Assembly (NCBI GenBank): GCA_001914695.1
Contig: MNCZ01000028.1
Span: 1-57,952 of the forward strand
DNA length: 57,952 nt
Reading direction: 5' to 3'
DNA from: Gammaproteobacteria bacterium 13_2_20CM_66_19
GTDB lineage: Bacteria > Pseudomonadota > Gammaproteobacteria > Steroidobacterales > Steroidobacteraceae
In this document: piece after piece, positions 1 through 57,952 of the stretch
Numbering within the stretch: position 1 is the first letter of the stretch
Layout of the letters: each line of letters begins with the position of its first letter
Notes under the pieces: generated by a model
Told to the model about the DNA's origin: nothing
Seen by the model: only the letters and a program-made list of their open reading frames with translations
Database searches by the model: none
Translations under genes and position numbers: made by a program

Positions 1-1
1 C

Positions 2-1888
2 CGCAACAACGGACGCGGCCCGGACATCAAGGAGCATTCGAGGTTCGCGCCCGATGGGACGCTCACGTCCTTCGAGGTGAAGGGCAAGTCCACCTTCGGG
101 GCGCCCATCGACGAGAGCTACACGCGCAACGGCGGCACGGCGCGGTGGCGCTCGCTTGCGGATCGGGGCGAGGCCACCGTCACGCGGGCGGTCGCGTACG
201 TGCCGGTGGACGGCTCCTTTACGGCGAACGCCACAATCGTGCGCGCGGCGCTCGGCGAGCCGGGCAATCGCATCGCAGCGCTCCCCGGCGGCGAGCTCAC
301 CGTCAGGAAGGTCCTCGAGCGAAGGCTCGAGTCGGGCGCGCAGAACGCCGCGGTCGCGCTCTACGCGGTCCTCGGCATCGACACTCAGCCCGACTTCATC
401 TGGCTCACCGGCGAGGCCAACCCGAGGCTCTTCGCGCTGGTGGTACCGGGATTTGTGCGCATCCTCGAGCAGGGCTGGGAGGGGCAGGGAGCCGAGCTCG
501 AGCGGCTGCAGGTGCAGGCCGAGCACGACTGGCTGCATGGGCTCGCCCTGAAGCTCGCGCACCGTGCGGCGGACCCGATCCTGATCCGCAACGTCCGCGT
601 GTTCGATTCGGAGCACGCGCGGCTCCTGCCGCCTCGGGATGTGTACGTCTATCGGGGGCGGATCGCGGCGATCGTCCCGGCCGGCGCCGCGGCGCGCGAC
701 GCCGCTTCGACCGTCGACGGTGCGGGGCGGGTGCTCATGCCGGCGCTCTTCGACATGCATGCCCACGAGGACACCTGGAACCTGCTGCTGCAGATCGGGG
801 GCGGGGTCACCACCAGCCGCGACATGGGCAACGACAACACGCGGCTGCAGCAGATCATCTCGCAGCTCGATGCGGGGGAGATCATCGGTCCGCGCGTCAT
901 TCCGTGCGGCTTCATCGAGGGTGACAGCCCTTACTCGGCCTCCGGCGGCTTTCGCGTCAAGGATCTCGAGGGAGCGCTCGATGCGGTCGACTGGTACGCC
1001 CGGCACGGCTACCGCCAGATCAAGATCTACAACTCCTTCCACCCCGAATGGGTGCAGCAGACCGCCGAGCGCGCGCACCAGTACGGCATGCGCGTGAGCG
1101 GTCACGTGCCCGCCTTCATGCGCTCGGAGGAGGCGATTCGCGCCGGCTACGACGAGATCCAGCACATCAACCAGCTCATGCTGACGTTCTTCCTCGGACC
1201 GAAGGACGATACGCGCACCCTCGCCCGGTTCTATCTCCTGGCCGACCATGCCGATGCGCTCGACCTGTCCTCGCCGCGCGTCACCGAGCTGGTCGAGCTG
1301 ATGAAGGAGCGCCACACGGCGCTCGACACGACGCTCGCCACCTTCGAGGGGAGCTTCACGCAGAAGCAGGGCGAGATGAACCCGAGCTACGCTCCCGTCG
1401 CCGATCACGTTCCCGTGGCCGTGCAGCGCGGCTGGCACCGCAACTCGATGAACGTCACCGACCAGAACGCGGCGAAGTACCGGGCTTCTTATGACAAGAT
1501 GGTGCAGTTCGTCGGGCAGCTCTACCGCGCCGGCGTGCCCCTCGAGGCCGGAACCGACGCCATCGCGGGTTTTACCCTCCACCGCGAGCTCGAGCTCTAT
1601 GTGCGCGCCGGTCTCACCCCGAGCCAGGCGCTGCAGGTGGCCACCTGGAACGGCGCCCGCTTCACCGGGAGGCTCGATGAGCTCGGCTCGATCGAGGCGG
1701 GCAAGCGGGCGGACATGATCCTCGTGGACGGCGATCCCACGCAGAACATCAGCGATATCCGCCGCGTCAGCCTCGTCATGAAGGATGGGGTCATCTACTT
1801 GCCCGCCGAGGTCTACGAGGCGGTCGGGGTGCAGCGTTTCACGGAGCCCCCCGCGTTTCAGCTTGCACGCGAAGGGACTCCCCCCTAG
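2..1888 (+). CDS. Amidohydrolase family metal-dependent hydrolase, 5' truncated
   Basis: The reading frame is open from the window edge, so the true start lies upstream; the GTG at 77 is only an internal candidate. About 200 residues of unassigned N-terminal sequence precede a classic amidohydrolase barrel. Metal-site residues visible are the HxH pair (codons 758 and 764, in DMHAHED), a Lys positioned to be carboxylated (codon 1022, IKIYNS), His at 1103 (SGHVPA), His at 1163 (IQHIN) and Asp at 1556 (EAGTDAI). The end shows the usual return to the small beta-sandwich (GSIEAGKRADMILVDGDP). This set fits a binuclear amidohydrolase of the imidazolonepropionase/prolidase-like group. The substrate cannot be deduced. 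It is followed directly by the methionine riboswitch and is probably unrelated to it. Confidence 0.85.
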   Translation, partial: RNNGRGPDIKEHSRFAPDGTLTSFEVKGKSTFGAPIDESYTRNGGTARWRSLADRGEATVTRAVAYVPVDGSFTANATIVRAALGEPGNRIAALPGGELTVRKVLERRLESGAQNAAVALYAVLGIDTQPDFIWLTGEANPRLFALVVPGFVRILEQGWEGQGAELERLQVQAEHDWLHGLALKLAHRAADPILIRNVRVFDSEHARLLPPRDVYVYRGRIAAIVPAGAAARDAASTVDGAGRVLMPALFDMHAHEDTWNLLLQIGGGVTTSRDMGNDNTRLQQIISQLDAGEIIGPRVIPCGFIEGDSPYSASGGFRVKDLEGALDAVDWYARHGYRQIKIYNSFHPEWVQQTAERAHQYGMRVSGHVPAFMRSEEAIRAGYDEIQHINQLMLTFFLGPKDDTRTLARFYLLADHADALDLSSPRVTELVELMKERHTALDTTLATFEGSFTQKQGEMNPSYAPVADHVPVAVQRGWHRNSMNVTDQNAAKYRASYDKMVQFVGQLYRAGVPLEAGTDAIAGFTLHRELELYVRAGLTPSQALQVATWNGARFTGRLDELGSIEAGKRADMILVDGDPTQNISDIRRVSLVMKDGVIYLPAEVYEAVGVQRFTEPPAFQLAREGTPP

Positions 1889-1899
1889 ACTGTTGATTA

Positions 1900-2022
1900 C
1901 TCATCGAGACCGGCTGAGGGATAGGCCCTTAGACGCCGGGGCAACCGCCAGGCCTAACCAACCTGGAAAGGTGCCAACTCCTGCGACGCGCGCCCCGCGA
2001 GGGTCGAACGTCTACAGATGAG
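1900..2022 (+). promoter_or_regulatory. SAM-I (S-box type) riboswitch aptamer upstream of metX-metB
   Basis: The segment opens with CTCATC (1900-1905) and closes with GATGAG (2017-2022), a perfect 6-bp P1 helix. Inside are S-box core blocks in the right order: GAGACCGGCTGAGGGA (1905-1920), GGGGCAACC, then AGGTGCCAACTCC near 1969-1981, followed by a GC-rich P4-like stem. It sits directly before homoserine acyltransferase and cystathionine gamma-synthase genes, which is the expected target. High SAM should repress the downstream genes. A SAM-I element at the met operon of Xanthomonas campestris is established knowledge. Tertiary pseudoknot pairing was not modelled. Confidence 0.9.
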
Positions 2023-2041
2023 CGGTCAGCGTGGCCCACGG

Positions 2042-2058
2042 GGCGCCTCTTAGGCGCC
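2042..2058 (+). promoter_or_regulatory. Hairpin in the riboswitch expression platform
   Basis: A 7-bp perfect stem (GGCGCCT ... AGGCGCC) with a 3-nt CTT loop lies 20 nt after the aptamer. It has no following T-run, so an intrinsic terminator is unlikely. Control through translation or Rho access is more plausible. The mechanism is inferred. Confidence 0.5.
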
Positions 2059-2155
2059 ATGAGTGGGAATGGACGCGACAGGCCCGCCTAGTCCTTGGGC
2101 GGGCGCGCTCCGCGGGAGGCCGGTGAGACTGTGCCACCCGGATGCGGAGCATCGG

Positions 2156-3259
2156 ATGAACCTCTCGGTCGAATCGGTCCCAATAATCACCCCGCGGCTG
2201 CCCTCCGTGCGGCCGCCCGCGCCTGCCGAGCCTCCTGGGCCGGACGCCTCGAGGGCGTACCCGGTGCGCGAAGGCGTGCTCGCGATGCCGGCCGTCTTTC
2301 CGCTCGAGCACGGCGGGGAACTGCGCGATGCGCGGCTCGCCTGGCGCCTGGTCGGCGCCGCCGGGGCGCCGGTGGTGTGCGCGCTGGGTGGCATCTCCGC
2401 CAACCGCGAGGTCTGCCTCGCCAGCGATCCGCGCAACGGCTGGTGGTCGGAGATCGTGGGTCCCGGAGGTGCCCTCGACACCGACGAGTACCAGGTCCTC
2501 GGCTTCGACTACCTCGGCGGGAGCGGGGACTCCACGGGCCCGGAGCCCGGCGCCGCGGGTCCGACCGCGGAGCGCGGAGTCTTCCCCAGCCTCTCCAGCT
2601 ACGATCAGGCGGAGGCGCTCGCGCAGCTTCTCGATCACCTCGGCCTGGCATCGCTCGCTGCCATCGCCGGCGGGTCCTACGGCGGCATGGTGGGGCTCGC
2701 CTTCGCCGAGCGCTATCCGGAGCGGGTCGCGCGGCTGATCGTCATCGGTGCGCCGGATCGCAGTCATCCGCTCGCAACCGCCTGGCGCAGCGTCCAGCGG
2801 CGCATCGTGAGTCTCGCCGCCGCGTGCGGTCAGGCACAGGAGGGCCTGAAGGTCGCGCGCGCGCTCGCGATGACGACCTACCGGAGCGCGGCGGAGCTCG
2901 CGGCGCGCTTTGGCGGGACCGCCTCCCGCGACGGGCAGCGCTTTGTCTTCCCCGTCGAGGAGTACCTCTTCGCGCGCGGCTGCGACTACGCGACGCGCCA
3001 CCGCGCGGAGTCATTTCTCACTCTGTCGGAGTCCATCGATCTGCACCGCGTGGATGCCTCGCGCGTGTTCGTCCCCACGACGGTGGTGGCGGTCCGCGAG
3101 GATCAGCTGGTGCCGCTCGAGGACCTGCGGGCGCTCGCGGCCCGCTTGCCGCATGGGCGGCTGCACGAGATTTCCTCCATCTACGGTCATGACGCCTTCC
3201 TCAAGGAGTCGTATCAGCTGCGCGGCATATTCCGCGCGGCGCTCGGGAGCCCCAAATGA
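2156..3259 (+). CDS. metX: Homoserine O-acyltransferase, MetX-type alpha/beta hydrolase
   Basis: Activates homoserine by acetyl or succinyl transfer in methionine synthesis. Using ATG 2156 (367 aa), GGAG at 2146-2149 gives a good ribosome site six bases upstream; an in-frame GTG at 2063 exists but would start only just beyond the riboswitch hairpin. The catalytic triad is visible: nucleophile Ser174 in GGSYGGM, Asp316 in VREDQLVP and His345 in YGHDAFL. The block GWWSEIVGPGGALDTDEY is the MetX signature region. It overlaps metB by four bases. Succinyl versus acetyl specificity cannot be read with confidence, though related gamma-proteobacterial enzymes often use succinyl-CoA. Alternative start: ATG 2285. 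Confidence 0.88.
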   Translation: MNLSVESVPIITPRLPSVRPPAPAEPPGPDASRAYPVREGVLAMPAVFPLEHGGELRDARLAWRLVGAAGAPVVCALGGISANREVCLASDPRNGWWSEIVGPGGALDTDEYQVLGFDYLGGSGDSTGPEPGAAGPTAERGVFPSLSSYDQAEALAQLLDHLGLASLAAIAGGSYGGMVGLAFAERYPERVARLIVIGAPDRSHPLATAWRSVQRRIVSLAAACGQAQEGLKVARALAMTTYRSAAELAARFGGTASRDGQRFVFPVEEYLFARGCDYATRHRAESFLTLSESIDLHRVDASRVFVPTTVVAVREDQLVPLEDLRALAARLPHGRLHEISSIYGHDAFLKESYQLRGIFRAALGSPK

Positions 3260-4500
3260 GCCAGAGGTCCGTTTCAGTCACGCCGCTGCAGGGCGCGGCC
3301 AACACCGGCGCCAGCCAGGTCACGCAGACGGTGCGCGCCGGCATCGAGTGCGGGGATGCGACCGGGTGCGTCGTGCCGCCGCTGCACCTCACCGCGACGT
3401 TCGCGTTCCGCGGCTTCGCCGAGAAGCGTGCCTACGACTACACGCGCTCCGGGAACCCGACGCGCGACCTCCTCGGCGAGGCCCTCGCCGAGCTCGAGCA
3501 GGGGGCGGGCGCGGTGGTGACCGCGAGCGGCATGGCCGCGATCACGGTCGTCGGCTATCTGCTTCCCTGCGGCGGCCGGATCGTCGCTCCGCACGACTGC
3601 TACGGGGGCACCTACCGGCTCTTCGACGCCTGGCGCCGCCGCGGTGAGCGCGAGGTCGAGTTCGTCGATTTTGCCGATGAGGCGGCGCTCTCCGCCGCGC
3701 TCTCGAAGCCCACGGCGCTGCTGTGGATCGAGACCCCGAGCAACCCGCTGCTGCGCATCACCGACATCGCCGCGGTCGCGCGCGCGGGTAAGGCCTGCGG
3801 GGCGCTGATCGCGGTGGACAACACCTTCCTCTCGCCCGCCTGGCAGCAGCCGCTCGCGCTTGGCGCAGACCTCGTAGTGCATTCGACCACCAAGTACCTG
3901 AACGGCCACAGCGACGTGGTCGGCGGCGCGGTGGTGGCGCGCGAGCGGTCGCTCCACGAGCAGCTCGCCTGGTGGGCGAATTGCCTCGGGCTGACCGGCG
4001 CTCCGTTCGACAGTTACCTGACGCTGCGGGGACTGCGGACGCTGCACGCGCGCCTCGACCACCATGGGCGCAACGCCCAGGCCCTCGCCGAGTGGCTGCA
4101 GGGCGAGCCGAACGTGAGACGCGTGTGGTACCCGGGCCTCGCCACGCATCCGGGGCACGAGGTGGCACGGCGCCAGCAGCGCGGATTCGGCGCCATCGTG
4201 ACGCTCGAGCTCGAGGGCGGGCACGATGCCGTGCGGGAGTTCGTGGGCGGACTCACGTGCTTCTCGCTGGCCGAGTCGCTCGGCGGGGTGGAGAGCCTGG
4301 TGTCGCATCCGGCCACCATGACCCATGCGGCGATGGATCCGGAAGCGCGCGAGAAGGCCGGCCTCGCGGACGGTCTCATCCGCCTCTCGGTGGGAATCGA
4401 GGCGCTCGAGGATCTGCGCGAGGACCTCGCGCGGGCGCTCGAGCGCGCGGCGCGTGTGCTCCCCCCTCGCGAGCTCAGCCGGGCCGCTGCAGGCGGCTGA
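3256..4500 (+). CDS. metB: Cystathionine gamma-synthase / Cys-Met metabolism PLP enzyme
   Basis: PLP enzyme of 414 aa, predicted to join activated homoserine with cysteine to form cystathionine. Family marks include YDYTRSGNPTRDLLGEALAELE near residue 55-75, TASGMAAI, the DNTF motif that contacts PLP, and the Schiff-base Lys213 in HSTTKYLNGHSD. The end has SLGGVESLVSHPATMTH and LIRLSVGIE. The ATG overlaps the metX stop (ATGA), so the two are translationally coupled and both under the SAM riboswitch. The last 26 bases overlap the convergent leuB gene. Cystathionine gamma-lyase or O-acylhomoserine sulfhydrylase are close relatives, but the metX context favours MetB. Confidence 0.88.
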   Translation: MSQRSVSVTPLQGAANTGASQVTQTVRAGIECGDATGCVVPPLHLTATFAFRGFAEKRAYDYTRSGNPTRDLLGEALAELEQGAGAVVTASGMAAITVVGYLLPCGGRIVAPHDCYGGTYRLFDAWRRRGEREVEFVDFADEAALSAALSKPTALLWIETPSNPLLRITDIAAVARAGKACGALIAVDNTFLSPAWQQPLALGADLVVHSTTKYLNGHSDVVGGAVVARERSLHEQLAWWANCLGLTGAPFDSYLTLRGLRTLHARLDHHGRNAQALAEWLQGEPNVRRVWYPGLATHPGHEVARRQQRGFGAIVTLELEGGHDAVREFVGGLTCFSLAESLGGVESLVSHPATMTHAAMDPEAREKAGLADGLIRLSVGIEALEDLREDLARALERAARVLPPRELSRAAAGG

Positions 4501-5545
4501 TCACGGCGTCCCCGACCTCGCGCGTCGCGAGCGCCCGCACGTGGGCGAGCGCGATGTCGGGGGTGCGCGCGCCGTCGGCGAGCGCGCCGGCCACCGCGCG
4601 CTCGAGCGCCGCGGCCTCGGCCGGGAGCTGCAACGAGTGTCGCAGCAGCATGGCGGCGCTCAGGATGGCGCCGTAGGGGTTGGCGATGCCGCGGCCGGCG
4701 ATGTCGGGCGCCGAGCCGTGGATCGGCTCGTAGATGCCGAGGCGACCTTCGCCGAGCGATGCCGAGGGGAGGAGCCCGAGCGACCCGGCGAGCATCGCCG
4801 CCTCGTCGGTGAGGATGTCGCCGAACATGTTCTCGGTGACCAGCACGTCGAAGTCCCGCGGCCGCCGGATGAGGTGCATCGCGGCCGAGTCGACCAGCAT
4901 GTGCTCGAGCGCCACCTCGGGGAATTCGGCCGCCACCACGCGCGCGCTCACCTCGCGCCACAGCCGCGAGGTCTCGAGCACGTTCGACTTGTCGATCGAG
5001 GTGAGCCGCCGGCGGCGCGTCTGCGCGAGCCGCGCGGCGACCCGCGTGATGCGCTCGACCTCGGCGACCGTGTAGGTGCAGACGTCCGTGGCGCGGTCGG
5101 CGTCGCGGCTGTGGTCGCCGAAGTAGATCCCCCCGGTCAGCTCGCGCACGAACACCAGGTCCACGCCCTGGATCACCTCGGGCTTCAGCGTCGAGGCGTC
5201 GGCGAGCGCGGGGTGCACCTTCACGGGCCGGAGGTTCGCGAACGCCCCGAGCGACTGACGCAGCCGCAGAAGTCCCTGCTCGGGGCGGAGCCGCTGCCCG
5301 GGGTCCGACCACTTCGGTCCCCCCACCGCACCCAGGAGCACCGCGTCCGAGGTGAGGCACGCGCGCAGCGTCCGGTCGGGGAGCGGATCACCCTCGGCAT
5401 CGATGGCCGCCCCGCCGAAGGCGAGCTCCGTGACCTCGAGCTCGTGCCCGTAGAGCTGCGCCACCCGGCCAAGACAGCGCAGCGCCTCGGCGATCACCTC
5501 CGGTCCGATCCCGTCGCCCGCGAGCACCGCCAACCGGGCCTTCAT
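4475..5545 (-). CDS. leuB: 3-isopropylmalate dehydrogenase
   Basis: Oxidatively decarboxylates 3-isopropylmalate with NAD+ in leucine synthesis. The 356-aa product starts with [13 protein letters not shown], has the substrate-specific loop [13 protein letters not shown] and [15 protein letters not shown], the catalytic Tyr in [10 protein letters not shown], the Lys in [15 protein letters not shown], and Mg-binding Asp residues in [16 protein letters not shown]. It ends with the NAD-site block [18 protein letters not shown]. The ATG at 5545 overlaps the leuD stop by four bases. It is the last gene of the ilvC-leu operon, and its 3' end runs 26 bases into metB on the opposite strand. Confidence 0.96.
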
Positions 5546-6114
5546 GCGCGGCGCTCGTACGCCTCGATTTCCTCGCTCCGCTCGAGGAGGAACGCGAGCT
5601 CGTCGACGCCGCGCAGCAGGCAATGCCGGGCGAAAGCCTCGAGCGGGAAGGTGACGATGCGGCCGCCGGGGAGAGCGAGCGTGCGCGCCGCGACATCGAG
5701 CGTGAGCTCCGCGCCCGGGTGGGCGAGGAGCCAGCCGCCGACCGTCTCGTCGACGGTCACCGGCAACAGGCCGTTCTTGAGCGCGTTGCTGCGAAAGATG
5801 TCGGCGATCTCGGTGCTGATCACGGCGCGGAGCCCTGAGTCGGCGAGCGCCCAGGCGGCGTGCTCGCGGGATGAGCCGCAGCCGAAGTTGCCTCCGGCGA
5901 CGAGGATCCGGCAACCCTCGGCCTCCGGACGGTTGAGCGCGAAGTCGGTCCGCCGACTCCCGTCGGGAGCGTAGCGCCAATCGGCGAACAGGTGCCGGCC
6001 GAGACCCGAGCGCGTGGTGGTGGTGAGAAAGCGCGCCGGGATGATCTGGTCGGTGTCGATGTTGGCCGCCGGCAGCACCACGGTGCGCGAGGTGAGCGTC
6101 GTGAAGGGTTCCAT
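5542..6114 (-). CDS. leuD: 3-isopropylmalate dehydratase small subunit
   Basis: Small swivel subunit of isopropylmalate isomerase, partner of LeuC. 190 aa, normal length. Family motifs are [13 protein letters not shown] near residue 18-30, [17 protein letters not shown] near 73-90 and the end region [25 protein letters not shown] ribosome site precedes the ATG. It lies 25 bases after leuC and overlaps leuB by ATGA, as expected for a tightly coupled leuCDB block. Confidence 0.97.
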
Positions 6115-6139
6115 CGTGCTCCCTCGGACTAAGGTGGCC

Positions 6140-7546
6140 CTACATCAGCTCGCGTGGATCGGTGACCCGGCCGCGCACCGCACAGGCCGCGGCGGTGAGG
6201 GGGCTCGCGAGGAGGGTGCGTGCGCCGCTTCCCTGGCGGCCTTCGAAATTGCGATTGCTGGTGCTCACGCAGTACTCGCCGCGCCCGACCACATCGCCGT
6301 TCATGCCGAGACACATGGAGCAGCCCGATTCGCGCCACTCCGCGCCCGCTTCGAGGAACACCCGATCGAGGCCTTCCGCCTCCGCCTGACGCTTGACCTG
6401 CTGGGAGCCGGGCACCACGAGCATCCTGAGGCCCGGGGCAATCCGCCGTCCGCGCAGCACGCCGGCGGCGCTGCGCAGGTCCGAGAGCCGCGCATTGGTG
6501 CAGCTGCCGATGAAGACGACGTTCACTTTCCGGTCCCGGATCGGCTCGCCGGGCGCGAGGCCCATGTAGGCGAGCGCCCGGGCGAAGGCGGCATCTCCCG
6601 GCCGCTCGGGGATCGCCTCGCCGATCGCAATGACCATGCCGGGATTGGTGCCGTAGGTGATCATCGGCTCGACGCCGGCAGCATCGATGTCGATCTCACG
6701 ATCGAAGCGGGCGCCGGCATCGGTGGGGAGCCGCCGCCACTCCTCGAGCGCGCGCTCCCGGGCTTCGCCCCGCGGGGCGCGCGGGCGGCCGGCGAGATAG
6801 TCGAAGGTCGTCTCGTCGGGCGCCACCATGCCGGCCCGCGCGCCGGCCTCGATCGACATGTTGCAGACGGTCATGCGCTCGTCCATATCGAGCGCGCGGA
6901 TGGCGTCTCCCCGGTACTCGATCACGTGGCCGGTGCCGCCCCCGACACCGAGCCGGCCGATGATCGCGAGAATGAGGTCCTTCGCCGTCACGCCCGCGCG
7001 CGGCGCTCCCGTCACGTTGACTGCGAGCGTGCGCGGCCGGCGCTGCAGCAGGCATTGGGTCGCCAGCACGTGCCCGACCTCGGTGGTGCCGATCCCGAAA
7101 GCCAGCGCCCCGAAGGCGCCGTGGGTGCTCGTGTGGCTGTCGCCGCACACGACCGTCATGCCCGGCTGCGTGAGCCCGAGCTCGGGCCCGATGATGTGCA
7201 CGATGCCGCGCTGGCGGTGGGTGAGGCCGAGCAGCTCGATGCCGAACCCGGCGCAGTTGACTTCGAGCTCCTCGATCTGTCGCCGGGCGGCTTCGAGCGC
7301 GATCGGCAGGCCGCCGAACACCTGGCTCGTGAGGGTCGGCGTCGAATGGTCCATGGTCGCGAGCGTGCGCTCGGGCCGCCGCACCCTCAAGCCCCGCTCG
7401 CGCAGCAGCGCGAACGCCTGCGGCGAAGTGACCTCGTGGACGAGGTGCAGGTCGACATAGAGCAGCGCGGGCGTGTCGGCGGTCTCGCCGCTCACCACGT
7501 GACGCTGCCACACCTTGTCGAAGAGGGTCTGGGGAGAGCGCGCCAT
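6140..7546 (-). CDS. leuC: 3-isopropylmalate dehydratase large subunit
   Basis: Catalytic Fe-S subunit that, with LeuD, isomerises 2- to 3-isopropylmalate. ATG 7546 gives 468 aa beginning [18 protein letters not shown], the standard LeuC start; the open frame extends 19 codons further upstream but those residues do not match the family. Signatures include [42 protein letters not shown], and the three cluster cysteines in [12 protein letters not shown] and [10 protein letters not shown]. The spacing from ilvE is 19 bases, and no strong ribosome site is visible before the ATG, so coupling to ilvE translation is likely. Confidence 0.97.
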
Positions 7547-7565
7547 CCGTGAAACCCGCGCGCGC

Positions 7566-8525
7566 TCAGCCGGAGGCGGCGACCCGCGGCGCCGACATGT
7601 CAACGTAGTCGAGCCAGCCCCACTGGTCGGGCGTCTTGCCCGAGAACAGGCCGAAGAACGCGTTCTGCAGCGTCTCGGTCACGGGTCCCCGCTTGCCGGC
7701 GCCGATCGGCAGCCGGTCGACCGAGCGAATGGCGGTGATCTCCACCGCAGTGCCGGTGAAGAAAGCCTCGTCCGCGAGGTAGAGAAGCTCGCGCGGAATG
7801 GCGCACTCGCGCACCTCGAGGCCGCGCTCGCGGGCGAGCCGCATCACGGTGTCGCGCGTCAAGCCCCCGAGCACCGAATGCGCGAGCGCCGGCGTCAGCA
7901 GCACCCCGTCCTTCACCAGGAACAAATTCTCGCCCGAGCCCTCACTCAGCGTGCCGTCGGGGGCGAGCCCGATGCCCTCGGCGAAACCGAGCCGCCGCGC
8001 CTCCGCGCCGATCAGCTGGCTCGAGAGGTAGTTGCCGGCGGCTTTGGCGAGCGCCGGGAGTGTGTTCGGGGCCACGCGCTGCCACGACGAGACGCAGGCG
8101 TCGACGCCGAGGTCCTCGCCCTCGTGAGCGAGGTACTTGCCCCATTCCCAGGCCGCGATCGCCACCTCCGTCGGCGGCTCGACCTTGGGCGTCACCCCGA
8201 TCTCGCCGTAGCCCCGGAAGACGACCGGCCGGATGTAGGCGCCGCGCTTCAAGGCGTTCGCCGAGATCACCTGACGGCAGGCCTCGTTGATGGCTTCCGC
8301 GGAGAAGGGGATGTTGATGCGATAGATCTTCGCCGAATCGAACAGCCGCCGGGTGTGATCGCGGAGCCGGAAGATGGCCAGCCCGCGCGGGGTCTCGTAG
8401 GCGCGTACACCCTCGAATACCGAGGAGCCGTAGTGCAGCGCGTGCGCCAGCACGTGCACCGTGGCCTTCTCCCAGGGCACGAGCTTGCCGTTGAACCAGA
8501 TGAACTGCGTGGCGGGAATGGGCAT
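7566..8525 (-). CDS. ilvE: Branched-chain amino acid aminotransferase
   Basis: Transaminates the keto acids of leucine, isoleucine and valine with glutamate. 319 aa, fold-type IV PLP enzyme. The N-terminus [31 protein letters not shown] is characteristic, the PLP Lys161 lies in ALAKAAGNY, and [13 protein letters not shown] and [12 protein letters not shown] follow. AAGGAG sits just upstream of the ATG, making the start firm. It lies between leuA and leuC in the operon, so the final leucine step is encoded within the same transcript as its committed step. Confidence 0.96.
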
Positions 8526-8552
8526 GCGGGCTCCTTGGAGGCCTGCGGCTCC

Positions 8553-10118
8553 TCAGGCGGGCGCCGCGGCGCTGCGCTCCTCGCGCGGGCGGGTTCCGGC
8601 CTGCGCCAGCTCGATGCGGTTGATCACTTCGAGGAACGCGCGCGTGCCGGACTCCACGATGTTCGTGCTCACGCTCGCGCCTCGATAGGTCTTGTGATTG
8701 TACTCCACGTACACCCGCGCCTCGCCCTGGGCATCCTCGCCCTCGGAAACGGCGTGCACCTCGAACTTGCGCAGCACGACCGCGATGCCGGTCGCCGCCT
8801 CGATCGCCTTGAAGGCCGCATCCACCGGCCCGTCGCCGGTAGCACTCTTCTCGACGCTGCGGCCGTCGGCGTGACAGAGCCGCACCAGCGCGCGCGCCGG
8901 AGTGTTGCTGCGCGCCTCGGTGGCGAGCTCGGTGAGCGTCCAGGGACCGCTGGCTGAAGCCCCCGCGCGCAGCACCAGCGCCTCGATGTCCCCGTCGAAC
9001 AGCTCCTTCTTCTTGTCCGCCAGCGCTTTGAACTCCTCGAACACGCGGTTGAGCTCGAGCTCATCGAGCTCGAACCCCAGCGCGCTGACCCGCTCGCGAA
9101 AGGCGTGCCGGCCGCTGTGCTTGCCGAGCACCAGGTGGCTGCGCGACAGCCCGACATCCTCGGGCCGCAGGATCTCGTAGGTCGAGTGGTGCCGGAGCAT
9201 GCCGTGCTGGTGAATGCCGCTCTCGTGCGCGAAGGCGTTCTCGCCCACCACCGCCTTGTTGCGCGGGATCGGCATCCCGGTGATGCTCGAGACGAGCCGC
9301 GAGGTGGGATAGAGGCGGCTGGTGTGAATGCCGGTGCTCACGTTGAAGAACGCCGCGCGCGTCTTCAGCGCCATCACCACCTCTTCCAGCGAGCAGTTCC
9401 CGGCGCGCTCGCCGATGCCGTTGATGGTGCACTCGATCTGCCGCGCGCCGGCGACCACCGCGGTCAGGCTGTTGGCGACCGCCATGCCGAGGTCGTCGTG
9501 GCAGTGCACCGAGAGGCGCACCGTGTCGATGCCGCGGACGTTCTTGCGCAGGTAGCGGAACAGCTCCGCGAACTCATCCGGGACGGTGTAGCCGACGGTG
9601 TCCGGGATATTCACCGTGGTCGCGCCGGCGCCGATCGCCGCCTCGATCACCTGGGCGAGGAACTCGAGCTCGGTGCGCGAGGCGTCCTCGGGGGAGAACT
9701 CCACGTCGTCGCAGAGCTCGCGCGCGCGTGCGACGCCCGCCGCGGCGAGGCGCAGGATCTCGTCCTGAGCCATGTTGAGCTTGTACTGGCGGTGAATGGC
9801 GCTGGTGGCGAGGAACACGTGGATGCGGTGCCGGGGCGCCGCAGCGAGCGCGCGCGCGGCGAGCTCGATGTCCTCGAAATTGCAGCGCGCCAGTGCGCAG
9901 ATGCTCGGCCCCGGCACCTCGCGCGCCACGGCCTCGACGCTCTCGAAGTCGCCGCGCGAGGCGGCCGGGAAGCCCGCCTCGATGACGTCCACGCCGAGCT
10001 CGGCGAGGGCGCGGGCGACCCGCAGCTTCTCGGGTCGCGTCATGCTGCAGCCGGGGGACTGCTCGCCGTCGCGCAGCGTCGTGTCGAAGATCAGGACTTG
10101 GTCGGGATTGGCAACCAT
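8553..10118 (-). CDS. leuA: 2-isopropylmalate synthase
   Basis: Committed step of leucine synthesis: acetyl-CoA plus 2-ketoisovalerate. 521 aa, the long form. Motifs include FDTTLRDGEQSPGCSM, VIEAGFPAAS, the metal-binding pair in LSVHCHDDLGMAVANSLTAV, NGIGERAGNCSLEEVVMAL and ENAFAHESGIHQHGM. The last 130 residues form the LeuA regulatory domain (around ARVYVEYNHKTYRGASVSTNIVESGTRAFLEVIN), normally the leucine feedback site, so enzyme inhibition probably adds to the transcriptional attenuation. GAGGAA precedes the ATG. It is 27 bases downstream of ilvE's upstream boundary and 30 bases after ilvC. Confidence 0.97.
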   Translation of the reverse strand: MVANPDQVLIFDTTLRDGEQSPGCSMTRPEKLRVARALAELGVDVIEAGFPAASRGDFESVEAVAREVPGPSICALARCNFEDIELAARALAAAPRHRIHVFLATSAIHRQYKLNMAQDEILRLAAAGVARARELCDDVEFSPEDASRTELEFLAQVIEAAIGAGATTVNIPDTVGYTVPDEFAELFRYLRKNVRGIDTVRLSVHCHDDLGMAVANSLTAVVAGARQIECTINGIGERAGNCSLEEVVMALKTRAAFFNVSTGIHTSRLYPTSRLVSSITGMPIPRNKAVVGENAFAHESGIHQHGMLRHHSTYEILRPEDVGLSRSHLVLGKHSGRHAFRERVSALGFELDELELNRVFEEFKALADKKKELFDGDIEALVLRAGASASGPWTLTELATEARSNTPARALVRLCHADGRSVEKSATGDGPVDAAFKAIEAATGIAVVLRKFEVHAVSEGEDAQGEARVYVEYNHKTYRGASVSTNIVESGTRAFLEVINRIELAQAGTRPREERSAAAPA

Positions 10119-10148
10119 GATCAGTTCCTCAAAAGCGTCGCCGTGGTG

Positions 10149-11144
10149 TCAGGCCCGCTTTTCATTGAGCCAGGGCATGCGCGCGCGCAGCGCCGCGCCG
10201 ACTTTCTCGATCTGACGGTCGACGTCCTCGTCGAGGAGTCGCTGGTAGTTGGCCCGCCCCGCAGCGTTCTCGCGGATCCACTGGCGCGCGAACTTGCCGC
10301 TCTGCACTTCCTTCAGCACCTTGCGCATCTCGTTCTTCACCCGCTCGTTGACGATGCGCGGTCCGCGGGTGAGATCGCCGTACTTGGCGGTCTCGCTGAT
10401 GAACTGGTGCATCTTGGCGAGCCCGCCCTCGTGCAGGAGATCGACGATCAGCTTCAGCTCGTGCAGGCACTCGTAGTAGGCGACTTCCGGCTGATAGCCG
10501 GCCTCGACGAGCGTCTCGAACCCCTTGACCACGAGCTCGGTGGCGCCGCCACAAAGCACCGCCTGCTCGCCGAAGAGATCCGTCTCCGTCTCCTCGGCGA
10601 AGGTGGTCTCGAGCACCCCGCCGCGTGTGCCGCCGATCGCGTGCGCATAGGCGAGGGCACGGGCGTGCGCCTTGCCGCTCGGATCCTGGGCGACGGCGAG
10701 CAGGCAGGGCACGCCGCGACCTTGGCTGTACTGGCGGCGCACGAGGTCCCCCGGGCCCTTGGGAGCGATGAGGACTACGTCGAGGTCCGCGCGCGGCTTG
10801 ATCTGCCGGAAATGGATGTTGAAGCCGTGTGCGAAGAGGAGCGTCGCGCCCTTCCCGAGGTGCTTCTTCACGGAGTCGTAGAGCGCCTTCTGCGCCAGAT
10901 CCGGCACCAGCATGGCGACGAGATCCGCGCCCTGGACGGCATCAGCGGGCTCGGCGGTCTCGAGGCCGTCGCGGCGGGCCTTCTTCCAGCTCGGTCCGCC
11001 CTTGCGGACACCGACCACGACGTCGCAGCCCGAGTCCTTCAGGTTCAGGGCATGCGCGCGTCCCTGGCTGCCGTAGCCGAGCACGGCGATCCGGGCGCGT
11101 TTCAGCGCCTTGCGGTCGACGTCTTTCTGTGAATACAACCTCAT
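10149..11144 (-). CDS. ilvC: Ketol-acid reductoisomerase (class I)
   Basis: NADPH-dependent isomeroreduction of acetolactate or acetohydroxybutyrate. 331 aa, class I length. It has the Rossmann block [21 protein letters not shown] near residue 18-38, [13 protein letters not shown], and the metal-binding helices around [13 protein letters not shown] and [26 protein letters not shown] precedes the ATG. It is the first structural gene after the leucine leader and attenuator. Acetolactate synthase genes, often found beside ilvC, are not in this window. Confidence 0.97.
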
Positions 11145-11185
11145 TTCGCCACTCCCTCACGGGCCCGCGGGCCCCAGCTAAGCAC

Positions 11186-11220
11186 AAAAAACCCCGCATC
11201 GGCTCATCGCCGGTGCGGGG
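11186..11220 (-). terminator. Intrinsic terminator of the leucine attenuator
   Basis: On the minus strand a CCCCGCA/TGCGGGG stem (7 bp), one mismatch, then CGGC/GCCG with a GATGA loop (11192-11220) is followed at once by six T (11186-11191). It ends about 42 bases before the ilvC ATG, between the leader peptide and the first enzyme gene. That is the position of a transcription attenuator rather than an end-of-operon terminator. Confidence 0.9.
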
Positions 11221-11350
11221 TTTAAGATCTCTTGCTTCGCTCGTGCCTGGAATTTCGTCAGGCGTTCGCGCATGCCCCGCACCGCTCGCTCCCGCTAAGG
11301 AGCAGCAGCCGGGGCAGGGCCAGCAGCAGCGGCCGGAGCGCGGTGCGGAG
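11192..11350 (-). promoter_or_regulatory. Leucine attenuator: four mutually pairing RNA segments
   Basis: Reading along the mRNA: segment 1 is CTCCGCACCG (11350-11341, inside leader codons 14-17), segment 2 is CGGTGCGGGG (11284-11275, leader codons 36-39), segment 3 is CCCCGCACCG (11220-11211), segment 4 is CCGATGCGGGG (11202-11192) plus a T-run. Segment 2 is the exact 10-base complement of segment 3 and also pairs with segment 1 with one G-U. Segments 3 and 4 form the terminator. Leucine codons lie in and just after segment 1, so a ribosome starved of charged tRNA-Leu would mask segment 1, allow 2:3 pairing and prevent termination. The mechanism is inferred from the pairings. Confidence 0.85.
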
Positions 11351-11389
11351 CGCTGCGCGGTCAGGGGCCGATGTTGCGTTGGGCGTCAT
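11258..11389 (-). CDS. leuL: Leucine operon leader peptide (43 aa)
   Basis: An ATG-started 43-residue frame with ten leucines at positions 14, 18, 21-23, 25 and 28-31, including a CTG-CTG-CTG run and a CTG-CTG-CTC-CTT run. It ends 113 bases before the ilvC ATG, with the terminator between. It overlaps no other called gene. The N-terminal 13 residues have no leucine and the last 12 carry two cysteines. It acts as a translated sensor of leucyl-tRNA, not as a functional protein. It has no clear ribosome site. The symbol leuL is used by analogy with enterobacterial leaders. Confidence 0.88.
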   Translation of the reverse strand: MTPNATSAPDRAALRTALRPLLLALPRLLLLSGSERCGACANA

Positions 11390-11416
11390 GGATGCGAACG
11401 AAAGCCTGGTCAGCCG

Positions 11417-11446
11417 ATGTCAGCACAAGGACCGTCGGCTTGTCAA
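11417..11446 (-). promoter_or_regulatory. Candidate sigma70 promoter for leuL-ilvC-leu operon
   Basis: On the minus strand a perfect -35 TTGACA (11446-11441) is separated by 18 bases from TGACAT (11422-11417), a weak -10 preceded by TGTGC, which may act as an extended -10. Transcription would start about 20 bases upstream of the leader ATG. The perfect -35 and the position support it; the -10 is poor. Confidence 0.6.
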
Positions 11447-11511
11447 CGCGACTCGCGCTTCCCGCACCCGGCGCTGTTCGGGGCGTCCGCGCGGCGATTA
11501 AGCTTGCGCGC

Positions 11512-12801
11512 GTGTCCGCCGGCCGTACCGTCAAACCGAGCGCGCTCGCGGAAGGCATGTACCGCCGCGAGATTCTCCCCTGGGGGCTGCTCGGACTTGC
11601 GCTCGGGCTGGTCGAAGGGGCGACGGCGGCGGTGCTCGTCAAGCGGCACTTCGCCGGCGTCGCGCCACGCTTCGTGGTCAATCTCGCCGTGGCGCTGGTG
11701 TCGGGCGCCCCGGCCTTCTCCAACGTGCTCTCCTTCGTGTGGGCCAACGTCGCGCACGGGCGCGCGCGCGTGCGGCTGATGGTAGCGCTCCAGGGCACGT
11801 TCGCACTGTTCGTCGGCTGCGTGGCCTTCGCCTCGCACGCGGCCGCGGGACTGGTGATCACCGTGCTCTCCATCGTGGCGGCGCGGGTGCTGTGGGGGGG
11901 CATTCTGACGGTGCGCGCGGCGGTGTGGACCGCGAACTATCCGCGTAACGTCCTGGCGCGCATCACCGGGCGCATCGCCATCGTGAATGCGATCGCGGTG
12001 GCGACCTCGGCGGCGCTCGTCGGGTGGGTGCTCGAGGCGCAGGCCATCGATGCGCGCTGGCTTTATGGCGCGGGCGCTGCGGCGGGCCTCACCGGCGCGT
12101 GGCTCTACCGCTCGATGCGCGTGCGGCGGGAGTTCCGGCTGCTGGCGGCCGAGGCGGCGAGCGGCGCGCGCAGCGACCCCTTCAGCCTGCGCATGCTGAT
12201 GGAGATCCTCCGGGAGGATCCCTCGTACCGCGAGTACATGCTGTGGATGGGCATCTTCGGCGCGGGAAATCTCATCCTCACCGCGCAGCTGGTGCTGGTG
12301 TTCTCCGAGCAGCTGCACCTCTCGAGCGCCACGCAGATCGGGCTGCTCGCGGTCGTGCCGCTCATCACGCAGCCACTCTTCATGCCCTGGTGGGCGCGGC
12401 TGTTCGACGGGTCGCATGTGGTGCGCTATCGCTCCCGGCAGGGCTGGGCGATCGTGCTCGCGACCGCCGCCATGTGCGCCGGGGTGTTCAGCGGGACGCT
12501 CCCGCTCCTGTGGGTCGGGGCGGTCCTGCTCGGCGCCGCCCAGGCGGGCGCCAATCTTGGCTGGAATCTCGGTCACAATGACTTCGCCTCGATCGGCCGC
12601 GCGCAGCACTATATGGGCGTGCATGTCACGCTCACGGGGGTGCGCGGCGGCCTGGCGCCACCAATCGGCGTGCTCGCCTACATGGCACTCGAGGGGTGGC
12701 ACCGCGGCGCCGGAGAGTTCGCGCTGCTGCTGCCGCTCGCCATGACGGCCGCCGGCGCCCTCGGCTTCAAGCGGATGCAAGGCGCGCTCGCCGATGCCTG
12801 A
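11512..12801 (+). CDS. Major facilitator superfamily transporter
   Basis: An integral membrane protein of about 430 aa with 11-12 hydrophobic segments (for example [102 protein letters not shown]). The central charged loop ([32 protein letters not shown]) separates two halves as in MFS carriers. The start is uncertain: GTG 512 bases into the 11000s block (11512) or ATG 11557, whose GGAAGG lies too close to be a good ribosome site. An earlier GTG-type start would overlap the leu promoter. It sits between the leu leader and ilvD and ends 35 bases before ilvD. A branched-chain metabolite substrate is only a guess from location. Confidence 0.75.
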
Positions 12802-12836
12802 GAATTGGCCGATGCATGAAGACGAGGGTCCAGCCG

Positions 12837-14537
12837 ATGAAAAAGAGCATTGATCCGCGCGGGTACTCGCGAATCGTGATGGACGGCGCCAGGCAGGCCC
12901 CCTCGCGCGCCATGCTCCGGGCGGTCGGGTTCCGGGACGAGGACTTCGGCCGGCCGCAGATCGGCGTGGCCTCGACCTGGGGAAACGTCACGCCCTGCAA
13001 CATGCACATCGGCGATCTGGCCCGCGAGGCGTCCGTCGGCGTCGACGGCGCCGGGGGCAAGAGCGTGCTGTTCAACACCATCACGGTCTCCGACGGCATC
13101 TCCATGGGCACGCCGGGGATGCGCTACTCGCTCGTCTCGCGCGAGCTCATCGCGGATTCGATCGAGGCTGTCGCAGGAGCGGCAGGCTTCGACGGTTTCG
13201 TCGCGCTCGGCGGCTGCGACAAGAACATGCCCGGCTGCGCGATGGCCATGGCGCGGCTCAACCGTCCGGCGGTGTTCGTCTACGGCGGAACGATCCGCCC
13301 CGGCGCCGAGCGCCGGGACATCATCTCGGTCTTCGAGGCGGTCGGCGCCAACGCTGCGGGGAAGCTCTCGGATGCCGGCCTGCTCGAGATCGAGCGCACG
13401 GCCATCCCCGGGCCCGGCAGCTGCGGGGGAATGTACACGGCGAACACCATGGCCTCCGCCATCGAGGCCCTGGGCTTGTCCTTGCCGGGCAGCTCCGCCC
13501 AGGAGGCCGTCGGGGAGGAAAAGCGCAGGGACTGCCGCCGGGCGGGGGAGGCCGTCGTTGGCCTTGTACGCAGCGGCTTGAAGCCGCGCGACATTCTCAC
13601 CCGGCAGGCGTTCGAGAACGCCATTACGGTGGTGATCGCGCTCGGGGGCTCGACGAATGCAGTGCTGCACCTGCTGGCCATCGCGCATGAGGCGCGCGTT
13701 CGGCTCGACCTCGACGACTTCACCCGGATCGGTCGGCGCGTGCCGGTGCTCGCGGATCTCAAGCCGAGCGGCCGCTACCTCATGTCCGAGCTGATCGCGA
13801 TCGGCGGCATCCAGCCGCTCATGAAGATGCTGCTCGCAGCAGGGCTCCTGCATCCGGACTGCCTCACGGTCACCGGTCATACACTGCGGGAGAATCTCGA
13901 AAACGTTCCCATGTACATGAGCGGACAGGACATTGTGCGCCCACTGTCGAACCCGCTGAAGAAGGACAGTCACCTCGTGGTCCTCTACGGGAACCTCGCG
14001 CCCGAGGGCGCGGTGGCGAAGATCACCGGCAAGGAAGGTGAGCGCTTCGCCGGAAGGGCGCGGGTGTTCGAGGGCGAGGAGCGCGCGACGCAGGCGATCC
14101 TCGGTGGCCGGGTACGCGCGGGGGACGTGGTGGTGATCCGACGGGAGGGCCCGCGCGGGGGACCCGGCATGCGCGAGATGCTGAGCCCGACCAGCGCCAT
14201 CACGGGACGCGGCCTCGGAGCGCAGGTGGCCCTCATCACGGACGGGCGTTTCTCCGGGGGCAGTCACGGCTTCGTCGTGGGGCATGTCTCCCCGGAGGCG
14301 GCCGTCGGCGGACCGATCGCGCTGCTTCGCCACGGCGACCGGATCCGTATCGACGCCGCGAGAAGGGAGCTGCACGTGGAGCTGCCCGCCGCGGAGCTGC
14401 GGCGGCGGCGCGCCGCCTGGCGGCCGCCGAAGCCCTACGCGCAAAGCGGCGTGCTCGCGAAGTACGCGCAGCTCGTCGGAAGCGCCTCGCGGGGAGCGGT
14501 GACTGAGACGATACAGCCACGTCGGCGCCACTCTTAA
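12837..14537 (+). CDS. ilvD: Dihydroxy-acid dehydratase
   Basis: Fe-S dehydratase giving 2-ketoisovalerate and 2-keto-3-methylvalerate, the step after IlvC. ATG 12837 ([12 protein letters not shown]) gives 566 aa; GAGG lies about nine bases upstream, and a second ATG at 12816 is possible. Cluster cysteines are Cys54 (TPCNMH), Cys127 ([10 protein letters not shown], with Cys134 next) and Cys196 ([14 protein letters not shown]). The end has [21 protein letters not shown]. It is divergent from the ilvC-leu operon and outside its attenuator, so it is probably controlled separately, perhaps with the MFS gene in front. Confidence 0.95.
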
Positions 14538-14718
14538 GGCCGCGCCGGAGTTGTCAAGTGCGAAGCGCTGCGGTTACAGTTCGCGCAGCATTCGCTGGGC
14601 GCAGCCGCGAAGTCCGTCCACAGGGGGTCCTTCGGGCTATAAGGGCAACGAAAAAGACGTAAGTTGGCTTTTGCTCACCGGGGCTGGTGTGTTCCGACGG
14701 GGTCACGCTAAATAACTC

Positions 14719-15303
14719 ATGACGGTCTACGTACACGATTCCCAGTTCTTCACGCGGCGCGGCGCCGTGCTGGTGGTCATCCTCGGCGTGCACCTGTTCC
14801 TCGCGTGGGCGCTCGCCACGGGGCTCGCGCGCCGCGTGATGGAAGTGATCGCGCCTCCGATCCAGACCGACATCGTGGAAGAGAGGAAGACGGAGAAGGA
14901 GCCGCCGCCGCCGCCGCCGCCGGAGTTCGAGAAGCCGCCGGCGGCGGCGGCGGCGGCTCCTTCTCCGTCTTCCTCTCTTCCACGATGACGGTCTGGATCG
15001 CCGCGGCCGACGAGTCGTACGGCCGCCGGCCCCGGCAAGAACTTTCCGATTTGCGACGATTACTACCCGCCCGCCTCGCGGCGCCTCGAGGAACAGGGCG
15101 TCACGGTGGTCGCATTCTGCGTCGACGCGAGCGGCAAGCTCACGGGCGACCCGACCATCGGACAGAGCTCCGGGAGCCCCCGTCTCGATGAGGCGGGCCT
15201 GAAGTGCGCGAAGTCGGGCTCCGGCCGTTACAAGGCGCCGACGGAAGACGGGAAGCCTGTGGCCGGGTGTGGCCGCTTCGCCGTCAGGTTCCAGATCAAG
15301 TGA
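14719..15303 (+). pseudogene. tonB: TonB-like energy transducer interrupted by a palindrome and in-frame stop
   Basis: The N-terminal part is a normal TonB start: a short cytosolic end, one membrane helix (GAVLVVILGVHLFLAWALATG) and a Pro-rich stretch (KEPPPPPPPEFEKPP). Reading stops at TGA 14986-14988. The same frame reopens and encodes a TonB C-terminal domain (DDYYPPASRRLEEQGVTVV, FCVDASGKLTGDPTIGQSSG, CGRFAVRFQ) up to 15303. The stop lies in the right arm of a 62-bp-armed inverted repeat that replaces the expected periplasmic linker with a reverse copy of upstream codons. exbB and two exbD genes follow, which supports identity. Either a recent inverted duplication or an assembly/amplification foldback artefact explains it. 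No strong ribosome site precedes the ATG. Confidence 0.8.
14858..15000. repeat. Long palindrome, 62-bp arms, one mismatch, 19-nt spacer
   Basis: Left arm 14858-14919 and right arm 14939-15000 are reverse complements except for one A-A mismatch (14870/14988). The arms contain the GAAGAGAGGAAGACGGAGAAG block and a GCC repeat. Pairing stops abruptly on both flanks. In bacterial coding sequence this is exceptional and would form a very stable hairpin in mRNA or DNA. Confidence 0.97.
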
Positions 15304-15355
15304 TAGGCAGTGCGCCGCCCGGTGCGGCCTAATTTCCGATTTCGAGGAAAACTAA

Positions 15356-16096
15356 ATGGAAAACCAACCTACGGTCTCAACCGACAACCCTTACGGCCTG
15401 GCCGCGCTCTGGGCGACCGGGGACATCATCGCGCGCGCCGTGCTGGTCATCCTGCTGATCATGTCGCTCGCTTCCTGGTACGTGATGCTCACGAAGCTGT
15501 GGGACCAGCGCAAGCTCAAGCAGTCCGCGCGGGTGGTCGAGAAGCAGTTCTGGAGCGCGCCCTCCATCAAGGATGGCGTCGACCGGCTGAAGAAGGGCGA
15601 TGAGTTCCGCGGCATCGCGGAGGACGGGCTGCGTGCCGCCTCGCATCACGACGGGCGCCTTACCGACCGCATCGACCTGAACGAGTGGATCACCATGTCG
15701 CTGCAGCGCGCGGTGGAGCAGGTGAACAGCAAGCTCCACAACGGGCTGGGGCTCCTCGCCACCGTCGGCTCGGTCGCCCCGTTCGTCGGCCTGTTCGGCA
15801 CGGTGTGGGGCATTCTGGGCGCGCTGGTGAATATCGGCGTCGCCGGGCAGGCGAGCATCGACAAGGTGGCCGGCCCCGTCGGCGAGGCGCTCATCATGAC
15901 GGCCATCGGGCTGTTCGTCGCGGTGCCCGCGGTCATGGGTTACAACTGGCTGCTCGGTCGCAACAAGGTCATCCAGGACGCGCTGCGGAACTTTGCCTCT
16001 GACCTGCATGCCTACCTGGTGAGCGGAGCCCGCGTCGGCGGCGAAAGCGGCGGGGCGCGGGCGGCCGGCGCCAAGGCGTCGGCGATCGGCAAGTGA
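15356..16096 (+). CDS. exbB: ExbB / MotA-TolQ-ExbB family proton channel
   Basis: 246 aa inner-membrane component of the ExbB-ExbD motor that energises TonB by proton flow. Three membrane segments are visible: ARAVLVILLIMSLASWYVML near residue 26-45, GLLATVGSVAPFVGLFGTVWGILGAL near 131-156 and ALIMTAIGLFVAVPAVMGYNWLLG near 182-205. The GLLATVGSVAPFVGLFGTVWGI block is the family signature. GAGGAAAA precedes the ATG. It lies 52 bases after the tonB remnant and starts an intact exbB-exbD-exbD2-TPR run, so the motor genes remain translatable despite the upstream break. Confidence 0.95.
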   Translation: MENQPTVSTDNPYGLAALWATGDIIARAVLVILLIMSLASWYVMLTKLWDQRKLKQSARVVEKQFWSAPSIKDGVDRLKKGDEFRGIAEDGLRAASHHDGRLTDRIDLNEWITMSLQRAVEQVNSKLHNGLGLLATVGSVAPFVGLFGTVWGILGALVNIGVAGQASIDKVAGPVGEALIMTAIGLFVAVPAVMGYNWLLGRNKVIQDALRNFASDLHAYLVSGARVGGESGGARAAGAKASAIGK

Positions 16097-16124
16097 GACC
16101 TCGGCGCTTCAGGAGTAGCTCGCC

Positions 16125-16565
16125 ATGGCCATGAGTGTGGGTTCTGGTGGCGGGGGCGAAGTCAAGGTGATGGCGACCATCAACACCACGCCGCTCGTGG
16201 ACGTGATGCTGGTGCTGCTCATCATCTTCCTCATTACCATTCCGGTGATCACGAAGACCGTGAACGTGACATTACCGAAAGCGGTCAACATCCCGACGCA
16301 GACCAAGCCCGAGAACATCACCATCGCCGTGGACAAGGACGGCAGGATCTACTGGAACGACAAGGCCGTGCCGGACCGCGATGCGCTGCTCGCCTACCTC
16401 AAGGAAGCCGCGGTACGCAAGCCGCAGCCCGAAGTCCAGATCCGCGCCGATAAGGAAACCCGCTACGAGGCCATCGGCCGCGTCATGTACGCGATTCAGC
16501 GCGGCGGCATCGTCAAGGTCGGCTTCCTGACCGAGCCCGACCACGGCATACGCGGCTACCGCTGA
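16125..16565 (+). CDS. exbD: ExbD / TolR family biopolymer transporter subunit (first copy)
   Basis: 146 aa with one N-terminal membrane helix (INTTPLVDVMLVLLIIFLITIPVI) carrying the conserved proton-path Asp after TPLV, then a periplasmic domain with the swapped-strand fold typical of ExbD (KPENITIAVDKDGRIYWNDKAV, VQIRADKETRYEAIGRVMYAIQ, KVGFLTEP). It shares its opening (MAMSVG) with the next gene, consistent with duplication. It is in an operon with exbB. Confidence 0.95.
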   Translation: MAMSVGSGGGGEVKVMATINTTPLVDVMLVLLIIFLITIPVITKTVNVTLPKAVNIPTQTKPENITIAVDKDGRIYWNDKAVPDRDALLAYLKEAAVRKPQPEVQIRADKETRYEAIGRVMYAIQRGGIVKVGFLTEPDHGIRGYR

Positions 16566-16580
16566 CAGGGAGCTCACGCC

Positions 16581-17006
16581 ATGGCAATGAGTGTCGGTAC
16601 CTCCGCCGGGGACACCTTCTGCGACATCAACACCACGCCCCTCATCGACGTGATGCTGGTGCTGCTCGTCACCCTCATCGTGACGCTGCCGATCATGACC
16701 CACGCGGTGAAGCTCGACATGCCGAACGTCACCAACCCGCCGCCGCCGCCGCCCACGCCCCCCGAGGTCATCGAGCTCGAGATCGACTTCGACGGCACGG
16801 TGGTCTGGAACGGCACGCCGGTATCGAGCCTGCAACAGGTCGAGAGCTTCTTCCATGCCGAGCGGGACAAGGATCCGCAGCCGGAGATTCACCTGCGGCC
16901 GGATAGGCGGGCCAAGTACGATGTGGTGGCGAAGGTGCTGGCGGCCGCGCAGCGCAACCACATGAAGAAGATCGGCTTCGTCAATGTGGCCGAGTTCAGG
17001 GACTGA
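16581..17006 (+). CDS. exbD2: ExbD / TolR family subunit (second copy, ExbD2-like)
   Basis: 141 aa, paralog of the preceding gene: same MAMSVG start and helix INTTPLIDVMLVLLVTLIVTLPIM with the conserved Asp. The periplasmic part differs, with a PPPPPPTPPE linker and EIDFDGTVVWNGTPV, EIHLRPDRRAKYDVVAKVLAAAQ. It lies 15 bases after the first copy. Two ExbD genes in tandem are known in Xanthomonas, where the second is dispensable for iron uptake but affects other TonB functions; whether that applies here is inference. Confidence 0.92.
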   Translation: MAMSVGTSAGDTFCDINTTPLIDVMLVLLVTLIVTLPIMTHAVKLDMPNVTNPPPPPPTPPEVIELEIDFDGTVVWNGTPVSSLQQVESFFHAERDKDPQPEIHLRPDRRAKYDVVAKVLAAAQRNHMKKIGFVNVAEFRD

Positions 17007-17018
17007 GGATCCAACGCA

Positions 17019-18281
17019 ATGTTCACCCACAAGCTCAAGCTCACCCGCGCGGCCGTACGCGCGCTGTTCGCTAGCGCCCTCATCGCCGGCTGCGCCGGAG
17101 TGCTGCTCGCGGGACCCGCGCTCGCGGAGGAGGGCAAGAACAACGTCAGCGCCAAGATGGCCAAGCCGCTCAAGGCCGCGCAGGACGACCTGACGGCCAA
17201 GAGGTACAGCGATGCCATCCTCAAGCTCAAGGAGTCGCAGGCCAGCCCCGGCAAGTCGCCGTACGACCAGCACGTGATCAACGAGATGCTGAAAGTGGCC
17301 TACGTGAGGACGGGGAACTACGCCGACGCCGCCAAGGTCATGGAGGCCGAAATCGACGACGGTTTCGTGCCGCAGTCGGAGCTGCAGGGGCTGATACGGG
17401 GCCTTGCGCAGGTCAACTACCAGATCAAGAACTACGACAAGGCCATCGAGTTCGGCAACCGCGCCATCAAGGGAGGGTTCGCGGACGAGGAGCTGCGGAC
17501 GCTGGTGGGCCAGGCGTATTACTTGAAGGGCGACTGGAAGGGCACGCTGCACTTCGAGGAAGGCCAGGTGGATAATGTGATCAAGGAAGGCCGCACACCC
17601 AAGGGCGAGGCGCTGCAGCTCATCCTGAGCGCCTGCGCCAAGCTGAACGACCAGCCCTGTGAGACGCGTGCGCTCGAGCGGGTCGTCACCTACTACCCCA
17701 AGCCCGACTACTGGTACCAGCTGCTGTTCACGCTGCGCCAGCAGACCTCGGGGAACGACGCCAACACGCTCCAGACCTACCGTCTCATGTCCGAAGTCGA
17801 CGTGCTGAAGAATCCGGACGATTACACCGAGATGGCGCAGCTCGCACTCGAGGCCGGCTCACCCGGCGAGGCGCAGCGCATCCTCGAGAAGGGCATCGCG
17901 AAGGGAGTCTTCGCCGACCAGCGCGCGAAGCAGAAGAACGAGCGGCTGCTGGAGAGCGCGAAGAAGGCCGCGGCGACCGACCGGGCAAGCCTGCCGCGGA
18001 TCGCGAAGGAGGCCGACGCCGCCGCCACCGGGGCGAAGAACGTGGGCCTCGGACTGGCGTATTTCGGCTACGGGGAGTACGACAAGGCGGTCGAGGAGAT
18101 CTCCAAGGGCCTCACCAAGGGTGGGCTGCGCAGCGAGGGCGAGGCGCGACTGCTGCTCGGCATCTCGCAGCTGAAGGCCGGCCACAAGGAGGACGCGGCC
18201 AAGACCTTCCATGCCGTGAAGGGCGATCCCTCGCTCGAGCGACTCGCCAATCTCTGGACGCTGCACGCCAAACAGGCTTGA
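17019..18281 (+). CDS. Exported tetratricopeptide-repeat protein of the TonB/ExbD cluster
   Basis: 420 aa. An N-terminal signal or anchor (ALFASALIAGCAGVLLAGPALAEE) is followed by helical pairs with TPR spacing, for example KYSD-like AKRYSDAILKLKESQ, VRTGNYADAAKVMEAEI, YQIKNYDKAIEFGNRAIKGG and GYGEYDKAVEEISKGL. It starts 12 bases after exbD2. A Cys in the signal region (AGCAG) could be a lipobox, but the following residues fit signal-peptidase I equally well. Its likely role is a periplasmic scaffold linked to the Ton motor; no enzymatic domain is seen. Confidence 0.8.
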   Translation: MFTHKLKLTRAAVRALFASALIAGCAGVLLAGPALAEEGKNNVSAKMAKPLKAAQDDLTAKRYSDAILKLKESQASPGKSPYDQHVINEMLKVAYVRTGNYADAAKVMEAEIDDGFVPQSELQGLIRGLAQVNYQIKNYDKAIEFGNRAIKGGFADEELRTLVGQAYYLKGDWKGTLHFEEGQVDNVIKEGRTPKGEALQLILSACAKLNDQPCETRALERVVTYYPKPDYWYQLLFTLRQQTSGNDANTLQTYRLMSEVDVLKNPDDYTEMAQLALEAGSPGEAQRILEKGIAKGVFADQRAKQKNERLLESAKKAAATDRASLPRIAKEADAAATGAKNVGLGLAYFGYGEYDKAVEEISKGLTKGGLRSEGEARLLLGISQLKAGHKEDAAKTFHAVKGDPSLERLANLWTLHAKQA

Positions 18282-18329
18282 GGCGGGCGCGCGGCCGCCG
18301 GCGCTGAATCAAGGAGCAAAGGAGACGAT

Positions 18330-18812
18330 ATGGCTATCAAGGCGGGCGAGCGCATGCCCAAGGGCACGCTGAAGAAAATGACCAAGGAAGGGCCCAAGGA
18401 CGTTTCGACCGATGAGCTCTTCAAGGGCAAGCTCGTCGTGCTGTTCTCGGTCCCGGGCGCCTTCACGCCGACCTGCGACGCCAAGCATCTGCCCGGCTTC
18501 GTGCAGCTCGCCGATCAGCTTCGCGCCAGGGGGGTCGACACCATCGCCTGCATGGCGGTGAACGACGTGTTCGTCATGAACGCCTGGGGCAAGGCCTCGG
18601 GCGTCGGCGACAAGATCCTGATGCTCGCGGACGGCAACGGCGATTACGCCCGGGCCCTCGGACTCGAGCTCGACGCCAAGGCCTTCGGCATGGGGCTCCG
18701 TGGCCAGCGCTTCGCGATCATCGTGAAGGACGGCCTGACCACGCAGGTGAACGTGGAGGCCCCGGGGGCCTTCAAGGTATCGGCCGCCGAGTACGTCCTG
18801 GGCCAGCTGTAG
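18330..18812 (+). CDS. Peroxiredoxin, Prx5-like
   Basis: 160 aa thiol peroxidase reducing H2O2 or organic peroxides. The peroxidatic Cys49 lies in VPGAFTPTCDAKHLPGF, the Prx5 signature. The RFAIIVKDGLTTQVNVEAPGAFKVSAAEYVL end matches the family. Cys in DTIACMAV is present, but no classical resolving Cys position is certain. AGGAG lies about 15 bases upstream. It may belong to the TPR gene transcript (48-base gap). Its stop is three bases from the convergent etfA stop. Confidence 0.93.
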   Translation: MAIKAGERMPKGTLKKMTKEGPKDVSTDELFKGKLVVLFSVPGAFTPTCDAKHLPGFVQLADQLRARGVDTIACMAVNDVFVMNAWGKASGVGDKILMLADGNGDYARALGLELDAKAFGMGLRGQRFAIIVKDGLTTQVNVEAPGAFKVSAAEYVLGQL

Positions 18813-18815
18813 CGT

Positions 18816-19756
<941 letters not shown>

Positions 19757-19760
<4 letters not shown>

Positions 19761-20506
19761 AGCAGCCCCTTCTTCCTCAGCGCCTCGACGAGCTCGGCCG
19801 CGTCCTTCACCCGGATGCCTTTCTGTCTCTGCGGCGGCGGCTCGAAGCGCACGAGCTTCAGCTGCTGGCGCTGCTCGACGCCGAGCGCGGCGAGCGCGAC
19901 GGTGTCGAGCGGCTTTTTCTTCGCCTTCATGATGTCCGGCAGCTTCACATAGCGGGGCTCGTTCAAGCGCAGGTCCGTGGTGACGACCGCCGGCAGGTCG
20001 ACTTCCAGCGTCTCGAGTCCGGCATCGACTTCGCGCGTCACGCGCGCGCTCGAGGGTCCGAGCTCGAGCTTCGAGGCATAGGTCGCCTGGGGGCGATTCC
20101 ACAGCGCCGCGAGCACCTGTCCGGTCTGACCGTTGTCATCGTCGATCGCCTGCTTGCCGAGGATCACGAGCAGCGGCTGCTCGCGCTCGACGAGCTTCAG
20201 CAGCGCCCGCGCCGCAGCCAGCGGCTCGACCACGCCGTCGGCCTGCACCAGTACGGCGCGATCCGCCCCCATCGCCAGCGCCGTGCGCAGCTGCTGCTGG
20301 CAGTCCGCCGGGCCCACGGTGGCGACGACCACCTCCTCCGCGCCGCCGCGCTCCTTGATGCGCAGCGCCTCCTCGAGCGCGATCTCGTCGAAGGGATTGA
20401 TGCTCAACTTGACTCCGTCGGTGACCACACCGCTCCCATCGGGCTTCACCCGGATGCGCACGTTGTAGTCCACGACGCGCTTGATACCGACCAGGATGCG
20501 TCTCAT
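19757..20506 (-). CDS. etfB: Electron transfer flavoprotein beta subunit
   Basis: 249 aa AMP-binding partner of EtfA. ATG 20506 (MRRILVGIKRVVDYNVRIRVK) is the family start; the frame is open upstream but those residues are not ETF-like. Motifs include KLSINPFDEIALEEALRIKE, ILGKQAIDDDNGQTGQVLAALW and the DLRLNEPRYVKLPDIMKAKKKP block. It is first in a two-gene operon, divergent from the peptide transporter genes. Confidence 0.96.
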
Positions 20507-20601
20507 TTGGAGCCTAAGTATAGCGGGGGCGCCGCAGGCGTTGTTGACGTAACGTGCCGCGCCGTTGACGGATTGCGCGTGCGGTCCCTGAGCCACCCCG
20601 T

Positions 20602-20658
20602 GAAATTGCGCTCGCCGCGGCGGGTGAGCGCGCCGCGCTTTACAAGACGCGCAATTTC
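20602..20658. repeat. Inverted repeat in the etfB-oppB intergenic region
   Basis: GAAATTGCGC (20602-20611) and GCGCAATTTC (20649-20658) are perfect 10-bp arms separated by 37 bases. The site lies between divergent starts, where it could be an operator or a looped structure controlling either gene set. Confidence 0.6.
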
Positions 20659-20685
20659 CCGGGGGCCCCGGTAAAGTCGCTCGCC

Positions 20686-21609
20686 ATGCTGAGCTACGCG
20701 CTGCGTCGCATCGCCGGATTCGTGCCGACGCTGCTCGTCGTCATCACCGCATCCTTCTTCGTCATGCGGCTCGCCCCCGGCGGACCCTTCGACCAGGAGC
20801 AAGCGCTGCCGCCCGCGGTGCGCGCGAATCTCGAGCGGCTCTATGGGCTCGACGAGCCGCTCACGCTGCAGTACGCGCACTACCTGCGCGCGCTCGTGCA
20901 CGGGGACTTCGGGCCCTCGCTCCGGCAGCGCGATTTCACGGTCGGCGATCTCATCGCGCAGGGGCTGCCGCTGTCGGCGACGCTCGGCATCGCGGCGCTG
21001 CTCCTGGCGCTGCTGGTCGGCATTCCGGCGGGCATCGTGGCCGCGCTGCGCCGGGACCGCCTCGCCGACTATTGTCTCAATGTGTTCGCCGCGCTCGCCC
21101 TGGCGCTGCCGAGCTTCGTGACCGGCCCGCTGCTGGCGCTCGTGTTCGGCCTCTACCTTCGCTGGCTGCCGGTCGGTGGCTGGCAGCCGGGGGCGCCGCG
21201 CTACCTGGCGCTGCCGGCGCTGACGCTGGCGCTGCCGGTGGCGGCGAACGTCGCGAGGCTCACGCGCGCGAGTCTCCTGGAGGTGCTCGGCGCTCCCTAC
21301 GTGCGCAGCGCCCGGGCACGCGGCCTCGGTGCGGCGCGCGTGCTGTGGGGGCACGCGCTGCGCCCGGCTCTGACGCCGGTGGTGAGTTACCTGGGTCCGG
21401 CGGTGGCGTTCGTGGTCACGGGCTCGCTGGTCATCGAGACGGTGTTTGGTCTGCCGGGGAGCGGGCGCTACCTCGTGCAGGGCGCGATCGACCGCGATTA
21501 CCCGCTCGTCATGGGCATGATCGTGGTCTACGGCGCGCTCACCCTGTCTCTCAACCTCGTCGCCGATCTCCTGCACGGATGGCTGGACCCGGGCGTGCGG
21601 CATGAATGA
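20686..21609 (+). CDS. oppB: Oligopeptide/dipeptide ABC transporter permease, OppB type
   Basis: 307 aa with six membrane helices. The start MLSYALRRIAGFVPTLLVVITASFFVMRLAPGGPFD is typical of OppB/DppB, as is the FGPSLRQRDFTVGDLIAQGLPLSATLGI region. The EAA-type loop is RSARARGLGAARVLWGHALRPALTPV, and ETVFGLPGSGRYLVQGAIDRDYPLVMG closes the domain. It overlaps oppC by eight bases. The gene for a substrate-binding protein is not adjacent, so the ligand is unknown; peptide is inferred from family. No clear ribosome site precedes the ATG. Confidence 0.93.
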   Translation: MLSYALRRIAGFVPTLLVVITASFFVMRLAPGGPFDQEQALPPAVRANLERLYGLDEPLTLQYAHYLRALVHGDFGPSLRQRDFTVGDLIAQGLPLSATLGIAALLLALLVGIPAGIVAALRRDRLADYCLNVFAALALALPSFVTGPLLALVFGLYLRWLPVGGWQPGAPRYLALPALTLALPVAANVARLTRASLLEVLGAPYVRSARARGLGAARVLWGHALRPALTPVVSYLGPAVAFVVTGSLVIETVFGLPGSGRYLVQGAIDRDYPLVMGMIVVYGALTLSLNLVADLLHGWLDPGVRHE

Positions 21610-22474
21610 GGCCCGCGCCCCCCGGGGCCCCGGATGGTGGAGCGATGCGCGGCGGCGTCTCTCCGCCAACCGCGCCGCCCGTGGGGCATTGGCCCTGATC
21701 CTCCTGATCGCGCTCCTGTCGGCGCTCGCGCCCTTCGTGAGTCCCTGGAGCTACGACAGCATCGACTGGCGGCACCTCGCACGCCCCCCCGGCCGCATCG
21801 CCGCGCACTGGTTCGGCACGGACCGCCTGGGACGCGACCTGTTCGTGCGCACGCTCTCGGGCGTGCGGCTCTCGCTCCTGATCAGCGTGCTCGCGAGCCT
21901 CGTCAGTCTCGCGATCGGCATCGCCTGGGGCGCCATCGCGGGGCTCGCAGGCGCTCGCACCGACGCCTGGATGATGCGCTTCGTCGACGTGCTGTACTCG
22001 CTTCCGTATCTCTTCATCGTCATCATCCTGACCACGCTGTTCGAGCGCGGGAGCATGGGGGTTCTGCTGCTCTCGCTCGGAGCCGTGGGTTGGCTCACGA
22101 CCGCGCGCATCGTGCGCGCCGAGACGCGCTCTCTCAGGCGCCGCCAGTTCGTCGAGGCGGCGCGCGCGCTCGGAGTGCCGCCGGCGGCGCTGCTGCTGCG
22201 GCACATCGTGCCGAACCTCCTGGGCCCGGTGCTGGTGTACGCCACCCTCACCGTGCCGCAGATGATCGTGTTCGAGAGCTTCCTGAGCTTCCTCGGGCTC
22301 GGAGTGCAGGAGCCGCACGCGAGCCTCGGCAATCTCATCCTCGTCGGCGCCGAGGAGATGGAGTCGGCGCCGTGGATGCTGCTCGTGCCCGCGGCGTTCC
22401 TCGTGGGCCTGCTGCTCAGCCTCAATTTCCTCGGCGACGGCCTGCGCGATGCCCTCGATCCCCGCGAGCACTGA
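21602..22474 (+). CDS. oppC: Oligopeptide/dipeptide ABC transporter permease, OppC type
   Basis: 290 aa partner permease. The N-terminal OppC region (RRLSANRAARGALALILLIALLSALAPFVSPW) is followed by HWFGTDRLGRDLFVRTLSGVRLSLLISV, a family signature. The EAA loop is EAARALGVPPAALLLRHIVPNLLGPVLV, and FESFLSFLGLGVQEPHASLGNLI completes the domain. It is translationally coupled to oppB and overlaps the ATPase gene by 26 bases. Confidence 0.94.
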   Translation: MNEARAPRGPGWWSDARRRLSANRAARGALALILLIALLSALAPFVSPWSYDSIDWRHLARPPGRIAAHWFGTDRLGRDLFVRTLSGVRLSLLISVLASLVSLAIGIAWGAIAGLAGARTDAWMMRFVDVLYSLPYLFIVIILTTLFERGSMGVLLLSLGAVGWLTTARIVRAETRSLRRRQFVEAARALGVPPAALLLRHIVPNLLGPVLVYATLTVPQMIVFESFLSFLGLGVQEPHASLGNLILVGAEEMESAPWMLLVPAAFLVGLLLSLNFLGDGLRDALDPREH

Positions 22475-24326
22475 TCCGACTCGCGCCGGGGCCGCGGATG
22501 GCGCGCCGGCGACGGAGGCGGTGCTGCGCCTCTCGGCGCTCACGGTCGCCTTCGACACGCCGGGGGGCACGGTCACCGCCGCACGCGAGGTCACGCTCGC
22601 CGTCGCCCGCGGCGAGTGCCTGGGGGTGGTCGGGGAGTCGGGCGCCGGCAAGAGCCAGCTGTTTCTCGCAGTGTTGGGCCTCCTGCCGGGGAACGGCCGG
22701 ACGCAGGGGAGCGCCCGCTTTCGTGGCAGCGAGCTGCTGACTCTCGAGCCCACGATGCTGGATCACGTGCGGGGCGCCGGCATCGGCATGGTGTTCCAGG
22801 ATCCGATGAGCTCCCTCACCCCGCACCTTCAGGTGGGCGAGCAGATTGCCGAAGTCATGGTCCGCCATCGCGGGCTCTCGCGCCGTCAGGCGCGCAAGCG
22901 CGCGCTGGAGCTGCTGCGCCGGGTGCAGGTCGCCGATCCCGAGCGCCGCTTACGGCAGTACCCGCACCAGCTCTCCGGAGGCATGCGTCAGCGCGTGATG
23001 ATCGCGATCGCGCTCAGCGGCGAGCCGCAGCTGCTCATCGCGGACGAGCCGACCACCGCGCTCGATGTGACCGTGCAGGCGCAGATCCTGGCGCTCCTCG
23101 CAGAGCTCAAGCGCGAGCGGGGATTGGCCCTGGTGCTGATCACGCACGACCCGGGGGTCGTGGCGGGCATCGCCGACCGCGTGAGCGTGATGCGTGACGG
23201 TCGCATCGTCGAGACGGGCGCGGTGGGCGCGATCTTCCGCTCGCCCCGCGAGCCCTACACGAGGAAGCTCCTGCGCGAGGCGCGGGGTCCGGACCTTGCG
23301 GGCGATGCCCCGCACTCGAGCCCCCCGGCACCGGTGGCCCCGGGGGCTGCGGCGGCCCTCGAGCTCGCCGGAGTCAGCGTGCGCTATACGATCGGGCGCG
23401 GCTGGCTCGGCCGGCGGGCGAAGCTCGCGGCCTTGAGCGAGGTCAGTCTCGAGCTCGCCCGCGGCGAGGCGCTGGGCGTCGTGGGCGAGTCCGGCTGCGG
23501 CAAGTCGACCCTGGTGCGCGCCGTGCTGCAGCTGTTGCCGCTTCATGCGGGCCGCGTGGTGTGGATGGGGCGCGCCCTCGGGGGGCTTCCGCGGAGCGCG
23601 CTGCGCTCGCTCCGGCGCGACCTTCAAATCATCTTCCAGGATCCCTTCGGGAGTCTCGATCCGCGCATGACGGTAGGGGAAATCGTGGCCGAGCCGCTCG
23701 AGGTGCACGCGCGCGACTTCACTCCCGCCGCGCACGCCGCCGCGGTCACCGCCGCGCTCTCCCAGGTGCGGCTCGGCGCCGAGCTCTCGAGCCGCTACCC
23801 GCACGAGCTCTCGGGCGGACAATGTCAGCGGGTCGGCATCGCGCGGGCCATGATCTTGAGGCCCCAGCTGCTCGCCTGCGATGAGCCCCTGAGCGCGCTC
23901 GACGTCTCGACCCAGGAGCAGATCCTGACGCTCCTCGGGGAGCTGCGCCGCGCATCCCCGATGTGCCTCCTCTTCGTGAGCCACAACGTGGCGCTGGTGC
24001 AGCGACTGTGCGAGCGGGTGCTGGTGCTCTATCTCGGGCGCATGATGGAGCTCGCGCCCGCTGCGGCGCTCTACTCGCGCCCCTTGCATCCCTACACCCG
24101 CGAGCTCCTGGCCGCGGTTCCGGTCCCGGACCCGGACATTCAGCCGGCGCGCCTCGAGCGCGTGGGACGCGGGGAGCCGCCGTCGCCCCTCACGCCGCCG
24201 AGCGGCTGCGTGTACCGCACCCGCTGTCCGCACGCCGCCGCCGTCTGCCGCGAGCGTATCCCCGCCTGGGAGAAGCTGCCGGACGGGCGCTACGTGGCCT
24301 GTCATCGCTGGCGCGAGCTCGGTTGA
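22449..24326 (+). CDS. Fused double ATP-binding protein of the peptide transporter (OppD-OppF type)
   Basis: 625 aa with two ABC ATPase domains in one chain. Domain 1 has Walker [10 protein letters not shown] (62-70), signature LSGGMRQR and Walker [13 protein letters not shown]. Domain 2 has [17 protein letters not shown] and [12 protein letters not shown]. The first Walker A ends in SQ rather than ST. A C-terminal oligopeptide-transporter tail with [18 protein letters not shown] lies after domain 2 only. The fusion resembles YejF or GsiA. It overlaps oppC, so all three are co-translated. Confidence 0.94.
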
Positions 24327-24361
24327 GGAAAGGCCTCGGCGAGTGCTGTTATTCTTCGCGG

Positions 24362-25675
24362 ATGAGGACCGAGCACACCATCCGCCCGAGCGAGGCCCTG
24401 CAGCACGTGCGTTACGAGATCCGCGGACGCCTCGCCCGGCGCGCCCACGAGCTCGAGCGCCAGGGCTACGAGATCATCTCGCTCAACATCGGCAACCCCA
24501 GGGCCTTCGGGCTGCGCACGCCCGAGACCATGCGGCTCGCCATGATCGAGAGCCTCGCCGACGCCGAGGGCTACTGCCATCAGAAGGGCATCTTCCCCGC
24601 GCGCGAGGCGGTGGTCATGCAGCAGCAGGCGCGCGGCGTCACCGGAGTCACGGCCGAGGAAGTCTTCATCGGCAACGGCGTGAGCGAGCTCATCGACCTC
24701 ACGCTTCGGGCGCTGCTCAACGACGGCGACGAGGTACTGGTCCCGAGCCCCGACTATCCGCTCTGGACCGCTGCCGTGACGCTCAACCGCGGGCGGGCGG
24801 TGCACTATGCCTGCCGCCCCGAGAACGCCTTCGTGCCGGACCCCGAGGAGGTCGCGCGGCTGGTGAGCGCGAGGACGCGCGCCATCGTCATCATCAATCC
24901 CAACAATCCGACCGGCGCGGTCTACCCGCGCGTGGTTCTGGAGGCCCTCGCGCGACTCGCGGAGCACCGCGCGCTCGTCGTCTTCAGCGACGAGATCTAC
25001 GATCAGATGACCTACGATGGCGCCGAGTTCGTGCCCATGGCGACTCTCGTGCGGGATACGCTGTGCGCGACGCTCTCGGGACTCTCGAAGGTGTACCGCG
25101 CGTGCGGCTATCGGGTCGGCTGGGCGGTGTTCTCGGGACGCACCCCAGGGGCGGCCGACTACTTGAACGCCCTCGAGCTCCTCGCCTCGCTCCGCCTCTG
25201 CAGCAGCGTGCCGGCGCAGTGGGCGGTGCAGACGGCGCTCGGCGGGTTCCAGAGCATCCGCGAGCTCGTCGCCCCGGGCGGGCGGCTGCACGAGTCGCGC
25301 GGGGCGATCTCGCGCGCGGTCGCGCAGAGCCGCTTTCTCACGCTCGCCCCGCCCGGCGGGGCGATGTACGCGTTCATCGGGGTCGATGCGGGCGCATTGC
25401 CGGACTTCGACGACCAGCAGTTCGCGCTCGACCTGCTCGAGCAGAAGCACGTGCTGGTCGCGCCCGGCGTCAGCTTCAACGTTCCGTACCGCAATCACTT
25501 CCGCATCACGAACCTCCCCGATGCGGGGACGCTGCGCGAAGTGCTCGCGCGCGTCGAGGAGCTGCTCGCGAGCTACGCGGGAGCCGCGCGCGCCGGAGGC
25601 GCCGCCGAAGCGGGTAGGGCTGTTGCGGACTCGGCGCGCGTGCCCTCTCGAGTGATTTCTCTGAAGAGACCGTAA
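24362..25675 (+). CDS. AlaA-like pyridoxal-phosphate aminotransferase
   Basis: 437 aa class I/II aminotransferase. ATG 24362 starts MRTEHTIRPSEALQHVRYEIRG, the AlaA/alanine transaminase start; the open frame upstream lies inside the ABC gene. Motifs include LNIGNPRAFG, GNGVSELIDLTLRALLNDGDEVLVPSPDYPLW, INPNNPTGAVY, DEIYDQMTYDG, and the PLP Lys in SGLSKVYRACGYRVGW. It lies 36 bases after the peptide ATPase, so amino acids released from imported peptides may be its substrates (inference). The C-terminal ~35 residues are Ala-rich and unlike the family. Confidence 0.9.
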   Translation: MRTEHTIRPSEALQHVRYEIRGRLARRAHELERQGYEIISLNIGNPRAFGLRTPETMRLAMIESLADAEGYCHQKGIFPAREAVVMQQQARGVTGVTAEEVFIGNGVSELIDLTLRALLNDGDEVLVPSPDYPLWTAAVTLNRGRAVHYACRPENAFVPDPEEVARLVSARTRAIVIINPNNPTGAVYPRVVLEALARLAEHRALVVFSDEIYDQMTYDGAEFVPMATLVRDTLCATLSGLSKVYRACGYRVGWAVFSGRTPGAADYLNALELLASLRLCSSVPAQWAVQTALGGFQSIRELVAPGGRLHESRGAISRAVAQSRFLTLAPPGGAMYAFIGVDAGALPDFDDQQFALDLLEQKHVLVAPGVSFNVPYRNHFRITNLPDAGTLREVLARVEELLASYAGAARAGGAAEAGRAVADSARVPSRVISLKRP

Positions 25676-25686
25676 AAAGCTTTGTT

Positions 25687-28368
25687 TTGTTCAGGCTTCC
25701 TAACGATGTAGCGAGGCATCTTCAGGACGGCGGCACGCTCATCGTGCCGTCCCTCCAGCGCGCGCACGCGGTGAGGCTGTGCTTCGCGGCCGCGGCCCTC
25801 GGGGAGGGGCGAGGGGTCTTCGCGAGCCCGGATGTCAGGACCGACGCCGTGTGGCTGCGCGAGGAGGTCGAGCGGCGCGCCGGGGAGGACGCCTCGGGGT
25901 GGCCGCGACTCCTCGAGCCTGCAGAGGAGTGGTTCCTGTGGAGGCAGTGCGCCGCCGAGGTGGCGCGCCCCTTCGCGCTCCTCAACGCGGGCGCACTCGC
26001 CGAGTCGCTGCAGCGCTCGAGCGAGCTCGCGGCGCAGTTTCGCATCCCGCTCGGCGGCGAGGGCGACGGCAGCGAGAGCGACATCCTCTGCCGGGCGCAG
26101 CGCGCATTTGACGAGCGCTGTCGCGACTTGCGGGCGACGAGCCTCGCCGCGCTCCTCGAGCGGCTCGCGGACCGGGGCACTGCCGGACGAGGCACTGCCG
26201 GGCGGGGCGCCCTCGAGCTCCGCGGCTTCGATACGGTCCCGCCCGCCTTAGGCGCGATCGTCGGGACATCGACCGCAGAGCCCAGGGAGTCCGCGGAGCC
26301 TCGAGGGCCCGTCGCGGCGGAGCCCAAAGTCCTGCGCGCCGAAGACACCCGGGAGGAGCTCGAGCGGATCGCCGGCTGGTGCCGGGAACGGCTGCTCGCG
26401 AAAGCGGATGCGCGGCTCCTCGTCGTGTTGCCCGGCGCGGCAGGCGCGCGCGAGAGACTCGCGGCGCTCGTTCGTCAGGCGCTCGATCCGGCGGGCGCGC
26501 TCGCCGGCAGCCGCGCTCCCTCGCGCGTGGCGATCGAAGGGGGACAGCCCCTCGCGCAGCGGCCGATGATCGCGCAAGCCCTCGCGACGCTCGTGTACCT
26601 CGCGGGCGCCGAGTCGGATTTCGAGGCCTTCAGTCGCTGGCTGCGCGCGCCTTACTGGGGCCGGCCCGCCGCGCCACTGCGGGCGCGGCTCGACGTGCGG
26701 CTCCGCGAGCGCCCCATGGCGAGGCTGCGCCTGCGGGACTTCCTCGGTGCGCTCGGTCTCGTGCCGGCGGATCTTCAGCCGACCGCGCGGGAGCTCAACG
26801 CACAGCTCACGGGCGCCGCCGCAACGCTCGGCGAGGGAAGCGCCTCGCCGCGCCTGTGGTCGGAGCGCTTCGCCGCCGCGCTCTCGGCGGCCGGGTGGCC
26901 CGGGCCGCTCGCCGCCGACGGCGTGGGGCAGCAGACACGGCTCCGCTGGCACGAGCTCCTCGATGAGCTCGGCGGGCTGACCGCGGGCGTGGGATCGCTC
27001 GCGCGCGAGGAAGCGCTGCGGCTCGTGCACGAGCTCGCCTCGCGCACCCCCTACCGCCCCGCCGACGAGGACCCGAGCGTGACCGTCTCGCCGGTGCCGT
27101 CGGATCCCGTGGTGCGGTACGACGGTATCTGGGTGGCGGGACTGCACGCGGAAGCGTTCCCGCAACCGCCGCAGCCGGATCCCTTCCTGCCGCTCGGCGC
27201 ACAGGTCGCCTCGGGTGTGCCCTCGGCGAGCGCCACCCACCGGCTCGCGCAGGCGCGCGCCCAGCTCGCGGCCTGGCGGCGTTCGGCCGATGAGCTCATT
27301 CTCTCGGCGCCGGCGCATGCCGAGGACCTGGAGCTCCTGCCGAGCCCGCTGCTCGCCGGGACCGCACCGGAGCCGCTCCCGCGACGCTCCGCGTGGCTCC
27401 CCGCGCGGCTGCACCGCGAGGGCCTCACGGAGTCGCTCGTCGACGCCACGGGGCGCCCCTGGACTGCCGCTCTGCCGCTCCCCCGCGGCACGAGGAGCCT
27501 CGATCTCCAGAACCAGTGCCCGTTCCGCGGCTACGCGGAGCTGCGGCTCGGGTGCACCCGACGCGAGCGCATCGAGCCCGGCATCGCGCCCAACCGCCGG
27601 GGCGAGCTGCTGCACGCGGCGCTCGAGAGTCTCTGGGAGCGGCTCGGCGATTCGCGCTCGCTCGCAGGACTGTCCGATGCGGCGCTCGATGCCCTCATTG
27701 CGCGCAGCGTCGACGAGGCGGTGCAAGGGACGCTGGCGCGCCCGCTCCGCGGCCGGCGGACTCAACGCCGCCCCCGGGGCTCGCAGCTCGACCTGTTCGC
27801 GCGGCCCCCGCCGATTCTCGAGCGCGAGTGCCGCCGCGCCGCGCGCCTCATTCGAAGGCTCTGCGACACCGAGCGCGCGCGCGCCCCCTTCAGGGTCGAG
27901 GCCACCGAGGGGGACGTCCGCCTCACGCTCGCCGGGGCGACGCTGCACATGAGGATCGATCGCGTGGACGCGCTCGAGAGTGGCGGGCGCGCGATCCTCG
28001 ACTACAAGACGGGCAAGCGCGTGAGCGCCGACTGGTACGGCGAGCGTCCGACGCACCCGCAGCTGCTCGCCTACGCCGAGGCCCTGGGACGTGACGTGGT
28101 GGCGCTCGCCACCGTCACCGTGAGCGCGCGCGAGGTGCGCTTCGAGGGGCTCGCGCGCGCGCCGCAGCTGCTGCCGCAGGTGAGGGCCGCGAGCGCGACG
28201 GGCGCGGCCGATGCGTGGGCGGAGCGCCAGCATGCCTGGCGCGCCGTCGTGACGCGTCTCATTCGCGCCTTTCTCGCCGGCGATGCGGCGGTGGATCCGA
28301 GGCCCGGCGCCTGCGACTACTGCCACGTGCGCGACGTCTGCCGGATCCTGGAGACGGGCGATGGCTGA
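25687..28368 (+). CDS. AddB-like PD-(D/E)XK nuclease of a DNA repair pair
   Basis: 893 aa. The C-terminal nuclease domain has the RGELLHAALESLWE helix, an acidic RIDRVD region and ILDYKTGK, the PD-(D/E)XK core. Four cysteines (LQNQCPFRGY and CDYCHVRDVC at the end) are placed like the AddB iron-sulfur staple around the nuclease. The N-terminal part (GTLIVPSLQRAHAV) lacks a Walker A motif, so helicase activity is not expected here. The start is weak: TTG 25687 is the first codon available. It overlaps the helicase gene by eight bases. It matches the group of proteins annotated as probable DNA repair proteins rather than true RecB/AddB. Confidence 0.82.
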   Translation: MFRLPNDVARHLQDGGTLIVPSLQRAHAVRLCFAAAALGEGRGVFASPDVRTDAVWLREEVERRAGEDASGWPRLLEPAEEWFLWRQCAAEVARPFALLNAGALAESLQRSSELAAQFRIPLGGEGDGSESDILCRAQRAFDERCRDLRATSLAALLERLADRGTAGRGTAGRGALELRGFDTVPPALGAIVGTSTAEPRESAEPRGPVAAEPKVLRAEDTREELERIAGWCRERLLAKADARLLVVLPGAAGARERLAALVRQALDPAGALAGSRAPSRVAIEGGQPLAQRPMIAQALATLVYLAGAESDFEAFSRWLRAPYWGRPAAPLRARLDVRLRERPMARLRLRDFLGALGLVPADLQPTARELNAQLTGAAATLGEGSASPRLWSERFAAALSAAGWPGPLAADGVGQQTRLRWHELLDELGGLTAGVGSLAREEALRLVHELASRTPYRPADEDPSVTVSPVPSDPVVRYDGIWVAGLHAEAFPQPPQPDPFLPLGAQVASGVPSASATHRLAQARAQLAAWRRSADELILSAPAHAEDLELLPSPLLAGTAPEPLPRRSAWLPARLHREGLTESLVDATGRPWTAALPLPRGTRSLDLQNQCPFRGYAELRLGCTRRERIEPGIAPNRRGELLHAALESLWERLGDSRSLAGLSDAALDALIARSVDEAVQGTLARPLRGRRTQRRPRGSQLDLFARPPPILERECRRAARLIRRLCDTERARAPFRVEATEGDVRLTLAGATLHMRIDRVDALESGGRAILDYKTGKRVSADWYGERPTHPQLLAYAEALGRDVVALATVTVSAREVRFEGLARAPQLLPQVRAASATGAADAWAERQHAWRAVVTRLIRAFLAGDAAVDPRPGACDYCHVRDVCRILETGDG

Positions 28369-31300
28369 TCAGCTCGAGCGCGAGGACCTCGAGGCCCGCG
28401 TGCGCGCGCTCGATGAGCGCCGCTCGATCCTGCTGCAGGCCCCGGCCGGCTCCGGCAAGACCTCGGTCCTCACCCAGCGGTTCCTGCGGCTGCTCGCTAC
28501 GGTGGACGATCCCGGCGCGATCCTCGCGGTCACCTTCACGCGCAAGGCCGCCGCCGAGATGCGCGCCCGGGTGATTCGCGCGCTGCGCGGGGAGGTGAGG
28601 GCGGACGAGCCCTGCGCGCCGGAGCTTGGGGGGCTGGCCGAAGCGGCGCGGCAGCACGCACGCTCGCGCGGCCGCAGCCTCGAGGAGGACACGCAGGCTT
28701 TGCGAATTCAGACGATCGACTCCTTCACCTACTGGCTCGCGAGCCAGCTGCCGATCGCCGCGCGCGCCGGCGGCGCGCTCGAGGTCACCGAGACGCCGGA
28801 TGAGCTCTACCGGCGCGCCGCGCGCCGCACGCTCCTCACTGCCGAGCATGATGCGGCGCTCGGCGCCGATGCCGCGCTGCTCTTCGAGCGCCTCGACAAC
28901 CAGTGGATCCTGGTCGAGAGGCTCCTCGCCGAGATGCTCGAGAAGCGCGCACACTGGCTGCGCTACGTGCTCGGGAGCGACCCCGGGGAGCTCTGTGGGC
29001 GAGTCAACGCGAGCTTGAGCCACATGGTGCGCGGGGAGCTCGCGCGCATGCTTGCACGGCTGCCGCGCGCGCTGCGGCTCGCCGCGCAGGAGCTGCCGGG
29101 TATCGGCGCGCTGCAAGAGGATCCCGCGCACCTCGGAGCGTGGAAGCGCCTGGCCGCGAGCACGCTCACGGGCGGGCACTGGCGTCAGCGGCTGACGGCA
29201 AGAGGGCTCGGCGCCGCCTACGAGGAATCCGCCGCTCGCACGGCGCTCCGCTCGTGCATCGAAGGACTCCGCCGCGTGGACGGTCTCGCCGAGCTCCTCG
29301 GGAGCGCTGTCCGTCTTCCCGCAGCGCTCGACGCATCGGACCAGGCGGCGATCGCGGCGCTGTCGCGCGTTCTCGCGCGGTCGGCGCTCGAGCTGCACGC
29401 CGAGTTCGCCGACAGCGGCCGCGTCGATTACACCTACGTGACGGGCGCGGCGCGCGCGGCGCTCGCCGAGGCCGGGCAGCCGACGGAACTCGCGCTGCGC
29501 ACCGGGCTCTCGCTCCAGCACATCCTGGTCGACGAGTTCCAGGACACCTCGCTCGCGCAGTTCCAGCTGCTCGAAGCGCTCACCGCCGCATGGGAGGAGG
29601 GCGATGGACGCACGCTCTTCGTCGTCGGCGATCCCATGCAGTCCATCTATCGCTTCCGCGATGCGGAGGTGGGCTTGTTTCTCAGGGCGCGCGATCACGG
29701 CATCGGCAACGTGCGCCTGACGCCGCTGCGGCTCGCCCGCAATTTCCGGGCCACGGAGCCGCTCGTGGCGTGGAACAACGCCGTGTTCGAGCGGGTGTTT
29801 CCGGCCGACGACGACCTGCGTGCGGGCGCGATCGCCTTCAGCGCGAGTGTCGCGCGCGAGCTGCCGGAAGCCGGCGCCGCCGCCGCGGCGGCGCCGGTGC
29901 GGCTGCGGCTCTTTCCCGACGACCCGGCAGGTGAGGCCGCGGCCATCGCTTCGCGCATCGTCGAGCTGCGGCGGGACGATCCCCGGGGAACCGTGGCCGT
30001 GCTGGTCGCAGCGCACGCCCACGCCGCTCCGGTCGTGACGGCGTTGCGGGAGGCTCACGTTGACATCCGGGGCGTCGATCTCGTGCCGCTCGCGGAGCGT
30101 CCGATCGTGCGCGACCTGGTGCAACTCACGCGGGCGCTTCATGACCTCGGTGATCGCGCCGCCTGGCTGGCGGTGCTGCGCGCGCCCTGGTGCGGCGCGA
30201 GTCTCGCGGCGCTCACCGCACTCTCGGGCCTCGACGAGCCGCAGCTGATCTGGGAGGCGCTCAACGACGACGCCCGTCTCGCGCGCTGCGCGCCCCGGGA
30301 GCTCGTGCGGCTCGTGCGCGTGCGCGACGTGCTCGCGCAGGCGCTCGAGGGGCGTGGCGAGGGTCCGGTCGCGGACTCCCTGGAGGCGACCTGGGCGCAG
30401 CTCGGGGCGCCCGATGCGTACGCGGAGTCGGAGCTGAACGACGCGCGGAGTTTCTTCGGCGCGCTCGCCGAGCGCGCCGCTGCCTCCGAGTGGCTGGGTC
30501 CCGAGGACTTCGAGGCGCTGCTGCGCGACCTGTACAGCGACCCGGGCGCCTCGAGCGCCAATGCCGTGCAGATCATGACCATCCACCGCGCCAAGGGCCT
30601 CGAGTTTGATCACGTGCTGATTCCGGCGCTCGATCGCGCGGTTGGCGGGCCCGAACGGCCCCTGCTGCGCTGGATCGACCTGCCGAGCGAGAGCGGCCCG
30701 ACCGATCTGCTGGTGGCGCCGGCTCCCGGCATCGGAGAGGAAGAGGGGGGCGAGCTCGCCGCCTACATCGGGAGGCTGCACGCGAGGCGCAATGTCCACG
30801 AGCGCACGCGGCTCATGTACGTGGCGGCCACCCGCGCCCGCCGCTCGCTGTACCTCTCGGGTGCGCCCCGATCGCGGGCCGACGCAAGCGTGGCGCCGGA
30901 GGCGCGCACGCTTCTCGGATGCCTCTGGCCGGTGCTCGGCGAGCGCTTCGAGTCGGCAGAGTCCCGAGCGTCGCCTGCGGGCGCGTCCCCGCCGATCCCG
31001 CCGCCTCGCGCGGTGACGCTGCGGCGCCTGCGGGAGGGATGGCGGCCGCCCGAGCTGCCGCCGGCGACCCCGCTGCCGCATCTTCCGCTCGGGCGCGCCT
31101 CGCTCGATCCGCGCGAGTTCAGCTGGGTGGGCGAGACCCAGCGCCACGTGGGGACCGTCGTGCACGCCTTCCTCGCGCGCCTCGCGGACTCCGCCCCGCT
31201 CCCCACCCCCGAGGCTCTCGAGGGCGCCCGCGAGGCGGTCGCGCGGCAGCTCGGGCGCGCGGGCGTGCCCGAGCGGGAGCAGGACGAGGCGACCCGGCAG

Positions 31301-31651
31301 GTCCTGGCGGCGCTCGCTCGCACGGTCGCCGACGAGCGCGGACGGTGGCTGCTCGGCGCCGGACACCGTGAGGCGTCGAGCGAGCTGGCCCTCACCGGGC
31401 TCGCGGCCGGGCGACTCCGGAGCGTCGTGATCGATCGCTGCTTCGTGGACGAGAGCGGCACGCGCTGGGTGGTCGACTACAAAACCAGCCGTCACGAGGG
31501 CGGCGGGCTCGAGAGCTTTCTCGCCGAGGAGCTCGAGCGCTACCGCGGGCAGCTCTCGACCTACGCGGCGCTCGCGCACCAGCTCGGGCCCGAGCCGGTG
31601 CGCGCGGCGCTCTACTTTCCGTTGCTGCGGGCTTTTCGCGAGCTCAGCTGA
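28361..31651 (+). CDS. AddA-like UvrD-family helicase-nuclease
   Basis: 1096 aa. The N-terminus has Walker A APAGSGKT (27-34) and VTFTRKAAAEM (motif Ia), then QTIDSF, HILVDEFQDTS (motif II), FVVGDPMQSIYRFRDAE (motif III), QIMTIHRAKGLEFDHVLIPAL (motif V) and LMYVAATRARRSLYLSG (motif VI). The C-terminal nuclease domain shows GTVVHAFLARL and WVVDYKTSRHEGG. These mark a superfamily 1 exonuclease V-type enzyme for double-strand break processing and recombination. ATG 28361 overlaps the AddB-like stop (ATGGCTGA). Together they are predicted to act as the heterodimeric AddAB-type complex. Confidence 0.9.
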   Translation: MADQLEREDLEARVRALDERRSILLQAPAGSGKTSVLTQRFLRLLATVDDPGAILAVTFTRKAAAEMRARVIRALRGEVRADEPCAPELGGLAEAARQHARSRGRSLEEDTQALRIQTIDSFTYWLASQLPIAARAGGALEVTETPDELYRRAARRTLLTAEHDAALGADAALLFERLDNQWILVERLLAEMLEKRAHWLRYVLGSDPGELCGRVNASLSHMVRGELARMLARLPRALRLAAQELPGIGALQEDPAHLGAWKRLAASTLTGGHWRQRLTARGLGAAYEESAARTALRSCIEGLRRVDGLAELLGSAVRLPAALDASDQAAIAALSRVLARSALELHAEFADSGRVDYTYVTGAARAALAEAGQPTELALRTGLSLQHILVDEFQDTSLAQFQLLEALTAAWEEGDGRTLFVVGDPMQSIYRFRDAEVGLFLRARDHGIGNVRLTPLRLARNFRATEPLVAWNNAVFERVFPADDDLRAGAIAFSASVARELPEAGAAAAAAPVRLRLFPDDPAGEAAAIASRIVELRRDDPRGTVAVLVAAHAHAAPVVTALREAHVDIRGVDLVPLAERPIVRDLVQLTRALHDLGDRAAWLAVLRAPWCGASLAALTALSGLDEPQLIWEALNDDARLARCAPRELVRLVRVRDVLAQALEGRGEGPVADSLEATWAQLGAPDAYAESELNDARSFFGALAERAAASEWLGPEDFEALLRDLYSDPGASSANAVQIMTIHRAKGLEFDHVLIPALDRAVGGPERPLLRWIDLPSESGPTDLLVAPAPGIGEEEGGELAAYIGRLHARRNVHERTRLMYVAATRARRSLYLSGAPRSRADASVAPEARTLLGCLWPVLGERFESAESRASPAGASPPIPPPRAVTLRRLREGWRPPELPPATPLPHLPLGRASLDPREFSWVGETQRHVGTVVHAFLARLADSAPLPTPEALEGAREAVARQLGRAGVPEREQDEATRQVLAALARTVADERGRWLLGAGHREASSELALTGLAAGRLRSVVIDRCFVDESGTRWVVDYKTSRHEGGGLESFLAEELERYRGQLSTYAALAHQLGPEPVRAALYFPLLRAFRELS

Positions 31652-31810
31652 AGCTTCACCTTGAAGTAGTCGCTGCCGCGCAGCACTGCTGACCAACAGA
31701 AGGCAGGCTTTTCACCCCGTTGTTCACCTCAGCGCTCGGTGTTACGCTCCGCCGCCGGTCGCGGCGCGCGGCCTCAGGACATTCTAACTACAAGCGACAG
31801 GGAGATACCC

Positions 31811-31945
31811 ATGTTGCGACTCGGCGGGGGTGAGTGCTGGTGGCATCTAACCGGCGCCGTGCCAGCGCGCTCGCGCATCGCAGACTCCCAGACAGAATCG
31901 CGAGCCACACGCTCGCGTAACGCACGTCTGATACAACACGTCTGA
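31811..31945 (+). CDS. Possible 44-residue small protein or leader
   Basis: ATG 31811 has AGGGAG (31799-31804) six bases upstream, a better ribosome site than many real genes here. The frame encodes 44 aa with a Cys-Trp-Trp-His cluster near residue 9-12 and an Arg-rich C-terminus, and stops inside the 14-bp repeat just before the next gene. No similarity was recognised. It may be a leader frame or a chance ORF. Confidence 0.25.
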   Translation: MLRLGGGECWWHLTGAVPARSRIADSQTESRATRSRNARLIQHV

Positions 31946-31950
31946 TACAA
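31923..31950. repeat. 14-bp tandem duplication upstream of exported protein gene
   Basis: CACGTCTGATACAA occurs twice without a gap, 37 bases before the next ATG. It could be a paired regulator site or a recent slippage duplication. Confidence 0.9.
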
Positions 31951-31986
31951 GCAGAGGCGATCACTAGCAGCGAGGAGGTTAACGCT

Positions 31987-32619
31987 ATGCGCATCGAGAG
32001 ACGATGGTTTGTGGTGATGGCCATCCTGTTCCTGCCGTTGTTGGTCGTAGGAAACGCCTATGGAGAAACCAAGTACCGGTGGGATATCGTCAATCTCACC
32101 CTGGTTGGCACGACGCCCAATATCAACGCCGGCGGAATGGCATCGGCGCGGGCGCAAGACGACTCCATGATCACGATTACGGGTTCCGGGACCTTCACCG
32201 TAGGGGATGACGATGTGAGCGGAGGGGGTACCTGGAAGACCATCGCCCCCGACGGCACCACGGTGACCGGAATGGGCAACTACCTGGTGACGGGGCTCAT
32301 TCGCTTCGAAGTGGCGCCGGGCCACCAAACGAGTATCTTGCACGACAATATCGGTGACGGCACGTTGGCCGACAATCGAGCCGGGTTGGCGTATCTGCGC
32401 ATCGCCTACGACGATGGCAGCAAAGGAATCCTTGCGGTCAGCTGTCATCTGAGTGGCAATCCGCCGCCCCAGGGGCCCGATGCTGCGCCGGCGTCCATAT
32501 TCGAGGGGATCACTGCATCCAAGGGATATGCAGACTACTGGAACCGCGTGGCACCGGCGGGGTCCCCGGGTACTGCAAACGCGAATCGCACGGTCTTCCA
32601 CATTCTCTCAGGGGATTAG
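31987..32619 (+). CDS. Exported protein of unknown function (210 aa)
   Basis: A strong ribosome site (GAGGAGG, about eight bases upstream) and a textbook signal peptide (MRIERRWFVVMAILFLPLL ... GNAYGE, cut after about residue 26) support a real secreted protein. The mature part is rich in Gly, Thr and Asp with alternating hydrophobics (MITITGSGTFTVGDDDV, GGGTWKTIAPDGTTVTG), suggesting a beta-sandwich. One Cys is followed by His (AVSCHLSG) but there is no CxxCH. No family was recognised. It is followed by a hairpin, then another exported protein and a di-heme enzyme. Codon use is less GC-biased than in neighbours, so acquisition by transfer is possible. Confidence 0.75.
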   Translation: MRIERRWFVVMAILFLPLLVVGNAYGETKYRWDIVNLTLVGTTPNINAGGMASARAQDDSMITITGSGTFTVGDDDVSGGGTWKTIAPDGTTVTGMGNYLVTGLIRFEVAPGHQTSILHDNIGDGTLADNRAGLAYLRIAYDDGSKGILAVSCHLSGNPPPQGPDAAPASIFEGITASKGYADYWNRVAPAGSPGTANANRTVFHILSGD

Positions 32620-32695
32620 CCTCCGGCTTTGGTGGGCCGGATCTGGTCGGCAACGACAAGGATGCACGGGCAGGGCTAGTGGCGGACGATTCGGA

Positions 32696-32718
32696 GTGGT
32701 GGGCTAGAGGCCCACCAC
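32696..32718 (+). terminator. Hairpin between the two exported-protein genes
   Basis: A perfect 9-bp stem GTGGTGGGC ... GCCCACCAC with a 5-nt loop TAGAG lies 77 bases after the first stop. It is followed by GCTCTTGCGTCT, only moderately T-rich, so termination would be partial. It suggests the downstream genes can be transcribed separately or at lower level. Confidence 0.5.
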
Positions 32719-32790
32719 GCTCTTGCGTCTGAGCAGGCTTCGTTCCTCGGAGCACGGGATAGGTTTCGCTGCACCTGAAGGGAGAACATC

Positions 32791-33267
32791 ATGAACCGCT
32801 CAGTACCGATTCTCGCGATTACCGTCCTGGCCTTGACTGCCAGCGCTCTGGCGTGGGGAGAGGACGGAGGAGGAACCGTGCAGGGCGGCGCCACCACCAT
32901 CATAGCGGGTGGCACCGGAGCGCCCTCATTCGTGCCGGTCATTACCAAGCTCGCCTTCCACTGGCGGAACGGCCAAGGTCACTTCGAGTGCCTGGCGCTT
33001 GCGCCCACCAGCGCGGCGGCGGGAAAACCGGGGAGTGGGAACTTCGATACCAACGTCATGTACGTGACCGGAGCGATAACCGCCGTCCAGATCAACGGGT
33101 CCGTGGCGGTCTTGACGGGCTCAGCGGACGTCACCGGCCTCGGGGCCGGTACCAACCTGCCTTTCACGGCGACCGCCGAGCGTGGAGGCCCGGGCACGAC
33201 GTTTGTTCTCACGATCTCCGGGCTCACGTTTCACGAGACCATCCTGGAAGGTGAAATCTCTTTCTGA
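32791..33267 (+). CDS. Exported protein of unknown function (158 aa)
   Basis: AAGGGAGAA lies six bases before the ATG. A signal peptide (MNRSVPILAITVLALTASALAWGE) is followed by a Gly/Thr-rich mature domain of about 135 residues, again of beta-strand character (FVPVITKLAFHWRNGQGHFECLAL, NVMYVTGAITAVQINGSVAVLTGSADVTG). One Cys only. It shares general style with the 210-aa exported protein but no clear sequence identity. No family was recognised. It is 108 bases before the di-heme oxidoreductase and probably co-transcribed with it. Confidence 0.75.
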   Translation: MNRSVPILAITVLALTASALAWGEDGGGTVQGGATTIIAGGTGAPSFVPVITKLAFHWRNGQGHFECLALAPTSAAAGKPGSGNFDTNVMYVTGAITAVQINGSVAVLTGSADVTGLGAGTNLPFTATAERGGPGTTFVLTISGLTFHETILEGEISF

Positions 33268-33375
33268 GAGCGGTCTCGCGCCGAAGCAGATCCGCGCGCT
33301 CCGTGTGGCAGGGTTCTCCTGCCCGGCGCCGCAGCGCGGTGCCGGCATCGAGGTGTGGTGCGAGTCGCGGGTGTT

Positions 33376-35043
33376 ATGAACAACACTTTCCGACGCTGTT
33401 GTCAATGGCTGGTCGCCGTGTCGGCGCTCGCGAGCATGACTGCGGCGTTGGGGCAAAACCCCGACGCGCAGATCGGGCGCGAGGTGGCGATACCCAGACA
33501 CTTGCAGGACGGCGAAGAATTCAACACTCCTTTGAGCCAGTTGATCCAGTATGGGTCACAGCTTTTCACCGCCGAGTTCACCATCCAGGAGGGAGCGGGG
33601 CGCCCATTGTCGAAAGGGACAGGTGCCGTTCTGTCGGACCCGAGTTCGCCACTGGTGTTCCCGAGAAACTTCGACAGAGTCTCCTCGCCTGACGCGAACG
33701 CATGTTCTGGCTGTCACAACGTCCCCGTGACAGGGGCAGGCGGCGACCGCGTGACGGAAGTCTTCGTGCTCGCACAGCGCTTCGATCGTTTAACCTTCGA
33801 TCGCACCGATCCCATCGGGACCCGGGGTGCTGTAGATGAGTCCGGAAAGCTCGTTACGATGGAGAACGCCACCGACGACAGAAAAACGATCGGCATGAAT
33901 GGTGCCGGGTTCGTCGAGATGCTGGCCCGGCAAATGACAGCCGAGCTGCAGACCGAGCGGGACGCCACGCCTCCGGGCAGCAGCACACCGCTGACGTCCA
34001 AGGGAATTTCCTTCGGCAGCCTGACACACAACGCGGACGGGACCTGGAATGTCTCGCACATTCAAGGCCTGGCGGCTCCGAGCCTGTCGAGTCCGGGCAC
34101 TACCCCACCGAGCCTGATCATCCGGCCTTTACATCAGGTAGGGAACGTAGTTTCCCTGAGGCAGTTCAGCAACAACGCGTTCAACCATCACCACGGTATG
34201 CAGGCCGAAGAGCGCTTCGGGCTCAATGCCGACCCCGATGGGGATGGTTTTACGAACGAGCTGACGGTCGCCGACCTGACCGCGGTCTCCCTGTTCCAGG
34301 CCACGCTGCCCGTTCCGGGCCGCGTCATTCCAAACGATCCCGCGGTGGAGCAGGCGAATCGGCTGGGCGAGGCGGTGTTCAATCAGATCGGCTGCGCAAC
34401 CTGTCACGCGACCTTGCCGCTCACCGCCAACCACAATCCGGGGCTCCCCGGGCAGCCAGGCTGGATCTACTTCGAGCCCAGTCCGTATAACCCCGCCGTG
34501 GGCCCCAATTCACCGAACTTGCAGCTCGGACCCGCCAACTATCCGATCAGTGCTCCGGCACTCACCGTGGACCTGACGAGCGATATGCTGCCGCTTCCGC
34601 GCCTGCGAGCTCATCACGGGTTAGTCATGGTGCCGGCATACACCGATCTCAAGCTGCATGACATCAGCGCTACCAGCGACCCCGGGACCGATCCGGAATG
34701 CGAGCCCCTCGACCAGAACCAAGCGGCGGGATCACCGGGATTCTTCGCGGGGAACTGCAAGTTCATTACCCGCAAGTTGTGGGGGTTCTACAATCAGGGC
34801 GGGGCGTTCATGCACCATGGGAAGTTCACGACCGCCAGGGAAGCTGTTGAAGCGCACAACGGCGAGGCTCTGCCCCAGCGCTTGGCATTCGACGCACTGC
34901 CAACGGATCTGCAGAACGATCTGATTGAATTCCTGAAGTCCCTGCAGGTTCTGCCGCCGGGCTCGTCATCGCTGGTCATCGACGAACACGGCAAACCCAA
35001 GAGCTGGCCCCCCTCTGCCGACTCTTCGCCAGACGATCGGTAG
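33376..35043 (+). CDS. Secreted di-heme oxidoreductase (DHOR/putative peroxidase family)
   Basis: Start ATG 33376 places a signal peptide (LVAVSALASMTAALGQ) at the N-terminus; the GTG at 33355 would add seven unlikely residues. Two c-type heme sites are present: ACSGCHN near residue 114 and GCATCHA near residue 339. Other marks are NNAFNHHHGMQAEERFG, VMVPAYTDLKLHDIS and the closing FMHHGKFTTAREAVEAHNGEA ... LIEFLKSLQVLP, all typical of the DHOR group related to MauG and CcpA peroxidases. A calcium-type loop DPDGDGFTNELT lies between the hemes. 555 aa. Substrate unknown; location periplasm or outside the cell. Confidence 0.85.
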   Translation: MNNTFRRCCQWLVAVSALASMTAALGQNPDAQIGREVAIPRHLQDGEEFNTPLSQLIQYGSQLFTAEFTIQEGAGRPLSKGTGAVLSDPSSPLVFPRNFDRVSSPDANACSGCHNVPVTGAGGDRVTEVFVLAQRFDRLTFDRTDPIGTRGAVDESGKLVTMENATDDRKTIGMNGAGFVEMLARQMTAELQTERDATPPGSSTPLTSKGISFGSLTHNADGTWNVSHIQGLAAPSLSSPGTTPPSLIIRPLHQVGNVVSLRQFSNNAFNHHHGMQAEERFGLNADPDGDGFTNELTVADLTAVSLFQATLPVPGRVIPNDPAVEQANRLGEAVFNQIGCATCHATLPLTANHNPGLPGQPGWIYFEPSPYNPAVGPNSPNLQLGPANYPISAPALTVDLTSDMLPLPRLRAHHGLVMVPAYTDLKLHDISATSDPGTDPECEPLDQNQAAGSPGFFAGNCKFITRKLWGFYNQGGAFMHHGKFTTAREAVEAHNGEALPQRLAFDALPTDLQNDLIEFLKSLQVLPPGSSSLVIDEHGKPKSWPPSADSSPDDR

Positions 35044-35080
35044 CGCAACTACTCCCGCTTCTGGCCGCGGACTCCGATCA

Positions 35081-35818
35081 TCAGAAAGTCCCGACGACCG
35101 AGAAGGGTCGTCTCCCGGTTGCGTCGGGCGCGCCGAGGAAGGGGAGAGAGCTCACGATCTCGGGCGGCGCGCCCCGGCGCGGGGCAACCAGCCCCTCGAG
35201 CTCGTAGCCCGGCTGCGGCGTCAGGCGGAGCGTCCCCTCGACCGCGAGCGGGCCGTCGAGGTCGCGCAGCTTTCCCGTCGGCTCGCCCTTGGCCTCCGGG
35301 AAAGTCAACACATAGCTGCCGAGCGGCGTCGCCAGGCCGGCGCGATCCTCCAGGTCGTGCGCCTCGATACGCCCCTTGAGCTGCGTGATGACCCCATGCT
35401 CAATCCGGACCAGCTCGAGATCGAGCGTCGCGCGGCCGTGCAGTGTGGCCGGGAGCCCCGGGATCAACGCCGGATCGAGCGCCAGGTCGGCCTTGACGTG
35501 ACGGAGCGTCGCCCGCTGACCCAAACCGAGCTCGACGTCCGCGCTTGCCGTGTTCGCGGCGCGCGTGGCGGTGACGTGCCCTGCAAGCCTGCCGTAGAGC
35601 AGCCGCATGGGATACAGCTCCCAGCTGAAATCGCCGACCGGCGTGCCCTGCACGCGAAGTCCGCTGCACACTCCGCTCCAGAGCGTGCCCTCGACGCTCG
35701 CGCAGGCTCCGCGCGCGCTCCCCCCCCCGGGGATCACCCAGGCCGCCGGCATGCGGGCGAGGAGGATGGCCGCGAAAGCGACCACAGCAAAGAGCGCGAT
35801 CCAGGCTCCCCGCTTCAC
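35081..35818 (-). CDS. gspN: Type II secretion system protein N
   Basis: 245 aa with one N-terminal membrane helix (WIALFAVVAFAAILLARMPAAWVI) and a periplasmic domain beginning GACASVEGTLWSGVCSGLRVQGTPVGDFSWELYP, the GspN signature. Starts with GTG one base after the gspM stop. It is the last gene of the gspGHIJKLMN run. GspN is an accessory, non-universal T2SS component. Confidence 0.85.
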   Translation of the reverse strand: MKRGAWIALFAVVAFAAILLARMPAAWVIPGGGSARGACASVEGTLWSGVCSGLRVQGTPVGDFSWELYPMRLLYGRLAGHVTATRAANTASADVELGLGQRATLRHVKADLALDPALIPGLPATLHGRATLDLELVRIEHGVITQLKGRIEAHDLEDRAGLATPLGSYVLTFPEAKGEPTGKLRDLDGPLAVEGTLRLTPQPGYELEGLVAPRRGAPPEIVSSLPFLGAPDATGRRPFSVVGTF

Positions 35819-35819
35819 T

Positions 35820-36305
35820 TCACTTCTTCAGAACGAGCGCGGCATTCACCAGGCCGGTCGCGTCGGCTCTCTCGATGGTGGCGGATTCGACGCTGGCACC
35901 GTTCTGCTGGGCGAGGCGGCCGAGCCAGGCGACGAGACTATCGAACGGCGCCCTTTGCAGGCGCACCGAGAGGGCCCCGGGGCCCGCGGGCTCACTCGTG
36001 AGGGAGCCGGCCAGCCCCGCCTCGCGCGCCGAGCGGTCGACGATCACGAGCAGCGACTCGCCCGTGGCCGCGGGCTGTGCCGGAGAGGAGGCGAGCTCCG
36101 GCGCCACGCCCTGCATCCAGCTGAGGTCGGCGCGCTTGCTGGCCAGGCGGTCGTGAGCGTGCGCGACGCTGCGATCGAGAGGAATGAGCACACCGAAGAC
36201 GAGCATCAGCGCGGCGAGCGCGAGAGCCCCGAGGACCAGGCGCCGCTCGCGCGCCGAGAGCGCGGCCAGGGATTCGAGCGAGAGAGCCTCGCGCGAGAGC
36301 GTCAT
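35820..36305 (-). CDS. gspM: Type II secretion system protein M
   Basis: 161 aa. ATG 36305 overlaps gspL (ATGA). A short cytosolic part (LESLAALSARERRLVLG) precedes one membrane helix (ALALAALMLVFGVLIPLD) and a coiled then ferredoxin-like periplasmic domain. SARERRLV before the helix is a common GspM feature. It supports GspL in the inner-membrane platform. Confidence 0.88.
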   Translation of the reverse strand: MTLSREALSLESLAALSARERRLVLGALALAALMLVFGVLIPLDRSVAHAHDRLASKRADLSWMQGVAPELASSPAQPAATGESLLVIVDRSAREAGLAGSLTSEPAGPGALSVRLQRAPFDSLVAWLGRLAQQNGASVESATIERADATGLVNAALVLKK

Positions 36306-37555
36306 GAGCGCGCCCCCGGCGCATCCCCGGCGCGCACCTGCATGCGTCCCTCGTAGGCCGAGCCGGTCATGCCGCCGCTCGTGAGATCGGCCTGCCAGCC
36401 GATGCGGCGCAGCGCCTGGCCGAGCCGATCGAGGCTGGCCGCATCCGGTGCGGAGAGCCTGAGGTCGAGCGCCCCGTCGTGATACTGGAGCGCCAGCACG
36501 GCGAGGCCCGGCACGGAATCGCGCGCCTGCGCCAGCGCCTGCAGCGCGGGCAGCAGTCCTCCGCCGGCGCCGCGCGCGGCCGCGAGGCGCTGCTCCATGC
36601 GGCGGCGCGCATCGAGCGCGCTCGGTTCCCCGGGCATGGCGGCGTGAAAAGCGTCGCGGATCGACACGTCGACCTGGCGCTCGCGGCTCTTCAGCCATTG
36701 CAACTCGCCCACCTTGCCGGCGACGTGCAGACCGAGGAGCGAGAGGAGCAGGATCGCCGCGACGCGCCAGGCGCGCAGCCCCGCCGCGCCCGCCGCGGCC
36801 GGGGCGTAGGCGCCCTGCAGGAGATTGATCGGCGTCGCCACCGGAAGCTGCTGCGCGAAAACGGGGAGGGGCCCCTCGGTGAGGAGCTGGATCCTGACGC
36901 CGTCGAAGCGCGGGCGCGCGGCCTCCGCCTGCGCGGAATGCCGCTGCCACTCGGCGGCTCCGGCATAGAGAATCAGTCCGCGTCCGCCGCCGGGTGAGTC
37001 GGCGCCCCGCGACTGCGCGATCTCGAGCGCCTCGGCGAGTGCATCCGCGGGCAGCGTCACCGGCGCGGCTCCCGGCGCTCGCACAAACACCGCGTCCTCC
37101 TCGAGGAGCACCACCGCGTGGGCGGGATTTCCGGGCAGCAGGTCGCTCTCGGCGTGGATCGCCTCGGGCTCGATGCCGCTCGAGCGCAGCGTCGCGAGCC
37201 ACTCATCGAGAAGCGCCCGCGCCACCACGGCCACCGGCGCGCGGGTGGAGTCGCTCGCGCGCTTACCGATGGCGAAGTGCAGATCCTCGATGTTGTCCGC
37301 CAGCTGCTCCTCGAGCGCGTAAGGCACGAGCTGCTGGAGCTTCAGGCCCGCCTTGACCGGAACCTCCGGCTCGGCGAGCAGCACGTCCGTTCCGGGGACG
37401 ATCACCCACACCCGCCTTCCCGCGGTGCGCGTTGCCGCCGCCGCCAGCGGGCCGCTCTCGAGCGGCCCCACGGGCGTACCGCGCGCATCCACCACCAGCC
37501 AGGACGCCGGCTCGTCCGGGACACCCGGCAGGCGCAGCAACAGCCAGTCAGCCAT
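36302..37555 (-). CDS. gspL: Type II secretion system protein L
   Basis: 417 aa. The cytoplasmic actin-like domain shows LQQLVPYALEEQLADNIEDLHFA near residue 73-95, which in GspL contacts the GspE ATPase. One membrane helix (RAWRVAAILLLSLLGLHVAGKV) follows near residue 262, then a periplasmic domain. ATG 37555 starts at MADWLLLRLPG. It is 50 bases downstream of gspK. Its ATPase partner gspE is not in the window. Confidence 0.92.
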   Translation of the reverse strand: MADWLLLRLPGVPDEPASWLVVDARGTPVGPLESGPLAAAATRTAGRRVWVIVPGTDVLLAEPEVPVKAGLKLQQLVPYALEEQLADNIEDLHFAIGKRASDSTRAPVAVVARALLDEWLATLRSSGIEPEAIHAESDLLPGNPAHAVVLLEEDAVFVRAPGAAPVTLPADALAEALEIAQSRGADSPGGGRGLILYAGAAEWQRHSAQAEAARPRFDGVRIQLLTEGPLPVFAQQLPVATPINLLQGAYAPAAAGAAGLRAWRVAAILLLSLLGLHVAGKVGELQWLKSRERQVDVSIRDAFHAAMPGEPSALDARRRMEQRLAAARGAGGGLLPALQALAQARDSVPGLAVLALQYHDGALDLRLSAPDAASLDRLGQALRRIGWQADLTSGGMTGSAYEGRMQVRAGDAPGARS

Positions 37556-37605
37556 CGGCGGATACTGTCATGGTTGAGGGCGGGGTGCCCATCGGTGTTG
37601 GCGAA

Positions 37606-38604
37606 TCAATCCGGCGTGAAGCTGCGCAGGATCGGACGCACTTTGGCATCGCCTCCCCTCTCCTGATAGAGAAGACTGTACAAAGTGAATTCCGTACTGC
37701 CAATGGTGATGATGCTCGTGAGGCGAAAGTAGCTCGAGGCCTGGGCGATCTTCGCGTCGACCTTGGCTTTCAGCTGCGGGTCGGCGAACGCCGCGTCGTA
37801 ATCCGCCTGGGTGGGGAAGCACCCCGGAGCGGCGGCGCGATTCTTCGCGAGCGAGTCGGGATCCGAGCCGAAGTCGGGATGTCCGAGGTAGGCATCGAGC
37901 ACCTTGCCCGGGGCGGTGCAGATGTTGACCTTCACGTTGGGGTCAGCGGGGAGCGCCGCGACGTAGGGCGCGAGCGCGAGATAACGGTCGCGGCCAAAGC
38001 CCGGCAGCGCGAGGAGTTCGCTCGTGCTCGTGATGTAACGGTTGGCCGTCCGGTAAGGCGGCGTCAGGCCCATGTAGACGGTGTCCTCGGCGCCGTCGGG
38101 GGATGGCGTGCCATTCCAGTCGATCCAGTCGATGACGTAGCCCACCCACTTGGTCTCGAGCCCGACGCTCTGGAGCAGGTTGCTGAAGGCGGCGACCTGC
38201 ACCGGATCGGGATTGCCCTCCCGGTCGGCGAGGCTGTTGAGGTTGAAGCGGCCCTGGAGGTCCTCGAGCGAGGCCTCGAGCATCACGCCCGGCACGACCT
38301 CGATCGGCCCGACGGGCTTGGCCCAGCCCTGAGCGGCGTAGATGTACTTCTTGTCGTTCTGGTAGACCGTGCGCAGCCCGTAGGCGGCCAGCGCCTCGGC
38401 GCCCTGCGCGACGAGGAGCGCCTCGTCGAAGGCATAGGTTGCCGTGCCGCGCCGCGCGCTCATCGCGTTCTCGTATGCGATCGCGGCGGCGATGACGGTA
38501 CAGAGTGCGACCAGCAGGATCGCGACCAGGAGCGCGATGCCGCGCTGCGCGCCGCGCCGGTGCCGCGGTCGCTGGCGCCGCGCACGCGGCGTGTGCCTCC
38601 TCAT
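37606..38604 (-). CDS. gspK: Type II secretion minor pseudopilin K
   Basis: 332 aa, the large tip pseudopilin. A basic leader of about 22 residues ends in Gly, followed by IALLVAILLVALCTVIAAAIAYE, which lacks the Glu5 found in other pilins as expected for GspK. Downstream are LEDLQGRFNLNSL and a helical domain with VIDWIDWNGTPSPDGAEDTVYMGLTPPYRTANRYITSTSELLALPG. ATG 38604 overlaps gspJ (ATGA). Confidence 0.93.
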   Translation of the reverse strand: MRRHTPRARRQRPRHRRGAQRGIALLVAILLVALCTVIAAAIAYENAMSARRGTATYAFDEALLVAQGAEALAAYGLRTVYQNDKKYIYAAQGWAKPVGPIEVVPGVMLEASLEDLQGRFNLNSLADREGNPDPVQVAAFSNLLQSVGLETKWVGYVIDWIDWNGTPSPDGAEDTVYMGLTPPYRTANRYITSTSELLALPGFGRDRYLALAPYVAALPADPNVKVNICTAPGKVLDAYLGHPDFGSDPDSLAKNRAAAPGCFPTQADYDAAFADPQLKAKVDAKIAQASSYFRLTSIITIGSTEFTLYSLLYQERGGDAKVRPILRSFTPD

Positions 38605-39257
38605 CCGGGGATCTCGATGACCCGCACGATCTTGCCCCAGTCCTCGGTGTCGAGGGTGATCTCGACCGCGAGCGGTCGCTGGCGCAGCACCTGCTCCTGC
38701 CGCAGCGCGGTCGCTGGCCACAGCGTCTGCCACTGGTGCGCCTGGTCCAGGTAGCGAATCGTCAGCGCCTTGACGTGCGTCATGAGATCGCGCCGGTAGG
38801 TGGTGCTGGCGAGCGTCGGGTCGAGCACGTTCCAGTACTCGCGCCGGAGCGTACCGTTCTCCAGGAGGTAGGCGACCCGCTGCAACGCCGGACGTTGCAA
38901 CCCGGCGGGATTCGCCCAGCCGCCGCGCGTCAGTGCGACGATGGGCGGCGGCCCCCCGGGAGCCGCTCCCTCCAGCGCCGGCTGCGCCGGCTCGTCGCCG
39001 ATGGCCTGGCGCACCGGTCGCGGGGCGAGCTGCACGAAGTCCTGTTCCAACACGCGCACGCTCGTCTGAAGCTCGAGGAGCCGCGCCTGCTTCTCCTTGA
39101 GCGACTCGCGGCTGTTCGACGCCTGGGTGATGGTCTTGTAGCCGAGCGCGAACATGACGACAGTGATGAACACGGCCACGAGGACCTCGATCAGCGTGAA
39201 GCCGGCCTCACCGGGGCTGCGCCGCACGCTGCGACTCGACCGGGCGTGAGCGCTCAC
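38601..39257 (-). CDS. gspJ: Type II secretion minor pseudopilin J
   Basis: 218 aa. Prepilin leader ends at Gly19, then FTLIEVLVAVFITVVMFALGY. The mature part with LQTSVRVLEQDFVQLAPRPVR is typical GspJ. GTG start overlaps gspI (GTGA). Confidence 0.93.
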   Translation of the reverse strand: MSAHARSSRSVRRSPGEAGFTLIEVLVAVFITVVMFALGYKTITQASNSRESLKEKQARLLELQTSVRVLEQDFVQLAPRPVRQAIGDEPAQPALEGAAPGGPPPIVALTRGGWANPAGLQRPALQRVAYLLENGTLRREYWNVLDPTLASTTYRRDLMTHVKALTIRYLDQAHQWQTLWPATALRQEQVLRQRPLAVEITLDTEDWGKIVRVIEIPG

Positions 39258-39850
39258 GGGGTTCCCCGCCGATTCGTGGGCGCCTGCGGCGGCGGCGGGG
39301 CTGGCAGGTTTCCCGGAGGCGCTCCGGGCGGCTTGTTTCCCGAGGTGTTTCCACCGGCGGCGGCCGGTCCGGCCGGGAACTGGCTGCCCCAGTCGGGCTG
39401 GAATCCGTTAGGCGTACCGACCGCATCGCCCCAGATGCCACTCACCGTGGTGAGCCAGCTCCTCTCCTCCGCACCCACCTTAAGGTCCGCGGGGCGCACG
39501 CTGACGTCGATGCGCTCGACTCCGGGCACCTCGGTCGTGACCACCTCCTGGTGCCAATGCCAGCTGCGGCCGGCGAAATCGGTGTCGCCGTCGCTGTTGC
39601 CCGTCTGGGGCTGCTGGCCGGAGAGGCGCAGGTTCGCGATCCTGTTGAGCGCCACCCACTGGGCGAAGGTCTTGTCGCGCAGATACGAGGTGGTGCCCGC
39701 CGAGGAGGTGAGCGCACCCATGACCGCGGCCACGCCGATCGCGACGATCGCAAGCGCCACGAGCACCTCGATGAGCGTGAAGCCGTGGCCGGCGCGCGCG
39801 CTCTCGGCGGGCGCATGCGCCAGGCTGGCCACGGCGCGCGCGCTTCTCAC
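39254..39850 (-). CDS. gspI: Type II secretion minor pseudopilin I with extended Pro/Gly tail
   Basis: 198 aa. Leader to Gly23, then FTLIEVLVALAIVAIGVAAVMGAL, and the GspI core with ALNRIANLRLSGQQPQTG. GspI is normally about 125 residues; here the last ~45 are a low-complexity Pro/Gly/Asn tail (GNTSGNKPPGAPPGNLPAPPPPQ). GTG start overlaps gspH (GTGA). Confidence 0.92.
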   Translation of the reverse strand: MRSARAVASLAHAPAESARAGHGFTLIEVLVALAIVAIGVAAVMGALTSSAGTTSYLRDKTFAQWVALNRIANLRLSGQQPQTGNSDGDTDFAGRSWHWHQEVVTTEVPGVERIDVSVRPADLKVGAEERSWLTTVSGIWGDAVGTPNGFQPDWGSQFPAGPAAAGGNTSGNKPPGAPPGNLPAPPPPQAPTNRRGTP

Positions 39851-40392
39851 GGCTTCGACTCCACCATGGGCTGCTCGATGACCTGGCCCTGGTCGTCCTG
39901 GGTGACGGTGACGCTGCGCAGGCCCCCCTCACGCTCGAGCGTCGCGGCGAAGCTCGTGAGGTCGCCATTCGAGAAGATCATCACCTGCGGGGTCTTGTCC
40001 CTGGCATCCTTGGGACGGGTCAGCACGACGGGACGCGCTTCCACCGTGAGCTTCACGCCGAGTCCGTCGGGGAGGCGGCGCGCCACGAGCGCCTCGTCGT
40101 CGGGCACGCTGCGCCAGAGGGCGCGGCGCACGTCGTAGGTCAGGAACTCGTAGCCGTCGTCCTGGAACAGCACGCCGTACTCGCGGGTCTGCAGCTCCGC
40201 CTGCTCGCGGGCGTAGGTGAAGAGGGCGAACAGCCTGTCGCTTTCCTTCTCGAGCTCGCGATCGCGCCCGGTGAGGGTGAATGACAGCACCATCAGCGCC
40301 GCCACCACGCCGATGATGACGACGACGACCATGATCTCGATCAGCGTGAAGCCGGCGCTGTCCGCGCCGGCACGCGCGCACTCCCGCCTCAT
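39847..40392 (-). CDS. gspH: Type II secretion minor pseudopilin H
   Basis: 181 aa. ATG 40392 gives a 14-residue leader to Gly, then FTLIEIMVVVVIIGVVAALMVLSF. The rest (FALFTYAREQAELQTREYGVLFQDDGYEFLTYD) matches GspH. The open frame upstream overlaps gspG and is not used. Confidence 0.92.
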   Translation of the reverse strand: MRRECARAGADSAGFTLIEIMVVVVIIGVVAALMVLSFTLTGRDRELEKESDRLFALFTYAREQAELQTREYGVLFQDDGYEFLTYDVRRALWRSVPDDEALVARRLPDGLGVKLTVEARPVVLTRPKDARDKTPQVMIFSNGDLTSFAATLEREGGLRSVTVTQDDQGQVIEQPMVESKP

Positions 40393-40405
40393 CGTGGGGC
40401 GCAAG

Positions 40406-40873
40406 CTAGTCGGTGAGATTCCAGTTGCCGATGTCGGCGTTGATGCCCTCGCCGCCCGGCTGGCCGTCGGCGCCGAGCGTGTACAGGTCATACGTCTTGC
40501 CGTGCGTGCCGGGGTAGACATATTGATATTCGTTCCCCCAAGGATCCTTGCTCACGCGGTCGAGGTAGCCGCCGGGCTTCCAGTGCTTGATGCTCGGATC
40601 GGTCGGCTGCTGCACGAGCGCCCTGATGCCCTGCTCCGTGGTCGGATACTTGGAGTTGTCGAGGTAGAACAGCGACAGGGCCGCTTCGAGCGCCTGGATG
40701 TCCCCCTTCGCCTTGGTGACGCGCGCCTCGTCCACCTTTCCGAGCACCGTCGGGACGATGAAAGCGGCCAGGAGGCCGATGATGACCATGACCACCATGA
40801 TTTCGATGAGGGTGAAGCCGCGCGAGCGCGTGCGGCTCGTCGGTCTGCTACCCTCGTGAGTGATGTAGCTCAT
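40406..40873 (-). CDS. gspG: Type II secretion major pseudopilin G
   Basis: 155 aa, main subunit of the pseudopilus. ATG 40873 gives a 19-residue leader to Gly, then FTLIEIMVVMVIIGLLAAFIVPTVLGKVDEARVTKAKGDIQALEAAL. The GspG C-terminal region KHWKPGGYLDRVSKDPWGNEYQYVYPGTHG, with its calcium-site loop, is clear. In-frame ATGs at 40927 and 40930 would give an over-long leader. First gene of the operon and divergent from the rhombosortase. Confidence 0.93.
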   Translation of the reverse strand: MSYITHEGSRPTSRTRSRGFTLIEIMVVMVIIGLLAAFIVPTVLGKVDEARVTKAKGDIQALEAALSLFYLDNSKYPTTEQGIRALVQQPTDPSIKHWKPGGYLDRVSKDPWGNEYQYVYPGTHGKTYDLYTLGADGQPGGEGINADIGNWNLTD

Positions 40874-40955
40874 GCGCGGGATGTCCGGGCGGCGGAGCCG
40901 CCGATGCGACCTGAAAGAGCTCTTCATCATAACAAATAGTGGATCAGAGCCCGTG

Positions 40956-41564
40956 ATGCGTGTGCGTGGGCTGCTCCGGTCTCTCAACTACGACGGGCGC
41001 CTCGGGCTGATCCTCGCCGGCAGCTGCGTGCTGCTGCTGCTCGCGAGCCTCACCGGCGAGCCCGGCAGATTGCTGCTGCGCTATGACCGCGCGGCGCTCG
41101 CCGCGGGGCAGTGGTGGCGGCTCGTGACCGCGCACGTGGTGCACCTCGATGTGCGGCATGCCCTGCTGAACGACCTCGGGCTCGCTCTCGTGTGGGCGCT
41201 CTTTGCCCGCGACTACTCTCTGCGTCAGTGGGCGGCCGTCGTGCTGGGGGCGGTGGTGGCCATCGACGCGGGACTGTGGCTCTGCGATTCGACCCTCGAG
41301 TGGTACGTGGGTTCCTCCGGGGCGCTGCATGGGGTGATGGCGGCCGGCGCCCTGGCCCATCTGCGCCGCGGCGAGCGCGATGGAGCGCTCCTATCGGTCG
41401 CCCTCGTGGCCAAGCTCGGTTACGAGCACTGGGCGGGTGCGCTGCCGTTCTCCGCGAGCCTTCCGGTGGTGGTGAGCGCTCACCTCTACGGGGTCATGGG
41501 GGGCTCGGCGGTGGCCGTGTTCGTGAGGCCCCGCGCGCGGAGCGCCGTCGGCCCCTCGCTATAA
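40956..41564 (+). CDS. rrtA: Rhombosortase (rhomboid-family GlyGly-CTERM protease)
   Basis: 202 aa from ATG 40956, with about six membrane helices. The rhomboid catalytic pair is visible: Ser121 in GSSGALHG and His176 in SAHLYGVMGG. QWWRLVTAHVVHLDVRHALLNDLGLALVWALF is typical of the RrtA group, which trims proteins with a C-terminal GlyGly-CTERM tag after T2SS export. The adjacent divergent T2SS operon fits this function. No GlyGly-CTERM substrate was seen in the window. Confidence 0.88.
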   Translation: MRVRGLLRSLNYDGRLGLILAGSCVLLLLASLTGEPGRLLLRYDRAALAAGQWWRLVTAHVVHLDVRHALLNDLGLALVWALFARDYSLRQWAAVVLGAVVAIDAGLWLCDSTLEWYVGSSGALHGVMAAGALAHLRRGERDGALLSVALVAKLGYEHWAGALPFSASLPVVVSAHLYGVMGGSAVAVFVRPRARSAVGPSL

Positions 41565-41603
41565 TCGATCCCGACTCGACTCCACCCGCCTTCAGGAGCG
41601 CGC

Positions 41604-42557
41604 ATGTCGTTTGCCTTCGTGTTCCCCGGTCAGGGCTCGCAGTCGGTCGGGATGCTCCAGGCGCTCGCGGCCGCGGACAGCTCGGTTCGCACGACCTGCG
41701 ATGAGGCGTCGCAGGTGCTCGGGTATGACCTCTGGAAGCTCGTGAGCGAAGGCCCCGAGGAGACGCTGAACGCGACCGAGCAGACCCAGCCGGCGATGCT
41801 CGCGGCGGGAGTTGCGACCTGGCGGGTGTGGCGCGCGCGGGGCGGTGCGCTGCCTGCGCTCGTCGCCGGTCACAGCCTGGGCGAGTTCACGGCGCTCGTG
41901 TGCGCCGAAGCGCTGCCGTTTCCCGCGGCGCTCGATCTCGTGCGCTTCCGGGGCCAGGCGATGCAGGCCGCGGTGCCGGCCGGCACCGGCGCGATGGCGG
42001 CGATTCTCGGTCTCGAGGACGAGGCGGTCGAGGCCGCCTGCCGCGAGGCCGCGCGGGGGGCCGTCGTCGAGGCGGCCAACTTCAACTCGCCAGGCCAGGT
42101 GGTGATCGCCGGCGACAAAGCCGCCGTCGAGCGCGCGATCGAAGCGGCCCGGACACGCGGCGCCAAGCGCGCGGTAAGGCTCCCGGTGAGTGTGCCTTCG
42201 CACAGCAGTCTCATGCGCGGCGCGGCCGCGCGGCTCCGAGAGAAGCTCGCCGCGATCGATCTTCGCGCTCCCCGCATCCGCTACGTGAGCGCGGTGGATG
42301 CCCGCCCCCACGAGCGGCCCGAGGAGATCCGGGAGCTCCTCGTGCTGCAGCTCTCGAGCCCGGTGCGCTGGACGGACACGCTGCGCGCGCTCGCGGCAAG
42401 AGACCTCGCGCAGATCATCGAATGCGGCCCGGGGAAGGTGCTCACCGGCCTCAACCGCCGCATCGAGCGGCGCCCGAACTTGAACTTTCTGGCGCTCGAC
42501 GATCCCGCCTCGATCGAAGCGGCGCTGAGCGCAACCCGAAGGGATTCCCATGCTTGA
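41604..42557 (+). CDS. fabD: Malonyl-CoA:ACP transacylase
   Basis: 317 aa. N-terminus FAFVFPGQGSQSVGML, nucleophile Ser91 in GHSLGEFTAL, and the catalytic His in PVSVPSHSSLM. It loads malonyl groups on ACP. CAGGAG lies before the ATG. It overlaps fabG by eight bases. Confidence 0.97.
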   Translation: MSFAFVFPGQGSQSVGMLQALAAADSSVRTTCDEASQVLGYDLWKLVSEGPEETLNATEQTQPAMLAAGVATWRVWRARGGALPALVAGHSLGEFTALVCAEALPFPAALDLVRFRGQAMQAAVPAGTGAMAAILGLEDEAVEAACREAARGAVVEAANFNSPGQVVIAGDKAAVERAIEAARTRGAKRAVRLPVSVPSHSSLMRGAAARLREKLAAIDLRAPRIRYVSAVDARPHERPEEIRELLVLQLSSPVRWTDTLRALAARDLAQIIECGPGKVLTGLNRRIERRPNLNFLALDDPASIEAALSATRRDSHA

Positions 42558-43290
42558 GAAAGAAGTCGCACTCGTCACGGGCGCCTCGCGCGGCATAGGG
42601 CACGCGATCGCGCTGGCCCTCGGGACCGCCGGCGCCCGCGTGATCGGCACCTCCACCGGCGCCGAAGGCGCGGCGAAGCTCGGGAAGGACCTCGCGTCGC
42701 ACGGATGCAACGGCCGCGGCGCCGTGCTCGACGCCGGCAGCGCCGCATCCGTCGACGCCCTGATGGCGGAGCTCGAGAGCGCGGGCGAGCTGCCGACGAT
42801 ACTCGTCAACAACGCCGCCATCACCCGCGACCAGCTGCTGCTGCGCATGAAGCCGGAGGACTGGGACGCGGTCATCACCACGAACCTCACGGGCGTCTTC
42901 CGGGTGTCCAAGGCCTGTGTGCGGCGCATGATGAAGGAGCGCCACGGCCGGATCGTCAACCTCACTTCCGTGGTGGGCGTGACGGGCAACGCTGGACAGG
43001 CGAACTACGCCGCGGCGAAAGCCGGACTTCTGGGATTCACCCGCTCGCTCGCGAAGGAGCTCGCCTCGCGCGGCATCACGGTGAACGCGGTGGCTCCGGG
43101 CCTGATCGACACCGACATGACGCGCGCGCTCGGCGAGGAGCAGCGCCGTGCGCTCCTCGAGCAGGTCCCGATGGGCCGCCTCGGGACACCCGAAGAGGTG
43201 GCGGGCGCGGTGTTGTTCCTCGTCTCCCCCCAGGCGGCCTACATCACCGGCGAGACGCTGCACGTCAATGGCGGCATGTACATGGGCTAG
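42550..43290 (+). CDS. fabG: 3-oxoacyl-ACP reductase
   Basis: 246 aa short-chain dehydrogenase. NADP site [28 protein letters not shown], catalytic Ser in [16 protein letters not shown] and the YAAAK motif, then [23 protein letters not shown] precedes the ATG inside fabD. Confidence 0.97.
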
Positions 43291-43420
43291 CGCGCGGTGC
43301 CCACGCGCGAGCGACGCCGTTGGGCGCACGCCACAGGGCGAGCCGAGCCGCGATCCGAACCGCATCACAGGGTCGCCAGTTTCGCCAGTAAAAACAATCA
43401 CTCGCAGCCCAGGTACGCGA

Positions 43421-43450
43421 TTGGCAGCCCCTGGGGGGGTCCCGTACAAT
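43421..43450 (+). promoter_or_regulatory. Sigma70-type promoter for acpP
   Basis: TTGGCA (43421-43426), 18-base spacer, TACAAT (43445-43450): five of six matches in each box. It lies 79 bases before the acpP ATG within the 238-base fabG-acpP gap, which explains high separate expression of acyl carrier protein. Confidence 0.8.
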
Positions 43451-43528
43451 ACCGCGCCCGCTGGCGGCCTCGCGGCGCGAACGGCGGGTGAGCCCCTTTT
43501 CAGAAGACTATATAAGGACCAACCGCTA

Positions 43529-43771
43529 ATGAGCACTGTTGAGCAGCAGGTCAAAGCCATCGTTGCCGAACAGCTGGGCGTGAAGCAGGAACAGGTCACG
43601 AACGATGCCTCGTTCGTCGACGACCTGGGAGCGGATTCTCTCGACACGGTCGAGCTGGTGATGGCCCTCGAGGAGGAGTTCGAGATCGAAATCCCGGACG
43701 AGGATGCCGAGAAGATCACCACCGTCCACCAAGCCATCGACTACATCAACGAGCGCCGCAGCAAGTCCTGA
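43529..43771 (+). CDS. acpP: Acyl carrier protein
   Basis: 80 aa, strongly acidic. The phosphopantetheine Ser37 lies in [15 protein letters not shown] 43529 with AAGGA upstream; the longer open frame is not used. It sits between fabG and fabF as in most gammaproteobacteria. Confidence 0.98.
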
Positions 43772-43798
43772 TTCGATAAGGCGCCATACAGGTATCGT

Positions 43799-45046
43799 AT
43801 GAGCAAGCGCCGTATCGTCGTAACGGGTCTTGGCGTGGTGTCCCCGGTCGGGAGCACCGTGAAGGCGGCCTGGGACGCCATCCTCCGCGGGGAGAGCGGC
43901 ATCGGACCGGTGACGCGCTTCGACGTGTCCGCATTCCCGGTGCGCATCGGCGGGTCGGTGCGCGACTTCGACGTCAGCCAGTACATCTCGCCGAAGGAAG
44001 CCCGCCGCATGGACGACTTCATGCAGTACGGCGTGGCCGCCGGGGTGCAGGCCGTCAACGACTCGGGCATCGACTTTTCCAAGACCGATCCCACGCGCTG
44101 CGGCGCGGTCTGCGGCGCGGGCATCGGCGGCCTCGGCACCATCGAGGCGGAATACAGCGAGTACCTGAAGGGGATGAGCCCGCGCAGGATCTCGCCGTTC
44201 TTCGTGCCCGCCACCATCATCAACATGATCGGCGGTCATCTCTCGATCCGTTTTGGCTTGAAGGGCCCGAATCTCGGCGTGGTCACCGCCTGCACCACCT
44301 CGACGCACGCCATCGGGCTCGGCATGCGCGCCATTCAATACGGCGACGCCGACCTCATCGTCGCGGGCGGCGGGGAAATGGCCACCACGCGCTGCGGTCT
44401 CGGCAGCTTCGGCCAGGCGAAGGCGCTCTCCACACGCAACGACGCCCCCAAGGAAGCGAGCCGTCCGTGGGACCTCGACCGCGACGGGTTCGTGCTGAGC
44501 GACGGGGGCGGTGCGATGGTGCTCGAGGAGCTCGGGCATGCGCGCTCCCGCGGCGCCCGCATCTACGCCGAGGTGGTCGGCTTTGGCATGAGCGGTGATG
44601 CCTATCACATCACCGCGCCCCCCGAGGACGGGGAGGGCGCCCGCATTTCCATGGTGAACGCGCTGAAAGATGCCTCGCTCAATCCGACCGACGTGCAGTA
44701 CATCAACGCTCATGCGACCTCGACCCCGCTCGGCGACAAGGCCGAGACGGTCGCCTTGAAGCGCGCCTTCGGCGATCACGCGAAGCGCGTCGCGGTGAGC
44801 TCGACCAAGTCGATGACCGGGCATCTCCTCGGGGCAGCCGGGGTCGTCGAGGCGATCTTCTCGGTGCTCGCGATCCGCGACGGCGTCGCGCCGCCCACCA
44901 TCAATTACCACACGCCCGACCCGGAGTGCGACCTGGACTTCGTGCCCAACACCGCCCGTCGCATGAAGATCGACGTGAGCCTGTCGAACTCCTTCGGCTT
45001 CGGCGGCACGAACGGATCGCTCATCTTCCGGCGCTTCAGCGCCTGA
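43799..45046 (+). CDS. fabF: 3-oxoacyl-ACP synthase II
   Basis: 415 aa condensing enzyme of fatty acid elongation. Active-site Cys165 in TACTTSTHAIG, His in INAHATSTPLGD and His in KSMTGHLLGAAG. The start KRRIVVTGLGVVSPVG and the end NSFGFGGTNGSLIF are diagnostic. It lies 27 bases after acpP. Confidence 0.97.
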   Translation: MSKRRIVVTGLGVVSPVGSTVKAAWDAILRGESGIGPVTRFDVSAFPVRIGGSVRDFDVSQYISPKEARRMDDFMQYGVAAGVQAVNDSGIDFSKTDPTRCGAVCGAGIGGLGTIEAEYSEYLKGMSPRRISPFFVPATIINMIGGHLSIRFGLKGPNLGVVTACTTSTHAIGLGMRAIQYGDADLIVAGGGEMATTRCGLGSFGQAKALSTRNDAPKEASRPWDLDRDGFVLSDGGGAMVLEELGHARSRGARIYAEVVGFGMSGDAYHITAPPEDGEGARISMVNALKDASLNPTDVQYINAHATSTPLGDKAETVALKRAFGDHAKRVAVSSTKSMTGHLLGAAGVVEAIFSVLAIRDGVAPPTINYHTPDPECDLDFVPNTARRMKIDVSLSNSFGFGGTNGSLIFRRFSA

Positions 45047-45116
45047 AGGCGCAAGCGCCGAAGGTAAGTCCACCACGCGCGCTCTTCTCGTCCGCGAGCT
45101 CGACGTCCCGCCGGCG

Positions 45117-46469
45117 GTGCTGCGCCGCCTCGCGGCCCGCCTCCCCGAGCGCTATCCGCTGCTGCTCGACAGCGTCGTCGCGGGACCCTTGAGCCGTGCG
45201 AGCCTGCTGCTCGCCGAGCCGGGCGCGGCGCTGTGGCTCGACGCCGAAGGAAGGCTCGAGGCGCGCGGGCTGACTCCATCCGCGGGCGGCTTCCTCGCCG
45301 CGCTCGAGGACTGGTGGCTGCGCGAGCGGAGCGCCGCGCGACCGTCCGGCGGACGGGAAGCCCGCGCCGACTCGCTGCCCTTTTCGGGCGGGTGGGCGCT
45401 CTTTCTCGGCTACGAGCTGGCGCAGGAGATCGAGCCGCACCTCCGGCTCCCGCGCTCGCCGTTCCCGTGGCAGGCCTTTGCGCTGCGCACGCCGTGCGCG
45501 CTGGTGCACGAGCTCTCGCGCGGGCGGGTGTTCGCGGTGGCGGAGCCCGAGGCCGAGGACGCCCTGGGGCGCATCGCCGCCGACGCGCGCGAGGCGGCGA
45601 GCGCTGCGGACGGCGCCGATCTGCTGCGCATCGGGCGGGTCGAGGAAGAAGACGCGAGCGCGTATCTCGCGCGCGTGCGACGCGCCAAGGAGTATGTGCG
45701 CGCCGGCGACATCTACCAGGCGAACCTCTCGCGTCCCTGGACGGTGGCTCTGGACGATGACGGGGCGCCGGGCGCGGCGGCGGCGCTCTATCGGCGGCTC
45801 TGCGCCGCGAATCCAGCGCCCTTCGCCGCGCTCGCCCAGTGGCGCGGCGAGGCGATCCTGAGCTCCTCGCCCGAGCGGCTGGTGCGCGTCGCGGGGCGGC
45901 GCATCGAGACCCGGCCGATCGCCGGCACCCGCCCGCGGAGCCGCCAGCCCGGCGGCGACTCGCGCGAGATGACCGAGCTCGCCGCGCATCCCAAGGAACG
46001 CGCCGAGCACGTGATGCTGATCGATCTCGAGCGCAACGATCTCGGGAGGGTGTGCGCGCCGGGCACGGTGCGCGTCGACGAGTTCATGAGCATCGAGTCC
46101 TACACCCACGTGCACCACATCGTGTCCAACGTGAGCGGCGAGCTCGACGACGGGGTCACGCCCATCGGCGCGGTGCGCGCCGTGTTCCCAGGCGGAACCA
46201 TCACGGGTTGTCCGAAGTTCCGCTGCATGCAGATCATCGCGGAGCTCGAGGCGGCCGGACGCGGGGCGTACACCGGCTCGCTCGGTTATCTGACGCGCGA
46301 CGGGCGGCTCGATCTCAACATTCTCATCCGCTCGATGACGCTCTCCGCGCGGCAGCTCAGCTTCCGCGCCGGCGCCGGCATCGTGGCCGACTCCGATCCC
46401 GAGCGCGAGCTCGAGGAGACGCGCGCCAAGGCGCGCGGGCTGCTCGCGGCCCTGGGGGGCTTGCCGTGA
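45117..46469 (+). CDS. pabB: Aminodeoxychorismate synthase component I
   Basis: 450 aa chorismate-using enzyme making aminodeoxychorismate for folate. Motifs include IYQANLSRPW, SSSPERLVR, TRPIAGTRPR, ERAEHVMLIDLERNDLGRVC and the TITGCPKFRCMQIIAELE block. The PIAGT form (no Lys) is the common bacterial variant. The start is doubtful: GTG 45117 is the first usual start codon in frame, but family-like sequence (LLVRELDVPPAV) begins about 10 codons earlier. No glutaminase pabA is in the window. It overlaps pabC. Confidence 0.88.
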   Translation: MLRRLAARLPERYPLLLDSVVAGPLSRASLLLAEPGAALWLDAEGRLEARGLTPSAGGFLAALEDWWLRERSAARPSGGREARADSLPFSGGWALFLGYELAQEIEPHLRLPRSPFPWQAFALRTPCALVHELSRGRVFAVAEPEAEDALGRIAADAREAASAADGADLLRIGRVEEEDASAYLARVRRAKEYVRAGDIYQANLSRPWTVALDDDGAPGAAAALYRRLCAANPAPFAALAQWRGEAILSSSPERLVRVAGRRIETRPIAGTRPRSRQPGGDSREMTELAAHPKERAEHVMLIDLERNDLGRVCAPGTVRVDEFMSIESYTHVHHIVSNVSGELDDGVTPIGAVRAVFPGGTITGCPKFRCMQIIAELEAAGRGAYTGSLGYLTRDGRLDLNILIRSMTLSARQLSFRAGAGIVADSDPERELEETRAKARGLLAALGGLP

Positions 46470-47329
46470 ACCCGGAGCTCGTGTGGGTCAACGGCCGCCC
46501 CTCGGGCGAGGTGTCGGCGCTCGATCGCGGGCTGCACTTCGGCGACGGCCTGTTCGAGACGATCGGCTGCGTGCACGGCGCGCCTCGGTTTCTCGAGCTG
46601 CACCTCGAGCGGCTCGCGGCAGGCTCGGAGCGGCTCGGCCTCGAGGCCCCCCGAGGCGGGACACTCGAGGCCGAGGTGCGGGCGCTGGCCGCGCAGTCGC
46701 CGCGCTCCATCATCAAGATGCTGGTGACGCGCGGTGCGGCCGTGGCCAGGGGTTATGCGCCGAGCGCCGCCGAGCGGCCGACGCGGATCACGCTGCGCTA
46801 TGCGTGGCCCGAGGAGGATCCGGCGCTCTGGCACGAAGGAGTGCGGGTGCGCGTGGCGGACCAGCGACTCGGCGAGAACCCCGCGCTCGCGGGGCTCAAG
46901 CACTGCAATCGCCTCGAGCAGGTGCTGGCGCGGGCGGAGTGGACCGATCCCGGCATCGCCGAAGCGCTCATGTACAGCAGCTCCGCCGCCCTCATATCAG
47001 GCACCATGAGCAACGTGTTCCTGGTGCGCGACGAGAGGCTCTTGACCCCGCGCCTCGACCGCTGTGGCGTGGCGGGCGTCATGCGCCGGGTCGTGCTCGC
47101 GGAAGCGGCGAAGGCGGGGATCGCCGCCGAGGAGCGCACCCTCGGCTCACGCGATCTCGCCGCCGCCCGGGAGGTCTTCCTGACGAACGCCCTGATGGGC
47201 GTGCGCCCGGTGCGTGAGCTCGGCGGCCGGGCGCTGGCCGTGGGATCCCTGACACGGGCCCTGCAGGAGCGGCTCGCGCCGCTCCTGCGCGGCGGGGCCA
47301 GGGGTCCTGAGGAGCGAGGCGATGGCTAG
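46466..47329 (+). CDS. pabC: Aminodeoxychorismate lyase
   Basis: 287 aa fold-type IV PLP enzyme releasing 4-aminobenzoate. GTG 46466 overlaps the pabB stop (GTGA). N-terminus VWVNGRPSGEVSALDRGLHFGDGLFETI, PLP Lys in ALAGLKHCNRLEQVLAR and SGTMSNVFLV. Order pabB-pabC-mltG is standard for this group. Confidence 0.95.
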   Translation: MNPELVWVNGRPSGEVSALDRGLHFGDGLFETIGCVHGAPRFLELHLERLAAGSERLGLEAPRGGTLEAEVRALAAQSPRSIIKMLVTRGAAVARGYAPSAAERPTRITLRYAWPEEDPALWHEGVRVRVADQRLGENPALAGLKHCNRLEQVLARAEWTDPGIAEALMYSSSAALISGTMSNVFLVRDERLLTPRLDRCGVAGVMRRVVLAEAAKAGIAAEERTLGSRDLAAAREVFLTNALMGVRPVRELGGRALAVGSLTRALQERLAPLLRGGARGPEERGDG

Positions 47330-48407
47330 GAGAGGGCGATGGGGAGGCCTTGCGCGGCGCGCCTTGCTCTGCGCCGCGGTGGTGCTGCTCCTCGCCGCGC
47401 TCGGGGCCAGCGGCGGGTATTTCTGGCTGCAGCGCGAGTTCTCGACGTCGGGCCCCGCCACCGCGGGCTCGCTCATCCAGGTGGAGCCCGGTGCGAGCCT
47501 GCGCGGGGTGCTGGCACGGCTCGAGGCCATGGGGACGGTCCGCCACGCCCGCGCGGTGGAGCTCTATCTACGCCTGCGGGGGCTCCGGCCGCGCGTGCAG
47601 GCCGGTAACTACGAGATTCCGCCGCATGCGAGCCCCGAGGAGATCATCGCGCTCTTCGAGCAGGGCAAGGTGGTTCTCGAGCAGCTCACCGTCGTCGAAG
47701 GCGCGACGTTCAACGATTTCCTCGAAGCGCTCGATCAGCATCCGCACGTGCTGCATACGCTGCGCGGCAAGAGCCCGGTCGCCATCATGGGCGCCCTCGG
47801 GCACCCCGGGGTGAGTCCCGAGGGCGAGTTCTTCCCCGATACCTATCGATTTGCCGCCAACACCCCTGACATTGCGATCCTCACGCTCGCCTACGACAGC
47901 ATGCAGCGCGTGCTCGCCGACGCCTGGACGCAGCGCCGCCCAGGGCTGCCGTACGACACGCCTTACCAGGCGCTGACCCTCGCCTCCATGGTCGAGAAGG
48001 AGGCGGCGCTCAAGAGCGAGCGGGCGCAAATCGCCGGCGTGTTCGTCAACCGCCTGCGCAAACGCATGCGGCTGCAGTCCGACCCGACGGTGGTCTACGG
48101 CCTCGGCGCGAGATACGACGGCTCGATCCACACGCGCGACCTGCTCCGCGACACGCCCTACAACACCTACACGCGCGCCGGGCTCCCGCCCACACCGGTC
48201 GCCTTGCCCGGACGCGAGTCGGTGCTCGCGGCCGTGCGGCCGGAGGAGACCCAGGCGCTGTACTTCGTGGCGACCGGGCTCGGCGACGGCGCTCATCACT
48301 TCTCGCGCACTCTGGAAGAGCATAATTCCGCCGTGAAAGCCTATCTCGCGCGGCTGCGCACCCAGGAGCACGCCGCCGACCCGAAGCCGGTCTCGCGGCG
48401 CCCATGA
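47322..48407 (+). CDS. mltG: Endolytic murein transglycosylase
   Basis: 361 aa YceG-family enzyme that cuts nascent glycan strands. One N-terminal membrane helix (LCAAVVLLLAALGASGGYFWL), a LysM-like region, then the catalytic Glu225 in ASMVEKEAAL, NRLRKRMRLQSDPTVVYG and YNTYTRAGLPPTPVALPG. It overlaps pabC by eight bases (ATGGCTAG) and tmk by four. Confidence 0.96.
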   Translation: MARRGRWGGLARRALLCAAVVLLLAALGASGGYFWLQREFSTSGPATAGSLIQVEPGASLRGVLARLEAMGTVRHARAVELYLRLRGLRPRVQAGNYEIPPHASPEEIIALFEQGKVVLEQLTVVEGATFNDFLEALDQHPHVLHTLRGKSPVAIMGALGHPGVSPEGEFFPDTYRFAANTPDIAILTLAYDSMQRVLADAWTQRRPGLPYDTPYQALTLASMVEKEAALKSERAQIAGVFVNRLRKRMRLQSDPTVVYGLGARYDGSIHTRDLLRDTPYNTYTRAGLPPTPVALPGRESVLAAVRPEETQALYFVATGLGDGAHHFSRTLEEHNSAVKAYLARLRTQEHAADPKPVSRRP

Positions 48408-49054
48408 GCCCGGCCTTGTTTCTGACGCTCGAGGGCATTGAGGGCGCCGGCAAGTCCACGGTCGCGCAACTCGCCGGCTCCTGGCTCACTCGCCACGGCG
48501 TCGCCGTGCGCCTGACGCGCGAGCCCGGCGGCACTCCGCTCGCCGAGCACGTGCGGCGGATCGCGCTCGAGCGCGGCACCGAGACCGTGTCGCCGGTGAC
48601 CGAGACGCTCCTCATGTTCGCGGCCCGCGCGCTGCACGTCGAGAACCTGATCCGCCCGGCGCTCGCGCGCGGGGAGTGGGTGGTATGCGATCGCTTCACC
48701 GACGCCACGCGGGCCTACCAGGGGGGAGGGCGCGGGGTGGACGCGGGCCTGATCGATGCGCTCGCGCGCAGCGTCCATGGGGGTCTCGAGCCCGACTGCA
48801 CGCTGCTGCTCGACCTGCCGGTCGAGGCCGGGCTCGCCCGCGCCCGCGCCCGGCGGGGCGCCCCAGGCGCCCCCGATCGCTTCGAGGCCGAGAGCGTCGC
48901 CTTCTTCGAGAGAGTCCGCGCGGCGTATCGGGCGCTTGCCGCGCGCGAGCCGCAGCGCATCCGCGTCATCGATGCGGCGGCTCCGCTCGCCGAGGTGGAG
49001 CGGCGGGTGACCGAGATTCTCGCGGAGCTTCGCGCACCGGGGGAGCAACGGTGA
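48404..49054 (+). CDS. tmk: Thymidylate kinase
   Basis: 216 aa. P-loop EGIEGAGKST (10-19), DR motif in WVVCDRFTDATRAYQGGGRG, lid with RARARRGAP. Phosphorylates dTMP. It is coupled to mltG (ATGA) and holB (GTGA). Confidence 0.97.
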   Translation: MSPALFLTLEGIEGAGKSTVAQLAGSWLTRHGVAVRLTREPGGTPLAEHVRRIALERGTETVSPVTETLLMFAARALHVENLIRPALARGEWVVCDRFTDATRAYQGGGRGVDAGLIDALARSVHGGLEPDCTLLLDLPVEAGLARARARRGAPGAPDRFEAESVAFFERVRAAYRALAAREPQRIRVIDAAAPLAEVERRVTEILAELRAPGEQR

Positions 49055-50079
49055 GCGCCGCGAACGACGGTGCAGCCCCGGCCGCCTCCGCGGCGCCGGG
49101 AATGAGCGCGGCGCCGGAGTGGTCCGCCGCGGAACGGGCGACGCTTCGGGCTGCGTACAGGGCAGGGAGGCTGCCGCACGCACTCCTGATCCACGAGGCG
49201 CCCGGAGCGGGCGGGGAATGGTTGGCCACCTGGGCGGCGCAACTCGCGCTGTGCCGGGAGCCTGCGCGCGCCCCCTGCGGCGCCTGCACCGGGTGCCGCC
49301 GGGTCTGGGCGCTGCAGCACCCGGACGTGACCTGGCTGCGCGCTACGGAGGAATCGCGCCAGATCCGCATCGAACAGGTCCGTGATCTGGCAGCCGAGCT
49401 GGCGCTCACCGCTCACGGGGGCGGCTACAAGGTCGGCATCGTCTCGCCCGCCGACGCGCTCAACCGCTTTGCCGCCAATGCGCTCTTGAAGACGCTCGAA
49501 GAGCCGCCGCCCGGCACGCTTCTCGTGCTCACAGCCACGCAGCCCTCGCGCCTGCCTCCGACGCTGATCAGTCGTTGCCAGCGGCTGCGAGTACGCGCAC
49601 CGACCCGCGCCGAGGGCATCGCCTGGCTGACGGCGCTGCGGGGGACGGGCGAGTGGGGCGAGGCGCTCGAGGTGCTGGGAGACGCTCCGTTGCTGCTCGC
49701 ACGAGCGGAGCCTCGCGAGATTGCTCAAACGGGCCTCGACGCGCGCCGCACGCTCGACGCGCTGGCCGAGGGGACCGCGGACCCGGTCGCGGAGGCCGAG
49801 CGCTGGGCGCGGGGCGAGGCGCTGCCGCTGCGCCTCAGGTGCTTTGAGAATTGGCTCACAGATCAGATTCGCCGCCGTACACCGAGTGCGGCCCCGATCA
49901 CGGAAGTGCGGGCTGGCCCCTACTTGCCAGCGGGCGGCGTGGTCTTGAATATACGCGAGCTTTTCGGGCTGCTGGACGAAGTGCGGGAGTTGCGCGCTAC
50001 ATTCGATGTGCCGCTGAACCGCGGTCTGGCGCTGGAAGCTCTTTTCAGGCGGCTGACCCGCCAGGGTGCGCCGTCATGA
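49051..50079 (+). CDS. holB: DNA polymerase III subunit delta-prime
   Basis: 342 aa clamp-loader subunit. GTG 49051 in the tmk stop. LPHALLIHEAPGAGGEWLA takes the place of the P-loop and lacks GKT, as expected for delta-prime. Zinc cysteines are in LCREPARAPCGACTGCRRV. The sensor region RFAANALLKTLEEPPPGTLLVLTA and the LPPTLISRCQRLRV block follow. The first ~20 residues are a low-complexity Ala/Pro lead. Confidence 0.94.
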   Translation: MSAANDGAAPAASAAPGMSAAPEWSAAERATLRAAYRAGRLPHALLIHEAPGAGGEWLATWAAQLALCREPARAPCGACTGCRRVWALQHPDVTWLRATEESRQIRIEQVRDLAAELALTAHGGGYKVGIVSPADALNRFAANALLKTLEEPPPGTLLVLTATQPSRLPPTLISRCQRLRVRAPTRAEGIAWLTALRGTGEWGEALEVLGDAPLLLARAEPREIAQTGLDARRTLDALAEGTADPVAEAERWARGEALPLRLRCFENWLTDQIRRRTPSAAPITEVRAGPYLPAGGVVLNIRELFGLLDEVRELRATFDVPLNRGLALEALFRRLTRQGAPS

Positions 50080-50447
50080 GGTCGGAGAACGTGAGAGCGG
50101 GTAACAAGCCGGGTCTGCTGACCCTCACCATCAAGGACAAGAGTGCCCTGTATCTTGCCTACATGCCGTTCGTGAAGAACGGCGGCCTCTTCATCCCCAC
50201 CAACAGCAATTACCGCCTGGGGGACGAGGTGTTCATGCTGCTCAACCTCATGGGCGAGGACGAGAAGCTGCCCGTCGCGGGACGCGTCATCTGGGTCACG
50301 CCGAAGGGCGCCCAGGGCAACCAGGGCAAGCGCACCGCGGGCATCGGCGTGCAGTTCAGCGAGCAGGACCGCGGCCAGACTCAGAAGAAAATCGAGACCT
50401 ATCTCGCGGGCGCGTTGTCCGGCGACAAGGCCACTCACACCATGTAG
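50076..50447 (+). CDS. pilZ: PilZ-domain type IV pilus assembly protein
   Basis: 123 aa. ATG 50076 overlaps holB (ATGA). Sequence (LTLTIKDKSALYLAYMPFVKNGGLFIPTNSNYRLGDEVFMLLNLM, GRVIWVTPKGAQGNQGKRTAGIGVQF) is that of stand-alone PilZ. The c-di-GMP binding RxxxR and D/NxSxxG motifs are absent, as in canonical Xanthomonas/Pseudomonas PilZ. Needed for pilus biogenesis; pilin genes lie 6 kb away. Confidence 0.93.
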   Translation: MRSENVRAGNKPGLLTLTIKDKSALYLAYMPFVKNGGLFIPTNSNYRLGDEVFMLLNLMGEDEKLPVAGRVIWVTPKGAQGNQGKRTAGIGVQFSEQDRGQTQKKIETYLAGALSGDKATHTM

Positions 50448-50485
50448 CGGCGGACCGGAACCGCTCAGACCCTGAGCGATCCCGT

Positions 50486-50722
50486 TTAAACGCAAGCCCG
50501 AGCTTTAAGCGCCCGCGGTCCAGCGCTTCCCGGGCCCTCGGCGATGTTCAGCAGACATCTCACCAAGGCGCGGAAGAAGTTCTTCTCTTGTTCGTTTTCA
50601 GGTTTCACGGCCTGCTCGATTCGGGCGCATATGTCGATCTGCTGCGCCGGAGACAGCGATCGGAATTCCGCCAGGAACTGCATCAGCAGAGCTTGCTCGT
50701 CGGCTGATAAGGCCACCGCCAT
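50486..50722 (-). CDS. Small helical protein of unknown function, copy A
   Basis: 78 aa from ATG 50722, chosen because GGAGGGG lies just upstream. Mostly helical and charged: DEQALLMQFLAEFRSLSPAQQIDICARIEQAV. No family was recognised. It shares a QFL-E-(F/Y) ... L-(S/T) ... Q pattern with the next small gene on the same strand, hinting at paralogy. No membrane segment or signal. Confidence 0.65.
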   Translation of the reverse strand: MAVALSADEQALLMQFLAEFRSLSPAQQIDICARIEQAVKPENEQEKNFFRALVRCLLNIAEGPGSAGPRALKARACV

Positions 50723-50871
50723 TGCCCCTCCCGCGCTGGGCCAGATGCTCGTAGTATCCCAGACAGGCACAGCGCGCTATATGGTGGTTGCCACCAGATC
50801 CGAGAGGATCATTGAAGCAACGGGGGACCGCGGTCGCGGGCGCCGCGTCCGGCGGCGCCAGGCCTCAGAAG

Positions 50872-51084
50872 CTAGGCCTCACAGACATCGCCGAGCGCCT
50901 CGCTCCGAGCCTCTTGCAACAGCGCCTCACCGAGTCTCAGCACCTTCGCGCGCTGCTCCTCGGTCAGCTGCTCGTACTCGCGAAGAAACTGGCATACGGC
51001 CTCGCGAAGCTCGGGCGCAAGGCCGCGCAGGAGCTGCGCGAATTCAGACCGCCTCTCGACGGTTTCCGGAGAGTCGTCACCCAT
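50872..51084 (-). CDS. Small helical protein of unknown function, copy B
   Basis: 70 aa from ATG 51084 with GGGGGAA about eight bases upstream. Predicted all-helical: AVCQFLREYEQLTEEQRAKVLRLGEALLQEA. Its middle resembles copy A. It lies 152 bases downstream of the cyclic-nucleotide/rhodanese gene and 149 bases upstream of copy A; a 6-bp hairpin (TGGTGG/CCACCA, 50782-50796) lies in the latter gap. Confidence 0.6.
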   Translation of the reverse strand: MGDDSPETVERRSEFAQLLRGLAPELREAVCQFLREYEQLTEEQRAKVLRLGEALLQEARSEALGDVCEA

Positions 51085-51236
51085 CTGCGTATTCCCCCAT
51101 CGGGGCGCTTAGGCTTCGGATAGTTCGCTTGTGCCGGAGCGCCCGCGGCCCCAAGCATAGCCTCTCGGCTCGCTCAGGGCAGTGGGTCAAAAGGCCTACG
51201 CTGTCAGACCGGCTTTAACGGCAAGGCGAGGGGGAC

Positions 51237-52325
51237 TCAGGGTTTCGGCGCGGGGCCGCCGCGCGTCAGCGGCAGCCCACCGTCGCTGTTCATGCCCCCG
51301 GTCAGCACGTAAGCATCGAAGCCGCGCTCGACCAGGATGTAGGCGGCGGCGGAGCTGCGCCGGCCGGTATCGCAGTAGGCGACGTAGGGCGTGTTGCGGT
51401 CGAGCGTCGAGAGCTTCAGGCGGATCAGATAGAGCGGCACGTTGACGGCGCCCTCGATGCTGAGCGTCTGGTGCTCGCTCGGCAGGCGCACGTCGAGCCA
51501 GCGGCCGCCGCGCGCGATGATGGCCCGGGCCTGCTCGATCGACACCCACTGCAGCAGCGGCTCGTTCATCAGCTCGCGGAAGTCCTGCTTGTTGAGGCGC
51601 ATCAGGACGCCGTCGGTCATCATGGTGATGGTGGCGTTGCGCTTGGCCTCGGCGATCAGGGCTTCTTCCCCGAAGCTGTCGCCGACGCCGAGCTCGGCGA
51701 GCTTGATGCCGTCGCGGCTCAGCGGCGTCTCGCGCGTCACGGCGCACTTGCCGTTGACGATGATGTAGAAATAGTCGCCTTCATCGCCCTGCTTGATCAC
51801 GACCTCGCCCGCCTTGGAGGGCCGGCGCTGCAGGCGCTGGAAGATCGCCTGGATGTTGGCCGGCGGAATGCGATGAAAGGCGCTGGTCTGCAGGATGGTG
51901 GTCATCCAGTCGTCCGACCCCACGGCTTGCAGCGTCGCCTGCAGCTCCTCGACCTCGTAGGTGCCGGTCTGGTCCCACGTGATCATGACATCGAGCAGGT
52001 CGCTCTCGATCGAGAGGAAGGTGATGTCGTCCACCGCCCGCACCGTGACGCGTCGCGGCAGCTTCGGATAGAGCGGATTGCGGGTCTCGGGCGTGCCGGC
52101 GCGCAGCACCCCGATGTTGCGCTCGTTCTCGTTCACCTCGACGGCACCGCTGACCAGCCAGACGGTGCGCTTGTCGGTGTCGCCCTGGTTGAACAGCACG
52201 CGTCCGGCCGAGAGCGCGCGCACACTGACTTTCTTGGCGAGCGCAGCCAGATTCTCGCGCTTCATCGCATCGAGCGGCGCGAAATTTCTGAGCAATTGAG
52301 CCGACGCTACTTGATCTTCGGCCAT
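51237..52325 (-). CDS. Double cyclic-nucleotide-binding domain plus rhodanese domain protein
   Basis: 362 aa. First cNMP-type domain about residues 10-115 (LSAGRVLFNQGDTDKRTVWLVSGAVEV), without a phosphate-binding cassette. Second domain about 140-255 has EVVIKQGDEGDYFYIIVNGKCAV and a cassette FGEEALIAEAKRNATI, close to the CAP-type cassette, so ligand binding is plausible. The C-terminal rhodanese domain (about 258-355) has active-site Cys318 in YCDTGRRSSAAA. No DNA-binding domain or membrane segment. ATG 52325 has GGGTGGAA upstream. Possibly senses cAMP and handles sulfane sulfur; function not established. Confidence 0.85.
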   Translation of the reverse strand: MAEDQVASAQLLRNFAPLDAMKRENLAALAKKVSVRALSAGRVLFNQGDTDKRTVWLVSGAVEVNENERNIGVLRAGTPETRNPLYPKLPRRVTVRAVDDITFLSIESDLLDVMITWDQTGTYEVEELQATLQAVGSDDWMTTILQTSAFHRIPPANIQAIFQRLQRRPSKAGEVVIKQGDEGDYFYIIVNGKCAVTRETPLSRDGIKLAELGVGDSFGEEALIAEAKRNATITMMTDGVLMRLNKQDFRELMNEPLLQWVSIEQARAIIARGGRWLDVRLPSEHQTLSIEGAVNVPLYLIRLKLSTLDRNTPYVAYCDTGRRSSAAAYILVERGFDAYVLTGGMNSDGGLPLTRGGPAPKP

Positions 52326-52448
52326 TTCCACCCGGTGCCTGGAATTACCCCCGGCGGGGGCCCCGAGGCGCGAAATTATGGTAGCACACGCCTTTTCGCG
52401 CACCGCCGGCGGCTCTCGGGCTGTGACGCCCATCCACGCCGGCCGCGC

Positions 52449-54506
52449 TCAGTCTGTGACGGCCCTCTCGATTGCGTTCCAGCCCGGATCGGGCTGGAAA
52501 CGCTCCCCGTAGCGCGCGCTGAGCTCCTTGAGCCGCGCCACCACCGCCGCCACGCCCCGCGAGCGCGCGTAGCGGAGCGGCCCGCCGCGAAACGGCGCAA
52601 AGCCGGCGCCGAACACCACCGCGGCGTCGACCAGGTCGGCGTCCTCGACGATGCGCTCGCGCAGGCACGCCGCGCACTCGTTCACCAGAATCAGGATCAG
52701 GCGGTCGATCAGATCCGGCGGGGCGGGCGCAGCGGCCCCGGCGGGCTTCACGGCCTTGCCGTCGCGCCAGACGTAGAAGCCTTGCCCGCTCTTGCGACCG
52801 AGCTGCTTCGCGGCGAGGAGCTCCCGGAGCCGGCGCACTTCGACACCCTGGCGACCCAGGCCGCGCGCGATGATCTCGCCGACGTGCGCGGCGACATCGA
52901 GTCCGACGACGTCGATGAGCTCGATCGGGCCCATCGGCATGCCGAAGGCGACGGCCGCCGCATCGATCACGGGAAGGGGCACGCCTTCCTGCGCCGCGAG
53001 CATGGCCTCGTGCATGTAGGGCGTGAGCACGCGATTCACCATGAAGCCCGGCGCGCTGCGGCAGGGGAGCGGCAGCTTGTCGATGCGGCGCGCAAAACCG
53101 GTCGCGGTCTGCACGACCGCGGGGTCGGTGCGCTCGGCGTGCACGATCTCGACGAGCGGCATCTGAGGCACGGGGTTGAAGAAGTGGAGCCCGACGAGGC
53201 GCTCGGGACGGGCGAGCTTCGCCGCCAGAGGCTCCAGCATCAGGCTCGAAGTGTTGGTCGCCAGCAGCGCGCCCGGCTTCATGCGCGGCTCGATTCGCCC
53301 ATACAGCTCCTGCTTGGCCTCGAGACTCTCGAAGATCGCCTCGATCACGACGTCGGCCCGCGCCACCGCGTCGCCGGCGACGTCGGCGGCGAGGCGCCCG
53401 CGCGCGGCGGAGATCTGCGCCGGATCGCGCAGGCGCTTGCCGAAGAGCTCCCGCGCGCGCATCAGCGCCGGCTCGACGAGCTCCATTGCCCGATCCTGCA
53501 AGGTCACCGTGAAGCCGCGCAGCGCCGACCAGGCGGCGATGTCCCCGCCCATGACTCCGGCGCCCACCACGTGCACATGACGGATGTCGGCCCCGCTCCG
53601 GCCGCCCGCGCTCTTCAGCCGGTCCTGCAGCAGAAACACGCGCACGAGGTTGCGGGAGCTCTCGGTGGTGAAAAGCTGGGCGATCGAGCGTGCCTCGGCC
53701 TCCAAGGCCGCATCTCCGTGCGCTCCGTAGCGCGCCCACAGCTCGATGATGGCGTACGGGGCGGGGTAGTGCTCACGCCGTGCGCGCCGCGCAACCTGAC
53801 CCGTCAGCGAGTGCCTGACCAGCGGCCGCAGCGGGGCGCTGCCGAGGAGCCGCTCGACGAGCGGTGCCCGCCGCGGCGGCGGCGCGGGAGCCGCGAGCAG
53901 CAGCTCGCGGGCGGCGCTGCGGAGCTCCGCCTCCGGCACCAGCCGATCGACGAGCCCCAAACGCCGCGCCTTCTCGGCGCGCACGGGCTTGCCCGTCAGC
54001 ATCATCTCCATCGCGGGCCGGACGCCGACCGTGCGTACGCTCCGCACGGTGCCGCCGAAGCCCGGGTGGATGCCGAGCTGCACCTCCGGGAGTCCCAGCG
54101 AGAGTCGGTCGTCCGCCACGCCCACGCGATAGCGGCACGCGAGCGCCAGCTCGAGACCGCCGCCGAGGGCAAAGCCGTGAATGGCCGCGACGCTCGGGCA
54201 GGGGAGCCTCGAGAGGCGATTGAGGACCTCCTGACCGCGATGGATGAGCTCATAGCCGCTCGCGGCGTCCGTGATGCCGGTGAATTCCCTGATGTCGGCG
54301 CCGGCGATAAAGCCGCTCTTCTTCGCCGAGATCACCACCACCCCGCGCGGCCGATCCCGCTCGAGCGCCGCGAGGAGCCCGTCGAGCTCGGCGAGCACGC
54401 CGCTCGAGAGCACGTTGGCCGAGGTTCCCGGCTTGTCGATCGTGAGCCAGGCGAGACCCTCGGCATCGCGCGCCAGCGTCCAGGATCCGCTCGCAATATC
54501 GTTCAT
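52449..54506 (-). CDS. fadJ: Beta-oxidation bifunctional enzyme (enoyl-CoA hydratase / 3-hydroxyacyl-CoA dehydrogenase)
   Basis: 685 aa from ATG 54506, with GGGAGAAG upstream. The crotonase half has ISAKKSGFIAGADIREF, GFALGGGLELALACRYRV and the second catalytic Glu in LGLPEVQLGIHPGFGGT. The dehydrogenase half has VVGAGVMGGDIA, the His in GLHFFNPVPQMPLVEIVHAERT and SAPGFMVNRVLTPYMHEA. FadJ-type rather than FadB by general sequence, but the two are hard to separate. No thiolase gene is adjacent. Electrons from the upstream acyl-CoA dehydrogenase step would pass via EtfAB. Confidence 0.88.
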   Translation of the reverse strand: MNDIASGSWTLARDAEGLAWLTIDKPGTSANVLSSGVLAELDGLLAALERDRPRGVVVISAKKSGFIAGADIREFTGITDAASGYELIHRGQEVLNRLSRLPCPSVAAIHGFALGGGLELALACRYRVGVADDRLSLGLPEVQLGIHPGFGGTVRSVRTVGVRPAMEMMLTGKPVRAEKARRLGLVDRLVPEAELRSAARELLLAAPAPPPRRAPLVERLLGSAPLRPLVRHSLTGQVARRARREHYPAPYAIIELWARYGAHGDAALEAEARSIAQLFTTESSRNLVRVFLLQDRLKSAGGRSGADIRHVHVVGAGVMGGDIAAWSALRGFTVTLQDRAMELVEPALMRARELFGKRLRDPAQISAARGRLAADVAGDAVARADVVIEAIFESLEAKQELYGRIEPRMKPGALLATNTSSLMLEPLAAKLARPERLVGLHFFNPVPQMPLVEIVHAERTDPAVVQTATGFARRIDKLPLPCRSAPGFMVNRVLTPYMHEAMLAAQEGVPLPVIDAAAVAFGMPMGPIELIDVVGLDVAAHVGEIIARGLGRQGVEVRRLRELLAAKQLGRKSGQGFYVWRDGKAVKPAGAAAPAPPDLIDRLILILVNECAACLRERIVEDADLVDAAVVFGAGFAPFRGGPLRYARSRGVAAVVARLKELSARYGERFQPDPGWNAIERAVTD

Positions 54507-54545
54507 GTGCGCTTCTCCCATCGGGAGGCAGGAGTCCCGCGCGGC

Positions 54546-55358
54546 TCAGGCGGCCGAGACGGCGCGCGCGGCGGTGCCGCTCCGGACCTCGAAATCGCAC
54601 ACCAGCGGGCGATGGTCCGAGAGGCGCACGTCCGGCACGCGAAAGTCCGTGACCTCGATGCCCTCGCTCACCAGGATGAAGTCGAGCTCGATGCGCGGCG
54701 TGCGTGCCGGAAAGGACGGCAGGCCCGCAGTATTGGCGCTGCGCAGTCCCGCGGCGCGCATGAAGAGGTAGATCTCGTGCGTGCCCCAGAAGGTATTGAA
54801 GTCGCCCGCGACGATCACGGGCTTCGCCGACTGCAGGATCAGATCGTGGAGCGAGCGCAGCTGGTACTGGCGCTGGCGGAACTTGAGCGACAGGTGCACG
54901 AGGAACACGCACACATCCGAGAGCTCGAGCTCGATGATGAGGCGCTTGATCCCGGTATCGAAGTAGTGGAAGCGCTCGCCGTGCACGTTCGGCGCCGAGA
55001 GGAACGCATTGCCCTGCTTGCGGACGATCGGTATCAGTTGATTTATCGAGCCGGCGCCGTACTTGCACTGGAAGGTGGAGTAGTGGCCGAGCTCACCGGC
55101 GATGTGCTCCGCCTGGTTCACCATCCCGGTGCGGATCGAGCCGGTGTCCACCTCGACGAGTCCGACCACGTCCGGGCTCTCGGAACGGATGAATTCGGCA
55201 ATGCCGCGCAGCACCTTGCGGTTGCTGCGCAGGTAGCCCGCGCCGGGCACCGGCAAATGGAAGGCGGGTCCCGTGCCGGTGGCATAGCGGATGTTGTACA
55301 CGAGCAAGCGCACGGTGGGGAAACTTGACCTCGCGGAGCTCTCGCTGCAGGGCGTCAT
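54546..55358 (-). CDS. Endonuclease/exonuclease/phosphatase (EEP) family hydrolase
   Basis: 270 aa from ATG 55358; GTG 55313 is an alternative starting at LLVYNIRYATG. EEP-fold marks: LLVYNIRY, VGLVEVDTGS (catalytic Glu), HLSLKFRQRQYQL (His), VIVAGDFNTFWGTHEIYL (Asp-Asn) and LDFILVSEGI ... LSDHRPLVCDFE (Asp-His). Nuclease, phosphodiesterase and sphingomyelinase-like activities all occur in the fold. It is divergent from the TIR-like gene with 68 bases between starts. Confidence 0.85.
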   Translation of the reverse strand: MTPCSESSARSSFPTVRLLVYNIRYATGTGPAFHLPVPGAGYLRSNRKVLRGIAEFIRSESPDVVGLVEVDTGSIRTGMVNQAEHIAGELGHYSTFQCKYGAGSINQLIPIVRKQGNAFLSAPNVHGERFHYFDTGIKRLIIELELSDVCVFLVHLSLKFRQRQYQLRSLHDLILQSAKPVIVAGDFNTFWGTHEIYLFMRAAGLRSANTAGLPSFPARTPRIELDFILVSEGIEVTDFRVPDVRLSDHRPLVCDFEVRSGTAARAVSAA

Positions 55359-55426
55359 TCTAGCCTCGGGTCTCGGGGAAATTGCGCGAGTTTCCCTGCG
55401 GGGGCGCTTGTGCGAGACTGCCACTC

Positions 55427-55879
55427 GTGTCGCAGGCCAATCCAGTCCTTATCTTCGTGACCCACTGCTGGGAGAACAGCGACGACTACCTGCGGGTATT
55501 CGAATATCTGGAGAGTCAGCGGAACTTCTTCTATCGCAACTACAGCACCCCCGAGCAGCGCCCGCAGGGCGACAAGGAGGCGCTGCGCGAGAGTCTGCGC
55601 AAGCAGATCGCCCCATCGGAAGCGGTCATCGGGTTGTCGAGCCTGTTCGATGCGCATCAGGAGCTCCTGACCTTCCAGCTGCGCTTCGCGCAGGCGAGTC
55701 ACAAGCCGGTGATCCTCATGAAGCCCTTCGGCGCGCGCAAGGACGTGCCCAAGGCGTTACGGGACCTCGCGAACGAAGTGGTGGACTGGGACGAGCGGGC
55801 GTTGGTGGATGCGATCCGCCGCCAGGCGCGTCATGAGGAGACGACTCGCTGGGATACGATCGAGTTCAAACTGGACTAG
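55427..55879 (+). CDS. TIR-like (MTH538/DUF1863-type) domain protein
   Basis: 150 aa from GTG 55427; a further ATG/GTG start at 55382 would add 15 unlikely residues. The protein is a single flavodoxin-like domain: strand VLIFVTHCW, then SDDYLRVFEYLE and FFYRNYSTPEQRP, matching the FISHsW-sDDY and NYSvP features of DUF1863 proteins. Later QIAPSEAVIGLSSLF, ASHKPVILMKPFG, VPKALRDLANEVVDWDERALVDAI follow the family pattern. The position that usually holds the conserved Glu of the TIR active helix appears to be Gln84 (LTFQLRF). Related domains act in NAD-based immune signalling (for example Thoeris ThsB). Confidence 0.72.
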   Translation: MSQANPVLIFVTHCWENSDDYLRVFEYLESQRNFFYRNYSTPEQRPQGDKEALRESLRKQIAPSEAVIGLSSLFDAHQELLTFQLRFAQASHKPVILMKPFGARKDVPKALRDLANEVVDWDERALVDAIRRQARHEETTRWDTIEFKLD

Positions 55880-55898
55880 AGACTTCCGCAGCGCGCTT

Positions 55899-55934
55899 GA
55901 CCCCACACCGGACCCCACACCGGACCCCACACCG
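55899..55934. repeat. 12-bp tandem repeat, three copies
   Basis: GACCCCACACCG occurs three times without gaps just after the TIR-like gene stop and before the convergent small gene. Likely slippage product; no function assigned. Confidence 0.95.
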
Positions 55935-55943
55935 CGCGTACGG

Positions 55944-56399
55944 CTACGCCTCCGCCGCGTAAAGCGAGATCACGTCCGGCACGCCCTTGCGCGGCTTGGC
56001 GCGTGCTCCGTTGGCGCCGTTCGGAATCGCACCGCTCGGGATCGCGCCGTTGGAACTTGCGCCGTCCGACACCGCCTCCGGCATGGCGAGCACCCTCTCG
56101 ACCAGCGTCGCGCGCGCCACGGCGGCAAACAGCCGCACCACCGCGCAGGCCACTTCGTCGGCATCCTGGTTCGACATCTTGCGCACCGTCGCGCGCACCG
56201 CGTCTTCGCCGGGCAGGGGCCGCTCGCGCGTCAGCGCATCGTGGCAGGCGTGGAGCTCCGCTCGCAGTGCCGCAGGCAGCTCCTCCGGGTTCACGAGCGC
56301 GAGATGGTTGCGATAGGCGTCGGTGAGCCGATCCTTGATGGGGCCCGAACGCGCCAGTGACAGCGCGGCGGCCTCGAACTCTTCCAAAGCAGTGCTCAT
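55944..56399 (-). CDS. Small cytoplasmic protein of unknown function
   Basis: 151 aa from ATG 56399. The first ~110 residues are helical (TALEEFEAAALSLARSGPIKDRLTDAYRNHLALVN, AALRAELHACHDALTRE, DADEVACAVVRLFAAVARATLVERVLAM). A short Gly-Ala-Ile-Pro repeat (NGAIPSGAIPNGANGA) precedes the charged end. No family was recognised. A candidate promoter lies about 130 bases upstream. Confidence 0.6.
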   Translation of the reverse strand: MSTALEEFEAAALSLARSGPIKDRLTDAYRNHLALVNPEELPAALRAELHACHDALTRERPLPGEDAVRATVRKMSNQDADEVACAVVRLFAAVARATLVERVLAMPEAVSDGASSNGAIPSGAIPNGANGARAKPRKGVPDVISLYAAEA

Positions 56400-56764
56400 C
56401 ACTGTCTCGGTGTGAGACGTCTCCTCTGCGTCGAGGTTCGTCGGCACGGGGCCTGCGCGCGGGCGGCGTCGGTTAGTTCTTGTTCTGCCGGGTGACTGTG
56501 GGAATCCAAGCTCGCTCAAGCGGCTACACGCAAAATATAGCTCAGACTCTAGCAAAAACAAGCATTAAGTAATATGGTGCGGCGCGTTTGGCGCGTTTTT
56601 GAGAAATGCATCACTATTGTCTCATAAGGCATTGATGGCCAAAGATTAGCCGTCAGCCGTCAGCCGTCGGGCGGTAGCTGCGCCCGGGCCTGTCAGCCGG
56701 CGATCTCCCGGCACCCGGATCGCCGCCTGCCATCGCGGGCACCAGGCGATCCTGCACCGGGGGC
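56400..56764. other. 365-bp gene-free stretch, AT-rich in part
   Basis: It holds a candidate minus-strand promoter (56534-56561) and a 7-bp repeat AGCCGTC in three perfect tandem copies (56648-56668). The segment 56530-56640 is much more AT-rich than the window average. No gene or RNA was recognised. Confidence 0.6.
56534..56561 (-). promoter_or_regulatory. Candidate promoter for the 151-aa gene
   Basis: On the minus strand TTGTTT (56561-56556), 16-base spacer, TATATT (56539-56534), in an AT-rich patch upstream of the 56399 start. The -10 is good, the -35 weak. Confidence 0.45.
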
Positions 56765-57208
56765 TTAACGCCAGCAGTCGGTGGTGGAAGGCGCGGAGTT
56801 GCGCAGACCTTGGTCGTCGATCGTCAACGTTTGGCACGAGGTATCTTGCGTCTGCGTGCCAGTGGCGGTGGCGGTCGCCTTAAAGGAAGTCGCTATGTTG
56901 CCGGTCGAGCCCGCCGCGACGACAAGGGTATAGAAGCCGTTCGTCGTGGGGGAGGCGAGGCCGAGAGTGGTCACGTTTGTCGTGTAGGCGTTGTTCTGCA
57001 GGAAAAATTTCTCCTCAGCGACCTGGGTGCGCAACAGTGCTGAGGTGGCATCCGTGCGGTTCGCACGCAGCACATAGCGCCGATAGCTCCCAACGGCGAG
57101 CGACGACAAAATAGCGACGATGGCGAGCACCACCATCAGCTCGATCAGCGTCACGCCGCGCATGCGATGCTGCCGCAGGCCCGCCGCAACTTGAGCTCTA
57201 GTTGGCAT
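56765..57208 (-). CDS. pilE: Type IV minor pilin, PilE-like
   Basis: 147 aa. Prepilin leader to Gly18, then VTLIELMVVLAIVAILSSLAVGSYRRYVLRANRTDATSALL, the conserved pilin helix with Glu at mature position 5 and Val instead of the usual Phe at position 1. Two Cys near the end (TSCQTL and TDCWR) could form the D-loop disulfide. It overlaps the upstream pilY1-like gene by 11 bases. It resembles the last gene of fimT-pilV-pilW-pilX-pilY1-pilE operons. Confidence 0.9.
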   Translation of the reverse strand: MPTRAQVAAGLRQHRMRGVTLIELMVVLAIVAILSSLAVGSYRRYVLRANRTDATSALLRTQVAEEKFFLQNNAYTTNVTTLGLASPTTNGFYTLVVAAGSTGNIATSFKATATATGTQTQDTSCQTLTIDDQGLRNSAPSTTDCWR

Positions 57209-57952
57209 CCTGTTCGCTCCATACTGTCTTCTGGCGGCTGTTGAAACTGGCGGGGATGGGCGGAATCTCGGGGCCCACCGTGATCACGGGCTTGCCGTTG
57301 GCGCCCGCGGGGAACAGGAAGGTCACCCCAGGTGCGATGCCTCCCTGCGCCAGCGTGATCCATCGGTCGGCGGTCGCGAGATTGCTCTGATTGCTCAGAT
57401 TGTCAACCGGGCTGCCGTCGAAGACGCTGACCACATAGAGGCGGTTGTTTCCGGCTCCCGGCGTGCACGGGTTGGATGAACCGCTCGCATTCGGGGTGTA
57501 GGTCGTAAACAGGACCTGATCGTTGAACGTGGTCGAGGTCGCCAGTACCTTCTCGCCCACCCAGCTGTTGCTCGGCTGATCGAGCAACAGCTTCCAGCCG
57601 AGCGCGCCCATCGGAATCGTCGGCTGCACGCTGTTAGTGATATCAATGAGATTGGCGTCGGAATCGTGAGTGACCGTGAGCGCGTTGTATTGAGCCTGGG
57701 TCAGCTTGTCGAACGGATGGTAGTCCCGGATCGCATAGAAGCGGTCCTGGATGGTCGTATCCGGCGTTGGGTGCGGCAGACCACCATTCAGCGGATGTCC
57801 CCGGTAGCCCGAGCCGATCGCAAGGTTGAAGAAGGCAGAGGTGCCTCGCACGGTGACCTCGGCGACATCGGGTGGGTTATAGAAGCGGCGGGTCGCTGCT
57901 GCGGTGTGCGTGACGTCGTCATGAGTCCCGAGGGAGGCGATCACGCCACCGG
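57198..57952 (-). CDS. pilY1: PilY1-like type IV pilus tip/biogenesis protein, C-terminal part
   Basis: The frame is open to the window edge, so only about 251 C-terminal residues are seen; the GTG at 57944 is internal. The sequence is beta-rich with PilY1 C-terminal features (FFNLAIGSGYRGHPLN, DRFYAIRDYHPF, GWKLLLDQPSNSWVGEKVLATSTTFNDQVLFTTYTPN, NNRLYVVSVFDGSPV). PilY1 contributes to adhesion and pilus control. Followed by overlapping pilE. Confidence 0.88.
   Translation of the reverse strand, partial: GGVIASLGTHDDVTHTAAATRRFYNPPDVAEVTVRGTSAFFNLAIGSGYRGHPLNGGLPHPTPDTTIQDRFYAIRDYHPFDKLTQAQYNALTVTHDSDANLIDITNSVQPTIPMGALGWKLLLDQPSNSWVGEKVLATSTTFNDQVLFTTYTPNASGSSNPCTPGAGNNRLYVVSVFDGSPVDNLSNQSNLATADRWITLAQGGIAPGVTFLFPAGANGKPVITVGPEIPPIPASFNSRQKTVWSEQDAN

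Follow-up and report, generated by a model that had tools for sequence, protein, structure and literature searches.

A probable leucine attenuator upstream of ilvC-leuA-ilvE-leuCDB in a Steroidobacteraceae genome

Several leader-controlled branched-chain amino acid operons have been described, and they differ in the codons, the RNA structures and the genes that are involved. The E. coli leuL leader (Rfam RF00512) encodes 28 amino acids and has five leucine codons, including a run of four that is followed by a stop codon and a terminator, with leuA as the next gene; Ile and Val codons are present outside the run. The E. coli ilvL leader contains mixed Leu, Val and Ile codons and precedes ilvX and ilvG as annotated. 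In S. aureus, leucine-dependent attenuation of the ilv-leu operon has been proposed for the ilvD leader in a study by Kaiser et al. (2018, PMC5794164) that included leader and terminator mutations. As summarized in the same article, the B. subtilis ilv-leu operon is controlled by a tRNA-Leu T-box (PMC5794164). Here we describe a leader located ahead of an operon in which ilvC is the first gene. The reading that we favor, with a probability of roughly 0.9, is that charged tRNA-Leu controls ilvC-leuA-ilvE-leuCDB through ribosome-mediated transcription attenuation.

The window, meaning the whole stretch of DNA that was analysed, is 57,952 nucleotides long. The genes of the operon are on its minus strand, where family matches identify ilvC (ketol-acid reductoisomerase, 10149..11144), leuA (2-isopropylmalate synthase, 8553..10118), ilvE (branched-chain transaminase, 7566..8525), leuC (6140..7534) and leuB (4475..5536), the starts of leuC and leuB being approximate. 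The leuD gene (5542..6114) is an open reading frame that was assigned from its position and from its own matches in relatives, which are located between leuC and leuB. An MFS transporter frame and ilvD (12900-14507) occupy 11371-14507 on the plus strand, divergent from the leader. The longest MFS frame overlaps the leader in antisense, therefore the start of the MFS gene is probably further in, near 11551. A SAM riboswitch (1898-2024, plus strand, 71.3 bits) lies before a metX-like gene (2063-3259) and a gene for a Cys/Met PLP enzyme (3256-4500), and this pair and the leu operon are convergent. Another contig carries the best ilvB of the genome. In the approximately 600 nt 5' of that gene no convincing attenuator was seen: T-tailed hairpins there are weak or lie far away, and a 22-codon frame that contains Leu and Ile codons, MILHHGSKLLGSLVLPTSRIIL, has no good terminator after it.

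The leader element is on the minus strand, like the operon. It begins with a perfect -35 box, TTGACA (11441..11446), as an earlier sequence-only reading had noticed. A possible extended -10, TGC-TGACAT (hexamer 11417..11422), follows at a spacing of 18 nt, and a pattern like TGTGCTnnnATC recurs in variable form in relatives. The RNA would then start near 11410. The leader frame (11258..11389) has 43 codons and encodes MTPNATSAPDRAALRTALRPLLLALPRLLLLSGSERCGACANA, with ten Leu, no Ile and no Val; no clear Shine-Dalgarno sequence or ribosome binding site was seen ahead of its ATG. The leucines include a run of three at codons 21-23 (11321..11329) and a run of four at codons 28-31 (CTG CTG CTC CTT, 11297..11308), in agreement with the frame and the runs that had been reported at first. 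The second run is also the 5' arm of a recurring hairpin of the 1:2 type (11282..11308), and a small hairpin at the stop codon, GCCTG...CAGGC, is found at 11245..11263.

Four complementary segments had been claimed, and the complementarity is borne out. Segment 1, GCTCCGCACCGC (11340..11351), pairs with segment 2, CGGTGCGGGG (11275..11284), over 12 nt including one G-U pair in ribosome-free RNA of the window species. Segments 2 and 3 form 10 exact pairs. Segment 3, CCCCGCACCGGC (11209..11220), is the 5' arm of the terminator and pairs at 11 of 12 positions with the 3' arm, segment 4, GCCGATGCGGGG (11192..11203). The antiterminator (2:3) and the terminator (3:4) share segment 3 and are mutually exclusive. 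The terminator hairpin has an energy of about -24 kcal/mol, is followed by a T6 tail (11186..11191) and is located 41 nt 5' of the ilvC ATG. The T6-tailed terminator had thus been recognized correctly, but the interval originally given for the element, 11192..11446, misses the T run, which ends at 11186.

The element was then followed in relatives. The closest named relatives, among the matches listed, are metagenome assemblies labelled Gammaproteobacteria, Proteobacteria or Steroidobacteraceae. Thirty-seven genomes of the same genus were drawn, including the genome that carries the window, and an ilvC match was obtained in 33 of them, of which the best 30 were fetched; those left out comprise four without an ilvC match and three in which the match was partial or divergent. 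The element is present in all 30 same-genus loci fetched. An alignment, referred to as A1, was made from these loci and 4 further relatives and has 34 rows, 33 of them distinct. Its rows were picked for having segments 2 and 3, therefore the 30/30 count is the freer test. An ilvC identity of 80% or more is reached by 37 distinct loci, and A1 contains 34 of them. The three outside it are L006, where the anchor was misplaced and which carries a Leu-rich leader, a terminator and a 2:3 pairing of -23.5 kcal/mol, L016, where segment 2 was missed by the pattern and 2:3 is weaker (-14.3 kcal/mol), and L020, where the terminator was not found.

All 34 leaders in A1 have a Leu-weighted frame, and in all of them a distance of 18 nt separates the GGGG of segment 2 from the stop codon that follows it; in L097 the stop is TAA and the frame is kept. 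The window leader is the only one of the 34 that lacks Ile and Val alike. Runs of at least three leucines occur in 29 of the 34 and are absent in L083, L092, L094, L098 and L100, and pairs of leucines occur in every leader. The TTGACA box is present in 33/34, L090 having TGTACA in its place. For the 2:3 pairing 92.4% of the cells of A1 are paired, compared with 33-48% when the segments are slid, and for 3:4 the values are 99.7% and 35-53%. Covariation in A1 is nil for segments 2-4 because these segments are nearly invariant. The hairpin at the stop codon is paired in 85.5% of the cells and shows weak covariation. RNAalifold applied to A1 supported the terminator, with little covariation; the stop hairpin is absent from its output.

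Outside the genus, the 2:3 pairing is kept with both sides changed in L130, which precedes a distant ilvC (CGAGGTGCGGGG with CCCCGCACCTCG), in L131, which precedes asnB (CGATGCGGG with CCCGCATCG), and in L142, which precedes leuA (GGGTGCGG with CCGCACCC). In some other families that have a leader and a terminator it is weak and interrupted (L047, -10.9; L052, -11.7; L039, -12.1 kcal/mol). A separate observation concerns L023, L024 and L028, where no such leader was seen 5' of ilvC; a common block, TTGCATCATAAGAGATTCTGTGnTGCTATT, stands there before a different T-tailed hairpin and may be a promoter or operator. It had been proposed that relatives should share the leucine runs and the four segments. 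The frame, the leucine weighting, segments 2-4 and the stop codon do recur and the runs do so in most leaders, but segment 1 is not conserved.

The arrangement of these parts suggests how the leader would work. RNA polymerase would start near the position given above and a ribosome would begin the 43-codon frame. When Leu-tRNA is sufficient, the ribosome would pass both leucine runs and cover segment 2 while segment 3 emerges, the 3:4 hairpin would fold, and transcription would end at the T6 tail. When Leu-tRNA is scarce, the ribosome would stall at a Leu codon within the stretch of codons 21-31, where it would mask segment 1 and, on the later codons, an arm of the Leu-codon hairpin. Segment 4 would not yet have been transcribed when segment 2 pairs with segment 3, and polymerase would continue into the operon. 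A ribosome on the stop codon would, judging from the spacing, cover just the end of segment 2. We infer promoter use, leader translation, stalling, its timing and termination from this layout.

A folding model in which only the RNA 3' of the ribosome is folded, with segment 4 not yet present, shows a switch that depends on ribosome position. For the window leader the probability of the 2:3 pairing, P(2:3), is at most 0.19 at codons 1-20, 0.86-0.99 at codons 21-31, 0.67 at codon 32 and 0.23 at codon 33, so the switch falls at the first leucine run. When segment 4 is present, the equilibrium fold of the full RNA contains the terminator wherever the ribosome was placed; antitermination must therefore be kinetic and co-transcriptional. 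The two alternative structures that had been predicted from the sequence are thus obtained in part: 2:3 is formed on codons 21-31 before segment 4 exists, but the complete RNA always folds into the terminator. The E. coli leaders were scanned as controls with a looser measure. P(2:3) for leuL is about 0.8 on Leu 10-13, near 0 just after them and 0.4-0.5 later, and for ilvL it is about 0.7 on the Val codons and near 0 just after. By this measure the window leader is back to 0.5 on codons 39-43. In both controls P(2:3) is already 0.5-0.8 ahead of the control codons; their support is therefore better for the drop that follows these codons than for the increase that precedes them. Together with the conserved 2:3 / 3:4 switch, the position of the model switch at the first leucine run supports the original proposal of leucine attenuation for this operon.

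The role of segment 1 is less general than had been supposed. In ribosome-free RNA of the window species segment 1 captures segment 2, with a pairing of about 0.95, and P(2:3) without a ribosome is 0.00 because of it; the masking that had been proposed is consistent with this. Among the 34 leaders of A1, however, P(2:3) exceeds 0.5 without a ribosome in 26, as estimated by folding truncated RNA at equilibrium, with a start site that was inferred and is misplaced for L102. The automatic search for segment 1 in relatives gave scattered answers, and a general role for it was rejected. A hairpin that uses the last Leu codons does fold in all 34 leaders. In the window leader the fraction of synonymous recodings at or below the native energy is 0.010, and across A1 this fraction is at most 0.05 in 18 of 34 leaders with a median of 0.048. 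The hairpin is thus more stable than most synonymous recodings, and the Leu codons seem to double as an RNA arm.

These results raise the alternative that the attenuator is the same but its default state differs among species. Most of the genus would have no protector able to hold segment 2, the ribosome-free RNA would be 'on', and termination would need a ribosome that crosses segment 2, while the window species would be 'off' by default by means of its private segment 1. The difference between the 26 leaders that favor 2:3 and the window leader, in which the protecting 1:2 hairpin is strong, points in this direction, as does the Leu-codon hairpin, which leaves a large part of segment 2 unpaired in most relatives. 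The comparison depends, however, on the equilibrium folding described above, which ignores co-transcriptional folding and pausing. E. coli ilvL is also 'free' at 0.73 by a similar measure (leuL, 0.28), therefore the model may overcall the ribosome-free 'on' state. We regard this alternative as a real possibility, although we lean against it.

With attenuation by charged tRNA-Leu as the favored reading, the codons of the leaders can be compared with the genes that follow. For the leucine share, the number of Leu residues was divided by the total of Leu, Ile and Val over the 28 C-terminal residues of each leader. The rows are related genomes and the leader starts were chosen by the author, so the following values describe a pattern and are not an independent test: the median share is 0.73 for the A1 leaders (n=34, before ilvC-leuA), 0.75 (range 0.50-0.90) for 16 other ilvC-leuA leaders and 0.50 (0.23-0.67) for 18 leaders before ilvD-first or ilvC-ilvB operons. 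Further ilvC-ilvB leaders agree (L034, 0.50; L043, 0.60; L068, which is without a terminator, 0.43). Six ilvC-leuA loci are outside the comparison, the leader being unread in L008, L011, L015, L040 and L047 and no terminator being found in L020, whose share is 0.90. Two Steroidobacter loci, L025 and L026, have ilvC-ilvE-leuCDB without an adjacent leuA, and their leaders are Val-rich (IVVVERVVVSGLL; shares of 0.21-0.23). Two leaders that precede leuA alone have mixed codons and go against a simple rule (L129, 0.46; L142, 0.50). The comparison suggests that among relatives codon choice follows operon content. Control of ilvC by leucine codons alone had been called unusual, and this was overstated: leucine-weighted leaders are the rule among the readable ilvC-leuA relatives. 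Precedent exists as well, according to the account in PMC5794164, in the tRNA-Leu T-box of B. subtilis, where a single amino acid, leucine, likewise controls an ilv-leu operon, and in the Leu-rich attenuator of S. aureus.

A covariance model of the leader element, R1, was used to search more widely. With an E cutoff of 1, the genome of the window yields five matches: the leader site, the strand opposite to it and three that are weak. With a cutoff of 0.01, R1 matched 38 of 369 genomes of the class (own genome included) and, in one further family, 35 of 60 genomes, counts in which plain terminators are also matched, several of the class-level matches not being attenuators. The 28 loci taken from the further family comprise 15 before ilvD, 1 before ilvC-ilvB, 8 before asnB with Asn-rich leaders and 4 others. 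The matches are compatible with one scaffold that has been retuned by codon swaps. In a fuller form of this idea, an old gammaproteobacterial scaffold consisting of segments 2-3-4 with a CCCCGC / GCGGGG stem would have been repeatedly retuned by swaps of the control codons, with Leu before ilvC-leuA, Val before ilvC-ilvE, Leu/Val/Ile before ilvD and Asn before asnB, most of the genus being 'on' when ribosome-free and the window species having a private protector. This form is speculative, and we consider it rather unlikely to hold in all its parts.

Other candidate attenuators were encountered among these loci. Ten loci before asnB (asparagine synthase) share the attenuator layout and have Asn-rich leaders such as SNANGRNNALANNRARPMR (L157, L158, L159, L160, L164, L167, L171 and L174, and also L131 and L134), and may represent an asparagine attenuator; no title or abstract beginning on an asparagine attenuator of asnB was found in the literature searched. 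In L124 a leader with Met and Cys codons, LHMCMCCMLMHVRV, has an antiterminator and a terminator and is a candidate Met/Cys attenuator; the downstream gene encodes a Cys/Met-type PLP enzyme that by eye looks like O-acetylhomoserine sulfhydrylase. The leader TLTLLVVIIITSAGCG of L133 precedes a gene that by eye is MFS-transporter-like and is a candidate branched-chain attenuator on a transporter. A near-identical R1 match stands before one further gene in two genomes (L166 and L170).

The families with other codons also bear on the proposal that the leader is an arrest peptide, in which the nascent chain and not a shortage of Leu-tRNA would stall the ribosome in response to a small molecule. An RCG tail common to 31 of the 34 leaders is what such a peptide might show. 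This tail is encoded by segment 2, however, and RNA pairing explains its conservation, while from family to family the leader residues vary with the content of the operon, Asn runs being found before asnB; the proposal is very improbable. A constitutive terminator or insulator beside a chance Leu-rich frame in G+C-rich DNA, where the terminator is strong and leucine is common in frames, is more improbable still, as an ATG frame with two runs of at least three Leu arose in 1 of 1000 dinucleotide shuffles of the region and the antiterminator and fixed stop position are found in each of the 30 same-genus loci.

The terminator too is uncommon in such controls. A T5-tailed fold below -18 kcal/mol arose in 7 of 1000 dinucleotide shuffles of the region, and the folding energy has a z-score of -3.4 against shuffles. 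Scanning both strands of the whole window for T5 with a single hairpin of -15 kcal/mol or better returned two terminators, and only the one before ilvC has a 10-nt antiterminator and an ORF with Leu runs.

The leader had been described as uncatalogued, which is true for the libraries that were searched. At the leader site every Rfam family stays below its threshold (for the Leu_leader model, RF00512, the score is 14.9 bits where 50 would be needed), and the leader peptide is not matched by any model in Pfam or NCBIfam. The B. subtilis ilv-leu T-box binds tRNA directly and is not known to use a leader peptide. No Rfam T-box model was among the permissive matches, and the only model to reach threshold in the window is that of the SAM riboswitch (RF00162), at its separate site; the Rfam search thus rules out a T-box or a known Rfam leader here. 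No title or abstract beginning that describes this leader was found in the literature searched, and no claim of a first description is made.

The attenuator family is well supported, is absent from Rfam and belongs to a little-studied group of Gammaproteobacteria. Leucine is predicted to be the sole gate of the one ilvC copy found in the genome, which is 82.6% complete, and excess leucine could therefore limit the synthesis of valine and isoleucine. Codon choice that tracks operon content would be a natural experiment in regulatory evolution.

The window leader can now be placed among the known systems. The S. aureus ilvD attenuator, as it is presented in PMC5794164, differs in having a 26-aa peptide that also contains three Ile codons, a sequence unlike that of the window leader and a proposed antiterminator that uses the poly-U tail. 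Like E. coli leuL, the window leader has a four-Leu run, a stop codon and a terminator; it is longer, with 43 residues and ten Leu codons, it has no counterpart of the Ile and Val codons of leuL, and its operon is headed by ilvC. The likeness to E. coli ilvL is in the RNA. The tail of ilvL, PPCGAALGRGKA, resembles the RCGACANA of the leaders described here, its terminator, CCCCCGCACC / GGTCCGGGGG, resembles segments 3/4, and its ribosome scan drops after the control codons as in the window leader. The ilvL scan differs in that P(2:3) is high already at the first codons and also without a ribosome, and the control codons of the window leader are Leu only with ilvC first. From these comparisons the window leader appears to resemble ilvL in its RNA and leuL in its codons. 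The mechanism is the classical one, and what is new here is the details of the leader.
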